A DNA stretch of 64,000 bases. Origin: Geranomyces variabilis (lineage: Eukaryota > Chytridiomycota > Chytridiomycetes > Spizellomycetales > Powellomycetaceae). Made by a program: the position numbers and the translations under genes. The stretch is taken from assembly GCA_027603065.1 (NCBI GenBank), contig JADGJP010000030.1, positions 279,704 to 343,703 of the forward strand, given 5' to 3'. The notes below the pieces were generated by a model, which searched no databases, was not told the DNA's origin, and was given only the letters and a program-made list of their open reading frames with translations. Below are positions 1 to 64,000 of the stretch, one piece after another (positions within the stretch are counted from its first letter, which is position 1; the number at the start of each line of letters is the position of its first letter).

Positions 1-743
1 GGACATGACGTGCTGGGGTTGGGGGTAACAAATGCAAAGGTAAATTTTTCTCTTACATGCTGCTATTTTTCGAAATATGAACTAGGAAGATGATTTTGCC
101 CTCTGCAGGGGTTCTCGTGCAGGCAGCCGGAGCGTGTACGTGTGCTACCCGATGCGCTTGCCGCTTTTTCGCATTTGCCGTCCCTCTGGCCAAAGTGGAT
201 ATACAGCCATCATTGTCATCACAACAAGCGATTGCATTCTCAAGGAAATTCATTGCGAAGCAGTTTCTGCTCAAGCTTAAGGGTTTTCTGAACTAGCCGC
301 GCAATCCGATTGGAAATCGCTCGGTCCATCCGGATGGGCGCAGTAGCCGCACTTTCTGCATCTGAAGCTTTTCTATTTGCCAACCCGGTTCGCGTATCCA
401 TATGCCGCACAGGCCTGTGTGAAAACGCCTCAGTGTTCTTGAAGAGAACGCGGCTATTGAAGCAAGACATCGCTCGATGCGCGCAAGGCTGGTGGCTTGA
501 GAGACTCGTTAAAGTCTGTCTTCCAGGCCTTGCGACCCTCTACTTGGGCGTCGCTTGTGGACTTAAAGGTGGTTGTATTTGAGATGCATAAGTACGACAA
601 ATGTCTGCAGAGATCGTGCAGTGTGAAGATGCGTGTGGCGGACTGTGGGATCAATCGCGCGGTTTAGCTCAACGATGCGCTTGTTGCATAACGCTTGGAC
701 TTTTGGGCTGCTGATGCGGACGTTTGCCTTTTCCGTCTCAAGG
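1..743. other. No supported gene
   Basis: Only short overlapping open frames on both strands occur here. None continues a recognisable domain, although the downstream end of the decayed aminopeptidase (minus strand) would run into this stretch. I see no RNA gene or repeat. Confidence 0.5.
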
Positions 744-1506
744 TCAGCTTGAGCAGTCTGGATTGAGCTCCCAGGCCTCAGCTCCGCACCGCCAGCGCGT
801 TGCCAAACAGCGCTGTGCACGCCCAGGGAACGCAGTAATACGGTCTAAATCCCGCACTGTGTCCCACAGACGGGCGCGCATCGCAGGATCAGGCGACCGG
901 GCCAGCGTTTGCAGCACACGCACACCCTCTGCAAACCGCCGATCGCCAGCCGTATACCACGCCACCAGCGTGTCAAACGCGTTGACGCGATGCTGAATGG
1001 CAATTCGATATACCAGATCCTCTATGCCTAGCGGTGGTCGCCGCGGCGACGGCGACCTACATTCACCGCCATTGATAGCAGAGTCGTAAAAGCTTCGTGC
1101 GGTCTTGACGACCGGGTCCGCCGCGGTCGTGTAGCACTCGGACCGCAAGCTCTAGCACTTGCCGCCGGGTGGGATCTTGGGAAACGTTCGATGCATCCGC
1201 CTCCCACCCTATCCTCGCCGCAGTATCATCCACAAGGGCGCTTACGAGCTCAACGTACGTGCGTCTCAACCCCGCGTGCGCATCCACCGTACCCAGAGTG
1301 CCGACAGCGACTTAGCCGCAGCGTTCCACACCCTTGGAATACACGATGTCATCAAAGCGATTTGCGATATCGGATGGGTGTGTTACTGAACCCGTGATTG
1401 TTCGTAACAGAGAGGTAGAGTCGGCGTAAAACGCGGGAAGATGTTCAAACATGCGAAAATAATTGAAATCGCCGGCAAACATCAAAATGTGGGAAATACT
1501 GGGCAA
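744..1506 (-). pseudogene. Decayed M1-family (puromycin-sensitive type) aminopeptidase
   Basis: Minus-strand fragments resemble the M1 zinc aminopeptidase family. The piece at about 1506-1316 contains HPSDIANRFDDIVYSKG, matching the segment after the catalytic site in which a conserved HP is followed by FD-x-I-x-Y-KG. An in-frame TAA follows at about 1313-1315. The next fragment (about 1312-1130, with LVSALVDDTAARIGWEAD) and the last one (about 1148-744, with FDTLVAWYTAGDRRF and LQTLARSPDPAMRARL) resemble the helical ERAP1-like C-terminal domain, but they lie in different frames. Roughly 250 residues expected between YSKG and the helical domain are missing, and no HEXXH zinc site is present. 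A stop, a frameshift and an internal deletion together indicate a pseudogene relic. Unusual splicing cannot be fully excluded, but it would not restore the missing catalytic core. Confidence 0.7.
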
Positions 1507-1674
1507 AGGTTTCGGCTAGCCAGCTACAGCGGAGGGATGAGCGCTTTTGAGCAGTGTAGCTAGGTGCATGTCCACCAGGGTTAGGGTTGCGCATGATCGT
1601 CAACGCTCCGAGTCGCCGTCACTGTCGCCGCCGCTCTTCATTCCGCTCGCGTTTCTCTCCCCGCCGCTCTGACA

Positions 1675-3984
1675 ATGTCCGACCCAGCCGCCGCCGCCCA
1701 CGTTGCCCGACCAACAGCAGACCCATTACCATCACCAGCAGCACAACCACACTCACCGCCGCCGTCGCCTCCGCCGCCGCCTGCAGATCCAACGCACTTT
1801 GACGCAATCGTTCTTGGCACCGGGCTCACAAACTCAATCATCGCTGCGTGAGTAATGCAAAAGCAGAAAACCCAAAAAGCAATGCAAGCAAGCAGCTGAC
1901 TCTGTCAAACCCTTCTCACCACCCTGTTCAGTGCACTTGTCCGTGCCGGAAAATCCGTGCTCCATATCGACCGGAATGAGTTTTACGCCGAGCACCTTGC
2001 CTCGTTTGATCTTGTGACGTTGCTGAGGATTCTGGGCGACGCGGACAAGGATTTGGACGGTAGTTGGGTGCCACGCGGCGCCGCTTATAGATTTTCCATG
2101 GCGGTCGCTCATCTCTGGTGCTTTTTTTACAGATCCGTTTCTCGGATGTTATGATGAATTTGAGGTCGTCGTCAACGCCGCTGACGAATTCGCGCCCGCC
2201 GCCAGCAATGACCCGCCAGCACCGCCAGCAGTCTCGACAGATGCAGTCAACCCCCAACCTACGGAAACACCCGGCGTTGCTAACACAGATCAACCAACAT
2301 CACAACCACCACCATCAGCATCCGCACAACAACAACCCTCAATCTCACCCGCGGACGACCTCGAATCCTCCATAACCGCTTACACCGCCGACTACCCCTC
2401 CACAAACGCACTCTTCTCGCAACACACAATTCCACGCACCCGCCGCGCCCTCCTCACGCTCCTCCGCGCATCCCGCCAATACAACCTCGAGCTTACGCCC
2501 CGGATCCTATACAGCCGCGGCTCGCTAGTCGACCTGCTCGCCAACTCGGGTGTTGGGCGGTACCTCGAGTTTCGCCCTCTTGACGGCATTCATTTGTTTT
2601 GGAATGGCGCTGCGGAGCAGGTTCCGGGTAGTAAAGAGGATGTGTTTGGGAACAGTAGTGTTAGTTTGGTGGATAAGCGGCGGTTGATGAAGTTTTTGAC
2701 GTTTGCGTTGGCGTTTGAGGAGACGCCTGAGGTTTTTGAAGGTTTGTGCAGCGAGTGTCTACCCTCTCTTTTTTTTGGTTTCGCTAAAAAAAGAGGCGCT
2801 TGAATGCAGAGTACAAGGGCAAACCTTATGCCGAATTTCTTCAAGCGCAGAAGCTCAGCCCTCGGCTCATCGCATTCGTGCTGAATGCCACGGCGCTCAT
2901 CGTTGAGCAGCATGCACTGAGCACACGTAAGTCATCAAATCCGCAGCGGGCTTCCTACGTTATCTTTGATCAAATACTCAATCGTCTCGCCTTTTTTTTT
3001 GTTTCTGCCACCACAAGTAACAACCGAACAAGGCCTATACTTGACCCAGCGGCACCTGCGCTCGCTGGGCCGATGGGGCAAGACCGCATTCCTCGTCGCG
3101 CTTTACGGCGCCGGAAGCGAGCTATCGCAAGCCTTCTGCCGTCTGTGCGCCGTGTATGGGGGCACGTATATCCTCAATTTCCCTTTAGCCGAGATCACCA
3201 CCACCGCCACGACTGGTGCGAATGCGGACGGCGGTGGTGACCTCGCTGCTGTTGCAGTCACGGCAAAGGACGGGACGCGCTACACGGCCGACCGGCTCGT
3301 CGCGTCGCCGGCATATGTGCCGTTCCTCGCGGCAGAACTCCGACCTACATTAGCGAGGTAAAAGCTGGAGAGAAGCGGGTAAGAAAAAAAACGATTTGTT
3401 CACTGTATTTATATTATCTTTACAGCAAATCGGTCTACCGCTGTGTAGCGATTGTCGACCGGGACGTGCACAGCGGCGGCGACGCAGACGACCACCAGCC
3501 CGGCTTGACCGTCACCGCTTTCCCACCCGGAGCAGTGGGAAATGTACAGGGTGTGACCGCAATCCAGCAATCGTGGGACGTGTCGGCGTGTCCCAAAACG
3601 CAAGTCGTGGTTCACCTCTCTGCTTCAGGAGAAGGCAGCTCGCACGCGGACGTCCGCAACGCGCTCCAAGCGCTCATCAAGCCTAGCGGCGCCACCGTCC
3701 TGCTCGCAGCAACGTATCGACGACGTCATCAGCAGTATGTCGAGAGTGATCGTCGCGGTGCAGAAGCAGATATTGTCGATGGTGGTGGTGGTGGTGACGA
3801 CGACCATGTGTGGTGGACGACAACAGCAAATGACAAGATCGTACTGACGCGCGATGAAGGTGGCAGCGGGCTGGATCTTGAAGCATGTGGCGACGAGGCG
3901 CGCAGCGTGTTTGCGCGAGTGATGGCCGGTGCCGAGGCGGAGTTTTTGCCCAATGTGGCGGACCCGGCGGATGAAGAAGAATAG
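1675..3984 (+). CDS. MRS6: Rab escort protein (Rab geranylgeranyltransferase component A)
   Basis: REP presents newly made Rab GTPases to geranylgeranyltransferase II and delivers prenylated Rabs to membranes. It acts in the cytosol. The N-terminus after a Pro/Ala-rich leader has the GDI/REP dinucleotide-fold motif [19 protein letters not shown] followed by [12 protein letters not shown]. Downstream are the conserved blocks [30 protein letters not shown] and DKRRLMKFL. The middle has [18 protein letters not shown] and [20 protein letters not shown], typical of the GDI superfamily. About five introns are inferred, the first at 1848-1931 (phase 2, splitting an Ala codon). A long Pro/Ala/Gln-rich insertion near 2170-2370 separates the first two conserved blocks; an insertion here is a REP rather than a GDI trait. 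The acidic C-terminus ends at a TAG only 97 bp from the convergent MED4 stop. Confidence 0.9.
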
Positions 3985-4080
3985 ACGACACCAAGACATG
4001 AATTGGCGTAATATCCCATGTTTGGGGTATATATATGTTGTTGTTTGCATTTTTGATGTGTACTCGATCTTTCTTTCCTT

Positions 4081-5223
4081 TCAAAATTCGTCAAAGTCGA
4101 GGTCGAGCAGCTCGTCGTGATGACTGCTCCCGCCGGTGGTATCGCCATGCTTTTTCGGCGAATGGTCTGTCAGGTCGGCACCAAACGTAAACGCGGGTAT
4201 CTGTTCTGGCGTCCCAACTGCAGCAGCTACCAAGGTGAGAAAAATAAAAAAAAAAAAATGAATCAGTCATCAGTTTTTGCTGGGCTTGCCTCCCTCGCCC
4301 TCCTCCAATCACCTTCATCCTCATCCAGATCCGCTGCCGCCGCAGCACCCATCGCATGACCTTCCTGAAACAGCAGGCTCATGCGCATGTGCTGTTCCTG
4401 CGGAATTGGCGGCTCATGGACGCGGTCAGGCGTGGCGTGGGCGGCGGCGGCGTCCATTGTATATTTCGCCAGCCGTGTAGCGTACGACGTGACTGCTTCA
4501 ACGTTTATGGGATCGTTACGGGATTTTGCCGCTTTCGCAAGCAGCGTGTTGGCTTCATGTACTAGCTCGTCGCACTCGAAACGTTTGAGATTTGCTAAGC
4601 GGCAGAGATCCATTGCGCCTGCTTCTTGGTCGATCAGCGCCATTTGGGCGTCTTCTAGCTCTCTCTGGGTTTTCTGATGCGCCTCTACTTGAGATTAAGA
4701 AAGAGAACAAAAAAGAAAAAAGAAAAAGAACGAAAGGAAGACTGTCAGAAAAAAACACCCCGGGGCTTCTTGGTGGGGGCAAGACTTACAGCGACGTGCA
4801 AACAGTTTCACATCCTCATCAAGTGCAACCAGTTGGCGCAAGATCCTCGCTGGCTCGTGCGGAGACGCGAGCGGCGGCGGCGGCACTGCTGCCGGCAACA
4901 GCAGCGGTAAGTGTTTTTGCGCTGACGCCGGTTGTGGTGGTTGCGGTCGCGGAGCAATAGGGTGATTGCTGTTGTTGTTATGATAGGACAGCAGCATGCT
5001 GCGGGAAAGGCCAAAGTCCGAGGTGGGCGGGGCGAGGGCGTGCAGAGCAGCGAAGAGCTCATTGGTGAGCGCGAGGTATGCGGGAAACAGCCTTTTTGGG
5101 AGAGAAGGCTATTAGGATCGTGCGGGCTCGTGCCTTGAAGCTAGAGAGATACCTGTCGGCCGTGTCTTTGAGCGACTCTGTTGCTGGTGTTGCGGATGGA
5201 GCTGGAGATGCCTCTGGAGTCAT
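4081..5223 (-). CDS. MED4: Mediator complex subunit 4
   Basis: Med4 is a middle-module subunit of Mediator, which bridges activators and RNA polymerase II in the nucleus. The central part has the family pattern: ARILRQLVALDEDVKLFARR as the first helix, then an AQMALIDQEAG/LCRLANLKRFECDELVHEAN coiled region, followed by NVEAVTSYATRLAKYT, which matches the Med4 block in which a VE-x-x-x-x-YA-x-R-x-S/A-x-x-T string precedes the C-terminal tail. The start at 5223 gives an ordinary Thr/Pro/Ser-rich leader ending LKDTADR. About three or four introns are inferred, including one near 5080-5150. The tail ends in an acidic LLDLDFDEF, seen in other Med4 C-termini. It is convergent with the Rab escort gene. 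Confidence 0.82.
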
Positions 5224-5344
5224 CGTTGTTGCGCAAAGATGGGAGAGTGAAGGAAGAGCGTTGAGGCAATAGTCTGTACTAAAGTTTTTATTTGTAAACG
5301 ACCTTCGACACTTATGGCATTTATGGCTGGCTCATTGATGAGGC

Positions 5345-5693
5345 TCATTTACAATAATCGGTCATGTCATCCCCTCCATCCTGACACCCGCCCCCGCAGT
5401 AGTCTTGCCAGACAATGCTTCCCATTCTGCCGCCCAAGCAGTAGTAAATGTCTTTGGCGTCGTTGTGGCCGGTGGCGTTGATTTGCGACAGGTATTGCCC
5501 TGAAGGAATCACCCATTAGCTTATTCCATTGGTCACAAAAGCTGCTAGCTATGATTTGAAAAGACTGGATCTTACCCCTCTTCAACAAGGAGTCGCGGCA
5601 GTAGTAAAGACCTTTTTGGCAGTTTTTCGCCTCAGCCTGACCCGATACCGCGCCGAGAGCGATGACGGCAAAAATTGCGGACGTGAGCTTCAT
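5345..5693 (-). CDS. Small cysteine-rich secreted protein
   Basis: A protein of about 90 residues with a clear signal peptide (MKLTSAIFAVIALGAVSGQ, probable cleavage after AEA). The mature part begins NCQKGLYYCRDSLLKRG, continues QYLSQINATG after the intron, and ends with YYCLGG and C-GGG-C-x7-DYC. The six cysteines and the GL-x-YC-x3-LL-x2-G signature resemble a family of fungal small secreted proteins with no assigned biochemical role; some members are treated as effector candidates. One intron (about 5502-5576) splits the Gly codon after LLKR, and reading through it gives a frameshifted tail. It stands alone, so nothing nearby suggests a partner. It is probably an extracellular or wall-associated protein; I infer no toxicity. 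Confidence 0.75.
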
Positions 5694-6105
5694 AGCTGAC
5701 TGAGATCAGTAGTATAGACGGAATGAGAGGTGGGAGTAGGGGGGGTGGGGACGACTTGAAGCTCTCTCCCAAACGTTTCCCTCGGCCTCCTTTTATCAGA
5801 AGAGGGTGTTGTCCATCTATCTATTCCCTTGGCGGACGTGGCGGGTGCCACGAGTTCAGTTGGCAGGTAGCGAGTTAGTGGTGGGATTCTGCAGGTAGAA
5901 ACCTCACGCGTGGCAGCTGGCAGGGTGGCTGTGCAATCTCTTTATCTCTTTCTGAGTGGCAATGAACAAGCCCGCCACAGCCCGTTGAAGTTTCAGCTTT
6001 TCGCCCGCTGACTCGCCTCCCTCCCCAAGCATCACAGGCATTACCCCCCAAGTCCCCAAATATCTTAACTCTGCAGTTCACCAACCGCCGCTCTATCTGC
6101 GAAAA
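5694..6105. other. Divergent intergenic region
   Basis: This stretch separates the secreted-protein gene (minus) and the voltage-sensor gene (plus). It is pyrimidine-rich close to both starts and has no convincing coding frame. It presumably holds both promoters. Confidence 0.5.
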
Positions 6106-7146
6106 ATGCCGTCGCCCTTCAGCGCTGCGATGGCCACCATCCGCGGAGCCACCACCACCACCACCTCGCCGTCCGCGTCCACCTCCGCTCCACCCTCAAC
6201 TTCAATTCCCGCCAAGCCCGCCGCCGCCGCCACGCCCGCTGCCAGCGTCGGAGGCCCGCGCGACATGCCATCTCACCGCACCGCCTCTTACCCAAAGCTC
6301 TCGGACGAGCCGCTCACAAACTGGTTTGCCGACTCGACACTCCGCTCGGACGCTGACGACGTCGAGGATGGCAGGGCTGCTGGTGGTGCTCGCAAACAGT
6401 CGCCAGGAGGAGCATGCATGCGCTTTCTTGCGGGCCTGAATCTCGAGTCGCGCAAAGCGTATACGATACTGCTGGGTCTTGTTTGTCTCGACTTTTTGAT
6501 CTCTCGTATGTGTGCCAAAAAGGAACCGGGGAAGCCCCTGACCGCGTCTGGGGCATGTGTTTTTGCTTGTACTAAGTCTTGACCATTCTGTCCCGTCTTT
6601 CCTCTGTTTCCGTACGTAGTGGCAGCGTTGTTTGAAGCCATTTACGACACGGCGCTCCCGCCCGCCCTCTCTTCTTACCTCACAATCACCCAAACCCTCC
6701 ACACCTCCTCCCCCGCATTCACCGCCGCCCGTATCCTCCTGTTCACCACCTCCCTCCTTCTGCGCATCGCCTTTATTCTCGAAACCGCTCTTCGCATCCA
6801 CGCCCAAACACCTGCCCACTTTTTCCCCTCCCCAACACGCACCATCGACGCCGTGGGCGTCCTGTTGCTATTAATCCTCCACATTGCGCTCCCCGCCCGC
6901 GAAGCACTAATCTGCAACACGCTGATCCTCGCACGCGCGCCACGCATTCTCTACCTCCTCATCCGCACACGCGAATCTCGCGCAAAAGAACGCAACGCGC
7001 GGGACGCGAGCGCGCGAAAGCGGCAGTGGGATGGCGAGATGGCGCGGCTGCTGGATAAGAACCGCGCGTTGCAGAAATCTCTTGTGGAGCAAGGAAACAA
7101 GATGAAGGTTTTCACGGGTGAGGTGGATATTATGCATGCGTTATGA
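6106..7146 (+). CDS. Hv1-like voltage-sensor domain protein (putative proton channel)
   Basis: A 308-residue protein with a Thr/Ser/Pro/Ala-rich cytosolic N-terminus (1-115), four membrane segments (about 120-250) and a C-terminal charged coiled coil (about 255-300). The order matches Hv1 voltage-gated proton channels. S1 LGLVCLDFLIS carries Asp129 at the position of the human selectivity Asp112. S2 FILETALRIH carries Glu188 and Arg192, spaced like human Glu153 and Lys157. S3 RTIDAVGV carries Asp210 (human Asp174). S4 LARAPRILYLLIR keeps two arginines (239, 242) in the R-x-x-R register, but the third gating position is Tyr245 and the Asn214 equivalent is Ile248. The single intron (6506-6619) falls in S1. 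Proton conduction is inferred from the conserved acidic residues; the weakened S4 could change or abolish voltage gating. Confidence 0.7.
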
Positions 7147-7467
7147 AGTGTGTAGTGGAAACTACAACGACCCTGCACGCCCAAGAGAACGCGACCCGTT
7201 GACCGGGCGCCCTTTGCGTTGCGTTTACCCCCCCCCCTCTCTCTCTCTCTCTCTCTGTCACAAACAAACCCCCCCCCTCCGTTATTGAGTGTATATAGAA
7301 TCCACATATAGAAAAGGTTTTTCTGGTTAAGCAAAATCAAAAAAGTGTATTATATTGTTATTATGGATAAAGGAAACCTGCCCCCGCCCGCCCGCCCCCT
7401 AATCGCATAAAAACGAAAGAGGCATGCCGGTCCGCTCGTGCAACAAGGTTTCTTTCTAAAAAAGAGT
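7147..7467. other. Intergenic with microsatellite
   Basis: Holds a poly-C/(CT)n tract at about 7228-7257 and a second C-run at about 7270-7279, likely the 3' flank of the voltage-sensor gene. No coding frame is supported. Confidence 0.5.
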
Positions 7468-7540
7468 ACTTCCGGCCAGGTTTGAACTGGCGACCTTCCG
7501 CGTGTGAGGCGGATGTGATAACCAACTACACCACAGAAGC
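7468..7540 (-). tRNA. tRNA-Val (anticodon CAC)
   Basis: On the minus strand the 73 nt fold into a full cloverleaf. The acceptor GCTTCTG pairs with CGGAAGT. The D-arm is GTGTAGTTGGTTATCAC. The anticodon stem TCCGC/GCGGA holds loop CTCACAC with anticodon CAC. The T-arm is GCCAG-TTCAAAC-CTGGC, and an A discriminator follows. CAC reads the valine codon GUG. There is no intron in the anticodon loop, and a T-run follows the gene within about 20 nt, as expected for a Pol III terminator. Confidence 0.95.
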
Positions 7541-7883
7541 TCGGTTGAACGAGGAACAACATAAATAAATAATTTACAATGCGCAAATTTCGGCGTGACT
7601 CATCATTACAACTGTCTGGATCATACCCACCCGCCTGTGAAGCCGCAACGCCCGAGCCCCCGCTTTGCGTTGTTTTGTATGATGACTTAGGCCCGCGCGC
7701 ACTTCCGCCAGCTCAAACGCACAAGTTTTTAAAGCACAGCACGCTGCGCTTGTGCCCCTGCAGGTTTACTCTTGAGCAGGCCGGGGCAGCAAAGCCAGAT
7801 TTATACGCGGCATTTCACGCAGTACAGGGTTTAGAATATGATATATATGGATATATTTCTTTTTACATAAGGGGTTTCATTTT
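7541..7883. other. Intergenic between tRNA-Val and phosphomannomutase
   Basis: Two short plus-strand open frames occur, but neither has a domain. The end near the PMM stop is A/T-rich, consistent with its 3' untranslated region. I see nothing else. Confidence 0.45.
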
Positions 7884-8829
7884 TTATTTGAAAAAGAGGT
7901 CCTTGAGAATGCGCGCCGTGTCGTCAGGGCTCGTCACGCTGTGTCCTTTAACACGCGGGTGCGAAAAGATCTCATAGTCATTACCACCCTCAAACGTCTT
8001 GTCGCCGAAAAAGTGAATTTCGTCAAAGGTTTCGTTTTCAAGGTGTTTCAAGCAGTACGTCTTGTCCCAGCCGGTGGGGAAGACATCAAACGAGATCTGG
8101 CCCCCAATCGAGTACGTCAGCGCCAAGTCGCTAAACTTTTCCTTCAGCTTTGCAACGAACGTCTCGCGGATCTTGTGCTGCTTGTCGAATTTCTCGTACG
8201 CGTCGCGTTCCGGGTGCGAGCAGTTGCGGCCGATGGGCGAGACGTTGATCATGCCGTTGCGGAACTCGATAAATGTGCCGCGCTTTTGGGGCAGGTCGAG
8301 GTCGGCAATGTAGTGCAGGATAAAGGACGAAAGCTGCTTGTATTTCTCTTCGCCGATCCAGCCGATGAAGGACTGCGAGGCGAGCTGCTTGCCTTGCTTG
8401 TATGCCGTCAGACCGTTTTCCGAAAAGCAAAAGTCAAAGTCGTTTATGCCTGTGAAGCGAGGGGAAAAAGGGGGAGGGGGTGATGAGCGCTCCTCGAAAT
8501 AAGAAACGAGAGGGAGGCGGGGAAAGCCAGTCTATATTTGTCGCTTACAATCGGCGCCCAGCTGCTCCTGCTGCTTGACGAGGTCGGAACCGCCGACAAA
8601 GCCAATTACGGTGCGTTTGCGCAAGTCAGCGAGGAGCTGCTTCATCTCGGGCGAGATGTCCTATAGAAGAATAGAGAGGAGAGAGGGAGAGATGTAAAGA
8701 CCGGAGGTTGGAAAGCAAGCAGCTCGCTTCGGTGAGTACCTTTCTTGCGGGAGTAAGGGTGCCATCGACATCAAACAACACCAGAGTCTTTGACAAAGGA
8801 CGGTTGGCCCAGGACGCAGAAGAAGACAT
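7884..8829 (-). CDS. SEC53: Phosphomannomutase
   Basis: Converts mannose-6-phosphate to mannose-1-phosphate in the cytosol, feeding GDP-mannose synthesis for N-glycans, O-mannosylation and GPI anchors. HAD-fold motif [12 protein letters not shown] begins at residue 19, with nucleophile Asp20 and acid/base Asp22. Later blocks are [66 protein letters not shown] and [16 protein letters not shown], all hallmark eukaryotic PMM segments with the metal-binding GGND. Two introns are inferred, the first right after PARK and the second after QLGAD. It shares a divergent intergenic region with calcipressin. Confidence 0.96.
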
Positions 8830-9169
8830 GGTTTAAGGAATAGCGAGGAAGGCGAGGGATTGGGGCGGGAGGGTTGGGCAGCCAGCAGCAGATGGACAAA
8901 ACAAACGGCCGTGCCCGCCGCCACGAACCGCCACGAACCGCAACTAACGAGACACGCGCAGCAGCAGCAGTGGCAGCACAGCCACTCGCACAGCCACCCG
9001 GAGCACAGCCACCTGCTGCGCACACGGCGCACGAGAGCGTCATCAACTCTCAACTCTCTCAACTCTACTTCCCCGTCGCTAGCTCTTACTAACTATCCCC
9101 CATTCCGACGCCCTACACCAACTCCATCTCTCTTTCGTCTGCGTTGGAAACAAAATACTCGTACCAAAA
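8830..9169. promoter_or_regulatory. Divergent promoter region SEC53 / calcipressin
   Basis: The 340 bp between two divergent starts contains GCA/CAG-rich stretches and a CT-rich run before the calcipressin ATG. I see no TATA box. It presumably drives both genes. Confidence 0.5.
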
Positions 9170-10230
9170 ATGTTTGCCTCCCCCGCCTCCGCAGTACCTC
9201 CACCCTCGCCCGCACCCGCGCAACGCTCTCCACCGCCCCTCGCAACAAACACGCTGATAATCACAAACCTCTCGCCCGCCGCATTCGCCACTCCCGAGGC
9301 CCAGCAGACAACCCGCGCCGCATGCGAGCGCTACGGCCCGCTGTCGCAATTTGTTCCGCTTAAAGCCTTTGCCCGTGCGTTGGTTGTGTACAAGCGAACC
9401 GCCGATGCTCAAAACGCTCGCCGCTTGATGCACGAGACTGACGTTGTGGCTGGAAGCCGCGTGCGCGTCTACTTTGGACAGGTGTGTGTGTGTGTGTGTG
9501 TGTCCGGAATCGTAGGTGTCCAGAGTCCTGACCCCAATTTCCCTTTTTCTTAAAGCACACTGATACATCACACCTCCTCGACCCATCGCTCGGCACGCAC
9601 ATTGACCACCTGCGTGTGCCCGCGCTCGAGCGCAACTTTCTCCTCTCCCCACCGGGCTCGCCGCCAATCGACTGGGTCCAAATCCGCGAGTCGTCGCCAG
9701 TTTCCGGTGGCCACGGCGACCTGCTACACGAGGCGCTGCGTGAGCTGCACAATGACGATTTCTGTCTCGACGATGGCGGTAGTCACCGTGCAGACACTGA
9801 GGAGGACGAGGAGGAGGAGGAAGGGGAGCCCGAGGGAGAAGACGGGTGGTGCAATAATGGGGATGAGAATAATCATCACCGTCATCGCTCTGCGTCGTCA
9901 TCATCGTCAACAACACCCGGCCGGCAGGTGCTGGTGTTTTCCCCACCGGCAGGCTCGCACGCCGCGCGGAGCAAGCTGGGCATTGTAGACTTGCCGGTCA
10001 TTATCGTCGAAAACACTGATCTCAACCATCATCATAGTACACAAAAACTCCGTCAACATGGAGCTGATGATGATGGCTTCGGGACAGCTGCCGCTGCCAC
10101 GACCGCGGCGGCAGACGCAATGGCGGTTCCTAAAATCGTAATGCCGCATGATGAACCGCAGTGGCCGCGAACGCAGGCGACACCGTTGCCAAAGACGGCC
10201 ATGCCGCCCGGTCTGTCGTCAGGGTGGTGA
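9170..10230 (+). CDS. RCN1: Calcipressin (regulator of calcineurin)
   Basis: Calcipressins bind and modulate the Ca2+/calmodulin phosphatase calcineurin. The N-terminal RRM-like fold (about 25-105) has TNTLIITNLSPAAF and SRVRVYFGQ. After the intron comes the family signature FLLSPPGSPPIDWVQ, matching the phosphorylated SP-repeat FLISPPGSPP-x-W. Near the C-terminus, LPVIIVENTD fits a PxIxIT-type calcineurin docking motif. Between them is an unusual acidic run (EEDEEEEEGEPEGED) and a Ser-rich segment. The intron (9482-9555, phase 0) starts directly in a (GT)n tract. The protein is longer than yeast Rcn1 because of low-complexity inserts. Confidence 0.9.
9482..9503 (+). repeat. (GT)n tract forming an intron donor
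   Basis: A 22-nt GT dinucleotide repeat starts the calcipressin intron, so the 5' splice site is itself part of the microsatellite and several equivalent GT donors exist in register. Confidence 0.8.
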
Positions 10231-10652
10231 AAGCGAGGAAGCAGAAAAAAATGCTCCGATGACAAGCGGAACAGCGGGCGGGTGGATGCCATATTCCCCC
10301 GTCGTTTTTCTTCGAGACATCTCTGCCGGTTATGCTCGCTCTCGCTCGCCGGTTCACAACTGTTTCCCAGCAAAAGGAAACCCATATACCACGCATCGTT
10401 TCATGCTGATTCTCCACACGTGTCGCGCATCTCACCATCTTTTAAGCCGCATACCATTGACTCGAGCTCTGCAGCATTCTTGCTTGTGGAGGCTCTCGTT
10501 CGTGCTTTTTTTTTGTTCTTTTTGGTTCTTTATGTCAGGGGTAATAATAAACAAATAATTCAGTCTTCCTTATTCTAAAGAACGGGGAGCTCTACATAGA
10601 ATATTGGCAGCTATAGCCCTCTCCAAGGATTAGTGTTACCGTTTTTCTTCGT
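10231..10652. other. Convergent intergenic region
   Basis: Lies between the convergent calcipressin and tRNA methyltransferase genes. T-rich runs near 10500-10525 and AATAATAAA-like sequence at 10541-10550 suit 3' ends. No coding frame is supported. Confidence 0.5.
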
Positions 10653-12203
10653 TCATTCTAGCGGCTTCCTAAACTTTCCTTGCACCCACTGCCGATACAT
10701 CTTCAACTGCCTTGCACGATTCACAATCAGCCTCCGATCAACCGCATTCTGCTCAACCACAAACCCGCCACCTTCAAACATTGCTTGAACTTCCTCCGTC
10801 GTGAAAAAATACACGCGTGTTTTGTCGCCGCGGATATAGAAATTGTCTTCGAGCATGCGCCCGCCTTTGAGGCGGAGTTGGGCAAGGTCGTAGCGGCCGT
10901 AGTCGCGGAAGAGAAGCAGGCCGCCTGGTTTGAGGACGCGGTGGATGTTGGCGACGGCTGTGCGCCATGAACTTTTTTTGAGAGTTTACCACGGGGAGAA
11001 GGGAACAAAGAATAAGTATTTTAAACAACTCGACGGGAGCCCCGCCCCTCTGGCACACGTTCTTCTAGCTCTCTGCACCGCTCACCTTGGATGAATTGCA
11101 GATAGGACAAAGATACAGATGCACACGTCTATGGATCCCGGCACAACGTCTGGCGGGGTCGTCGATGTAATGTCTGTCGACGATACAAAAAAAAATGTAA
11201 CAAACTATGTCAATCTCCCACCTCAGCAGAAACCAAAAGCCAAAGCTGAAGAGCCCCATCCAATGTTGCCCACCCTCCACCACTGTGCAGCTGCTTTTGC
11301 CTCACCATAAACAAACGCACGACATTTCTTCTCATCATACGCGGGGTTACTTTTGACCACATCAACGGCGACTTTCGAATAGTCGCATGCGTGGATAAAG
11401 ACATTTGCGTCCGCGGCTTCGGCCATTAACGGGAATACCGTGTTGCCTGGGTCAGGTGAACAGAAATGTGTTAACTCTGTGCCGTTCCCTTCAAGAACTC
11501 TTGAACGGCTCCAGGGATTGCGAAAGCACCACCGACCCCCGCTGCCCTTACTCACATATCCCATCTCACCTGCCCCGCATCCGATTTCAAAGACATCAAA
11601 CCGCGTGGATTGATCCCGCGGTAAATTTTCAAACAATTCTGGAAACTCTGTCCTCAACCTAAGCAAAAGCCAGGGATGATTCGATAGTCAGCATCCGTTG
11701 GCCGCAACACAAGTTCCATTGTTGGCGCGAGGGGTGCATATTTACCAGTGACGGTCTTTAAAGAACCGGTTTTGGTTATTGGTGTAGAATTGATCCCACA
11801 TCTGCGGAGCCTCCTCGTCGTACTTTATTCGCAGCTCGTCCGGCACCTTTTTGAGTGCTTGCGCGGCGATTTTTTCGAGAGCTTCCGTTTCCTGCTCGCT
11901 GTCCCATTCGACGTTATCCCTAATTACACACAAGGATTTGCGAGAGCAACTTCTTAGCAAAGACAGCTTGGAGGATAACACAACATAATTGGTTTTGATT
12001 TGATACCAAGCGTTGAAGTTGTAAACATCGTCCTCGTTCGCAAGGAACCGGGTGCCAAACTCGCTGAGGCTGGACACCTGTTTCTTTTGTGATTCTTCCT
12101 CCCGCCGTATGGTCGCTGGTAACGCAGGGCTCGCGGCTGACTGGTGCTCGCCGGCCAACGGCATGGCTGGTGAGGAAGGTGGTGGTTGTTTGTCGTCTGC
12201 CAT
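10653..12203 (-). CDS. TRM140: tRNA N3-methylcytidine methyltransferase (METTL2/Trm140 type)
   Basis: Uses S-adenosylmethionine to form m3C at position 32 of tRNA-Thr and some tRNA-Ser. After a Pro/Ala-rich leader come [11 protein letters not shown] and NVEWD, then [21 protein letters not shown], the METTL2/6/8 hallmark. The SAM-binding motif is [17 protein letters not shown]. Later blocks are [28 protein letters not shown] and [14 protein letters not shown], ending [15 protein letters not shown]. Four or five introns are inferred, for example between IGCGAG and NTVFPL. The short N-terminus lacks the actin-binding extension of yeast Abp140, so it is closer to animal METTL2. Confidence 0.93.
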
Positions 12204-12381
12204 TTGACCAAGAAAAAATAATGGGCCTTTGTCAAAGTTCGCAGGAACGCTTTTTCCTTTCTCACCCCATCATTCCTCATCCCCAACGGACAGCGACGAC
12301 ATCCGGCCTATCGACAACGACTCAACGCTAAAACTCACACAAACTGTTACATTTACATAGATCTGCCACTCACTGCCGTTC

Positions 12382-15300
12382 ATGCTGGTCCTCTCTCAGC
12401 GGTCTTCGTCTGCGCTCGCAGCTCGCCCAGCGCTTGCATCCGCCGCCGCCGCCGCCTCGGCCTCCCGCCGTCATTCAACTGCCGCGCACTCGCCGTTGAT
12501 GTCGAGCACGCTCGCGCATCCTGGCTCTGCTACTCTGTCCAGCCGCATGACTGCCTCCTCTGCGTCTCGTGGAAAGCCATGGCCGTCCTCCGTCAACCCA
12601 TCGTTCCGGGCTACCGCCGCCGGCAACACCTGTCAAGCCCGGTACATGGCACAATGGACCCGTCTAGACCCGACTAGCAGATACCCGCAAAGCAACAGCA
12701 ACAACCGCAACTCATCACCACCGCAGCCGCCGCAACATCCGCAATCACCGCCACCACCACCACCAGCTCGCAGGCGGCCCGACCCGCCGCAGTATCCACA
12801 ACTACACACGCTCGAACGCAACTACCAGACGGCCCAAAAGATCAGCGAAACGCTCGACCCAGCGACATTTCCCTACCACCTCGACGCCGCAAACAAACAA
12901 ACGTTGAAAGCGCTGACGCTCGCCGCGTTGGCGGGGCGCAAAGGGTTCGGCAAAAACATTGTGCTGGCGTCGCCGCACCCGGGCGCGAGTATATTCATGG
13001 AAAGGACTATGCGCGGGGTTGCGAAAGAAGCGAATGCGGACATTCTTGCGTTGGATTATGTGGATGTGCTTGCGGTGGTTGTAGAATTGCGTGACTATGC
13101 GGCTGCGGTCGCGGACGGTAAACCGCAGTCTTCTTCGTCGGCAGTGGTGGACGCTGGCGAGCAGCAAAGGGAGAATATGGTGCTGACGTTATCGCCGTCT
13201 TTCTCGCCCGCTTCGTATTATGTGGAGCGGGATGAAGATGACGTGGAGCATGAGGAAGAGTACGAGGACAATGAGGAGGACGACGATGTAGGGTCCAAAT
13301 GGGCGCAGTGGGCGCGCGAGCGCATGCCGCAATTTGCGCTCCGGCATCAGCAGCAACAGCAGCAGCCTCAGCCTGTCGTGTTGAATCTCAATGTCAGCAC
13401 CGCGTCGAAGGTAGACCCTACAAAGTTCAGTAGCTCACTGGCCGACAAACTTCGGACGGAAGGCGCCGCGGCGGGGGCGTCGCAGCCATTCAAAGTCTCG
13501 CTCGGCAGCAACAGCAATGTGCAGAATCCCGCAGTGGTCCCAGCAGCTCTACCACAACCATACAAGGGCTCACCATACGATCAGCACATCTCCGAACCTC
13601 ATTTGCGCGACTTTTCGCACGCGCTGCTTTCATTCATCGTCGCGCGGTGCGCCAGCATGCCGCACCTCGCAAACCTGCAATCGCCGCGCCGCCTAGTGCT
13701 CTACCTGCGCGATGCGACCGACGTGGTCGAAAACGCGGCCCTCAGCGGCCGTGAGCTGATGCTATGCTTCATGGCGGTCGTGGAGCAGCTTCAGAACGTG
13801 CACCGCATTCCCGTCGTATTGGTCGCAGGATGCAGTCCGTCGCTGCTAGTCCCGGGTAACGTCAGCCGCGGGCGCGACCCGGCATTTTTCGAAGAGCTGT
13901 TTGAAGGCCGCGCGGATACGAACACTGTAGACCCGAGTCACCAGGCGCGGATATGGGCTGACGGGCGATTGTTTGCCACCCCGCTGGACGCCATGGACCG
14001 CGTGTTTGACAAGATTGAACTGCTGCCTCCAACGCCGTATCTTGTCTCGCCCGCAAATCCGTACGGCGCGGCGTATGAGACGCAGAGCAGCTGGCTGAAG
14101 CTGATGCAGGGGGACATGGCGCGGCGTATTTCGGACATTAACTTGAAGCGGATTGAGGCGTATTGCGCAAAGAAGCGTACCACGGTGCATGGGTTGAAGC
14201 GCATTGGCGAGTTGTTCGAGGCTGCGATGGCTAGCGAGGGTGCGCGCGGTGCGGATTCTGCTAAAAATGCGGCGACCGCCGTGGAGAAGCCTGGTGCGGT
14301 AGAGGCTCAGTCTGGCGTTGTAAACAAGCTTGAAGAAGAAGTATGGACATTGCCGCTTGTCGAGCGGTTGGTTGCGATTGCCGTCGGCATCAAGCTGGAG
14401 CGGGCACCCGCAGACGCCGACCCGTTGCAGCTCGCCGCGTCGCTCATGAACCTTGATGCAGAGCATCTCGCCGAGGCGCTTGTGGTCATCTCACGTAGCA
14501 GCAGAGCAGGCCCAATTCCCGAGTTTTGGCCCGACTCGGAACCGTCATCGTCATCGACGGTTGCGCCTGCGATCGCGCTTGCTGACTCGAACGGTGCGAC
14601 GTCGCCGTCGTCGTCGGTCTTTGCGCCCGTATCGGCCTCATCCGCGGCGGGGTCATCATCAGCAACGGGCGGTGGGGCGAGCGCGACAGCCGAAGTCGAA
14701 ACCATTCAACAACAGCTTAAACGCGAGAACGTCAAACTGAACCAATACGAGACCAAACTCCTCTCGACCGTCATTAACCCATCTGCAATTCCGCAAACGC
14801 TCGACGACCTCGTTCTCCCAACTTCGACAAAACTGCTTTTGCAAACCCTCACCGTGCTGCCAGTTTTACGGCCCAGCTATTTCGCCTCGGGCGTACTGTC
14901 TCGCCATTCCGTGTCGGGCGTACTGCTATTCGGCCCACCAGGCACGGGCAAAACACTTCTCGCCAAAGCCATCGCCAAGCACTCTTCCGCGCGGTTCATG
15001 AGCGTCGCGCTCTCGGACGTGTATGACAAGTTTGTTGGCGAGGGAGAAAAGAACGTCAAAGCGGTTTTCACGCTCGCGCGCAAGTGCCGGCCGTGTGTCG
15101 TGTTTTTGGATGAAGTGGATGCGCTGTTTGGGCGGCGTGGCGGCATGGATCAGGGAAATCGCCGCGAAGTGGTGAATGAGTTTATGAGCGAGTGGGATGG
15201 TTTGAGTGGGGATAATCGCGGCGTAGTGGTGCTGGGCGCGACCAACAGGCCGTTTGATTTGGATGATGCGATTCTGAGGCGGATGCCCAGACGGATTTTA

Positions 15301-16098
15301 GGTATGCCTGAACGAAAGGGTTTACCATACTGGCGATTCTGAGTTTCTATTTTTGCTAACCCCTCCCCCCCATTCTCATCAACAGTCGATTTGCCAAATC
15401 GCGAGCAACGCGAAGAGATTTTGCGCCTGCATCTTGCCGGCGAGGTTCTCGACGCCGACCTTGATCTCGCCGCGTGGGCAACGCGGACGGAAAAGTTTTC
15501 TGGCTCGGATTTGAAAAACCTGTGTATCGCGGCAGCACTGGCGCGGATCCGCGAAGCGGTTGGCGGGGACACGGGCCTTGCGGCGCTGGTGTCGGCGTCG
15601 TCTTCTACGTCCTCGTCGTTGGCGGCGCAGGCGGCGGCGTCCGTGACAGCTAAGCGCGGAGCCGGCGCGGTTGTCCCGCCGGCACCAACACCGTCAGAGA
15701 CATCATCAGCACCAACAGCACCAGAATCAGACATTTCAGCAGCCACCACAGCCACCACCGCATCAACACTTACTGTAACGCCGCCGACGCCGACGTCGAG
15801 CGCGCAACCACCACCCACCGCTGGCCGCCGAACCGACAGCAAAAAACGGTCTACGTCAACAACACCGACCTCATCCGCACCAGCACCACCAGCGAACGCT
15901 GTTCAACAGCAACAATATCCCGCGCTCCCGCCGCTCGCAGCGTCGCATTTCGAGACGGCCGCGACTCAGATTGCGCCCAGCCTGACGGACGAGATGCAGA
16001 CGCTTATTGAGCTGCGCAAATGGGATGCGCTGTACGGCGAGAAGCGCGATGGGTCGGCGGCGGGTTCCAAGAAGCTGGGATGGGGTTTTGCGCACTGA
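12382..16098 (+). CDS. Mitochondrial AAA ATPase (Msp1-like, large fungal form)
   Basis: A protein of about 1210 residues with an Arg/Ser/Ala-rich N-terminus consistent with mitochondrial import. A low-complexity region with Gln and acidic runs precedes a second conserved area containing SPRRLVLYLRDATD. The single AAA domain has Walker A GPPGTGKT (851-858), pore-region VYDKFVGEGEKNVKA, Walker B VVFLDEVDALFG (Asp910, Glu911), sensor 1 GATNRPFDLD and RRMPRRI with arginine fingers. Then come VDLPNREQREEIL and sensor 2 FSGSDLKNLCIAAALARIRE. The linker KLNQYETKLLSTVINP is typical of the large fungal mitochondrial AAA proteins related to Msp1/ATAD1, the tail-anchored protein extractor. One intron (15302-15385) interrupts the AAA domain. 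The exact substrate is unknown. Confidence 0.85.
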
Positions 16099-16315
16099 AA
16101 AACAGAAAACCAACGACAGGGTGTGTCAGACGGAATAAAAGGGACCCGCTTTGCAACCTCAAATATAATAGGCAAGATATTTTGCATATGGGAAATTGAA
16201 TAGAGGAGAAGGCCACTGCTTTTGATTGAGAGCAAAGAATATATGTACATCTTTTCCGGGCAAAATGTGCGACACTAATAACTTAAATCTACGGAAGAAT
16301 TATGCGTGGGGACAA

Positions 16316-17647
16316 TTACCGGCCTCCTCCTCGCCCTCGCCCACCACGCCCACCGCCACGCCCTCCGCCGCGACCACTGCCACGGCTAGCGCCTCCTCGT
16401 CCGCCACCAGCGCCGATGCCACCTCTCCCGCCGCCTCGACCTCCTCCTCCGGATCGTCCTGCGCCGCCTCGCGCCGCCGCTTGCTTAGCCTTATAGCCGC
16501 GCATTGCCATTTCGCGCGCGCGCGACTTGCGCGAGTGCTTTTCCGGTGGCTCCGGAGACGCCGCGGCTTTGCGTTTCGAAGGCGGCGGCGGCGGTGATGG
16601 TTGTAATGGTTCTGGTTTGCGCGCAAAAGTCTTTTTGGGACGTGACGAGGCTTGCGTTGTTGACGGTGGTGGATCGCGCAACGCGGTGCCCGAGACCTTT
16701 GTGCGGGATTTACGCACGCGCTTTTTCGGAGGTGAAAGGGCGTCGTTGTCGTCGTCTTCGTCTTCAGATGCAGCGGCATCAAGATCACTAGCATCGCTGG
16801 CGTTGGCGTCATCGCCAGCCGCTTTCCGTTTCCCTTTCCGCTGACCACCGCCCTCCTCCCGCTTAAACACGTGCACAAACGCATTCTCACTCGTCGGCGC
16901 CTCCCGTACCGCCGGGTTCGTCCTCTGCGGTGTATACCCCAACGCCGCAAACTCGCTCGCCTGAAACGGCACGCGGCGCGTACATCGCATTCCACACTTG
17001 TCACCCGCCGTCGACGCGTTCCATTTCGCGTAAAACGGCGTGTCGCGCAAGGTTATATGCACCTCAGCATCATCACCGCAGAGATGAGGCTGGACTTGCG
17101 CGAGAAACGCTTTTAGCATCGCGCGGTTCTCGGCAACATCTTCGGGCGCCGAGCCGCCTTTGTGCGGGAATTGGAATATAACGCGGTCGAATCCGGCGCC
17201 GGAATCACCGCCGGTTGTGAGCGCGAGGATCGGTTTCGATGTCGCAAGGCGCGTGGCGTCAATCCCATGCAGGATCGTCGCACCCGTCGCAGTAAGCTCC
17301 TTCAGCGTCGCAGGCACAGAAGGGTATTTCGCCGTTGCATCCTTCAGCGAGTCGAACGACGTGGCGACAATATTCGCGCCAGATGCCAAGCCCGCAGCGA
17401 GCGCAAGCGCAAACGAGAAATCGCCCTCCCCGATTAACAGTATGCGGTGAGCGCGGTGGTAGTGGTTGAGCTTGCGAGGAGCGGCGGAGGTTGCGACTGT
17501 GAGGGCGAGTAACGCGGAGGTAGAGAGGCCTGAAAAGTTGCCAAAGACGCCGTGCGAGGGCGGCGGCGGGGCGAGCGAGCTGTCGTCGTCATTGTGGCTC
17601 TTTTTCTTGTTTTTGGAGCGGGGCGCGGGCTTGCGTCCCTTTGCCAT
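16316..17647 (-). CDS. BMT5: 25S rRNA (uridine-N3)-methyltransferase-like protein with RGG tail
   Basis: A DUF2431 (Bmt5) Rossmann methyltransferase; yeast Bmt5 makes m3U in 25S rRNA in the nucleolus. HRILLIGEGDFSFALALA (around residue 70) is the SAM-binding start. Further blocks are IVATSFDS, ILHGIDATRL, FDRVIFQFPHKGG (family FNFPH) and the EVHITLRDTPFYAKWN segment. The start at 17647 (MAKGRKPAPRSKNKKK) has a good context; the frame stays open upstream, but without family-like sequence. After about residue 290 the protein is disordered and basic. It ends in about 50 residues of Gly-Arg repeats (RGG/GRGG), an RNA-binding nucleolar tail absent from the yeast enzyme. No introns. Confidence 0.85.
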   Translation of the reverse strand: MAKGRKPAPRSKNKKKSHNDDDSSLAPPPPSHGVFGNFSGLSTSALLALTVATSAAPRKLNHYHRAHRILLIGEGDFSFALALAAGLASGANIVATSFDSLKDATAKYPSVPATLKELTATGATILHGIDATRLATSKPILALTTGGDSGAGFDRVIFQFPHKGGSAPEDVAENRAMLKAFLAQVQPHLCGDDAEVHITLRDTPFYAKWNASTAGDKCGMRCTRRVPFQASEFAALGYTPQRTNPAVREAPTSENAFVHVFKREEGGGQRKGKRKAAGDDANASDASDLDAAASEDEDDDNDALSPPKKRVRKSRTKVSGTALRDPPPSTTQASSRPKKTFARKPEPLQPSPPPPPSKRKAAASPEPPEKHSRKSRAREMAMRGYKAKQAAARGGAGRSGGGGRGGGRGGIGAGGGRGGASRGSGRGGGRGGGRGGRGRGGGR

Positions 17648-17856
17648 GGCGGGAGGATTGTCGGGCGAGGAGTTGGGAATGGGATGCAACGAACGTGTGA
17701 GGAACTCGGCGGGACAAAAAGAAGGAAACAATAGTGCTTCTTCGCTCGGCGACTTCGGCGTTTTTTGCAAGACGTGCAACTGTCCACGGTCCTTTTTTTG
17801 TCATATTTAAAAAAAAGATACTAAAAAGTTGGAAGGTTTACGCCCACGCCCCATTG

Positions 17857-19430
17857 TCATTGCGGACGTGCCGCGGAGGATGGTGATCTTGTAGATGGCT
17901 CTGCCCAGAACCTCGCGTGGATGGGATTGACAGGAGGGCCGAAAATAAACTTTTCGAGAGCTGCAGACGCTTCTTTCGGATCATCCGGAATGCTAATATC
18001 AGAGGAACGTGAATGTCAGCTACTTGCATCATCAAGCTGGCGACAGCTGGATTTTCTACTGTTAACTCACTTTGTTAAACGCAGCTCCCAATCCTCGCCC
18101 ACTGGCTTGAAAAATCTAGACTCCCAAGCAATGCCCGCAGCGGCGCGCTCTTTAACAATCGTACGCTGATTGTCCTCAATCGCCGTCTTCTCCTGCGTAG
18201 CCGCGTCCAGATTTTTGGCCGCCAAAGCCTTGGTGACGTTGGCCCAGAGTTTTCGCGATTCAAACTCCTCCTGTTCAGCTTCGGGTGGAGTGATCATTTG
18301 ATGCACTTGCGCCGTGGCGGCGTTAAAGATTGTCTTTTTGTCGGCCGAAGACGACGATCCTTTCGTCGTATACATCGAGTCTGTCCATTTGCCGCCAATC
18401 GTATACAACACGTCGCCTGACATCCCGGCACGTTTTATCTTGCCCTTAATGCCGTTATATGTGCCGCTGAAGTAACCCTAGAGTAGACACGCGGAGAATG
18501 AGCAGCGTCAGCGCGTGTTTGACCTGCTTCAAGGATGCGAGTTGCGTTTCTGCAAACAGAAAACTGAGAAGTACCTTGGTTTGAAACTCGATGTCTGCAA
18601 CAAGATTGCTCTTTGGACATTTCAACACCACCGAGTCGCCCAGCTCGAGATACATCGAGCCAAACAGAATTCCTCTGGCGTATACGTTCGGAAGCGTAAC
18701 AAAGTACTCTTCGCCCGGCCACGTCTTTTTAAATGAGATCTTGGATGATCCTTGCATAATGGTAGCTGCCGAGTTGCCCAAAAATTTGGATTTGGGCCGC
18801 AGGTCACCGGTTATCCAAATGTCGGCCTGCGGATTCGCGTAAAAGTAGTAGGATATTGGCGGATGGTGCGACACTTGCTCGCAGACGTAAAAGGACTCGG
18901 AGCCGTCCTCGAATTTCCACCGACAGCGGAAGAACTCTCCGAGGACAGGGTTATACGGCTTTTTCACTCCCTTGTAAAAATCGCGCAGATTGAGGATCAG
19001 CTTGCATTTCCCTCTGGCGCGAGGTTCACACTGCACTAACCTTAGGTTTAATATGCCATCCCGAGAGAAAGTAAGTGACAATGTCGTTAAAGCGAGCAAC
19101 GGGGTCAGCCTTCTTTGTAGTCCTAACAACAACGGATTGAAACTAAAGCTTCAGTCCTTGCACCGAAGTCTTTAAGCAGCCAAAGGCAGGCGCTGCGTAT
19201 AAGGTTTGCCACTTTTTGTCGTACCCTAGCACCAGCTCTGGATGGCTCATAAAGTCCGTGATGCGCTCGCACATGCTCCGCGGCTCGAGCACAAAGGTCG
19301 GGAGAGTGACACGGGAGAGGTCCATGCCCTTCCGCAGCTGGCTGATGATGCCAAGAAGAATGCTCTTTGGCTCGTCGTCCAGAACGTCCTGCTCGACATC
19401 AGAGCCAGTTGCAACGTCCTCGTCCGACAT
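17857..19430 (-). CDS. Oxysterol-binding-protein-related lipid transfer protein (Osh6/7-like)
   Basis: Soluble ORD lipid exchanger. Members of the Osh6/7 subgroup carry phosphatidylserine against PI4P at ER-plasma membrane contacts. Signature EQVSHHPP follows YNPVLGEFFRCRW, and LPTFVLEPRSMCERITDFM near the start is the Osh6/7-type lid region (EPRS). Later blocks are LPNVYARGILFGSMYLELG, GKWTDSMY and AGIAWESRFFKP. The start at 19430 (MSDEDVATGS) precedes an acidic stretch and ILLGIISQLRKGMDLSRV. Four or five introns are inferred. There is no PH, ankyrin or transmembrane domain, so it is a short-form ORP. Confidence 0.9.
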
Positions 19431-20404
19431 GGCTGTTTCTAAGGAGGATGGGCGAGCAGTCGTAAGGGATGAGCAAGTGAAGGAAGCGACGGTGGTGGGT
19501 GGTTCTGAGGTCGTGGAAGCGAATGTGCGGGGATCTTGCGAGGCCAACAACAGGACGCAACGGCTTTCACTTTCACGCGTAACCGCTCGGTTCCTGTGGG
19601 GGCCACGTAAATATAGTACGCATGGGTTTTGACAGCTGCCAAGCAAAACCTACCAGCAAGGCGGACCCGCGGACAGGTCGTATGCTCGCTCATCTTCTCG
19701 GCAAACTGGACTTGCGCGAAACGGCAAGGCTATATGGGAAAGGCTCACGGACTACTTATAGGTATAACCGGCTCACTGCACTATTCCGAATATGCGGCGG
19801 TTACGCCGTTCCGTGCACCACTACAGATTCATTGTGAAAGCGCTCATTAGTGTGGCGCCTGTTTGGCTCCGGCTCAAGGCCTCATCACCGACATTTACCT
19901 ACTTCAGTACTTATTAATGGGCGGTAATCATCGGCGGCCTTTTAATCGAAATGGATGACGGAGGTTCTGCAGGAAAATTGGGTGTAGTCAAAGTTGTTGC
20001 GGCCGATGCAACCGATCCACAAGATGGAACACTGGAAGCTGCCGATCGGAATGGGAGGCTCCAAGCTCGCTTCTCCACGCCGAAAGCAGAGGTCAAAGCC
20101 AGCCGTATACGTTTCGCTGTTGCTGGGGTGTGTTTCGATTGTTGCTCGTATTGCGAGCCGGCTTTGCTGCTTCACGGGCTTTTCCTCGCCGCCGCGCACT
20201 ATTTTGGCGTAAAAATCTGCATGCTAAACCCGCTATTACTGCGCACCGTCTTAATATCTTTTCGTAGGGAATGAGGATCTCTGCCTGAGGAGTTTCAATT
20301 ATTTTTGTTAAGCAAGGGAACTAGATACAAATTAAGAACCAGACCAAATCTGAGCTATTGTAATCGCTCCTACAGGACGTGCTTTAGCACCTTTCCGTCT
20401 GAGC
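19431..20404. other. Intergenic, no supported gene
   Basis: About 970 bp between two genes of the minus strand. The longest frame (plus, 19951-20274) has no recognisable domain and no splice support. Likely promoter of the lipid transfer gene plus 3' flank of the polyphosphatase gene. Confidence 0.5.
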
Positions 20405-22279
20405 CTAAATGGTGATATTCTGCGCATCCAGCCCAGTCTCCCGTACGCGGCCAGCAACCCTTTGCGCTCTGCGGAGACGATCCGGTTCAACTCCTCGGAA
20501 GAGCAGCCGTTGGCGCTCAAGCACGTCTCCCTGGTTTTCCAGCTGCTTGACGTAAATGTAGAAGCCGCCCAAGGAACCAACAAACAGCAACCCAGCAACG
20601 ATCAACACGCTGCGCACCACCGCTGGCGAAAGTGATAGGTGTGAATCGGTATCCTCACGCGGCGCTTTGACGTTGCTGTCGATACAGAGCTGGTATGCGC
20701 GTAGTGGATGATCGCCCTTCTTTTTCTTCGCCAGGGCCGACACGCTATCCGCCTGCATTCGGACAATCCACTCCGTGTAGCCCGCAGGGTCGAGAGCCGA
20801 CATCAAATAGTCCTTATCCGTCCGGCACGCTTCCCGGAACTTCAACGTCGTCGTGCTTGGCGAGGCGGCATAACGCTCGTTTGCGTGATTGAGGTCAACG
20901 TACCACTGCGATTCCTGGGTGATCTTGGTGCTGCCTGCCTCGACAGCCAAAAGCCCGGCTTTCAACGTAGGATTGTGGACCGGTACGATGGATCCGGAAG
21001 TTTTGAAGTTGCCCACTATCGAATACGTATCCAGGTCGATCTGCGAAAGTGACGTAGAAGTCACTGCCTTGATGATGTGCTGGGAGTCGCTTCCAGACTT
21101 TCCTTTACGCGGGCGAAGCACCAAGTTGACAATGTCTTTGTTTACGTGTCCATAATACTGACTGAGAATCACATCCGAGAATTCTCCGCTCATCTGCGTA
21201 AACCACGCGAGACACTGTGGGCGGTACAGTGCCTGATCATTGCTGTCGATTGGCGGCACGTGGCCGATGAGAATTGCTTTTTGGTTGTTGGCCCGAGCCG
21301 CTTCAAGTTCTGTCCAAAGCCACGCGAGCTGAGCGTCACCAAGAGTGGTCGAGGCCTGCGGAGCTTCGCCCTGCATGTATGAGGAGCAATCTAAATGTAC
21401 GTTAAGTCGTGTTAACCCCATGGATCGCCATTTGCCCTTGCGAATCATGTAAAATCTTACCTTCCATTCCCATGTTCTCGGCAAACCAAGTCATTGTATT
21501 CATACTGAACGCACGGAGTGCAACTTTGTCTTTGACCATGCCGATATTTCGGTCAAACCAGCCTCCGCTAAGGAATGTGTTTCTGGTCCGGTTGACTTCG
21601 CTTTCATCCAGGCCAATCTCCAGGACCGGTTTCCATGTTAAGTACAGCTTCGAGAAAGCGGTAGTGGCGTGATCGCTCAAGAAGTTGTGTGGGAACACAT
21701 CCCAATTCTTGCGGCCGGATCAGAGACGAGGAAGTATCAGACACGGATCATACTGAAGATGGTAGCATAACGAATGCAACAGCTTACCCCAATTGCAGGG
21801 ATGACGGCAGTGCGGCCGAGGTCGAAAGTTTTCTCAATCCAGTAGACCACCTCCGAGTTTTCCGCATACACTTCATCCTCCTCTTTCGGGAACTGCGTAT
21901 CGCGATCGTGTCTGGACGAGTCTCCAGTCCAAAAGACAACGTCTGGCGGTTGCTGTGTGCCCACAACGTCCCGTTGAATGGACGCAAATGCATCCTGGAT
22001 CATAGCCATTGGCGAGTCGCAGATTGAGCCGCGGGTGCCAAAATGGAAGGCTCGCTCGGCCTTTGCGCCGCTTCCAGCGTCCTCGCCTCGGCGGTGGCAT
22101 TGTGTTGAGACATCGCTGTTTGCGACGTAGAATGGGTCGTAGTGCACATCTGTTATGTGGAGAAAGCGTTTTTGCGGGACGGTCTGGTGTGAGGGCGCGG
22201 GCGATGCCCGAGCGACGGCGAGACAGCAGCACAGCTGTAGCGCAGCGGCGACGGCGACGGACGGTGCCGGTGGAAGCAT
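20405..22279 (-). CDS. PPN1: Endopolyphosphatase
   Basis: Cleaves inorganic polyphosphate chains in the vacuole. Calcineurin-like metallophosphatase motifs are [14 protein letters not shown] (metal ligands Asp and His), [14 protein letters not shown] (GD-x-x-x-H), [15 protein letters not shown] (family IGNND, here NWD) and [10 protein letters not shown]. The start at 22279 gives a hydrophobic signal anchor. Introns are inferred after VIPAIG and MGMEGK. A second hydrophobic segment ([21 protein letters not shown]) lies near the C-terminus, giving two predicted spans; yeast Ppn1 is described as having one N-terminal span. A sphingomyelinase-like phosphodiesterase is the alternative. Its start is 108 bp from the divergent SWAP gene. 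Confidence 0.86.
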
Positions 22280-22387
22280 GTTTCGGGGATGGGGGATGAC
22301 AAGCCTGGTGCACCACGGGCTCACGGGCTGCGTGTCTGCTTTTCCCAGGGGTTTCATGCACGGAAAAGCACCAGCACTTTGCAGCAA
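22280..22387. promoter_or_regulatory. Compact bidirectional promoter PPN1 / SWAP
   Basis: Only 108 bp separate two divergent start codons, so both genes probably share one nucleosome-free region. No TATA box is visible. Confidence 0.6.
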
Positions 22388-24339
22388 ATGACGAGCGCCC
22401 GCCAACACCACGGCCGGCACTCCAAACCACAACAACAACAGTCGGCACCGGCGCAGGACCTCCTTGCTTTCGGCTACGCATGTCGTCTGTTCCGCAACGA
22501 CGAGCTTGCCGCGCGACTGGAAACTGGCCGGCATTTGCTGCCTTGGGGTCACAGCGCGGACAGCACACATAACGCCCCGCTCATGATTGACAGGTAATAC
22601 GGCGTAGGGATGGGAGATGAGGGCGAGAGAGGTGGAACGATGTCAATAAGTGTAGAAGAAAACGAAACTCAAGGTGAACCGAAAAAAGTGGCGGACACCG
22701 GAATTTCAGCAACCTGCGTCTACAAAAGGCCAAAAAAGCGGCAGTAGAAGCTGGGTTTTTCAAAGCTTGAATGGATGGTGGTGGAAGCGGTACCTGCCAT
22801 CGCATACTAGCAAGAGGGTAGCTGGTGATTGGTTCCGTCAGGTATAACAATTACAGGCGCCAACATGAAGGCAATAGTCGCTCTCCCAACCTTCGAACTC
22901 TCACTCACAAAGTTACTGGCACTTGTTTGCCGGCACTGTATCTTTGCAACAAAAGATATGACGTGCGCAATCTCCTAGACAGCTTGTCAGACTTTGATGA
23001 GACGGCACACGAGGATGATCTTGAAGGAATCACAGCCGCGGAGACTGTTTGCGACTATGATATCGATGACAGCGGGGACGTTTTAGCCGCTGACACTGAG
23101 TGGAAGCAAGCGCTGGATGCAGAGCGCTTCCACGACGTCGACCCTGACGAAGAGGCTTTTCAGGCGATGGACGAGGCGGAACAAGCCGCGTTTTTGGGTA
23201 CGCTTCTTCCGGCCTTGTATGCCAGTTTTCATCGCGGTTTTCTATCGCGCATGGTGTCTCGATGCTCACACATTTTGACCTCGCGTAGAAGACAAACGGC
23301 AAGGGCCAGCGCGAACCGAGGATGGGTTCAACGCCCAGCGGTGGGAATATATCAATGCACCCGCACCACCACCAGACGAGGAAGTAACTGGTGCGCATAC
23401 TTCACTTTTTGTCAAAAATGGAAGTGCGAAAATCTTGGGAGGCGCTAATTGTATGTAAACGCAGACCTCGCACCACCTCCCAACCCCTTCGTTCTCAAAT
23501 ACCCCGCGCCACCGGGAATCGCGCCGCCGCACACCGAGCGGCTTGCAGCCATTATCGAAAAGACAGCAAAATTTATCAACGCTAGCGGCAACACGCAGAT
23601 GGAGTTTTTGGTTAAGGCCAAGCAAAGCGGAAACCCGGATTTCCGGTTTTTGGACGCAGATAGTGTTTTGCATCCTTACTACAAGCATGTGCGCAAGCTG
23701 GTAGGGACGGCGCTGGGTGGTTTGGACGCGTATGGGAGCGATAGCGATAGCGAGGATGGTAGTGGTGAAGAGGATGAAACTGGTGCGCAGGCGAGCGCGG
23801 CGAAAGGCGAGGAGGAGCCAGAAGAGATGCCGAACAAAGGTTCCGCAGAGGGCGTGGAGCCGCCACCACCGCCTCACACTGGTCTGCCACTAGCACCGGA
23901 ATTAGTCGCGCAGCCGTGGCTGCCGCCGCCACCATTACCATTACCACAGGCACCACTACTGCCGCAGCCCATCGACGACCCCACTTCGCAATCCCCACCT
24001 GCAGACCTCCGCGCCGTGATCGACAAACTCGCCCTTTTCGTCGCGCGCAACGGCGCCGAATTTGAATCCAAAGTCAAAGCCAAGAACCGCGACGATCCGC
24101 GCTTTTCTTTCTTGCTGCCGTGGAACAAGTGGCACGCGTATTACTCGCAGGTGCGGGATGATCATTTGAATGATCCGATGCTGAACCGCGACCCTGCGCA
24201 GGTGGCTGCGGCAGAGGAGGCGGAGCGGAATGCGAAGCGGGCAAGGGCAAAAGCGGCTTTGGAAAAGGTGCGCGCGGCGGCGGGCGGTGGCGGTGGGTCT
24301 GTGGAGTCAAAGCGGCGGAAACTATATCAAGAGCCGTAG
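22388..24339 (+). CDS. SWAP/SFSWAP-type splicing regulator with two SURP domains
   Basis: Suppressor-of-white-apricot family, nuclear regulators of alternative splicing. Exon 1 encodes [16 protein letters not shown] and ends APLMIDR. After a 362-nt intron (22594-22955) it continues [10 protein letters not shown], exactly the family's LMIDRYDVR-x-LL join. An acidic region follows. The first SURP module ([18 protein letters not shown] ... [18 protein letters not shown]) begins near 23520. After a Pro-rich linker, the second SURP ([17 protein letters not shown] ... [19 protein letters not shown]) begins near 24010. The C-terminus is basic (ESKRRKLYQ). Arg/Ser-rich repeats of animal SFSWAP are absent. 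Two further introns near 23200-23290 and 23392-23464 are less certain. Confidence 0.88.
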
Positions 24340-24487
24340 ATTGGAGGGCTTCACGCATATGCGTCCATTTGCAAAATCTCCCATTGTTTCAATGCTGAGA
24401 ATTTTGGATTGTAACATGCAGTCTACATCTAAGGGCCCAAGACCCCTTCACACATGCCGCGGGAAAGTGAACTAGTCGAAATATATC

Positions 24488-25528
24488 CTACTTCTTGTAC
24501 GTGTAGAATCCCCTTCCGACTTTCTTGCCCAAAAATCCAGCGTCGACGTACTTGACAAGCAACGGTGCAGGGCGGTACTTGTCATCGCCGAGCTGCACAT
24601 GCAGGACCTTCATGATCGCAAGGCAGGTGTCAAGGCCAATGAAGTCGGCAAGCGTCAGCGGGCCCATGGGCACGTTGGTGCCAAGCTTCATCGTTGTATC
24701 AATGTCCTCGCGTGTTCCGACATTCTGGAAAATGCAAGGAAAGGGCAGATCAGGGTCGGTTCGCGACGTGCTAAGCGCTGCACTCAATGCTTACGTCCTG
24801 GAGGGCAAAGACTGCCTCGTTGATATACGGCATCAAGATGCGGTTGGCAATGAACCCCGGCATGTCGTTGGACTGCGTGGTTGTCTTGCCCATAGCATGG
24901 GCCAAGCTCAAGGTCGTGTCAAGCGTCTCCTTCGACGTCGCCAGTCCCGGAATAATCTCCACCAGCTTCATGACGGGAACAGGGTTCATAAAGTGCATGC
25001 CAATAACCTTGTCCGCGCGCTTGGTTGCTGCCGCAATCTTTGTGATGCTGATAGACGAGGTGTTGGAAGCGAGAATCGCGTGCTTAGGCGTGATTTGGTC
25101 CAGGCTGGCAAACAGCTCGCGCTTGAGGACGGGGTTCTCGGTCACAGCCTCGATGGCAATGTCGACGTCGTGGAAATCTTTGATTTCGGATGTGACGCTG
25201 ATACGGCTTTTGGTCTCGTTGGCTTCTTCTTCGGTGATTTTGCCCTTAAGCACGTCCTTTTTCAGAAGCAGGTCTGGCACCCGGCAAAGGAGATGTTAGA
25301 AGGAGAACGTTAGAGCGTCGGCAAAGCATTGACATCATGCAATAGCCAGGTTCACCCACCAACAAACTTAATGCCGCGCTCGACCTGCGCCTTATTGGCA
25401 TCGAGCAACAGCACAGGCAGTTTGGACACATGAGCTGCCACCAGACTGATGCCCACACCCATCTGGCCAGCACCAACTACACCGACCCGCTTTACACCGT
25501 GCGAGGCATCTGAGGAGGCTGCGCTCAT
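24488..25528 (-). CDS. Short-chain 3-hydroxyacyl-CoA (3-hydroxybutyryl-CoA) dehydrogenase
   Basis: NAD-dependent oxidation of 3-hydroxyacyl-CoA in fatty-acid or amino-acid breakdown. Rossmann motif [19 protein letters not shown] lies near the start, then [35 protein letters not shown] and the catalytic segment [18 protein letters not shown] with His and Asn. [19 protein letters not shown] is the family signature, and the C-terminal domain ends [18 protein letters not shown] ... [10 protein letters not shown]. Two introns are inferred (about 24725-24796 and 25270-25360). There is no clear mitochondrial presequence or PTS1, so the compartment is open. Confidence 0.95.
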
Positions 25529-25926
25529 CTGTTTGAGTAGGGAGAGGGACCACTCAGCTTCGTTGTATTTTCTCGTCTTTATTGCCCACGCTCTAGGTCT
25601 TCACGTACCGCCCGCAACGACATTTGACGGAACTGCGTTGTTGCCTGACCGGCCCCTCGACGTGCGGCTGAGATCATCATTGTGGTTGTGTGCTGTATGC
25701 TGGTGCTTGTTGCAGCTGCCGTTGTATGCTAACGCGAGGGCGAAACTTCAGCAAGAGGCGCGGCCGAAAGACTCGGACGAGAACTTGGAAAGGAGCGCTC
25801 GCGCAGACAAGATCGCAGCGATCGCATCCTCCCCGTACCGTCCCCAACCTCACCTCTGCTCTCCTTATACCCCTCCCCCGGCCCGCGCGCGAGAGATCAA
25901 GAGAGCGAGAAGAGAGAGGCGCAACA
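25529..25926. other. Divergent intergenic region
   Basis: 398 bp between the dehydrogenase and the coiled-coil gene. A CT-rich run and a GA-rich stretch (25888-25922) precede the coiled-coil gene's ATG. No gene seen. Confidence 0.5.
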
Positions 25927-28005
25927 ATGATCCGTCGCGCCCACCAAGCCTCCTCGTCTACAGGCGGCGACCGAGACCGCGCCAGCAGCCAAACCAAAGA
26001 AAACGAACCCTCTCCGCTTGAGAAGGCCGACCGTGAGCTTGCTGCAAAGCTCGCGGGACTCAGCGATCCACGCCCGGCAACTACGGCTCGTAAAGGTCAC
26101 GGCACTGCTATCGCCGGGCGAAAACCGTCGCGCAACGAGGAGTACAAGGCGTGGAAGGTTAGAGGATAATCAAAGCCAAGCCCTCTTTAGCGCTTGCGCG
26201 TCCGGTCCCTCCTAGCGTCCCCGCGCGTTAAACGGTTCTTTGTTGCGCAAACTGCCTCGATCTGATGTTTGCTGTTACCCGTTTCTGCAGGAGACGCGTG
26301 ACTCGGCCAAGTATGCGCTGCCGCGGGTCAACCCGAACGTCAGCAAGGTTTGCTCCGTGACCGCTTCCTGCTTCATTTGAGCCTTCAGCTATGTCCTTAC
26401 TTTTGAAAATGGTTCTTCTTCTCTCGTTGTATGATATAGGCGACGACACTGAACGCCGCGCTTGGAAAGGGAAGGACGTCGAAGAACAGCAGCGTAAGTT
26501 CTCAGAGGCCGGAGAAGGCGGCGACAACTTCGCTGACAGTAGCCGCTTAGGTTACTGAGAGTGAGTCGTCATTGGGAGTCGCAAGACAAACACGATCCAG
26601 ATCGTGGCGGGAGAAGGTGCGACCTGGGGACCGTGAAAATGAGCTCTGGCGATGTGCTAATATAATCACACGTCTTGGTCTCTTAGGAGGATGATGACGA
26701 GTTTGACCCGTCCCTGCTGGATGTCCCTAATGTCCGTGGGCTACTGGACTTGCTGGACGTGCCCTCTACACAAGAAAGCAACCTGTCGCAGAGCTCCCTG
26801 CTCAGCAGCATTTCCTCCAGCTCCACTGTTCTCAAAAATGGGCCCATCGCTCGCCTCCAACGCGCGCTGGCCGCACGAAACAGCGACATCGAATCCCTGC
26901 ACGCCCGTCTCGCTAACCAAACCTCGCGAGCAGAACGGGCCGAGCTCGAAGCCGAAAGCCGCAGGCGTGATGCAGACGAGGCGCGAGCGCGGACGACCGA
27001 GCTCGCGGGACTGTTGGACGAAGCCGAAAATGAAATGACCGCGCAAAGCGACATGGTCGCGGAGCTGCAGCTGCAGCTTGCGCGGGTAAAGAAGGAGGCT
27101 CGGACTGCGGGTAAGAGGGTTGCGGAGCTTGAGGCCGACATGGAGGAGGAGTTTGGCCGGTGCAAAGCGGTTGTTAAGGCGTTTGCGAGCCTGTTTTGGG
27201 ATACCCTTGGCGACGGCGCGGATGTGAGTGGAATCATCAAGAACAAGTCATACGAAGAAATTTTGCAACTTGCGCAGACACGAGCGGTGGAGTTCAAGGT
27301 GCGCCAGCAGCAAGTACACGCGGAGCACAACGAGCTCGAGGCACAAGTCGCGTCCGTTCGAAATTACCTGCAGAGCATCAACTCTGATATCCAGAAGTCG
27401 CCGGCATCCTCGCTGGTTGATGCCGTCCACCACGCAATCGAAGAGCGCAACGCAATCATCTCCCAAATTCGTGACGAAACCACCGCTCTCACGACCGAGC
27501 TCGCAGACGCGCGCGCGCGCACCCACGAGGACCAAGCCACCGCGGCGGCCCTGAGCCAGCAAAACGACGAACTTACCGAAGCGCTCACGACGCTGGAAAC
27601 TGACCTCGTTACGGCCGAAGAGCGCGGACAGGAACTGGAGACCGTCGCGCAGCGTAAAGAAGACCTGCAGACATTGGTGATGTCGCAGGATTTGGACATG
27701 TTGATTCTCCGAGGAGAGCTCGAACGCGTCGTGGCGCGCGTCGCTGAATTGGAGACTGCGCTTGCGTCGGCGCTGGATGAGAATGAGATGCTGGCGTCGG
27801 CGGCGAAAATTGGGCTGCACGAGGACAGTGGCGTGGGTCTTATGAACAGCGACGGGACGTTCAACGACCATGACGACGACGACGAGACCCCGCCTAGCCC
27901 GTGCGCGCGGAGCCCTGCCAGTGCGAATGCGGTTCTGCGTATGCAATGTGAGTTCGTGTTTTCTCGTTTACAAGTTTCAGTCCCACGCTTTTGCTCATTT
28001 CAGAA
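25927..28005 (+). CDS. Coiled-coil protein of unknown function
   Basis: I do not recognise the family. The N-terminus is short, basic and disordered (MIRRAHQASSS, then GRKPSRNEEYKAWK), followed by several small exons (ETRDSAKYALPRVNPNVSK, ATTLNAALGKGRTSKNSS) and the acidic EDDDEFDPSLLDVPNVRGLLDLLD. From about 26850 to 27800 there are roughly 300 residues of heptad-rich, Ala/Glu/Arg-rich coiled coil, broken near FASLFWDTLGDGADVSG. The tail is acidic and Ser/Pro-rich. A donor at 27948 and acceptor at 28003 would create a TAA; reading through ends at 28030. The architecture recalls cytoskeletal or spindle-pole scaffold proteins, but that is only an analogy. Confidence 0.65.
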
Positions 28006-29051
28006 CTGTTTAGCGTCGTCCCCCGTTTGAATCACCAAAACAGCAAACCATGTGGAATAAACGAGAAAGACGGTTAATTTGCAGTGACCCGATGGATTGG
28101 GACAAATAACAACACTCAGACTTTTGAGAGCGTAATAACGGGACGGCGAAAATTGGCGTTTGTCTTGGGAGGTCGGCAAATCGGGATTGAAGGAGGGCAG
28201 CACCACATAACCGCACACACAAGTATATACCTTTCGCTCCTTCCTGTCTTTTCTTCTTCCTCCCCCTTGTACAAAACATTAATATTAAAGACAGCGTTTT
28301 TGAAAATAACACACACGGCTTTGTGATACTGGAACGGAAGGAGTCAATTTGTTTTGGACAGCTTATGGCCGCACGCGGGTGAGCCCTGTTTATCTCGCAC
28401 ACCTTTCCACCAACCCCAGCAACACCTACCTGCATGGTGGGTCGCATCGAAAGAAAAGATACGTGGAATAAAAGCAACGACCATGTAAGTTAACCATGTC
28501 GATGACAATCGAACAAATGCCGATGTGACGAATTCGCGGTTTCCAGCGAAAACCGACAATTTTTCGTTTTGTCGGTCTCAGACCCGCAGCGAAGTGGCAA
28601 ATGAAGGGTCTCTCGCTGCTAAGGTCGACATGACAACAGTACCGGCGATAAGTTAGTAACTTTGGCAAACGCATCCTACACTGCCCGTTGAAAGTTGAAT
28701 TTTGGCATTTTGAAAAAGCGGCAACTGACATTGGGAACTTCCGGTTTCTAGTTGCGGTAAGTCACTTGCACAATGCGCGATACGTGGATGCGCTGCTATC
28801 CGTACAATGTGCAAACGCATTTAAGCGGAATCAACCCGTTCATTAGCTTCAGACTACTGTCTGGAAACAGTATTCAACCGCTTGCGAAATACACAGAGCT
28901 CGCCCATGGGGCTGGAGAGAATTCTCTTGTACGATGAATCTCTCTGTTATGGTATTTACACCAACAACAATTTTTTCACCTGCTGAACTATTTTCTTAAG
29001 CGCAGGCTATTCGTGTAAGAAGAGAGCAGAGCCCATGTATGAGTCACCTTT
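28006..29051. other. Gene-poor convergent interval
   Basis: About 1 kb with higher A/T content than its neighbours and no frame supported by splice sites or domains. It lies between the 3' ends of the coiled-coil gene and the TTLL gene. Confidence 0.5.
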
Positions 29052-31420
29052 TTATTTTTTTTGACAGCTCACCCGCCCCGCTCTCACAAAACACACCTTT
29101 CCAACCGTCAACGGCGCATCACCCGCCGACGACAGCTGCGCTGTGGTCGCGTCGAACGGAAATATGCGCGTGAGCCGGCCGACGTTTACGCGTGATGTTG
29201 GTAGTTGCGCAGCTGGGGGTTTCTTTCTGCGCGTGGTGTTGCTGGTTGATGGTGGGCGGGATGGCGGGGAGCGTTGTTTCTCTGGAGCGGAGCGGCAACG
29301 GGTTTTCGAGTTCGCAGCGCCGGCCTGGTGGTGAGCAAGTTTCAGGTCATGAAAAAAAACACAGCCGTTCGCTCTTTCTGCTTCACCGCCGCAGCCCCAT
29401 TATCGCCTACGAACGCATTTCTGGTGCTCCCAAACATCACGAAAACTTACATGCGCCTCCGCCAACGCAACCTCGCCGTCCGTGACGCCAACGAGATCAA
29501 TGATGTCTTTGATTAACGGCTTGAGTCAAATGTTAAAGTCAGAATCTGTGAAAAAAACCGAAACGCCGCAATGATGGGACGACAGACCACACACCTTCTT
29601 AACCTCGTCATCCACGTCCGTGCCAAGCGAAAGCGCGGGGCCAAAGTTTACTTCTAATCTCACACAAGATAACTTGGTAGTTAGTCATTTGAGCGGAAAG
29701 ACGTGATAGTCTCCGCGACACGGGCATTTTTACCAAGCAGCCATGGCTTCATCGCATCATCAAGCAAAATATCTGTTGAACACAAAAACACACCAGGAAG
29801 TTTCAGTGGATTTGTCCCAGTGCTTTCAGACCTCTTGCCGGAAGAGATCACGAGTGGAGGGAAGTGAAGATGGATACAAGCGGTTTGCAAAACTGCCTGG
29901 TTCTTTTTTGTTTTTCTTAACCCACCAAACCCGTACAATTCAAAGCACCCGTCAGGCACTGCGGGGACCTCAGCCGCGACAGGCAGTAGCGTCGCAATAA
30001 TCGTGCCCTGTATCCTGAACAGAAAACAAAAGTCAACAAAAACATAAATCTCCACATCTCCACCACCACCACTACTCTTTCCTTTTTCACTCACCTTCTC
30101 CAAACCCGCTCATAATCCATCCCCATATTCTCAAACCACGCACGCAGCCGCGCAAACGTCCACCGACAACCGGAGCCAATCTCGTCTTTCTCGTCCTCGA
30201 GCCATGGTGAGTGTTTGTTGATGGACGTGTTGGTGAGGTGTGCGTAGACGTCGTGGCTGGTTGTCGTATATGGGACCTTTTCGAAGGGCGAGAATAAGAG
30301 AGAGAGAGCGAGCGTGTGAGTGTGCGCGTTAATGTGATAGATGTAAAGTATACACGGGCGTTATACCGTTGCGAACCGTGCGAGTCCTTCAGTGTTGAGG
30401 TAGATGACAAGTGGGTTGTAAGACCGGACCACAACGTAGCTGAAATATAAAAAGAAAGGCGCCGAGACAGAGTCAGAAGTGCGAAAATAACCAGCCGGAC
30501 GGATAATACGTAGATTCCTTACCATCGCATGTCAAACTTTGGGGGAACACAATAAATAAGATGCAGCCAATTGAGACCACTGTATCATCTCCTTGCTTTC
30601 CACCGTTTCCGACGCCGGTGTCCATACCTTGTATCCCGAAATCAGCAACGGATTCGCAATATATCGCTGCAAAACCGCACTAAAGAAAGTGGCGAAACAA
30701 GCGAAAGGACGCCAAGATTGGAGAGAAACAGTGAGACAGAGAAAAACGATCCGCAAGAAAAGACACATGAGCGTGATGCCTATCTGCCTGGGAGCTCACC
30801 TGCAATCATACATCAACTCGCCCAAATTCCTAAACACAAATATCCCCCTTCCACGACTCGCATCCGCGGGTTTGCAAATCCACAACGCTCCGCCATTTCG
30901 ACCACCACCTCTTCCACCTCCACCACCATTTTCCTCCTCACCCGCATAGACATTCACAAATTTGACATAATCATTCGGCAGCGCAAATGTCTCTGGCACA
31001 AAATCGTACATGCCTGCGCCGTAAATGCCGCGCATGGTGCGCAAAAGACGATACAGCGAGTCTTTGCGTGTGAGGGCAGAGGTTTTTGGGAAATGGTTCA
31101 GGCGTTGCCAGGGCGTGCAGGATTCGTAGTCGCTTTTGCGGAAACGGGAGCCTTGTGGGGGGCAAGAAGAAACGACCGGCATCCCAGAGTCAACGGTCTT
31201 TGTGTGTGTATTGCAATGCTGCTTTCGATGAAGAGGGGCAGTTTTTACCTTTCCACCATAGATTCCAATACGGGCTTTCGCCTTCGACGTACGGCAGCCA
31301 TCCATTCGCCTCGAGCACGTCGCGCACAGCCTGCGGACCCGTCTCGGCTATGATGTAGTAGCGACAGTAGTGGCTACTGCCAGCGGCAATATCGTCGGCA
31401 AAGGCGGCCGCGGCAGCCAT
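29052..31420 (-). CDS. Tubulin-tyrosine-ligase-like protein (TTLL2-like)
   Basis: TTLL enzymes are ATP-grasp ligases that add amino acids to tubulin tails. Here ALWICKPADASRGRGIFVFR is the nucleotide-binding core. It is followed across introns by RYIANPLLISGYKFDMR, YVVVRSYNPLVIYLN, EGLARFATVPY and HLTNTSINKHS. Then come CFELYGF, DILLDDAMKPWLLE and VNFGPALSLGTDVDDEVKK, the acidic metal-binding end of the ATP-grasp fold. The N-terminus (residues 1-60) has ANGWLPYVEGESPYWNLWWKG. A final exon (about 29335-29052) has VGRLTRIFPFD. At least seven introns are inferred, so exon ends and the stop are uncertain. The block order is closest to TTLL2, a predicted polyglutamylase, rather than TTL itself. 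A vasohibin gene lies 25 kb away. Confidence 0.85.
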
Positions 31421-31661
31421 CGGACGGTGTAAAGGTAGGTCGGTTATCGTCCTGAGAGGCAGGGAATGAGAGAAACACGGGTTTTATACTTCCCCCACGT
31501 TTTCCGGCAGCTCGTGCTGCGCTTTGACAGGTGTTTGTTACCCGACTACACACTTCCCATGGTACGTAACCCACCAGTCCCGACAGCCAACACGAATTGG
31601 GAATATGAAATATATATGTAGTGTAGTTGATAAACAGCAGCAGAAGAAAAAAACAAACAAA

Positions 31662-33107
31662 TTACAGCGCTGCCTTGAACGGTTTGAGGGGCAGCTTTAG
31701 CCCTGGAGTGTGCTTTGCCGCAATGCTAATGGCCTCGATGTATTTGTTGGCTGAGGTGAAACGAAAGAAAACGAGGAGAAAAGTTAGCATTCCGCTATCA
31801 ATTTCAATACGAAAACAAACGGCGTTTCGTTACCATCGGTCTTGGACGGACGAGACGAAAGTACGGTACTGACCAGAGCGCGCATGTTTTCTAAGGACGA
31901 TCAAGTGGTCAGCCTTTGCACTTACTACTGATGTGCAGACCTCTGCCCAGCGGTCCTCTTCGACACTCACTAAATATGTCATCGTCGGTCCACGACGTCT
32001 TGCCAACCTCCATCTGAATAAAACCATCCGAGCTAGCCTCAAACTTTGTGACGGCCCGCAACGACGACATCATGGTAGGAATGTCATCCGAGACGGTTCC
32101 TATATAAGCAGGAAAGTGCGGTTGGTTTGAATGTTTTCCTTAATCTGTCTCCCAGCCGCCGCACTCGGGCACGGCTTTGTGTGAGGGACTTACCCTTCGC
32201 GGGACTAGGCATGAGGCCCTTGGGACCTAGCACGCGAGCAATTTTGATGACTTGTGGGAACATTTCCTTTGTGGAAAGAACTTTGTCGAAGCGGACTTTG
32301 CCAGCAAGAATCTAGTGGACACCGAATGAGAAAATGTCAGGTTAAGGGACACACACAAACCGCAGGCTTTTGCGCACTCGTACCTCCTGAATCAGATCCT
32401 CAGAGCCCACAATATGCGCGCCCAACCGCGTAGCCTCCTCCGCTTGCGGCCCCTTTATAAAGTGCAAAAAAAAAAGATTAGCAACTTAATGTCAGCCGGC
32501 CTCCCGTAACACTCAAGCTTGTTTCCCAAGGCAAATACCTTGGCAAAAACGAGGATAATCGACTTGTCCTCATCAGACACTTGTACAGGCAGCGCGACCT
32601 CGCCTCTCACTGGCCGCTGGCCCTCCTCAATCTTTGGCACCTGCACGTATGCCGAGACGACCTTGTCCTCGCCAAGACAGTATTTCTGGAAGCGATAAAA
32701 GAGCGGACATTCTCGTCAACCCTCAGCTTTATTGTCGTCTGTATCCTCTCCCCTCTGAAAGGACGTACGCGGAACACAGCGGCAGCGTCGGCAAAAGTAA
32801 TGTCCTCTTGGTTCTGCTGGGCTTTCAGCTTTTTCTTTTCCTTCAGATATCGTTTCCGGTCATAGTTCCGTGTCGTGAAGAGAAGATATGGGGATCGGCA
32901 AGCAAAGGATGGAGTTACTGTTGGCGTGCGGGTGGAGAGGAGCGCGGAAGGTCGGCTCCATGCGGCATTTGCTGTTGGTGCTGTTGATAATGATAACGCT
33001 GATCGCGTTGATGAAGCTGATGAAGATGAAGACGAGGTTGCTGAGCGCAATGCGCTGGCCAGCAGCATCGGTAGGCGTTGGCAGGGTGCTGTCGCTGTGA
33101 AAGCCAT
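31662..33107 (-). CDS. MRPL1: Mitochondrial large-subunit ribosomal protein uL1m
   Basis: L1-family protein of the mitoribosome stalk. The Ser/Ala/Arg-rich first 75 residues look like a mitochondrial presequence. Then come YDRKRYLKEKKKLKAQQNQ, a two-domain L1 fold with EVALPVQVSDEDKSIILVFAK, GAHIVGSEDLIQEILAGKVRFD, KIARVLGPKGLMPSPAKGTV (the L1 signature region) and FEASSDGFIQMEVGKTSW, ending TPGLKLPLKPFKAAL. The start at 33107 is the first ATG in frame. About six short introns are inferred, an intron density higher than in the neighbouring genes. Confidence 0.9.
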
Positions 33108-33933
33108 ATCGATCTTGAACGGGAATGGAGCGACGAGCGGACATGCGAAGGGAAGGACCAAATAGTGCAGTCACGTGAACGCACATGCTTTCTAGATCTA
33201 GCACAAGTCGCTTTCTCATTTTTTGACAGCTCAGCGTCAAACAACGACCATTCCACGTCCTTGAAAAAGCGTCACGTAGGCGCTGGTTAATCAGCGACGA
33301 GTAGATAGGTCTTATATACTTTGGCAGCGAGATTGCAGCATGTTTCCGTTCAACATTCATTCTCTTCTCTTTCCTCGCTTCTTTCCACCGCCAGCGTCAT
33401 GGGAATGACTGAATGATGAAGTGTCTTTGGCCGAAGAATGGGAACAGAAATCCGCCACAGCCACAGCCGAGCAAGGGTCTGGCTTTTCCCTTTTCCCTTT
33501 CTTCTCGCTCTTTCTCGTCTTGGCCTGGGCCCCATTCATTTTGCAAGGTTTGGTCGCCAACCGAAAAAAGGGCAACCAGCCGAAAGGGAAGCGCGTTTTT
33601 CTCGCAGTTGCGGCCGAGTTTCACCCTTCGAAAGAACACCGAAGAACACTGCGAGCCAATCGGCTGGCATTGGCGGCGTACTTACCGAGTTCTTGGCTTT
33701 CCGCGTTCTCGCTTCTTTGGTGCTTCCCAATTCCACGTTATTACAATTAATCCCAAAGGCGGCGGCGCAACCGGACAGCACGCCGAAAGGATCCAGGCAA
33801 AGGGAAAGCGATCCTGAATAATAGCTGCAATTCGTTTCCTCGGGGCATATAAAAGGCTGGGGCCCGCCATGGACCGCCTTCTTCTTGATCACCCGCTGCT
33901 TATTATCCTGTCTCCTCCCATCAACACCAGAGC
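33108..33933. promoter_or_regulatory. Upstream region of the homeobox gene
   Basis: 826 bp with CT-rich tracts and overlapping short frames but no supported gene. A TATAAAAG box at 33848-33855 lies 79 bp before the homeobox ATG and is the clearest core-promoter element in this part. Confidence 0.55.
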
Positions 33934-35798
33934 ATGTACCGGCGCGCATCATCCACGTCCTCGAGCGACTTGCCATCCGCAACAACATCTGATGGAGCCG
34001 CCTCATGGCCCCACTACTCGCCAGACTTCAATGGCGAAGACAGAGTCAATCTTACCACTACCAGCAGCACAGCGCATCTTGCCGACGCTGCTGTTGCTGC
34101 TGCTGCCAAGGTCGTCATCAGCCCGCCTACGACTGCCGCAAACATTATGACTGTGCACAACAACAACAATGACAATCCCAGCGTCTTCAGCCCGCTGCAA
34201 GGCGAAAAGCCGTCGCGACGCAACAAGACTGCCGCACAGCTGGCAATTCTCGAGCCGGCGTTCGCTCGCAACCCGAAACCGACAAGGGAAAGCCGCGCTC
34301 AGCTGGCGGAGGAAATTGGCCTGTCGGAGCGCTCAGTCCTTATCTGGTTCCAAAATAAGTATGTGCCCGAGAGCAATTTAGGAATGCATCGCTCTCTCCG
34401 AGTCGTCTCTTATCACTTTAACTTATCCCTGTTTCCACTCTCTTTCCAATCCCATTCACAGAAGGGCAAAAGTCAGAAATGTCGCCAATGATGCGCCGGC
34501 GGCAGCAGAGACCGTCGATCGACCACACCGAAAGCGTTGCCATCGCATGACTCGCCAGGATTCACCTGTAAGAATGTCGCAATGAACCGCGCCTTGTTTC
34601 ATTAAAGCAGGAGTTTATTAACATCAAGCGGTGTCGTCTCTGCTCCTGCTTGCCATGCGTATACTCAGAAACCAGCTCAAGCTTCTCAAACTTCTCAGGT
34701 GTCCCAAAAACGCCAACAATCTCTGTCGCCCATACCCGCTTCGTCAAGCAGAGAGTCTTCCCAGGGTATGTAGTACTTTTGAATGTTTCCAATTACTGAG
34801 ACTGACATTCCGTTGCTAACGTGCGGTTCGCAGACCCGGCTGAGCCAATGAATGTCGAGCCAGATCCCGTGCAATACCCAACCCCACAGATTCCCGCCGA
34901 GTTCCAAAGTGGTACGGCTGCTGCTGCACCGCTGCTGTCGCGCTACATAGCGCCAACAACCCCGCAACACGCTGGGGCAGCGCTCGTATCACCAGCCTCC
35001 GTGGGCCCACCACTGCGAAATCGCGCCAGCACATTCAACCCATTCAACCCGTTCTACCCCTACCACCCTGCACTCGACGTAACCTGCCTTTCCGTCGACT
35101 CCATCGCCATTGGCACCTGGCGCCGTTTCGCACTCTCAGCAATCACGGACTTTTACACCGAGGTCGACCTCTACCAAGCCGTGATTCGCACAACTTTTAT
35201 CGAAGCATCCTGCCAGCTGCGAATGACCTCAAGGCTGCAACACATGGCTAGCTTGCGTCTCACCACGAACACTTCGACCATGGACGAGAGTATCGCAAGT
35301 CTGACAATCGACTTCATCGCTCCACCGCTTTTCGAGATGCTGACAGAAACACGGACATGGGTTCCTTGCCACGACTTTACGGAAAACTCACAAGCGTTGC
35401 ACTACTCCACGCATACGTTCCAAGGCCCTGACGCGGATATCCGCGCTGAGCTCCGCGCGCTTGCTGTGAAATCGCCGGTCATTTATGACGCAATGTATGC
35501 CCGCTCTTCCACTTCCAACGCCACAGTCGACTGCGATGCAACAACGTTGACTTCCTTCCGACGGCACTCGATGCCAGTCTTGCCGTTTTCGATGGGTGCG
35601 GCGGCCGCTGCGGCGGGACAGCCGGCGTCTGCGGCGACACCATGGATCCTGCAACACCCTAGACTACCATCTGCCGCGTCGCTCCTCCCCTTGCCTCCAC
35701 CGTCATATTCTCCGCAATATCCGCGGGCGTCTCAACCGCCGCCGGCGCAAGGAGGACGAGGAGAAAGGGAACTGTATTTTCCCATATATCCAAGGTGA
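33934..35798 (+). CDS. Homeobox transcription factor (IGTWRR type, Phx1-like)
   Basis: The homeodomain begins at residue 95 (RRNKTAAQLAILEP) and includes LAEEIGLSERSVLIWFQN, with helix 3 completed across an intron (34362-34460) as KRAKVRN. The C-terminal part carries a conserved block found in fungal homeobox regulators: DVTCLSVDSIAIGTWRRFA, then a FYTEVDLYQAV segment, and WVPCHDFTENSQALHYSTH with a following GPDADIRAELRAL. That block occurs in Phx1-type factors linked to stationary-phase and nutrient responses. Further introns are inferred after TRQDSP and SSREPSQ-like sequence at 34760. The intervening region is Ser/Gln-rich. A target or role in this organism cannot be read from the sequence. 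Confidence 0.87.
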
Positions 35799-36354
35799 AA
35801 GAGGGCAGCTGTGCTTTGTGTCTTAAGGGAGCAAGAGAAAACCTATTTGTGTGTGCGCGCAAAGACATAGGATAGGGCGAGTTTTTGTTTGGTGTGCGTC
35901 ATGTGTTATTGCGCTGAACATGGCTGGGTAGATAGATTTGTCGGCCTTGTGATTGTGCTTTTGAGTCAGTACAGTCTCTATTACGATTTTATACCAAGTT
36001 TGGCAGCTGTCAGTCGCCCACAGCAAGCGCTTCGCTAACTGGTCATGGCGACTCACGTGTGGGGCGCAGCGGACAGTCGTTTTTGTTTGGGCGGAGTTTT
36101 CGCCTTCTTTCGTCCTGCAACCCCGCCTAATTCCTGTTGCTTGCCAGCCTCCTTCCTCCATTCTCGACAATCCTGTTAGTCTTCGGAAAGTCACAGGACG
36201 CAGCAGCTTCATCACGACAGGAAAGAAGACGCTTCCAACTCATATTCACGGAGCCTCACGTCGGACCGCCCGCCCGCCCCTTTACCAGTCCACCGTATTT
36301 CCGCCATTTGGTCCGACAGCAAACACGAATAATTAGCACTGCACGTTAGACATT
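35799..36354. other. Intergenic between homeobox and ubiquitin-protease genes
   Basis: 556 bp with no supported coding frame. The segment 36190-36350 is presumably the 5' region of the USP gene. Confidence 0.5.
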
Positions 36355-38286
36355 ATGTCTGCGCTATTCCTAGCAGGCCGGATGAACGGCCGGCATCAAT
36401 TCAAGCGGCGGAGAGAGCGGGCGGCAAGACCAGCGCGGCCGCGGCCTGTGCTCCCGCGCCGCAAACATACATTGCAACGGATACTGGCCATAGCGGCCAA
36501 CATAAAGCCATTATCGACAACGACAAAGTCAATAACAGCGCTAGCGACGACATTAACAACATCTGATACCAAACTTATTTTAACATCGCTCGACACAAAG
36601 CCACTTGGACCATCCGTCGTTACCTCTGGGGAGGGTGGGGACACGGCGGGTTCCGCAACTGGCGATACCCTGTTTGCAGAGCAGAAGAAATCCGAGACGG
36701 GAGATAATGCTGAGGCCCAACAGCGGGTTAAATCCCGTAAAGCCGAGCAAAAGGCAAAACAGCAGTCAGAACAGCGGTTGCAACAACCGCAGCGGAAACT
36801 GACACGGCAGCAGCGCATACCACCCGCCCCAGCAGCCGCCCCCGCGTCAAAAGCAAATGCCTCAAAGCCGGCACCATCGCCAAAAGCAGCCGTACCACCG
36901 GCAGTAGGACCGAGGTCTGCACTCATCACGCGGTGTTTGTACGATCCGAAAAACATCACCAACACATGGAGCGGGATGCAATTCACTGCGGGTGCAAAGC
37001 CTGCGGGGATTATGAACCGGCGAGGGGTTACTTGCTACATCAATGCTTGTATGCAGGTACTTGCACATACGCCGGCGTTTGCGCGGGCGTTATTGAGCGG
37101 ACCGTTGCAAGGCGAGCATAAATGTGGTGAAGGCGGCGGCGGCGCTGTCAACAGTCAGCATTCACTCCGCAAAGGCAAGGTCAATAAGAAGAACGCTCGC
37201 AAATCCACAGCAACATCCGAGCCCATTGCACCAAAACAATGCATCGCATGCAAAACCCGCGCCGACATCACCGCGATCCTCAACCCGCAAGGAGGCACCA
37301 AGGCCTCCTCCATCCTCTGCTCCAAAATCTCCGCACACCCACAATCCGTTGCCGGGCCGGCATTCGACCTACACACCGAACACGACACGGCCGAGTTTCG
37401 CATGCTTTTACTCTCCCGCCTGCGGGAAGACTGTCTCCGCACCGTGCCCGATTCCGCAAACCTGGATGCCGACAGCAAAGAAACAACCATCGTCGATGCG
37501 ATTTTCGGTGGCAAGACCAGCACGACGCTCCAATGCGCATGCGGGCACTCTACTCGTCGCACGTCTTACGCAATGGACCTGCTCGTAAACGTCACGAAGG
37601 GCAAACTACCCGTTCCGCTCGCAGACCTTATCCGCGAATCACTCGCACCAGAAACAATTGAGGGATACAAATGCGACACATGCAAAACCCACCGCACTGT
37701 ACATAAACACACACGAATTTCGGACCCAGGCGCAAACTTCACCATCCAACTTGGTCGCTGGGACCCGTTCACGGGAAATAAACGTACTCGCCGCGTAGTG
37801 TTTCCCGCGACGCTGGATCTCGCGCCATACTTGACTGTGCGCAAAAAGGCGGAGTACAGACTCTATGCGGTGACAAAGCATATTGGCGCGTCGTTAACAG
37901 ATGGACATTATACTGCGTCTGTTAAGCGGCCGGATGGGCAGTGGGTTCATTGTGATGATACGTCGATTCGGGGGACGACGTTGGAGCGCGTGTTGGCTGA
38001 GCAGGATAAAGTTTATACGCTTCATTACCAGCGCGTGGAACAATCCGCGAACCGCCACGAGGATGACGATGATCGGTCAACCACAACAACGCCGGCACCG
38101 TCGCTTGGGACAAAGAAACGCAAATTCGTGGTGGAAGACGGCGCTGGCGCAAGCTCCACAGATAGAGGTACTAACAAGAAATTGCGGACCGCGATGCGGA
38201 ACGGCGCTACTCGCGATCGGCCGCCACGGCCGGCGCAGCGTGCTGCCATGCACGGAGCAAAAGGCCGGCGACAGCGAGGACGTTGA
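36355..38286 (+). CDS. Ubiquitin carboxyl-terminal hydrolase (USP family)
   Basis: A 643-residue, intronless cysteine protease that removes ubiquitin. After a basic N-terminus (residues 1-200, with RRRERAARPARPRPVLPRR and Ala/Gln-rich linkers), the catalytic Cys box reads GIMNRRGVTCYINACMQVL with Cys227. The QQDAxE-like segment is EHDTAEFRMLL. Zinc-binding pairs CACGH and YKCDTCKTH sit in the fingers region. The His box is SLTDGHYTASVKRPDGQWVHCDD, with His518 and Asp534 or Asp535. The Cys box has Arg-Gly-Val where most USPs have Gly-Asn. The tail is basic. The layout is nearest to nucleolar USP36/Ubp10-like enzymes; substrate unknown. Confidence 0.9.
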   Translation: MSALFLAGRMNGRHQFKRRRERAARPARPRPVLPRRKHTLQRILAIAANIKPLSTTTKSITALATTLTTSDTKLILTSLDTKPLGPSVVTSGEGGDTAGSATGDTLFAEQKKSETGDNAEAQQRVKSRKAEQKAKQQSEQRLQQPQRKLTRQQRIPPAPAAAPASKANASKPAPSPKAAVPPAVGPRSALITRCLYDPKNITNTWSGMQFTAGAKPAGIMNRRGVTCYINACMQVLAHTPAFARALLSGPLQGEHKCGEGGGGAVNSQHSLRKGKVNKKNARKSTATSEPIAPKQCIACKTRADITAILNPQGGTKASSILCSKISAHPQSVAGPAFDLHTEHDTAEFRMLLLSRLREDCLRTVPDSANLDADSKETTIVDAIFGGKTSTTLQCACGHSTRRTSYAMDLLVNVTKGKLPVPLADLIRESLAPETIEGYKCDTCKTHRTVHKHTRISDPGANFTIQLGRWDPFTGNKRTRRVVFPATLDLAPYLTVRKKAEYRLYAVTKHIGASLTDGHYTASVKRPDGQWVHCDDTSIRGTTLERVLAEQDKVYTLHYQRVEQSANRHEDDDDRSTTTTPAPSLGTKKRKFVVEDGAGASSTDRGTNKKLRTAMRNGATRDRPPRPAQRAAMHGAKGRRQRGR

Positions 38287-38827
38287 TCGTGTTTTTCTTT
38301 TTTTGGGAGCGGATCTTTTGTGGGGATGGGAGCTTTTGTGGACCACTCCCTTTTCGCCATCCTTTTTGAACTGACATAGAGCTGAAAAGTACAGTACATA
38401 TACCCGCGCACATCGCCCGATTTTTATTATAAATGATCTGTTGCGCCCTCGTAGAGCAGTCGGCAAACGGCCATACTGGGCTGCACAATGGCAAAGTCCT
38501 CGTAAATGGAAGGTGCAATCAAATCTTAGCGTAGGGTGTTTTGACGTGTTTAAAAATATGGTATCATGGCATCGAAATTCCGATACCGTATGCTATGTTT
38601 TGCTGAGAGACTCACCCCAGCGGTTAATGAAAAGGAGCAGCTCAGCACGCAAATGCGCCTCGCGTCCAGCCCATTTCCGCCACGTCAACCATCACCAGCA
38701 CCAGCGAGCTCGCATCCCCGGCAGCTCGACAGAAACGGGTTGCTGTGAGGCATCAATCAACCGCCTGCTTTAGCCCTTCCGACAGCCGCCAAACCCGTCC
38801 CCTCTTGCCGCTCCGCCCATTTTGCAC
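38287..38827. other. Intergenic between USP and glycosyltransferase genes
   Basis: 541 bp. Several short frames lack domains; the last 60 bp are C-rich and precede the GT ATG. No RNA gene found. Confidence 0.5.
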
Positions 38828-40074
38828 ATGAACGTAATGTGGCGCCGACCTCACCGCGCGGTAGTCCTGGCGCTACTCGCACTGCTCCTCATATTCGCCT
38901 TAACCATGCGCCCGGGTCTTCGCCCAATGAGCCTGCGCTCAACCTCACTCACGCGCACAACAACAAATCCGCCACCGCCACCGGCAGAGAAAGCCCAGAT
39001 AGCGCCCACCACCGTTCCATCTGGTCCAAAACGGAATCTCGCATATGTGTTTTACGTGACTTCCGATACATACGCTTGCGCCTGCATGGCGCTTGTTGCG
39101 TCGATCCAGAAAGCTGGGAAGCGGGCCGACATTGGTCTTGTCGCACTCGTGACTGCCGGCGTGTCGAAAAAGAGGTTGGGACAATTGGCGGGTGCGAAAA
39201 TCCGGACGATGGAAGTCGCGTCCATGGCGACGCAGACATCGGATCCGACGTGGAGGGAATCGTTAACGCGGCTTGCGGCGTTTAAGCTTGTGGAGTTTGA
39301 CCGTATAGTGGTGCTTGATGCTGACGGGTAAGCCCAATGTGATTTGCAACTCCTGCAAAAGTCTGGCTGGGCTTAAATCAATGTGTTACCCGCTTCATCA
39401 AAGGACCGTACTCAAGTCATTGGACTTTTTATTCGATCTACCGTCCTTCCCAATCTATGCGCCACGTGCATATTGGTTGCCTCAGCCGTTTCTCGCGGCG
39501 ACATTATACGTTATTGAGCCATCTGAAGCCCTGTATGACGCTCAGGTCGAAGTGTACGAAAAGGCCGCCAAAAAGGGCGAAACACTCTTTGACATGGATG
39601 TGGCTAACCGAGCATTCAAAGATATTGCAAGGTATGAGTACAAAAGCATTTATGTTGCTCTTTTCACCCCGTCTACACCTTTTCGCATTTCAATCGTTAA
39701 CGCCCAACGTTGCTTGGTGATAGTTTTCTTCCGGGAACAGTTGCCCTGCTGAACGGCGACTTCAACCAGCCGCCGCTAGCCAAATCAGCAGCAAACCCAT
39801 TCCTCACAAACGCAAAATTGTGGGAGGATCCATATTACGTTCACTTTAGCGAATCGCCACTTGGTGGATGTGAGTTACTGCCGTCAACACACCTGCGTGA
39901 AACTCGCTACGCATATTATTCAGCTTGCTGATGTCTCTTTTTTTTGCCATAGATGGCAAGCCATGGTCACACAGCAACCCCGACCGAAAAATTGTATCCA
40001 ATCCCGATGCACATCCCTTATACCGTAGTCTGTTTGAGACTTATTGGGCGAGGCAGGACGAGTTTTGCACGTAA
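38828..40074 (+). CDS. GT8-like type II membrane glycosyltransferase
   Basis: A short cytosolic N-terminus and a signal anchor (VVLALLALLLIFALTM) place the catalytic domain in the Golgi lumen. The GT8/GNT1-type fold is seen in NLAYVFYVTSDTYACACMALV, FKLVEFDRIVVLDADG (the D-x-D metal site), VLKSLDFLFDLP, APRAYWLPQPFLAATLYVIEPS, FDMDVANRAF and GTVALLNGDF. The end (YWARQDEFCT, then TAA at 40072) is a typical family terminus. A donor GTAATA at 40071 could instead splice to 40352 and add about 30 residues. Introns are inferred at about 39329-39402, 39633-39720 and 39870-39950. The transferred sugar is unknown. Confidence 0.8.
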
Positions 40075-40587
40075 TAATATAGAATTGTCTAGCATCCTCG
40101 ACGAACAGTACATCATGTTTTGGAACACCCTTATAATACTGCTTTTGCATATTCACGAGAGCGATGCCATGCGTAACTGCCCTAGCTGTCCGTCCAGGGC
40201 GCGCTTTAATCCAGAAAAGCTTGTGACGGTCTGGTTAGGTTCAGCCGCCGACTGCAAAGGTCAACTCAGTAAATTTAAAATTTAAAAAAAAACAAGGAAA
40301 ACAATAATGGACTACCTTTCCGTTACTATGCTCACACCTTTCTCTCTGCAGGAGGCGGCATAGCCGGGGCATGTTCGGCCTCATCGGCGGCTCTACAGAA
40401 CTTCATCGTTCAAGAGAGTTCTCGCCATTGCGGATCCACAGAGCTACTTGATTTCGCGGCCAAGGCCACAAAGATGGCAGTCCACTTTGAGCAATAACAG
40501 CAACTTACATCCTTTGTACAGCGCCGAACGAGCTCGTCTATTCGTTCTACTTCTCTATTACACTCTATTATAAGGCCGCTATAAGTT

Positions 40588-41790
40588 TTATCTTTTAATA
40601 AACTTTGTAACGAGATCTAAGAACTCTTCCGGCTTTTCCGAATGAACCCTGGAGGTTTCGAGAAAGGCAAGGATGAGAAAACGATTCCGAGTCAAGTGCC
40701 GCTCCATCGCAAATCGCCCGCCCTTTACTAACCAGTGCCCAGTATCCAAATACTTGATTTCCGCGCGAGGAAAGAATCCCATGATGGATGGCTCCTTCTT
40801 TGGTGTAATGTACCGTGCTTTGCTACCGGCAATAAACAGCGCGTCGCCTGACCACGTCACGCCCGTGCCGGTGAGCGGGAAGTTCCAGAGATTCGCGAGC
40901 GCGGACTCAAGCACGGGGAGATTGATGCGGAATGACATATGTGATGGCGATGACGAGTTCGAATGTGGCGCGCGAAGATTGGTGAGGATGAACTGGCGGA
41001 TTGGGAGGGACTAGATGGACGCGGAAAACAAAAAGCGGACTGCATTAGCAAGTACAAACAGCTGTGACGGATTCTTCTTAAGTGACTCATTTACATCGAC
41101 GGTTTCGGCAAGGATGCGATCGGCTTCGGGTTTGGTCGCCACGCGTGCCTCTTCTACTCGGTTCATTCCAGCAAGATAAACCTCAAAGTCAGATGACGGG
41201 CGCCCGACGGTCGGAGCCATGTCGACGACAACCAGCTTGTTCATCATATCCTGCTGCGAAAGCGCAAAGTGCATGGCCACCTTCCCGCCCCTGCGATGAA
41301 GATTTGTCACGTTAGCCCATGAAAGACGTAAAGCCAGGGGAAACCCCAAATTGACACTCTCTTACATCGAGTGTCCCATCAGATTGATCTTGTCGAATCC
41401 TTGCTTCTGCACAAACGCGAGCACGTCGGCTGCCATGACTTCATAGTTGTGAGTGTCGGCGTGGAACGACTCGCCGTGGTTGCGGAGGTCGAGCGGAATG
41501 ACATCGGTGCCGAGACGGTTTGCAAGTGCTTTGGAGAGCGAACGCCAGTTCTGCTTTGAGCCGAACAGGCCGTGTAGGATGACGAGCGGTGCTGGCGGTT
41601 GAGAGCTGGTTTCGGCAGAGGAGGCTGGCAAAAAAGTCTGCGAGCTCAACAGAGAGGAGGAGGAGGGAGCTGATGCGGCGGATGCGAATGCGCGCCGTGA
41701 GAGCAGCCTCCTGGCGGGTGCGGGCAAGCGCCCGGCAAGCGGTGGTCGTGGAAGGAGCATTGCAAAGGTGAGACCGGGAATGACGCTCAT
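40588..41790 (-). CDS. Mitochondrial alpha/beta hydrolase (ABHD11/Imo32-like)
   Basis: A serine hydrolase with a Pro/Arg/Ala-rich N-terminus suited to mitochondrial import. The oxyanion segment LVILHGLFGSKQNWRSL is followed by IPLDLRNHGES, then the nucleophile elbow LMGHSMGGKVAMHFAL, which spans an intron. Later blocks are LVVVDMAPTVG, an ABHD11 hallmark, and the His region YLDTGHWLVKGG. A further intron follows DVNES. ABHD11 protects the 2-oxoglutarate dehydrogenase complex in animals; the reaction is not fixed. The start at 41790 leaves just 65 bp to the divergent DUF2009 gene. The last exon is long and intronless. Confidence 0.9.
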
Positions 41791-41855
41791 TGCAGGACGT
41801 TCCCGCGTCTTTTTTCGAGTTTTGTCGCTCAGCGTCTTCCTGGACGTCGTGAACA
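41791..41855. promoter_or_regulatory. 65-bp bidirectional promoter ABHD11 / DUF2009
   Basis: The two divergent start codons are 65 bp apart, so the core promoters or untranslated leaders must overlap. Confidence 0.6.
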
Positions 41856-44079
41856 ATGCACGGGAGCAGCAACAGCAGCAACGCCAGCCCCAACAACACT
41901 CGCTCGCAAGAAGTCCACGCTACATCCCCCGGCTGGATCGTTAGACCTACGCCTCCTTCCTCTCCTCCGCCATCTGTCCCCGCTTCTGTTATGGACGGCC
42001 CCGTCTTTGCCGCTTCGGATTCCTCGCCAATGGACGTCGACACTCCGGCAGCTCCCCACCCAGATCTCTCCGCGATCCTCGATGACGAGGCCGAGCTTGC
42101 CGAAGTTGCTTCCACGCCCTCTGATAGCGATACCGAGCCATCGTCTGTGTCAGGCCGTGGCAAAAAAAACCCCGCGCCGCAGGGCTGCTGCGTCGAATGC
42201 GAGGACCAGCCCGCGGAGTTGTTTTGCGAGCAGTGTGCGGACGATTTCTGCGAAGTGTGTTTCTTCTCACAACATCGCAAGGGCAGTCGAAAGAAGCACG
42301 CCACAACAAAGCTGCTGGGTGCAAATGGCACCTCAAAGAAGAAAGCTAAGCGGGACGACGTCAACACGTCGTCGTCTGCTCCGGCCAACACCGAGTCTGA
42401 CGATGAGGCCGCAGCCGCAGCGGCGATGAATGACTGGAAGCTGCTAGGCGAAAAGCCTGCCGCTAGGGAAGCTGTCGGCTCGTGGTTTCTCGAACGCGCA
42501 AAGTACATTCCTGTGAGGCTGACACTGGAGGAGCGAAAGTTCCTCCGCTTGCTCGAAGCCGCGCTCGGCGTCTCCGAATACACCGACAAAATTGACATTT
42601 TAAGTTATGGTAGTAAGAGCAAACGTATCGTGGCTCAAATCAAGGAGCTTTGCGCGATCCTGTCGGGCTTGGTGCTGGCGGCAGACTACAAAATTGGGCA
42701 GGAGCTGTTCCAAGATCGCGACTTTTCAAACAACGCGGAGTTCTTTCAAGAGATGTGAGTCCTGGGTGCTCAGCTTTGCGCGAAAATTGGCGAGTCTGGG
42801 TACTCATTGGGCCTGCTGTGCAGTTTTGAATTTGGACGGAGACACAAAATCATGAACCCCGAGAAGATGCGAACTTCGTACGGCAAGCTCATGTACATGC
42901 TGCAAGATTCCATGATTCCGGAAGTCAGGGAACTCTTGTCGTTTGCATGTGTTAAGCCTATTCGCACAGTCTACACTGTTCTTGCAGAAAACGGTGGTCT
43001 GGGCGTATTGGAAGACCCACTCATTGGCCCAGCAACTCAAGAGGTGCTTTCAGAGGGCCGCACACGCCACGCCGTACAAGCCGAAATCAAACTCAAAGAG
43101 CGGGCAATTGAGCAGTTGGCGCGCAAGCACGCGACGAGTAAGCTCAAGGGCGACACAATCCGCCAATGCCTGTACAGCATCGGTGACAACCACGCATTTC
43201 TGCGGGTCAATCGGGATCCCTGCGATCGGATGATTGCGTATCTCCAGCGGTACTTCAAACCGGATTCGGAAGAAAAGGGCTTCTCGTTAGCGATTCGAAG
43301 CGGGAGGAGCGGTGCACGTCTGTCTCACGACCACTCAAAGCAGTACGCCTACGTTCTTCAGTCATTGACGCTGTGGCGCGAAATCATGCAGGACATGTTC
43401 CAAGTGTGGATGCTTGCCGAGCAGGACTTGTTGAGCGAAAACTGCGCCTACCGCCTTCGCGATACGGGCCAAGGGCTCAACCGTGTGCAAGCCGCGCCAA
43501 AGGTCAGCCGAATGATGCACACCATTCTGCATCGCGCCTCGCAAAAAGTCCCTGCAGTCGGAAGCCAAGTCATCCACTTGGGCGATAATGCCGTGCCAAA
43601 CGCTCTTACCTTTATCGACAAGTACACACAAGTATACCGGATCCTTCTTCCGATCTGCACGACCCTCTCCCGCCTCCCTGATGTTATTGCTCACGACGCG
43701 GGAGTTGCAAAATATATCAAGTCGGAGTTTGGAGACATCGAATGTTTGACAAAGACAATACTGGCAGACTTCTTTAGAAGCGCATTCGACGGAAGCGGTG
43801 CCGACAACTTTTTCGGTGAGGATGCGTTTGCACTTGTGCAACAGAAGAGATCTGTTTTTATTGACAATAAAATCTCCATTCTTTCTAGACGCTGGAAGCT
43901 GTATCGACGGCCGTCTCACCTCGGCCTGGAATTGGACAGCACAAATCGAAAAGAAACCTTTCTTCCCCGTCTTCTTGCTTACCGGGTACGCACAAGTATT
44001 CCTTCTGTTGTGTTTCATAATGACGCTATCTGACATATTGAATTCATATAGGTTCGTTGGGTTTGACGGCGCCTGGTAA
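41856..44079 (+). CDS. B-box zinc finger plus DUF2009 protein (UPF0652)
   Basis: Conserved eukaryotic protein of unknown biochemical role. A Ser/Pro/Ala-rich, acidic N-terminus precedes a B-box-like zinc finger (CCVECEDQPAELFCEQC, then DFCEVCFFSQHRKGSRKKH). The DUF2009 domain covers most of the rest: YGKLMYMLQDSMIPEVREL, IGPATQEVL, SIGDNHAFLRVNRDP, SLAIRSGRSGARLSHDHSKQ, YVLQSLTLWREIMQDMFQ, DTGQGLNRVQ, VIHLGDNAVPNALTFIDKY and FDGSGADNFFDAGSCIDG, each nearly invariant in the family. Three introns are inferred (about 42757-42823, 43817-43887, 43987-44051); the last gives the family end GFVGFDGAW. Confidence 0.93.
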
Positions 44080-44321
44080 CGGTTTCACCTTTTTGCGCCT
44101 TGACATACTCGCCTGCATCGACCCACCCCAACATTACATAACTTAAATGTTTCCAAAGAGGGTTGCGCAGCAGCCTCCTTTGGATTATAGAGATAAAGCC
44201 AGTCTGCGAGCATATGTAACAATTTGTGGCTTCAGTAGCCACTTTTGGTCGTTGGTACCGTACTCGTAATTTTGGCGCGGCGTGTCAAGTCACAGTTCCG
44301 GTACAGTTCCTATCTTCCACA

Positions 44322-45351
44322 ATGGCGCCTAGGAAAAAGGACGCAACGTCCGCTACTACAACACAACCATCAGCAACAATAGCATCACCGCCAACGGCTG
44401 CCGCAGCCGCGCTCAACGATGCCCTCAACGTCCCTAGCGTGCCTGTTGTCCCCTCCGCATTTTGCGTTGATCTAGGTAGCGCCTTCATATGCGCAATCAT
44501 AAGTAACCTACACTTGAACTCACAACACCCCTATGTTATTCACTTAAAGGAAGCAATCCAATCATTGTCAACAACTCCAGTGACTCTGAGCTCAAACATG
44601 CTCTCGACGATGCGCTCAAAAAAGTAGAGTCCCGCCCGCCGCCGTTGACTGTGCAGAATGCATTCTCAAACACCACTCTCAGGTCCTCGTTCAGGACTTC
44701 AGCTTTATAGAAAACCACACGCACACCGACACCCGCCTGCTGCTCGGCTACGCGTCTGTCCTGTTTGCCGCCGCTGCGTCGGCTTACTCGTACGTCGTGC
44801 CGTTCCCGGAATGCAAGCCCGTACTCGCGGTGTGCGTCGCGGCCTACTTTGTGCTGAATGGGGCAATGGTGGGATATACGACGTTTGTGGAAGGCAATGT
44901 GATTTTCCGCGGTGTAAGGAAGGATGTATTGGGATTGGTGAGTTGGGCGGTTTCGCTGGTGGATACGCGAGTTTTTCCTTTCCCTTGTCGAGTTACTTTT
45001 GTCGAGGGAACCACATGATTCTGTTGCTAAAGCTTTTTGTTATAGGACCCGGATGAGTTCATTACAGTCCGCACCACACATGAGCAGTTCTCGTCTGACG
45101 TTAAAATTGAGTTTTCCTTCGGCAACGACACATCCAAGACGGCCACGCCGACATCTGCGGCAGGCAAAAAAGCGGCATCCGCAGCCGCGCAAGCGAAAGA
45201 GGGAGCTGCGGTAGCAGCGGCAGGCTCGCGCGCTGGAGTTGTGACGCTTGTCAAGAGTTTTGGGGCATATTATGATGTGGACGGGCGGCTGTCGGGCGAG
45301 GCGCTGATGCGGGATGTTGCGGGCGTGTTGCGCGGTCGCAAGGCAGATTAG
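44322..45351 (+). CDS. SPC2: Signal peptidase complex subunit 2
   Basis: SPC25/Spc2 is a two-span ER membrane subunit that supports signal peptidase and contacts the Sec61 translocon. Exon 1 is Ala/Thr/Pro-rich. After an intron (about 44478-44551) comes NPIIVNNSSDSELKHALDDALKK. An intron inside what otherwise reads VESRPPPL (about 44626-44691) joins it to VLVQDFSFIENHTHTDTRLL. The two spans are GYASVLFAAAASAYSYVVPF and VLAVCVAAYFVLNGAMVGY, followed by NVIFRGVRKD. The cytosolic C-terminal domain is DPDEFITVRTT to LRGRKAD, with an Ala/Lys-rich insert. Length and topology fit the family. Confidence 0.85.
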
Positions 45352-45993
45352 ACAGAGGACAAAGATATTGCAATGAGACAAAATCATCGAGTCGTGTCTC
45401 TGCTCTCGGAACAGCATGCACCCTTCCACAAATCATCTCTTTTTAGCTGCTTCGCATTGGATGGTGTCGCTTCAGGATCGAAAAAACGGAAGAGCGAGAG
45501 GCCAGAACCCGTCATGAATAGTACATCAGCACCCGCGCACCGAGCGCATCTTACGGCTTAAAGCAGGTAGTCTCAAGTATTTTTTTACTTTCATTTCATT
45601 CAGTGCTCAACATTTTAAACATGCTTGACCGAGACCTTGCGACCAGCTACAGCGCAATTGCGACCTGGCGCTCTCATACACGATTCGTTTTGAACAAACA
45701 GTCCACTGTGAAGACGTCAGACTGGGCCCAGTTGGCCTGGCCGGGGCCGACCAATCAGGAAATCAAACTGGAGGTTGGAGAGGTTTGGGTGAATGGTTGT
45801 GTTGTAGAAGGAAAATTGATGGCGCGGGAATGTGTGGGCACTGCAATGTGCTGGCAGTGTATTTGTGTTGGCAGTGTAAATAGCAATGACATCAGGGTAG
45901 AAAGAAATACGAGCGCAGAGTCCCACCTTTTTTCCTTTCTGGCTCACAGCTCTTTCTTCCATCTCTACCAGCGTCCAAGTTTTTTACTCAACC
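45352..45993. other. Intergenic at the left edge of the tandem array
   Basis: 642 bp with no supported gene. It separates SPC2 from the first member of the small-protein array. Confidence 0.5.
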
Positions 45994-46438
45994 ATGAAGC
46001 TTAAAAAGGAAGACAGGTTATGCGAGGAACCCAGCAACGAAGATTCTTTAGCGGATAGTATGCAAAGACGGGAGGCCCCGCAAAGTTGCGGGGTGCGTCA
46101 GTCTCACTTCGCTTTTCTCAGAGCTGAAGGTCACGGAAGTTCTTGGCAACGCCGCCACGGCTACCAAGCAGCGCAACGAGAAGATCGCTGCGACCACCGC
46201 CACCGTCGTTTCTTGGGCCGTCGAAGAGATCAAGAAGCACATTGAAACTCAAGCGGATTTGACGCACAACTACGATATCGCAATTTCGCAACCCGACTCC
46301 GGACTGAATTGTTGCGAGCAGCGAGTCCGTGCAGAGCCGAGCCGTGTGCTTGGAGAGACAGGGTGGAAAGTCACCGACTTGAATGTTACGAAAGAGCATG
46401 CGGGTCCCAGACTATCCCACAGCAAGGGTTGGTCGTAG
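45994..46438 (+). CDS. Tandem-array small protein, copy 1 (C-terminally divergent)
   Basis: Two exons, about 126 residues, family not recognised. Exon 1 (45994-46057) encodes MKLKKEDRLCEEPSNEDSLAD and ends with a single A. The phase-1 intron (46058-46121) has AGTCTCAC 14 nt before its end. Exon 2 begins K-L-K-V, aligning with K-I-x-V in the other copies. It then has TKQRNEKIAA, NYDIAIS, SRVLGETGWKV and ends SKGWS. It keeps the Q-RN, Y-x-I and GWK positions but lacks the WP-x-EM motif, so its 3' part may have shifted frame. No downstream hairpin is visible. No signal peptide or membrane span. Confidence 0.6.
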
Positions 46439-46914
46439 CAGAATGGTCGCCTCCAAGCTGCTGACTGTTTTTTTTTAGTCCATGCCTGTTTGGAAAGGAC
46501 ACATTTTGTCTCCCCATCTATTGCACCACTGCTTCACCCACTGCTTCGCCTACGCGCTCGCCACGGTCAGGGCGCTCGAGACCTCTGGAGGAGGGCATGA
46601 CGGCGCCAATGGCCTTTTTTTCCGCATTTCCATGGTGCTCTGATTGATCGGCGGCGCCCAAAGATAGGTCTGCAAGTTTTAGCACTGAAGTAAGAATCCG
46701 TTTTTGGTCGGATCGAATGGTCGCGCTGGTTTTCCAACGGCTGCTACGCGGACCTCGCTTAACTGATCTTTCTCAAGCGGTGCCTGGGCCTTGGAACTTG
46801 TATCGAGTACCTGCACCGGTGCACACAAGTTGCAGGGCCTTGGCACCCCTTGGAGAAGCATGAATCTTATATGTTACGCTCAGTAGAGTGCGAAACAGTT
46901 GTAATGTCTCCTAG
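46439..46914. other. Interval between array copy 1 and the HNH gene
   Basis: No supported gene, although open frames exist on both strands (for example minus 46679-46861). The missing first exon of the HNH-like gene may lie here; I could not place it. Confidence 0.4.
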
Positions 46915-47630
46915 ATCGAGCAACGCGAAGGATTCACATGCCCGATCACAGGCGCAGCGTGCAAGCGCATTCACCCTGGTGCCCAAGTTGCGCACTGTGA
47001 AGTGGCTCACATTTTCCCCTTTGAGTTAGCTGCCTACGTAAGTTGCAAAGGTCCCAATTGCAACATTTAGGTATCCCATGTCTCCGCCCTCAAAGGAGAG
47101 CTCCTCGGCTTTCTTCTCAGATCACGCGCCTATCACGCCTGATTTACCCGCATGAAATCTTTCGCCTTTTGCGCGCAGGGGCAAACATCAATAGCCTTAG
47201 CAACGGCTTGCTTCTGAACGCGTGCGCTCACAAGGGCTCTTTTGGCGTGACGTGGTGGATCGAGCATCATGTAATTGTGCGCGTATGTATGTGTGTGTGT
47301 GTGTGTGTGTTTGTACCGATTGAGGAAAAGCTTGACATAATGGGTCTCTCGTGCTACAGGGAACCGAGTACCGCACCCAAAACCCAGACGGCCACGCGTA
47401 GGGGTTTTCCAGACCAAGCACTGCTAATATTCCGTGAGCCTGCGCCGGATCCAATGCTTGTCAATCTTAGCGCTTGTATGGGTCAAATACGGCTTGACCT
47501 AAAGAAGCTTGGACTGTGGGAGGCGGCCGGAGAGAGAGACGACTTGTTTGACGACGACGACCCACACTGGCAGCCAGAGCAACGCCCAGTCACGGACGAC
47601 CCGTTTGATATGCCGCCCCTCGTAATCTGA
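46915..47630 (+). CDS. HNH-nuclease-domain protein (5' end not found, possibly decayed)
   Basis: An exon starting after a TAG acceptor at 46912-46914 encodes REGFTCPITGAACKRIHP and EVAHIFPFELAAY. It joins (intron about 47038-47110) to ITRLSRLIYPHEIFRLLRAG and ANINSLSNGLLLNACAHKG. These form an HNH pattern: Cys pair region, A-H-I, N-G-L-L-L and a terminal H before FG. The tail has PAPDPMLVNLSACMGQIRLD and an acidic end DDPFDMPPLVI. An intron with a (GT)n tract follows EHH; after it the frame of GTEYRTQNPDG conflicts with that of the tail, suggesting a frameshift or a missed splice. Similar fungal HNH proteins are often uncharacterised or element-associated. It lies inside the small-protein array. 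Confidence 0.55.
47287..47310 (+). repeat. (GT)n microsatellite in an intron
   Basis: A TATGTATGTGTGTGTG-type repeat just after the inferred donor of the HNH-like gene, similar in placement to the GT tract in the calcipressin intron. Confidence 0.6.
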
Positions 47631-48482
47631 GGTCGTTGTTCAGACATGTGAGGGGCGTGGGTTTTGCTTGGTCAGGGTCTCGATGTGAAGCCAGGCGCAA
47701 AGCGTGGTTGAATGGATAGTATAACGTCGACCCATTCTATGAACTGATAAAGTCTCGTCGGGACAACTTTGTAATCGATTCTTATGGGGTTTGAGGGACT
47801 TCTTTCCAACGGCCAAGAAGAAAAGGGGAGCAAGCGGGCTGTCGACAAGCGCGGTGGCGGCTGGCGCGCAAGGGACACACCCAATGGACTTGTGTCCGAT
47901 TGTCAGTCATTCATGACTCATTGCCAGTTGAACAATAGGGGTTACCCGTAGTTCAGTTGCTAACGAATCATACCCGGGTGGCCCTCTCACATCCCCCTCA
48001 GATTCCGTTACAGAAGGTAAGGAATCTCCACGAGGAGGGTATCCAGTATGAATCGAAACGTAGCTGTCGGCGGCAAAGAGCGTCGGCCGTATCACTATTG
48101 TCCAGATTCGACAGCCACAGCGTAACTCCGACACGTACGTAAGCCTGCGCCCAGCGGCCGCCATGCCGCCTGTCAAACTTCCACATCAACGAGATGGCAT
48201 CAGATAACCGCAGCCCCTTGGGCGTACAAGGCCATGCAGGACCGTGCGAGGCCATGCGGCGGCTATACCGAGAAATCCCCTGCCAAGATCGAGTGTAGTG
48301 ATATAGTCGCGAGTAGGGATACCTGGCATTGCACCAATGCACACGTGCGGTATTAACGGTGGCAGGCAAGCAGATCAGCCGGACCTTAGTAGGCGGTGTT
48401 GGCCAGGGCATTGCACCGCGGTTTCCTTCTATAAAAAGAGTCTGTTAGACGCCGCTTTTCTTCCAAGTGCTCGCGCCTGCCA
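47631..48482. other. Intergenic before array copy 2
   Basis: 852 bp without a supported gene. A minus-strand frame (47998-48411) lacks recognisable domains. A TATAAAAAG box at 48431-48439 lies about 50 bp before the copy 2 ATG. A TGACTCA (AP-1/Gcn4-type) site occurs near 47914. Confidence 0.5.
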
Positions 48483-48943
48483 ATGGATCCTACAGTGAAA
48501 AGTAAGTCACTCAGGCGTAGACCCAGTTTCGCCCGCGGCGGTCTCATTCGTCTCAATAAGAACTCGACGTCAGAGACTTGATGGACAAGGCTTAAGCTTT
48601 CGCTGTGGAACTAAACAAAACAGCCAGGACCGAGGCTGCCACGCTTTGCTCGCTGACCGCCGACCAGATCTGCAAACACATTTCCAGCAACAAAGTAGCC
48701 CGGACCTACAACATTGCGTTCACGCTGCCCCACTCGCACAAAGTATCCCGCGCTCGACTGGAGGAGGAGCTCAAGCGCGTGCTTCGCGAGGCGAGATGGG
48801 GGTTTACCAGAGCTGGAGTCTACGAAGCACCTACGCCACTGCATGACTATGAAGTCCCGAAGTTTCGATTCGACATCGCTATCTCGTGGCCGGACGAGAT
48901 GAATGACAAAGTCTCAGCGGAGATTGCAAACTCGTGGAAGTGA
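48483..48943 (+). pseudogene. Tandem-array small protein, copy 2 (one in-frame stop)
   Basis: Exon 1 (48483-48501) encodes MDPTVK plus one A. The phase-1 intron (48502-48560) has GGTCTCAT 13 nt from its end. Exon 2 reads KLDVRDLMDKA, then TAA, then continues in the same frame AFAVELNKTARTEAATL, HISSNKVARTYNIAF, LEEELKRVLREARWG, AISWPDEMNDKV. Over the first 52 positions it aligns without gaps to copy 6, and the TAA falls where copy 6 has Leu, so a single base change explains the stop. An alternative acceptor (AAG at 48596) would remove the stop in frame and give a protein of about 121 residues. Status is therefore pseudogene or isoform-rescued gene. Confidence 0.6.
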
Positions 48944-49004
48944 ATTTTGTGCAAAGTGGTGGAAAGATTGACCAGTAGGAAGTTTCGGAACCCCGCTTTG
49001 AGTC

Positions 49005-49025
49005 CGCCGAGTCTGTTTTGCGGCG
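49005..49025 (+). repeat. Conserved hairpin after array copy 2
   Basis: CGCCG, 11-nt loop, CGGCG: a perfect 5-bp stem 62 nt after the copy 2 stop, in the context GTC-CGCCG-A. The same geometry recurs after other copies. Confidence 0.75.
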
Positions 49026-49378
49026 TGGAAAAAGTAAAAATCCCTTTCATATGAATAGCCGTTGTGTCGTGAATGTATATCATGAAAAAGTGTTTGAATG
49101 TCACCTCCCACAATTCTCGATAGCAAGGTGGTTTCACTGACTGTCTTGATTTCCGCTCATACCTTCGATTCGTTTTGCAAGACATCAGGCAGCCAGCACG
49201 CCTGGCGACTTCCGTACGTAGCCAGAGATTGACAGCCCGCCCCATTTTCCCTCGAGAATAAGTTGAGTACTTACGATCAACAAAAACCGGTATGCGAGTA
49301 GACTGCAAAAGCTTGCGAATGTTTGTCCGCACGGCTGTCAACCTGGTTGTCCATGCGGTCTCGACATCCGTGTCACAG

Positions 49379-49565
49379 AAATGTTCGACAAGGTTTACGC
49401 TGCGACAGCTACCTGGGTTGCCCACATATGCGCGGCGATGGCCAGCGACATTTGCGAGGACATATCAAGAGTCACTTTGAGCGAACGCTGCACCATCGAA
49501 ACTTGAAGCCACTCAGTGTAATTCAGGCAGAGCTTCGACAGCTGAGAATTACTATCCAAGTGTGA
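49379..49565 (+). pseudogene. Tandem-array small protein, copy 3 (decayed)
   Basis: An acceptor at 49377-49378, with GGTCTCGA 14 nt upstream, opens exon 2 as K-MFDKVYAATATWVAH, IRVTL-like SRVTLSERCTIET, then TGA at 49504. About 10 nt on, the frame shifts and KPLSVIQAELRQL matches the helix before AGWK in copy 6 (RVIEAEIRRVL). The AGWK and WP-EM parts are missing, and no exon 1 ATG is found. This is a truncated, frameshifted relative. Confidence 0.65.
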
Positions 49566-49590
49566 ATGAGTCACAAGTCAAGTCGTACCC

Positions 49591-49607
49591 ATGGTCTCAG
49601 ACGTTCG
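49591..49607 (+). promoter_or_regulatory. Shared upstream element of array copy 4
   Basis: ATGGTCTCAGACGTTCG ends 90 nt before the copy 4 ATG. A 15/17 match lies at almost the same distance before copy 5. Confidence 0.5.
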
Positions 49608-49697
49608 TCCAAGCCCTGTTCATGTCCAAGCGTTGTTGCCTGCCCCACCTTCCTCTCTAACGCACTTCAATTTTCCTCCCCACTCGCGATTGCGATC

Positions 49698-50182
49698 ATG
49701 GACGCTCTGACCGAACCATCCAACAACGAGGACCCTTTCGTCCAGAGTAATCTGTCAGCTCTCTTGATCTAATCATCCATCCACGTCGGTCTCACTCAAT
49801 TTTTCCAGAAATCAAGGTCGAAAACATGTTTGTCACGGCAATGGCCACTGTAGCACAGCGAAACAGAGAGGTCGCCATCAAGGCCGCTGTGGAGGCCGCC
49901 GCTCTCGTCGAAGATTGCTCGAAGGCTATCGATGCCATCTACAATCACATCTCGAACGACCCACTCAAGGACCGCTACTCCATTGATCTGGACGTGCCTT
50001 ACACCGTGAAACTGCAGAAAGAGGTCGAGCATCTGCTTTGTGATGCAGGTTGGAAATGGGCGAAAGTGCATGCGAGATCCGTCGATGGTAAAGTGAAGTG
50101 CAATGTAACGCTCAAGTGGCCAAAGGAAATGGCTGGACGCATCAGGAACGGGCTCAGCAGCGGCTGTTCCTCGATTCTCTAA
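49698..50182 (+). CDS. Tandem-array small protein, copy 4 (intact)
   Basis: A 140-residue protein in two exons. Exon 1 (49698-49746) encodes MDALTEPSNNEDPFVQ plus A. The phase-1 intron is 62 nt (49747-49808) with GGTCTCAC 13 nt from its end. Exon 2 starts KIKVENMFVTAM, then TVAQRNREVAIKAA, an Ala/Glu-rich helix, AIDAIYNHISND, RYSIDLDV, LQKEVEHLLCDAGWKW and NVTLKWPKEMAGRI. Predicted layout: long N-terminal helix, strand (Y-x-I), amphipathic helix ending in AGWK, strand pair with W-P-x-E-M, short helix. No signal peptide, membrane span or known catalytic motif. Likely a cytosolic or nuclear protein of a lineage-specific family. Confidence 0.75.
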
Positions 50183-50217
50183 GATATGGAGTGTTTTTAC
50201 AAGCAAATGCCATAGTC

Positions 50218-50238
50218 CGCCGAGTATGTGTGACGGCC
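50218..50238 (+). repeat. Conserved hairpin after array copy 4
   Basis: CGCCG, 11-nt loop, CGGCC: four of five stem pairs kept, 35 nt after the stop. Confidence 0.65.
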
Positions 50239-50287
50239 TGAGAATGTTATGGCTATTTTGAATGAAGAATCGAAATTAATCCTGCAG

Positions 50288-50304
50288 ATGGTCTCAAACG
50301 TTGG
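50288..50304 (+). promoter_or_regulatory. Shared upstream element of array copy 5
   Basis: ATGGTCTCAAACGTTGG ends 94 nt before the copy 5 ATG, matching the element before copy 4 at 15 of 17 positions. Confidence 0.5.
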
Positions 50305-50398
50305 GTCGCGAAGCGTGGATTCTTTTCCCTCACCCTCTCCTCCGCTCTTTCACCCCGCATCGCACTCTCCTCGTCCCAGGTACCTTTTCTCTTTGAAT

Positions 50399-50900
50399 AT
50401 GCACACTCTGAAGAGAGCGATGTCCAACAACCAGGTCCCTTTGGTTCAAAGTATGCCAGTGGAACCTTAAACCTTTTTTTGCGATGTGCCGCCTACGCCC
50501 TGGTCTCACATTCATTCACACCTCAGAAATTAATGTCGCCGACATGTTTGAGACAGTCCTCGCCGCAACTGCACAGCGAAACCAGGCAGCCACTGTAGAG
50601 GTGGCCAATATTTGTGCCTCTTTCGTCGACGCTGTTTATGACCAAATCTCAGCTGCCAAATTGGCCGACGTCTATGTCATCAAGAAAGATGTAGGGCAGA
50701 TCAAAAATACCCTTAACTTGGCTTTTCTACAGCAACAGATCCGGTGTGTGCTCCTAGCCGCGGGTTGGAAAGTGCTTTTATTGGAATTGGACGACGAAGA
50801 TGGCTTGGACCCGAATCACACCGTGCACGCGAGGCTCGAATGGCCGTCTGAGTTCAGCGTCCACGTTCACAGCGAAATCGACAACGCGCGCTATCCCTGA
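50399..50900 (+). CDS. Tandem-array small protein, copy 5 (intact)
   Basis: A 141-residue two-exon protein. Exon 1 (50399-50450) encodes MHTLKRAMSNNQVPLVQ plus A. The phase-1 intron is 76 nt (50451-50526) with GGTCTCAC 17 nt from its end. Exon 2 begins KINVADMFETVLAATAQRN and continues with an Ala/Val-rich helix, VYDQISAAKLADVYVIKK, LQQQIRCVLLAAGWKV, an acidic loop (DDEDGLD) and ARLEWPSEFSVHV, ending NARYP. It shares its promoter element with copy 4 and its C-terminal end with copy 6. Family unknown. Confidence 0.75.
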
Positions 50901-50925
50901 TTTGTCGCGAACACCTCCCGTGGTC

Positions 50926-50946
50926 CGCCGAGATAGTTCAGTTAGT
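50926..50946 (+). repeat. Half-decayed hairpin after array copy 5
   Basis: The GTC-CGCCG-AGATAGTTCAG half is present 26 nt after the stop, but the 3' arm reads TTAGT instead of CGGCG, so no stem can form. Confidence 0.5.
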
Positions 50947-51648
50947 GATGTTAAAATTGTTATCAGCTCCTCGTCGTCAATAAACTGGCAGAAATTTGGA
51001 ATGAGTCACAAGATGAGCACTTAGGGACATGCGCCTGTATTGCTGATTTCGCCCGCCCGGTCACTGCGCCGTACACAAGTAAGGCGATGAGAAGGCGGGG
51101 TCTGGTCAGTTGAATGACACGTATTGTTATTGCGTGGTGTATGATACCGTCAGCGCGCTGTCGGAAACGGCCCAGGTGGGCAAGGTGGCTTTATTTAACG
51201 TTCACATTTGGTTCAAGTTCCACCGATGTTCTGCCCCGTTCAGCTCCCTGACACTCACGGTCCTTACTCGAGACCCCGACAGTCCATCGTCCGGATGATA
51301 ACAAACAGAAAGACCATTGCAGCCCCATTCCTATCACGATACCACCAGTTCTTGCAGCTAGTGCACTTGTCAATAAAGCCGCTTCCGAGTTTCCGCCAAG
51401 TTTCCACAAAAGACACAAGCATGGGTCGAGAAAGCCCCTTGTCGCGCCATCCGCCTCCCGAAGATCGTTATGTTGCCCCTTCCATGCATTCAACCTTTCC
51501 ATGAACGGGTCTTCCAAAAAATGGGGGTCTTAAAAGCAGTGTGTCTCGCATCCAAGTCCTTCAACCGGCTCCAGAGGTACGTGAATCATCCCTTGACAGT
51601 CAGCGTCAATGTTTATCTGCAGTTTCCACACCCTTGGCGAGCCAAATA
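50947..51648. other. Intergenic before the first MITE
   Basis: About 700 bp without a supported gene. AATGAGTCACAAG at 51000-51012 repeats a string found at 49566-49578; it contains TGAGTCA. A tract near 51560 precedes the MITE. Confidence 0.45.
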
Positions 51649-51745
51649 CAGCAAGTGGACAAAAGTCGGAGACCCTCCTAAATTCACAGGCAGAGTGCAC
51701 CGCGCGGCGGCCGTGAGGGGGTCTCCGACGTTTGTCCACTGGCTG
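51649..51745. mobile_element. Mariner-type MITE, copy 1
   Basis: 97 bp bounded by TA on both sides (51647-51648 and 51746-51747). Its terminal inverted repeats are about 27 bp and start CAGC, followed by AGTGGACAAA and GTCGGAGACCC, with only a couple of mismatches. It has no coding capacity. CAG ends and TA target duplication fit Tc1/mariner-derived miniature elements. Confidence 0.8.
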
Positions 51746-51848
51746 TATGTAGTTTAAATAATCCAACGGAGCGCGATAAGGGCGATTGACATGCAGATTT
51801 GTTGATAGGATAAGCTTGCTCGCGACTGCGGTGATTCTCGTGCGATAA

Positions 51849-52472
51849 TCATACGGCCATCTTTGGTTTCGGTCGAGCGATGTTTTTGCCGAGGTTCTTG
51901 TAAGCGTACGTGTAGGCGTCGCGTGTGAACGAGTCGGGTTCTTTGGAATGCCGTGCGCTTGTCATGGCGATAATGTGGTACACCACCTTCTCATACATCT
52001 CATCAATGATAAAGGCCAAGTCCGCAATCAGTAAGAGGTCGTTAGAGTGTCGGCCGTGCATGTTCTCTGGCGGTAGTGCTTTGGCTCTGATCAAGTGATT
52101 TCGAAGTCGACCGTGAAGCGTTGTTTCATCTGCTACAACCAGTGGACAGAAGTCGGAGACCCCCCAAAAAATTTCACAGGAAGAGAGTGCAGTGCGTGGC
52201 GGCTGTGGGGCCCTCCGACTTTTGTTCCTTGGCTGTAGCTTTGGCGTATCCCGCTTTGCTTCTTGTGCTTTGTTTTTCTCGTTCCGTATGACTTTTGGAA
52301 GCGCGCCTTTCTCGACGTTAAAGCACCGCCGATACAGTTGCTCCTGAAGCAGAGACAGCCCCACAAGGGCCTTTTGCAGATGCGAGACCGACTCAACAGC
52401 CTTGCCATTGATGGGTTGCGTTGGATCGCCTTGATCCATCCCGCTTTCTCCGCCGTCGTCAGCTTCTTTCAA
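51849..52472 (-). CDS. Uncharacterised ORF carrying an in-frame MITE
   Basis: A minus-strand open frame of at least 207 codons; it is open upstream to about 52590, so its start is unknown. Left of the insertion it reads KALVGLSLLQEQLYRRCFN and EKGALPKVIRNEK. The MITE (52136-52235) then contributes 34 codons, and the frame resumes with ADETTLHGRLRNHLIRAK, NDLLLIADLAFIIDEMYEK and ends LGKNIARPKPKMAV. I recognise no family. The C-terminal part has the composition of a helical globular domain, but a real gene is not proven. An alternative reading puts the coding sequence of the upstream part in another frame. Confidence 0.4.
   Translation of the reverse strand: MKEADDGGESGMDQGDPTQPINGKAVESVSHLQKALVGLSLLQEQLYRRCFNVEKGALPKVIRNEKNKAQEAKRDTPKLQPRNKSRRAPQPPRTALSSCEIFWGVSDFCPLVVADETTLHGRLRNHLIRAKALPPENMHGRHSNDLLLIADLAFIIDEMYEKVVYHIIAMTSARHSKEPDSFTRDAYTYAYKNLGKNIARPKPKMAV
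52136..52235. mobile_element. Mariner-type MITE, copy 2
   Basis: 100 bp flanked by TA (52134-52135, 52236-52237). The left end is CAACCAGTGGACAGAAGTCG, and the right end inverted is CAGCCAAGGAACAAAAGTCG. The internal part matches copy 1 (GAGTGCA-x-GCG-GGCGGC). It lies 390 bp from copy 1 and is more diverged at its termini. Confidence 0.78.
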
Positions 52473-53520
52473 AATGACTGCGACAATGCTTCTTGCAGAA
52501 ACGCTATGATGGTCGTAACCTTCAGGGATTTGGTGATTTTTGTCGGTACAAAGTACAATTGTCCGATAAGCCCGTTCTGGAAAAGTTACATTAGATATTT
52601 ATCAATGCGATCATCATTGTCTCAAAAATGCGTACCTCGAATGGAGCTCCTTTCGGAACTTTGCTCCCTTGAAGTATGAGATCAACGGCTACTCGGGCTT
52701 CCGGGCAAAGCCCAGACAAATCCACATTCTCTTAAGACTCAGTGCCAGAGGAATGTGCCGTCCACAGTTGCAGCTGCAAAGGTGCCCAATGCGCCGATAC
52801 CATGCAGACCGCGAACATGACTGTTTCGGGGACAGAATTGTTATTTTGCGCTTCCGCGCTCTGCACGTCCTTTTGTTAAAGAAAGGCTTTGGCTGAGATT
52901 TGCCGAACCGTCGTCCGATGCCTCTCGGCGGTCAGCTTTTGAACGCATTCCTCCAAGAGCTTTGCGTTGCGATCCACCCAGGACCCTCCGGGAGCAGCGA
53001 TGGCGGCTTTTTAAGCAAACTTCTCTGCCAAATGGATCCCTTGGACGGACAGAAGGTCCTCTTGTCCTCGGTCTCTAAAAAGTCCAACGGCCGGCAGTGG
53101 ATCTTGTTAAAAAGAAGGAAATGAACTCAAGTGATCGCACGGGTATAGCCGCCACTGCCAGTCGCTTGTTTACAGTGATTTTCAAGTATTGTAGAACTCA
53201 AATCGTTGGACCGGTTGCTTGTACCTTGCCCGTTTTTGCCTCAGGCTCTGAAGTGCATATGTACCGAATAGGCTTGATCTTGATGCAGTTGGTTGCGACG
53301 TACAATGAATATACTGAGTAGGAGCGGTTAACCTCCAGTCCGCAGAGTTAATTTAACGGCGTGAAAGTGAGAAAATGACAGAACCATGCCCACGTGTCAG
53401 GTTTGTGTCCTGGTGTCGGTCTCACTCGTCTCGCTGGTTCTGCTTCAACAGTTGCTCTCCGCTGTTTTTGGCAGCGCTCATCGCCTGGTCTTCCATTTCC
53501 TCTGCATCATCTCGTCGACC
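52473..53520. other. Degenerate interval with a probable lost array copy
   Basis: No complete gene is supported. On the minus strand, strings such as GSWVDRNAKLLEECVQKLTA (about 52995-52936) and LILQGSKVPKGAPFE (about 52695-52640) look coding but are broken by stops. On the plus strand, DRTGIAATASRLFTVIF (about 53135-53185) vaguely resembles the N-terminal helix of the array family, and the array's hairpin follows at 53341. This may be a decayed seventh copy. Confidence 0.35.
53341..53361 (+). repeat. Array hairpin without an intact gene
   Basis: CGCAG, 11-nt loop, CGGCG: the same length and context (GTC before, TG after) as the other copies, with one mismatched stem position. Confidence 0.6.
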
Positions 53521-54026
53521 ATGAACGTCGCTAGCTCCGACAACCAGCAGTCAACCAGCCTGAATCCCGCCTGTTACGATCGCCTCGTTCAAAGTAAGCC
53601 AGCCAGCGCTGCGTCGAGCGTGACCCGTGGCCTTTCACGCCGGTCTGACCTTGCTTTTCAGAAATCAAAGCTACAGACATGATTGATAAGGTCCTCGCCC
53701 GTACCGCCGATCGCAACAGCAAAGCCGCTGCCAAAATCATAGAGTGTTGTTCGCATGTTATTGACGCCATCAACAATGAGATATCAAGCTCCAAAATAGC
53801 CCAGCGTTACACCATCAGCACATTTCTGCACGTCAAGGGACAAGCCTCCTTCCGCGTAATTGAAGCAGAAATCCGGCGTGTCCTTGAGGATGCGGGCTGG
53901 AAAGTTATCGAGGCGGTGGTTGAACCCCTAGCAAGCCTGCGACCGGGGTTCCGCGGCACGATCGAGTGGCCGAGTGAAATGACGGAGCTGGTCAACAAGG
54001 AAGTGAGGAAGGCGCTCTATCCCTGA
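53521..54026 (+). CDS. Tandem-array small protein, copy 6 (intact)
   Basis: A 145-residue two-exon protein. Exon 1 (53521-53593) encodes MNVASSDNQQSTSLNPACY, DRLVQ and one A. The phase-1 intron is 68 nt (53594-53661) with GGTCTGAC 12 nt from its end. Exon 2 starts KIKATDMIDKVLARTADRN and continues VIDAINNEISSSKIAQRYTI, RVIEAEIRRVLEDAGWKVIE and GTIEWPSEMTELV, ending RKALYP. It aligns gap-free with copy 2 through the first 52 residues of exon 2. It is the cleanest copy and a good reference for the family. Function unknown. Confidence 0.75.
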
Positions 54027-54046
54027 AGTGGTTTGCGACCTCAGTC

Positions 54047-54067
54047 CGCCGAATTAGTCCAACGGCG
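54047..54067 (+). repeat. Conserved hairpin after array copy 6
   Basis: CGCCG, 11-nt loop, CGGCG: a perfect stem 20 nt after the stop. Confidence 0.75.
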
Positions 54068-54539
54068 TACAAAGTGCAGTAGTCTCTTTCTTGTGTTCTT
54101 TTGTCGGAAACAGTTCTCTGAACATATTGCGGTCCAAAATATTGTTTTCCGTGTCGGTCTGCCCGTGCTCTTATGTCTAACTAACTCAATCGGTTGTGCT
54201 CTTTTCCGTCTCAAACTTGCTCCTCGTTCCTTCTTCCAAGTTTCATAGCGAGCGCCTAGGGTGCAGTTCCCATGGTCCAAAGTACGAAGGCGTCTCACCA
54301 GTCCCGCAATGGTTGCACCTGCCCAGCCAGTCGGTCTAAACTACAAGGATTCTTTGCTCTGGCCTGTTCATTTTCATTTTTCTGACAGCGATGAAATGAC
54401 TCAAATGAGGCGTGCGACAATAGTTGATAGTGACGTCATTTTCGCAAAACTCAAAATCGTAAAACAAAAGCTCGGAGTCAGCGGGCGGCCGCACCACCGC
54501 ATTTCGCATTCTGCCCATTGCCCGCATTCCAACCGCAGC
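54068..54539. other. Right flank of the array
   Basis: About 470 bp between the last hairpin and the DUF1206 ATG. The DUF1206 frame stays open upstream to 54261 with further ATGs (54309), so an N-terminal extension is possible, but it has no family-like sequence. Confidence 0.45.
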
Positions 54540-55820
54540 ATGAGGTTTTCTTTCTCATCAAAGCCCAAGGCCAAGGATAGCGCCGCCGACCACCACCACT
54601 CTTCATACCCCGCACAAGACTCCCCACAAGCAATTCACAACGCCCAACACCAACATGCCCACTCCGCCGCAATAGCCCGCGACCCCGAGGAAAACGGATG
54701 TCTATATTGCATCCACCGACTGCGAAGGCCGCACGGCGTTAGTCCACGCTGGAAGAAACTCGAACGCATCATTGGGCGCGTTGGGTTTGCTGCAAAGGGC
54801 GTTGTCTATGGCTTTGTCGGAGGCATGACATGTGCGAGCGCGAGCAAGCTGCATGAGGGTTTGGAGAACAGTCCGCAGGGCGCGTTTGTCATGATTGGCA
54901 GTGCGCCGAGTGGGAGCTGGGCCTTGTTTGTCATGCTTCTATGTGAGTCCAAAGCAAGGGGAGGAAGCCTATGTGCATTTTTCGCTTGTCCATGTCCTAA
55001 CCTCCCTTCTCTCCCATCTTTTTCCTACAGCCCTCTGGTGCTATTCGATATGGCGATTCTGGGAATTTCTCACTTACCAAGGCCGCGACGCCACGTTCGG
55101 CAAAGCCAAAAACTTTTTCCGCTTCCGTCTGTCCCCTCTAGTCTCTGGCTGCGTCTACATCGCCTACTCCTATTACATCCTCACCATGCTGCTCAACCGA
55201 TACAAAAACCGCCAACCAAGCTGCTACCCAAACTGTTGGCGCGACACCACGCTCGGAACCATCATGCTGGTCCTGATGGGCACCGCGTTTATGATTGCCA
55301 CGATCACGCAATTGCAAAATGCGTTTACGAATAAGTGGCATTCGGAGATTAACTGGGGTCTGTGCAAGACGAAACCGGGGCGGTATTTGTTGCTGGGATT
55401 GGGACATGTTGGGTTTTTGGGCCGAGCGGGCATTTTCCTCTTTGTTGGCATCCTCATGTTCAAGGTAAGGCAAGGCAATGAAAGAGTGTAATCGCACAGC
55501 CCAACGATGCGTTGGCGCGCGAAAGCAAGCACTCACAATGCGTTTTCTTTTTCCCTTGTCTTCTTCTTCGTTAGGCTTTGAAACACCCTGTTAAGCAATC
55601 GGGAGACACGATCGCCGACGGCCTTGGTCAGCTCATGGACGGCAACGATTTCATGGTTGCGATTATGATGATTGTCGGCCTGTGCACCACCGCATACGGC
55701 CTGTTTGCGCTGCTCAATGCGCGGTACCGCTATTTTCCGACGCCACCGCCAAGTGGGCAGCCGTATGTGCGCAGCAACCCTTCGCTGGAACGTCTTCCGC
55801 GTGGGAGACGCGGGACATGA
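54540..55820 (+). CDS. DUF1206 multi-span membrane protein
   Basis: An integral membrane protein of unknown function with the DUF1206 repeat of paired helices. After a His/Ser-rich cytosolic N-terminus come KKLERIIGRVGFAAKGVVYG, then a W-x-LF-VMLL helix, ALWCYSIWRFWEFLTYQGRD after an intron (about 54942-55030), LSPLVSGCVYIAYSYYILTM, a second RYLLLGLGHVGFLGRAGIFL repeat, and DGLGQLMDGNDFMVAIMMIV to YGLFALLNARYRYF after an intron (about 55465-55574). Six membrane segments are expected. The family is mostly bacterial, with scattered fungal members. Cysteine-rich CLYCIHRLRR precedes the first helix. Confidence 0.8.
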
Positions 55821-56206
55821 GAGAGAACGAAAAGAAAAAGAAAGAAGGAATTGACGAGAGAGAAGATATAGACTTGGCCTTCCTCTCGGCTGATTTTTTT
55901 TTTTTTTTTGGCGCTTCGTCCTGCTTTACACCGCCTTTCCATTTGACCCCTCCTATTCCATTTGACCCCTCCTATTCCATGTCCCCGCCCTTCTCCCTTC
56001 TCGACCTCTTATTGTCGACGGGCGTACTTTTTTGTGCTTTAGTGTGTTTTTACCCCTGATTCTATGTCGTAATGTTTTAATATTTCTTGCTTCTGTTGCT
56101 TCTTTTACGACTGCTTGAATTCGTTCGTCAGCTGTCCAAAAAAAACCGGCCGATCACTTCACTCCCCAGCTCCAATCCGTTTTAAGCTCAGCTCTACCGC
56201 AAAAAC
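55821..56206. other. Intergenic with a 19-bp tandem duplication
   Basis: Two adjacent copies of TCCATTTGACCCCTCCTAT occupy 55938-55975, after a poly-T run (55893-55909). No gene is supported. Confidence 0.6.
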
Positions 56207-57480
56207 ATGGAGGACCATCCCCATCCCGAATCCTTCACCCCCGAAAAATGGGACAACCTCCTCACCGCATGCACGTCCCGCATCCAGATGTCTGGCGGCT
56301 TACCCGCCGTCCTACGGTCCATGGACATGACAAACGCGGGAGGAGAGGCGACAGACGATGATTTGCACGCGGCTGTGAAAGCGTTGGTTAGACAAGCAGG
56401 TGCTGGTGGTGGCGTAGGTGCGGTGCCGAGACCGCCGGCTGTAGGGGGTGGAGTGCTTGCGGGCGCGGCCGTTGGGGAGCGGGTGCGGGCTGTGCGTAGG
56501 TGCCTCTCTGCTCGAGTTTTCACTATTGGCTCGTCCTTGCGGGCGGTCATAAAATGAAGTATGTATAGGTAATCCCTATCCTTTCTCTTTTGCAGAAACA
56601 TACATTGATAAACTCGGCTACAACCATCTCGGTAGAAAAAGCGCTCCCAAAAAAAACAGATCAACACTCGCATCACGGCGTGATTTTTCGACAGCTCACG
56701 CCACTTTCCGTTTATTCCTTTTTTCGACCCCGCCAGGCACAACATTCTTCGAAATCCGCAAAACCGCCTCAGTCCGCAGCCTCATGCGCACAGCCCAAGA
56801 AATGATCTCTTTCGCTCTGCCCATCAAATGCCTCGAGGCCGTTGTGCTTGCGACATACCTCACCGCGCCCATAGTCGATGTCGAGCGAATACGTAAGTAC
56901 AAAAAAAAAAGAGGCACAACAGCGGATAGATCCACGCTCAAATCTGATATATATTCTCCACTAGCGTGTAGTTTCAAATCCGAGTGCGGTGGCGACACGT
57001 ACCGGCATATCGTGTTGCTGCTTCGTTGCGGTGACCGGTGGGGTGCGTTGGGGATTTCGCGGAGGCCGGATTTGATGGATAAGCCGTTGGCTTTCAAGGT
57101 AGGTAGCGCGGGGGCAATCAAATGGGGGGAGGGTGAAAAATGGGCCGATCCTAATCTTGAGCTTGTAGTCGCTTCCAGAAATCCTGAAAGAATACAAAAC
57201 TGCATACGAACGCAGTACGTATCTTCCACGCCCCTTCCTCTCTTTTTCTCGCATACCCGCGTTTTTCTAAATTCTTTTTGGCTTCTTTTTTGTTGGTATT
57301 TTTTCCTCAGACGGCCATCGACTGCGCAAGATTAAGCTCGGCCTGCCCATCACACACGACACGAGCTCCAACGAGCGCTTCACGTGGAAATACCTCTCCC
57401 TGCACGTAAACATGCCGCTTGTCGCGGACGAAGGGGAGCGGATGCTGGATAAGTATATCAGGGGTTTGCGTGGAGGGTGA
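56207..57480 (+). CDS. Vasohibin-like tubulin carboxypeptidase
   Basis: Vasohibins are transglutaminase-fold cysteine peptidases that, with the small partner SVBP, remove the C-terminal tyrosine of alpha-tubulin. Spliced from six exons, the protein is about 276 residues: TYIDKLGYNHLGTTFFEIRK, LMRTAQEMISFALPIKCLEA, then VVLATYLT, ERIPCSFKSECGG, YRHIVLLLRCGDRWGALGIS, RRPDLMDKPLAFKSLPEIL, KEYKTAYERNGHRLRKIKLG and WKYLSLHV. The triad is Cys140, His175, Ser192; the 35- and 17-residue gaps equal those of human Cys169-His204-Ser221. The N-terminal 95 residues are Gly/Ala/Val-rich and unrelated. The stop at 57478 could be bypassed by a donor there, adding about five residues. An SVBP gene is not visible in this window. 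Confidence 0.88.
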
Positions 57481-57733
57481 GTGGCCAAAAAGCGACCGCA
57501 GGTGACAATTTGGTAAGACTTTTCGGACAGTTGACCGGTCGCTTTCTTTTTGTCGGCAGGTTTACCCCGCATATATGAGAAAAAACCCCCCCTCAATGTA
57601 GCGCTTTTCAAGTAGAAAATAGAGAGAGAGAGAGAGAGAAATCAGATATCATCTAGAAAAAAAAGCTCCCCTAATTATTTTTTATATCACAGTATCTCCA
57701 ATCCCATGAATTCTCCACTCCCCGCAACGCAGC

Positions 57734-59954
57734 TCACGACGCCGGCCCCGCATAACTGAAGCTCTTCAACGGATCCTGCTTCCTCTTCGCACCACCTCCA
57801 CCTCGCGCATTACCACCACCTCTCGCACCACCCCTTCCGCCGCGCCGGCTGCTCGGCACCCTAAATGGCACATGTCCACCACTCGCCGCGCGGGGCGTCG
57901 AGTTTGCGCCGCCGCGTTTCGGGCGGAGGTAATCGGGGACGTGCTTCATGTGTTGTTGCACGCGGGCGGGATGTAAAGGTTTGTCGTGGCGAAGGGCGTG
58001 CAGGTCGGTGGGGTTGTCTTCAAAGTGGGCCTTAGGACAAAACAGACAAGGTTAGAGTCAGCATACAGCGGGGACCCGGAAAAACACGAAGCAGAGGAAA
58101 AAAACTCATTTCATGTCGACTCGCTTACCTTCAACTTCTCCGAATTCAAAATCTCAATCCGTAACTCCTTCATCCTGGCCTCTTTAACCGCCGTCCTCGT
58201 CACAGCCCTTAACGCATCCTCGCTCCGGTAGCGGAAACCTTCCACCTGCTTCACATCCACCACATACGGCGTAATTGTCCGTCCCATCGCCGCCTGCTTC
58301 TTCTCAATCCGCGCAAACACTTTCTCTTCCGACGCTCGCGTTGGCGTAACCGGCGCTTCAACCGCCGCCTTTTTCCGTTTCTTACTCGATGTCTGGGAAG
58401 AAGGTTTTTCCACGGAGGGTGTGACGAACGATAAAGCCCAGCCTTTGTTTCCGACACCGCGGGCGGTACGTCCAACGCGGTGCATGTATGCGCGTGAGGT
58501 GGCGGGGAGGTCAAAGTTGATGACGGCTTGGACGTTGTGGAAGTCAATTCCGCGCGCGACGCCGTATTCGGCATCTGTGGGCAGGATGGGACCTTTACGT
58601 TTCTTACGCGAATTGCTGGCGTCAGCGGTGTCGGCAGCGCGTTTTTGGCCCGTTGATGCTGTCGTTGTTAATGTTGTCTCTTCGTTTGTCGTCGTTGCGG
58701 TTTCACCAGCCTCCTGCTGCTCGTCTTCATCATCGCTATCCTTCTGCTCCTTCGCAAACTCTCCGCCTTCATCCGTCGCAATCACATAATCATACACTCC
58801 ACGATTAAACTCCTGCACGATATGGTATCGGCTCTTTGTCGGCAAACCCGAATTCAACGTGCAGCATTTAATCCCAAACTGTTCCAAAAACAGCTTGAGC
58901 TTGTAGCAGCGGTCGATGTCGTTGACGAAGATAATGCATTTGCCGGTGCCGAATGGGTGGATTTTAAGCTTGAGCATGAAGTATGTGAGGAGGAACTTGT
59001 CGGCGTCGGGGCAGGTGATGGAGAATTGGGTTAGTTCGGATTCGGCGGATGCGGGCGCTTCGGAGAGTTTGAGGATTGCGGGGTTGCGGAGGACGAGTTG
59101 TTTGAGTGCGTCCACGTCCTGGGGAAAGAAAGAAAACTTAGAATGAGGTCTGGTCGCGATAGAAAGTTGGATTCTTTTGCTTTTGTCCAAAACTTACGTC
59201 GGACATCGTGGCGCTCATGAGAGAGCTCTGGTAAATCTTTGGCAGATGACTCAGCACCTTGCGCACGTCCTCGTCGTATCCGTATGAGAGAATCAAATCC
59301 GCCTCGTCGATAACCAGCGACTCAAGCGACTCCTTCAACACGACGTTTTCTGCCTCGAGCTGCGCGAGAATCTTGCTTGGCGTGGCGATAATAATATCGG
59401 GGTTTTCCGCCAAGATTGCACTGCGATAAGAAAGCGTAGGGAGGCTTAGTGACAAGCACTTTAAAAACTGGCTGACCTCCGCGATGGTGTCCATACCGTT
59501 GATTCGCTGTCGTCTGATCGCTTGTGCCGAGATTCACAGCAACAACCTCTTTCGCATACAGCGTCAAATCTTTGACATGTTTCAACACCTGCTCCGCGAG
59601 CTCCTTTGTCGGCACCAGAATCAACGCCTTGCAACCCGGACTGTCAACCGCAGCACTCCCAGCACCATTCCGCTCCTTTGCAAGCAAAATCTTTTGCACG
59701 ACCGGAATACAGTACGCGCCCGTCTTTCCGCTCCCTGTGCGAGCGCGCGCAAGAATGTCTTTTCCCTGCAGCGCGAGCGGAATTGCCGAGGACTGTACGA
59801 GCGTCGGGTGGGCGAAGCCGAGTTTTGCGATTGCGCGGAGGAGGCGGGCGTCGAGGTCAAGCGAGGCGAAACCTCCCGCTGCTTCAGTGTCGAGCAGTGC
59901 GGCGGGCACTGCCGATTGTGGTGGTGGTTGTATTGGTGGTGGTTGGGCGGCCAT
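57734..59954 (-). CDS. DBP9: DEAD-box RNA helicase Dbp9 (DDX56-like)
   Basis: Nucleolar ATP-dependent RNA helicase needed for 60S ribosome assembly. Motifs in order: Q motif [19 protein letters not shown] with Q in [11 protein letters not shown], motif I ARTGSGKT, Ia [10 protein letters not shown], Ib [81 protein letters not shown] and [13 protein letters not shown]. The long insertion after [11 protein letters not shown], with acidic and Thr-rich stretches, is typical of Dbp9, as is the DEAD-like box reading DEAD followed by [11 protein letters not shown]. The C-terminus is Gly/Arg-rich ([18 protein letters not shown]). Three introns are inferred (about 58030-58128, 59120-59197, 59417-59490). 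Confidence 0.94.
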
Positions 59955-60216
59955 GTTGTTTTTGTCGGTTTAAAATGCGCCAGAGGGGCTGAAAAGCGCG
60001 AGAGCGACGAGAAACAAAAAGAAAGTGGAAGCAATGCACTCGCACGGAGCTGCGCATCCCTCCGAGAGAAAACTTTATTATGCCGCATTTGGTCAAATGG
60101 ATCACACGCCAATGGCGACTTCAATGGTAGAGTAAAGCAACAATCTGAATATATACAGCAAAAAACGCCTGCAGACGCAAATGGATGGCAATAAATTTCT
60201 TATCCCGCACGAATCA

Positions 60217-62047
60217 TCACCTCCTCCTCACTGCATCGCCCAGCTCCGCACACTGCCTCGCCGTCATAATCTCCTCCACGTAATCCATCTTGGTCTCCCG
60301 TGTCGCAACATAAAACTCTTGCTGAGCCGCCTCGTAATCCAGCGGCGGCGTGCGCCGGGTCATCATGATGCGGATGATCGTCTCGGGAACTAGCACAAGA
60401 CGGGTAAATAGGTCTTTGCGTTTTCGTGGGCTGGAGGATAGTAAAGATGATGGTGTTGGTGGTTGTGACGCGGTGCAAGCGTTTTGTTGTGCTTGCAAAG
60501 AAGGTGGGCCGAGCTCGCTTGCGGGTGCTGGGCCTGGAGGGATTGCAGTGCTGGTAATGGTGGCGGGTTCGGCCGGCGCCGTATGTGACGGCTGAAGTGG
60601 GTTGGATTGCGGCAAACATAGCGGCGGGAGCGAGACGACATCGTCAGGCACACCCGGAGCCGGGTCCTGCTTCCATTGCGACAATGGCGGAGATGGAAGC
60701 CGTCCCGACTGACTATCATCCGGCATAAACTCCGGGTCTGGTTCCGCGGGCGAAGACGTGATCGGCTCCTCTTCCTGCACAGGATCTTTCCGCCGACGTT
60801 TCGCTCGGCCAATCTCCTCCGGCACTCCTTGTCCCACCGTCTCTGGGACATCATCCCCAAAATAGCCTGCCTCTAACCCAAAAACCTCCTTCATCAGGAC
60901 CCGCGTGATGAACTCCGCTTCATGGATGTCAAAGGGCCCATAGCCGACGCGAGATTCCAGTTGCTTAATGCCGTTGACGTTGCCGGGCTCGCCCGGCTGT
61001 TGGAAGAACAGCGCACAGCGCGCGTGTTCGCTGATGGCGTCATTGTGCACGAGTTCATGAACTGCCGGAAGCACTGAATTGATATCGGCCAAGAGGTCCG
61101 AGTCTTCAAAGGCTTCCATCGGCGTGCCATTATCGTATTCGCCTTGTCCTATGTCACCCAGCTACAAGCGCCGCACGAAAGCATTATAAGAATGTTTGCA
61201 AAAAAAGATAGAAGAATTGCGTTGTTTATCCGCTAAACATACCTGCACCATCTTGAAAGCCGGCTGGAACTTGGTATAAAAATCTTGCCGCCGCAGTGAC
61301 CGGAAATGGCCCGAAGAGTACTGCACTTTGTATTTTTGGTTGATCGGGTTGTAAGATGTGACGCGCGCAGGATAGTAGCAGTCGTCTTCGTGGGCTCTGG
61401 CCAAAACTGCTTCCCCAGGTATTCGCAGGCTAATAAATGACCCATCCGTCAGCACTTGTGGCTGCAGTGGTCGTATATGGCAGGCGTTCGGCCTCTCACC
61501 TTCTGTCCGGATACTCAGAATCCGTATCGGAATTGCATTGAGAACTAGCGGAACACCCGGCGTAAGTCCGCTTTCGTTTTTCAAACGCACAGAGCTGGAT
61601 AAAGTGGGCATGACTTGAGGCAAACGCTCACCTCGGCTCTGCCCGCGGCTGTCTATCACCCAACGTCCGTTTCCGCGAGCGTCCACGTGCCTTTGTTGGG
61701 CTTTTCCGCTTTCTCGTCGGTTCGAACTTTTCAGCGGTCGCGCTCTTTGCCGGCGACCCCACAAGATGTGCCCGCATCACACGGGACGGCTCCACCAGCA
61801 ATGCTGCATCGCTGTCATCGTCGTCGTCTTCGTTTGACAGGGTCGGGACAATGTCAGGCTTTGGGCGGGGTGCCTTCGCTGCGCCGGAGCCGCCGGTATC
61901 AGACGCCAGAGATGGGCCAGCGGCTGGCGCCACTTTGCGCGGTGCCAAGGGTTCTTCGTCATCGGTTTTAGCGGCCTGTAGTCGAGCAGACTTGCGAACT
62001 TCTGGGACTGCTTTGTCGACGGAGGCTCTGCTCTTCGGGTTGGCCAT
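60217..62047 (-). CDS. Tudor-like domain nuclear protein of unknown function
   Basis: The N-terminus is basic and disordered, with VRKSARLQAAKTDDEE and KRKSPTKARGRSRKR, typical of chromatin proteins. A middle exon block (GEAVLARAHEDDCYYPARVT, SYNPINQKYKVQYSSGHFRS) resembles a Tudor or SGF29/DUF4537-type beta-barrel: A-x-x-DDCYYPA followed by Y-x-V-x-Y-x-x-G. A helical region follows (SDLLADINSVLPAVHELVHN, EFITRVLMKEVFGLEAG), then a long Pro/Ser/Glu-rich linker and a final helix block FYVATRETKMDYVEEIMTAR. About four introns are inferred. It may read methylated histone tails, but an aromatic cage cannot be judged by eye. I do not recognise an orthologue. Confidence 0.65.
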
Positions 62048-62345
62048 TGTGACTGGACGAGGTTTTTGCAACGCTGCGGAGTGTAAACATCAATGTTACT
62101 AACGCTATAATAGCAATCCTGTTGGCGATCAGCAACGGCACGACGGGCGGCTGTCAACGCTAGCGTCGAAAAACGGGCACAGTGTGGAGATGGGCCAGCG
62201 TGATTGCCAGAAAAACGCGTGAGCGGCCCTTAACATTTTTTATGTTCGGACAAAAACGTTCAATTCCAAAAAGGCAATCGGTATACACGGATTCAATTCC
62301 GAATCCAGAATCTCCGAATGAAAAACACAACGAAGAGGCGCTCGT

Positions 62346-63651
62346 TCACTTCCCGCGTCCTTGCACTACTATTGCTCCTTCATTCCCGTTTGCATCCGAA
62401 TCTTTCAAATACGTCGGGATTATCACCTCGCGAAGATATGCAAGATCAATTTCCATCTGTAATTAATGAAACGTTAATTTAATTATTTACTCTTCAATGC
62501 TGAAGACGCCCGGCTTTGGCTACTCACGTGTTTGCCAGGGATCATGTCGAAAACCAAACGCCCTCCTTCGTTCATGCTCTTGAGGCCGAGCCAATCCTCC
62601 TTGTACAGCGGCTGGTCCTCCAGTCGGATGACATTGCCTTCTTCGTTCCAGTAGCCAAACCACTAGAGGCGTGATTGATGTCGAGGCAGACAATGTTGAG
62701 TACCAGCACTCCCCTACGTAACAAACCGGCAAGACAGACCCCACGCCCTTGCAAAACTCACCGAGCTTTCTTTCGGCACAACCATGTCATCATTCTCAAA
62801 CTGCAGCAGCACGAGCGCATTTAAGCTCATCAGGTTCTGCCTATACGTCCCATTCTTGACGACTTTCTCGTTGTTCAAGTCCGGAAGGAAGATATTCTTC
62901 TCCAGATACGCATCATACTTCTTCGCATCCTTAAAGTATTGCGCTTGCACGACACGGGACTGCACCCAGGGCAGGTACGCTCCGGACAGCAGCAGCGTGC
63001 GCGCGAGCTGGCAGTTGACATCGGACCGATCTTTGCATCCGGGCCACTCGGACACGCCAGCGTGCTGTGAGCCATAAGTGATCAGGTTGTGCACGGGTGG
63101 GCTGTTGCATCGCTGAACATATGCGCGGAGAAATTGGCCGCCTTGCGAGAAGCCGATGGCGTTGAAGCCACCTGCGAGATTCGGGTCCGCAGCGAGGGCG
63201 CCGCAGACTTCGTCGACTTGGCGGTCGAGGCGGTCAAGGAATGAGGCCCGGCGGTCTTCATCGTCCGTCTCGCCAATCTGCAGAGACGTTTTTGGTTATT
63301 CTATTAGCATTTGATCTCAGCAGATCAATGAGCGTGCTTTTATGCACCTGGATGGCATGGACATACACGCCCGGAAGGTCTTGTTCCAAAAACAGTTTTA
63401 TAGCGCCCATTGAGTCTGGGTTGTTCGCAAAGTCACCCATCCCATGCCAAAGAACAATTGGCATGGGTTTTCCGGCTGGCGGAAGAATGCGAGTGAAGTG
63501 TTAGGGAATGTCAAGCAGCCTACGCCATCTTAGATCGTGAGTCCTCGCCTGCTGGTTCTGGCGCAGCACCCGACAAGACTGCCGCCGACGTCACAGCGGC
63601 CGACAAGGCAAAATAGCCCGCAAGGAAAATTGATACAGTTTGTGTATACAT
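62346..63651 (-). CDS. PPT1: Palmitoyl-protein thioesterase 1
   Basis: A lysosomal or vacuolar enzyme that removes thioester-linked fatty acids from proteins. The start at 63651 encodes a signal peptide (MYTQTVSIFLAGYFALSAA). MPIVLWHGMGDFANNPDSMG follows across an intron; the best donor is AG-GCGAGG (63547-63542), which would be a GC-AG intron. Then come VCGALAADPNLAGGFNAIG and the nucleophile elbow FSQGGQFLRAYVQRCNSPP (Ser in GFSQGG), NLITYGSQHAGVSEWPGC, and the Asp/His-bearing region VLLQFENDDMVVPKESSWFG. The end is LAYLREVIIPTYLKDSDANG. About five introns are inferred, the last at 62456-62528. Confidence 0.92.
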
Positions 63652-64000
63652 CCTGGTTGGTCAAAGGAGGTGAGGGCTAAGGTCTGGCGTTCGGCGGGTT
63701 ATATACGCCAGGGAGACTTTAAATTATACACGTCGCGCTGGGGACTGTCTATTGTGCCCTGCGCCGTCCGAATGAGTCATCTCTTTTCCTACCTCCCGCT
63801 GCTGCCAGCCGCTGCAGGTATCTCTTTCACAATCTCCTTCCCCTGCTGCCTTCCAGCCTAAACGCACTGCGCGACCTCATAGAGCTCATTTTTGCGGTTC
63901 TGGAACCGCCGGCGTTGAGGCTCTGCGATGTTTTTTGGCTGAGTTACGGGGGATTTTGTCTTTGAGATAAAACCGAAAGTCTCTATTAGTAAAACTTCTT
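63652..64000. other. Right end of window
   Basis: The upstream region of the thioesterase gene. Short frames (63640-63861, plus) have no recognisable domain. If the next gene starts here, it runs off the window. Confidence 0.45.

Follow-up and report, generated by a model that had tools for sequence, protein, structure and literature searches.

A tandem array of fast-changing two-exon genes in Geranomyces variabilis and the predicted fold of its proteins

Small-protein genes repeated side by side raise the question of whether they belong to a described family and why their copies differ so strongly. We address this for an array on the plus strand of the chytrid Geranomyces variabilis, located at positions 45994-54026 of the stretch of 64,000 nucleotides that was analysed (the window). 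The array contains five two-exon copies, c1, c2, c4, c5 and c6, and the relic of a sixth, c3.

Gene copies and a 3' element

The genes and exons are as follows.

45994-46438, plus strand: c1, whole gene
45994-46057, plus strand: c1 exon 1, phase-1 exon
46122-46438, plus strand: c1 exon 2, C-terminus shortened and W-P motif lost in this strain
48483-48943, plus strand: c2, whole gene
48483-48501, plus strand: c2 exon 1
48561-48943, plus strand: c2 exon 2, with a single in-frame TAA at 48593-48595 in the simplest model
49366-49500, plus strand: c3, relic of the helix region of exon 2 (profile E 2.7e-4), after which the reading frame breaks
49698-50182, plus strand: c4, whole gene
49698-49746, plus strand: c4 exon 1
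49809-50182, plus strand: c4 exon 2, intact; protein of 140 aa
50420-50900, plus strand: c5, whole gene
50420-50450, plus strand: c5 exon 1, start taken from ortholog P0002; another in-frame ATG lies at 50399
50527-50900, plus strand: c5 exon 2, intact; protein of 134 aa
53521-54026, plus strand: c6, whole gene
53521-53593, plus strand: c6 exon 1
53662-54026, plus strand: c6 exon 2, intact; protein of 145 aa

The tandem array is confirmed. A GT..AG intron of 59-76 nt, in phase 1 at the end of exon 1, is common to all five copies, as expected from the original prediction of one exon structure on one strand. The splice joins of c1, c4, c5 and c6 match public gene models from other assemblies (P0002, P0003 and P0007-P0009), which are probably themselves predictions. 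The spliced exons of c1 encode 126 aa that equal P0005 residue for residue, compared with 147 aa in the c1 orthologs P0007 and P0009. For c2, the copy predicted to carry one stop, the public model P0004 has a sequence that implies splicing to a later acceptor, by which the TAA is skipped. The predicted count of four intact or near-intact copies holds if c1, with an intact reading frame lacking the W-P end, is placed beside c4, c5 and c6. One or two relics had also been proposed; c3 was recovered, but the second, an exon-1-like sequence near 54272, had no profile support and was rejected.

The paralogs are 25-37% identical, and I65, Y74, L99, W104 and W127 are invariant across the 11 aligned sequences. 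Two motifs had been described as shared. AGWK is found in c4, c5 and c6 but is replaced by TGWK in c1 and ARWG in c2, and the W-P-x-E-M motif occurs as WPxE[MF] in c2, c4, c5 and c6 but not in c1, the end of which is lost.

A 27-nt element is found 3' of several copies, with no further occurrence in the genome outside the array.

49001-49027, plus strand: 3' element after c2
50214-50240, plus strand: 3' element after c4
50922-50948, plus strand: 3' element after c5, of which just the first half is present; no match of the full pattern
53337-53363, plus strand: 3' element with no gene ahead, a possible ghost of a lost copy
54043-54069, plus strand: 3' element after c6

A stem folds in the elements of c2, c4 and c6; the ghost has it in disrupted form and c5 lacks it. 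We therefore speak of an element and rejected the hairpin as a proven RNA structure. The lone element may mark another lost copy.

Extent of the family

The family profile was built from 11 sequences, including the five window copies and leaving out c3. When all six frames of the window were scanned, the five copies scored E 1.1e-36 to 8.5e-49, values that hold by construction because these copies belong to the profile. Besides these and c3 nothing in the window scored below E 5, and the best match in the reversed window had an E of 2.1. Single orthologs from other strains, used with no profile, recover the paralogs with E values as low as about 1e-10; thus, the likeness of the copies is beyond chance.

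The original prediction expected relatives only in related fungi and often in tandem. All nine matches at E <= 1 in a profile search of proteins, which was word-based and so limited in reach, were from G. variabilis, with P0001, P0004 and P0005 being this strain's own. A second profile search returned four matches, all from G. variabilis and all already known. The searched database contained SPC2 of both G. michiganensis and Powellomyces hirtus. When the strain's own genome was queried with four single proteins, matches were confined to the array.

The proteins had been called unrecognised, and no described family in Pfam, NCBIfam, PADLOC or PHROG fits them, with PADLOC giving zero matches. 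We discarded weak Pfam matches to FAZ1_cons (0.0096), Mur_ligase (0.0088), PepSY_2 (0.027) and others, which vary from member to member; those to Mur_ligase, PepSY_2 and their companions fall under the curated cut-offs. Weak NCBIfam and PHROG matches likewise vary from protein to protein. Among PDB sequences, the whole-chain match to 8vd6 (E 2e-5) is the sum of five repeats, each with an i-Evalue above 100, and matches to the MS2 coat protein and 2jna are at chance level. Also set aside were three rows at E 7 from a tblastn search of P0003 against phages and three sub-threshold Rfam matches, taken as chance. Listings of literature on Geranomyces variabilis (by title), on giant viruses and chytrids and on orphan arrays showed nothing on the family. 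Judged by these sequence searches, the copies appear to form a new protein family, so far known only from Geranomyces variabilis.

Tandem gene families that are taxonomically restricted and evolve by birth and death are a known kind. The chytrid array resembles them in occupying one locus in one species, with divergent paralogs and losses. It differs in that its duplications predate the strains and in the retention of a family-specific 3' element.

Speed and pattern of protein change

For each of the five copies, at least one other assembly contains an ortholog. The duplications are thus older than the split of the strains, and the birth of copies is not recent. Loss of copies, the other half of the proposed birth-and-death turnover, is visible. 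Identity between window copy and ortholog is 65.6-82.8% in all six pairs compared with 97.3% for the neighbouring gene SPC2, a contrast made at the protein level and calibrated on this single gene. Of the suggestion that the family is old or fast-evolving, this supports fast evolution. Gap columns are absent from c5/P0002 (134 aligned residues, 24 replacements), c6/P0003 (145 aligned residues, 25 replacements) and P0007/P0009 (147 aligned residues, 43 replacements). Comparison between strains shows that the proteins change fast, with lengths kept in intact pairs and some copies lost in this strain.

Rapid change could simply reflect weak selection. In such a case, a dispensable family that formerly had a minor role would now be drifting and dying. 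We regard this as somewhat unlikely, and it is the alternative that survives best. The lost end of c1, the stop in c2, the c3 relic and the lone 3' element in this strain all suit it, as do paralog differences that are only mildly periodic across codon positions 1, 2 and 3 (0.46-0.58, 0.36-0.51 and 0.56-0.63). However, differences are fewer at position 2 than at position 3 in all six paralog pairs, the three pairs of intact orthologs align without gaps over 134-147 residues despite 17-29% replacements, and the five invariant residues persist in all 11 sequences.

AlphaFold2 models of two copies predict a single long helix followed by beta-alpha-beta-beta-alpha (mean pLDDT 83.7 and 83.0). The two folds agree, though both models were built on the same 11 sequences. 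In the models, one of two invariant tryptophans follows helix 2 (AGW) and the other precedes helix 3 (WP). The 179 sites of the sheet strands and loops L2 and L4 are replaced more often than the 208 sites of the long helix (difference 0.16, permutation p 0.0004; 599 pooled sites from 5 pairs). Alternate positions of strands 1 and 3, counted from 73 and 120, carry replacements in 19 of 40 cells versus 5 of 30 (one-sided p 0.007); these faces were picked once the table had been seen, on the basis of alternation instead of coordinates. Strand 2 showed no such alternation (6/20 versus 6/20). Within the long helix, the second half has replacements at 9 of 26 sites in c2/P0006, 6 of 26 in c6/P0003, 2 of 26 in c5/P0002 and 1 of 26 in P0007/P0009. 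Protein surfaces are generally more variable than cores, and the replacement pattern is therefore weak evidence for conflict.

Possible roles and origins

Fast change relative to the neighbour while one predicted shape is kept makes a part in molecular conflict possible. Our tentative proposal is that the proteins, which are probably cytosolic, are scaffolds that combine a helical handle, which is conserved, with a face for recognition that changes fast. The long helix would be the constant handle, by which the proteins associate with themselves or dock on a partner that stays constant. The outer sheet face and loops would form the recognition surface, diversifying from copy to copy and from strain to strain. 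The array might then supply a small set of intracellular proteins that bind or act as decoys while a conflict goes on, viruses or selfish elements being examples of the opponent. Two of the five copies, c1 and c2, look degraded in this strain, an observation that also fits relaxed constraint.

Could the family be a viral or mobile-element protein that was domesticated, its fold derived from a large DNA virus or a phage-like source and then amplified in the chytrid? For both models the nearest folds in a viral structure library are small, mostly uncharacterised proteins from phages and from many giant viruses (best E 6.8e-4 and 1.7e-3), including A0A076G6S3 (Bacillus phage Bobb), A0A8S5VN14 (Ackermannviridae sp.) and proteins of Satyrvirus and Clandestinovirus. 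The library holds viral proteins only, so cellular relatives could not appear. With the first model, top Foldseek rows have probabilities near 1, and the two best Bacillus-phage rows have TM scores of 0.51/0.59 and 0.50/0.63 at 13% identity. The Bobb row and other phage and giant-virus rows recur with the second model at lower TM; for A0A076G6S3, probability goes from 1.00 to 0.99 and TM from 0.50/0.63 to 0.42/0.51. This protein was tied to CDS AII27987 on length alone; Bobb has two annotated CDS of 111 aa, and the other, AII28118, does not look helix-first by eye. The one phage family compared, the 111-aa Agatevirus family, shows no sequence relationship to the array proteins by hhalign (probability 0.2%, 12 columns, four-sequence phage profile). 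A suspected GYxV..ISW motif common to phage proteins and the chytrid family was rejected, as the phage profile did not align; a scan for it among the ORFs of Lactococcus phage 1358 and of Bobb's first 50 kb returned one 88-aa Bobb ORF of other architecture by eye. Viral contigs scanned with one peptide pattern gave 24 matching stretches, with none confirmed as a relative. NCLDV capsid and VLTF3 families had no match in the strain's own genome or in any control genome, which is uninformative. The introns and housekeeping neighbours also speak against viral origin, which we consider doubtful. Slightly more doubtful still is a combined account in which a phage- or giant-virus-like fold was taken over and amplified as a diversifying binding or decoy array, an antiviral or anti-selfish-element locus with several copies sharing one 3' element. 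We know of no such system from fungi.

Ribosomal protein S6 and the ferredoxin-like plait are among the candidate nearest systems, as is Alba, the order of which is beta-alpha-beta-alpha-beta-beta. The first model has a weak PDB Foldseek match to T. brucei ALBA1 (7dl8), with which it has an alpha-beta-alpha-beta-beta core order in common. A nucleic-acid-binding protein of Alba/IF3-C-like architecture seems improbable on the modelled fold, in which the first strand is missing and an extra C-terminal helix is present (alpha-beta-alpha-beta-beta-alpha). Computed pI values of the window copies (4.9 to 8.6) indicate mixed charge, unlike a consistently basic binder, and there is no sequence match; Pfam gave no Alba family at E <= 10 for 5 + 6 sequences, HMMER filters dropping most matches above 0.1. 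Secreted effectors or toxins are very improbable even though the proteins are small, fast-evolving, tandem and lineage-restricted, since no hydrophobic N-terminus is seen by eye in c1, c4, c5 or c6 and Geranomyces variabilis is a saprobe.

The array defines what appears to be a new protein family, which has a confidently predicted fold, a clear locus, orthologs between strains and a rate contrast with the adjacent gene. If the proposed diversification is true, the array would be a sign of fast-moving conflict inside the cells of early-diverging fungi, in which, to our knowledge, little is known of defence against viruses or selfish elements. The family may also help to make sense of a fold seen repeatedly in phages and giant viruses, where it is mostly unexplained.

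Array copies, surroundings and occurrence

The genome around the window (23.8 Mb in 91 contigs) is that of Geranomyces variabilis, a chytrid of the order Spizellomycetales. The surroundings of the array are ordinary: a gene for a DUF2009 protein lies upstream, followed by the signal peptidase subunit gene SPC2, the array and a gene for a DUF1206 protein.

42759-44033, plus strand: DUF2009 protein gene (E 9e-141)
44323-45351: SPC2, signal peptidase subunit gene adjoining the array, spliced by us
45994-54026, plus strand: five array copies, each with a short exon 1, an intron and a long exon 2
51646-51748 and 52132-52239: short inverted-repeat (MITE-like) elements between copies c5 and c6, arms about 30 nt
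54540-55464, plus strand: DUF1206 protein gene (E 3.9e-6, first piece)

The arm pattern of the inverted repeats has 159 and 166 matches genome-wide with up to 3 mismatches versus 1 for the backward control, indicating an abundant element family that is present inside the array too. Between c1 and c2 there is a possible HNH_2 nuclease relic (46915-47630, plus strand; best E 0.0045, 17.3 bits, cut-off 21).

Exon 1 of all five copies is 19-73 nt long and ends in phase 1, and the introns are 59-76 nt, GT..AG. Copies c4, c5 and c6 encode 140, 134 and 145 aa. The shortened c1 (126 aa) has a translation identical to P0005 (HDU88_004866, Geranomyces variabilis). The simplest model of c2 has one TAA inside; the sequence of P0004, the public model of c2, implies a later acceptor that leaves this TAA out. 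The strain's public annotation also seems to fuse c4 and c5 (49698-50900) in one model, P0001, of 193 aa, and c6 of this strain has no entry among the protein-search matches.

With the family profile the five copies scored between E 1.1e-36 and 8.5e-49, values that hold by construction since the copies belong to it. The relic c3, independent of the profile, was matched at E 2.7e-4; the best match in the reversed window was at E 2.1. Paralogs in the window were also matched by individual orthologs of other strains, with E down to about 1e-10. The original observation of a tandem array stands: there are five plus-strand copies and one relic. I65, Y74, L99, W104 and W127 (numbering of P0003, from another assembly) are invariant in 11 aligned sequences.

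Searching 5.8 billion proteins with the profile yielded nine matches at E <= 1. All are G. variabilis proteins: three (P0001, P0004 and P0005) are encoded on the contig of the window, and six belong to other assemblies. Because the search relies on 5-residue words in common, it could miss distant relatives. A second, broader profile gave four matches, all previously known members. Four single-protein searches of the strain's own genome found no match outside the array, and a search of viral contigs with one peptide pattern gave no confirmed relative. The protein database covers Geranomyces michiganensis and Powellomyces hirtus at least partly, since it includes the SPC2 protein of each. Within the reach of the search, the family is new and restricted to G. 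variabilis.

History and rate of change

Every copy has at least one ortholog in another assembly: P0007 and P0009 for c1, P0006 for c2, P0008 for c4, P0002 for c5 and P0003 for c6. Window copies are 65.6-82.8% identical to these orthologs and 24.8-37.4% identical to each other. From these identities rather than from a tree, we infer that the duplications predate the strains. P0002, P0006, P0007 and P0008 lie on one contig of 371524 bases; the longest contig listed for the SPC2 ortholog P0010 has this length too, consistent with conserved synteny. All the observed orthologs of c1 and c2 (P0006, P0007, P0009) are full length, so among the strains compared the degradation of c1 and c2 is particular to the window's strain.

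SPC2 and P0010 share 97.3% identity (7 of 262 aligned residues differ, with 1 gap column), whereas 17-34% of residues differ in all six window-ortholog pairs of the array, with a minimum nonsynonymous change per site of 0.08-0.18. This contrast of about 6 to 13 fold is a rough estimate, as it is calibrated on SPC2 alone and P0003 and P0009 lie on a contig of a different assembly from that of the SPC2 ortholog used. On this one gene, the view of the family as fast-evolving is supported. P0011, SPC2 of a further G. variabilis entry, has 90% identity, and the G. variabilis 'strains' may therefore include distinct lineages.

There are no gap columns in c5/P0002 (134 residues), c6/P0003 (145) or P0007/P0009 (147) despite 24, 25 and 43 replacements, which counts against plain decay. 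The c4/P0008 pair has 9 gap columns; the 23 and 28 in the c1 and c2 pairs come largely from the shortened end of c1 and from comparing c2 only downstream of its stop. In 6/6 paralog pairs, codon position 2 shows fewer differences than position 3, although the latter is near saturation.

A shared 3' element

A 27-nt element, AGTCCGCCGAGTNNNTTNNRCGGCGTG, stands downstream of c2, c4 and c6 and alone at 53337. These were the only four matches in a whole-genome scan (up to 3 mismatches); the backward pattern gave 0. The first half is present at c5 and, judged by eye, none at c1. A short hairpin can be folded from the element in c2, c4 and c6. Its copies are 70-81% identical to that of c2, better kept than third codon positions of the paralogs (37-44% identical). 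The element is therefore probably functional, with a role that would lie in mRNA 3' end formation or stability, or else homogenised.

Distribution of replacements on the fold

In AlphaFold models a long helix precedes a beta-alpha-beta-beta-alpha arrangement. When 599 sites from five ortholog pairs were pooled, replacements were more frequent in the sheet strands and loops L2/L4 (179 sites) than along the long helix (208 sites), by a difference of 0.16 (permutation p 0.0004). One of these pairs uses c2, a possibly dying copy with 9/26 sites replaced in the helix's second half. Other helices were intermediate (0.24 each), and the N-terminal tail, covered by one pair, was most variable (8/12). 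Alternate positions of strands 1 and 3 were replaced at 19/40 versus 5/30 (one-sided p 0.007) in a test devised after the table had been inspected; strand 2 showed no alternation (6/20 versus 6/20). On the predicted model, this pattern suggests that the helix stays largely constant while the face of the sheet changes.

Two adjoining uncharacterised genes of Bacillus phage Bobb (37520-38502) encode proteins of 111 and 212 aa, lengths both found among viral fold matches of the array model. By eye they seem related, the likeness lying in the latter half of the 212-aa protein, and tblastn with the 111-aa protein matched two places in several of nine Bacillus phage records.

The function of the array proteins we infer: the changing sheet face would be tied to molecular conflict. 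The array illustrates a lineage-restricted, fast-changing family well, and its fold lifts it above the routine.
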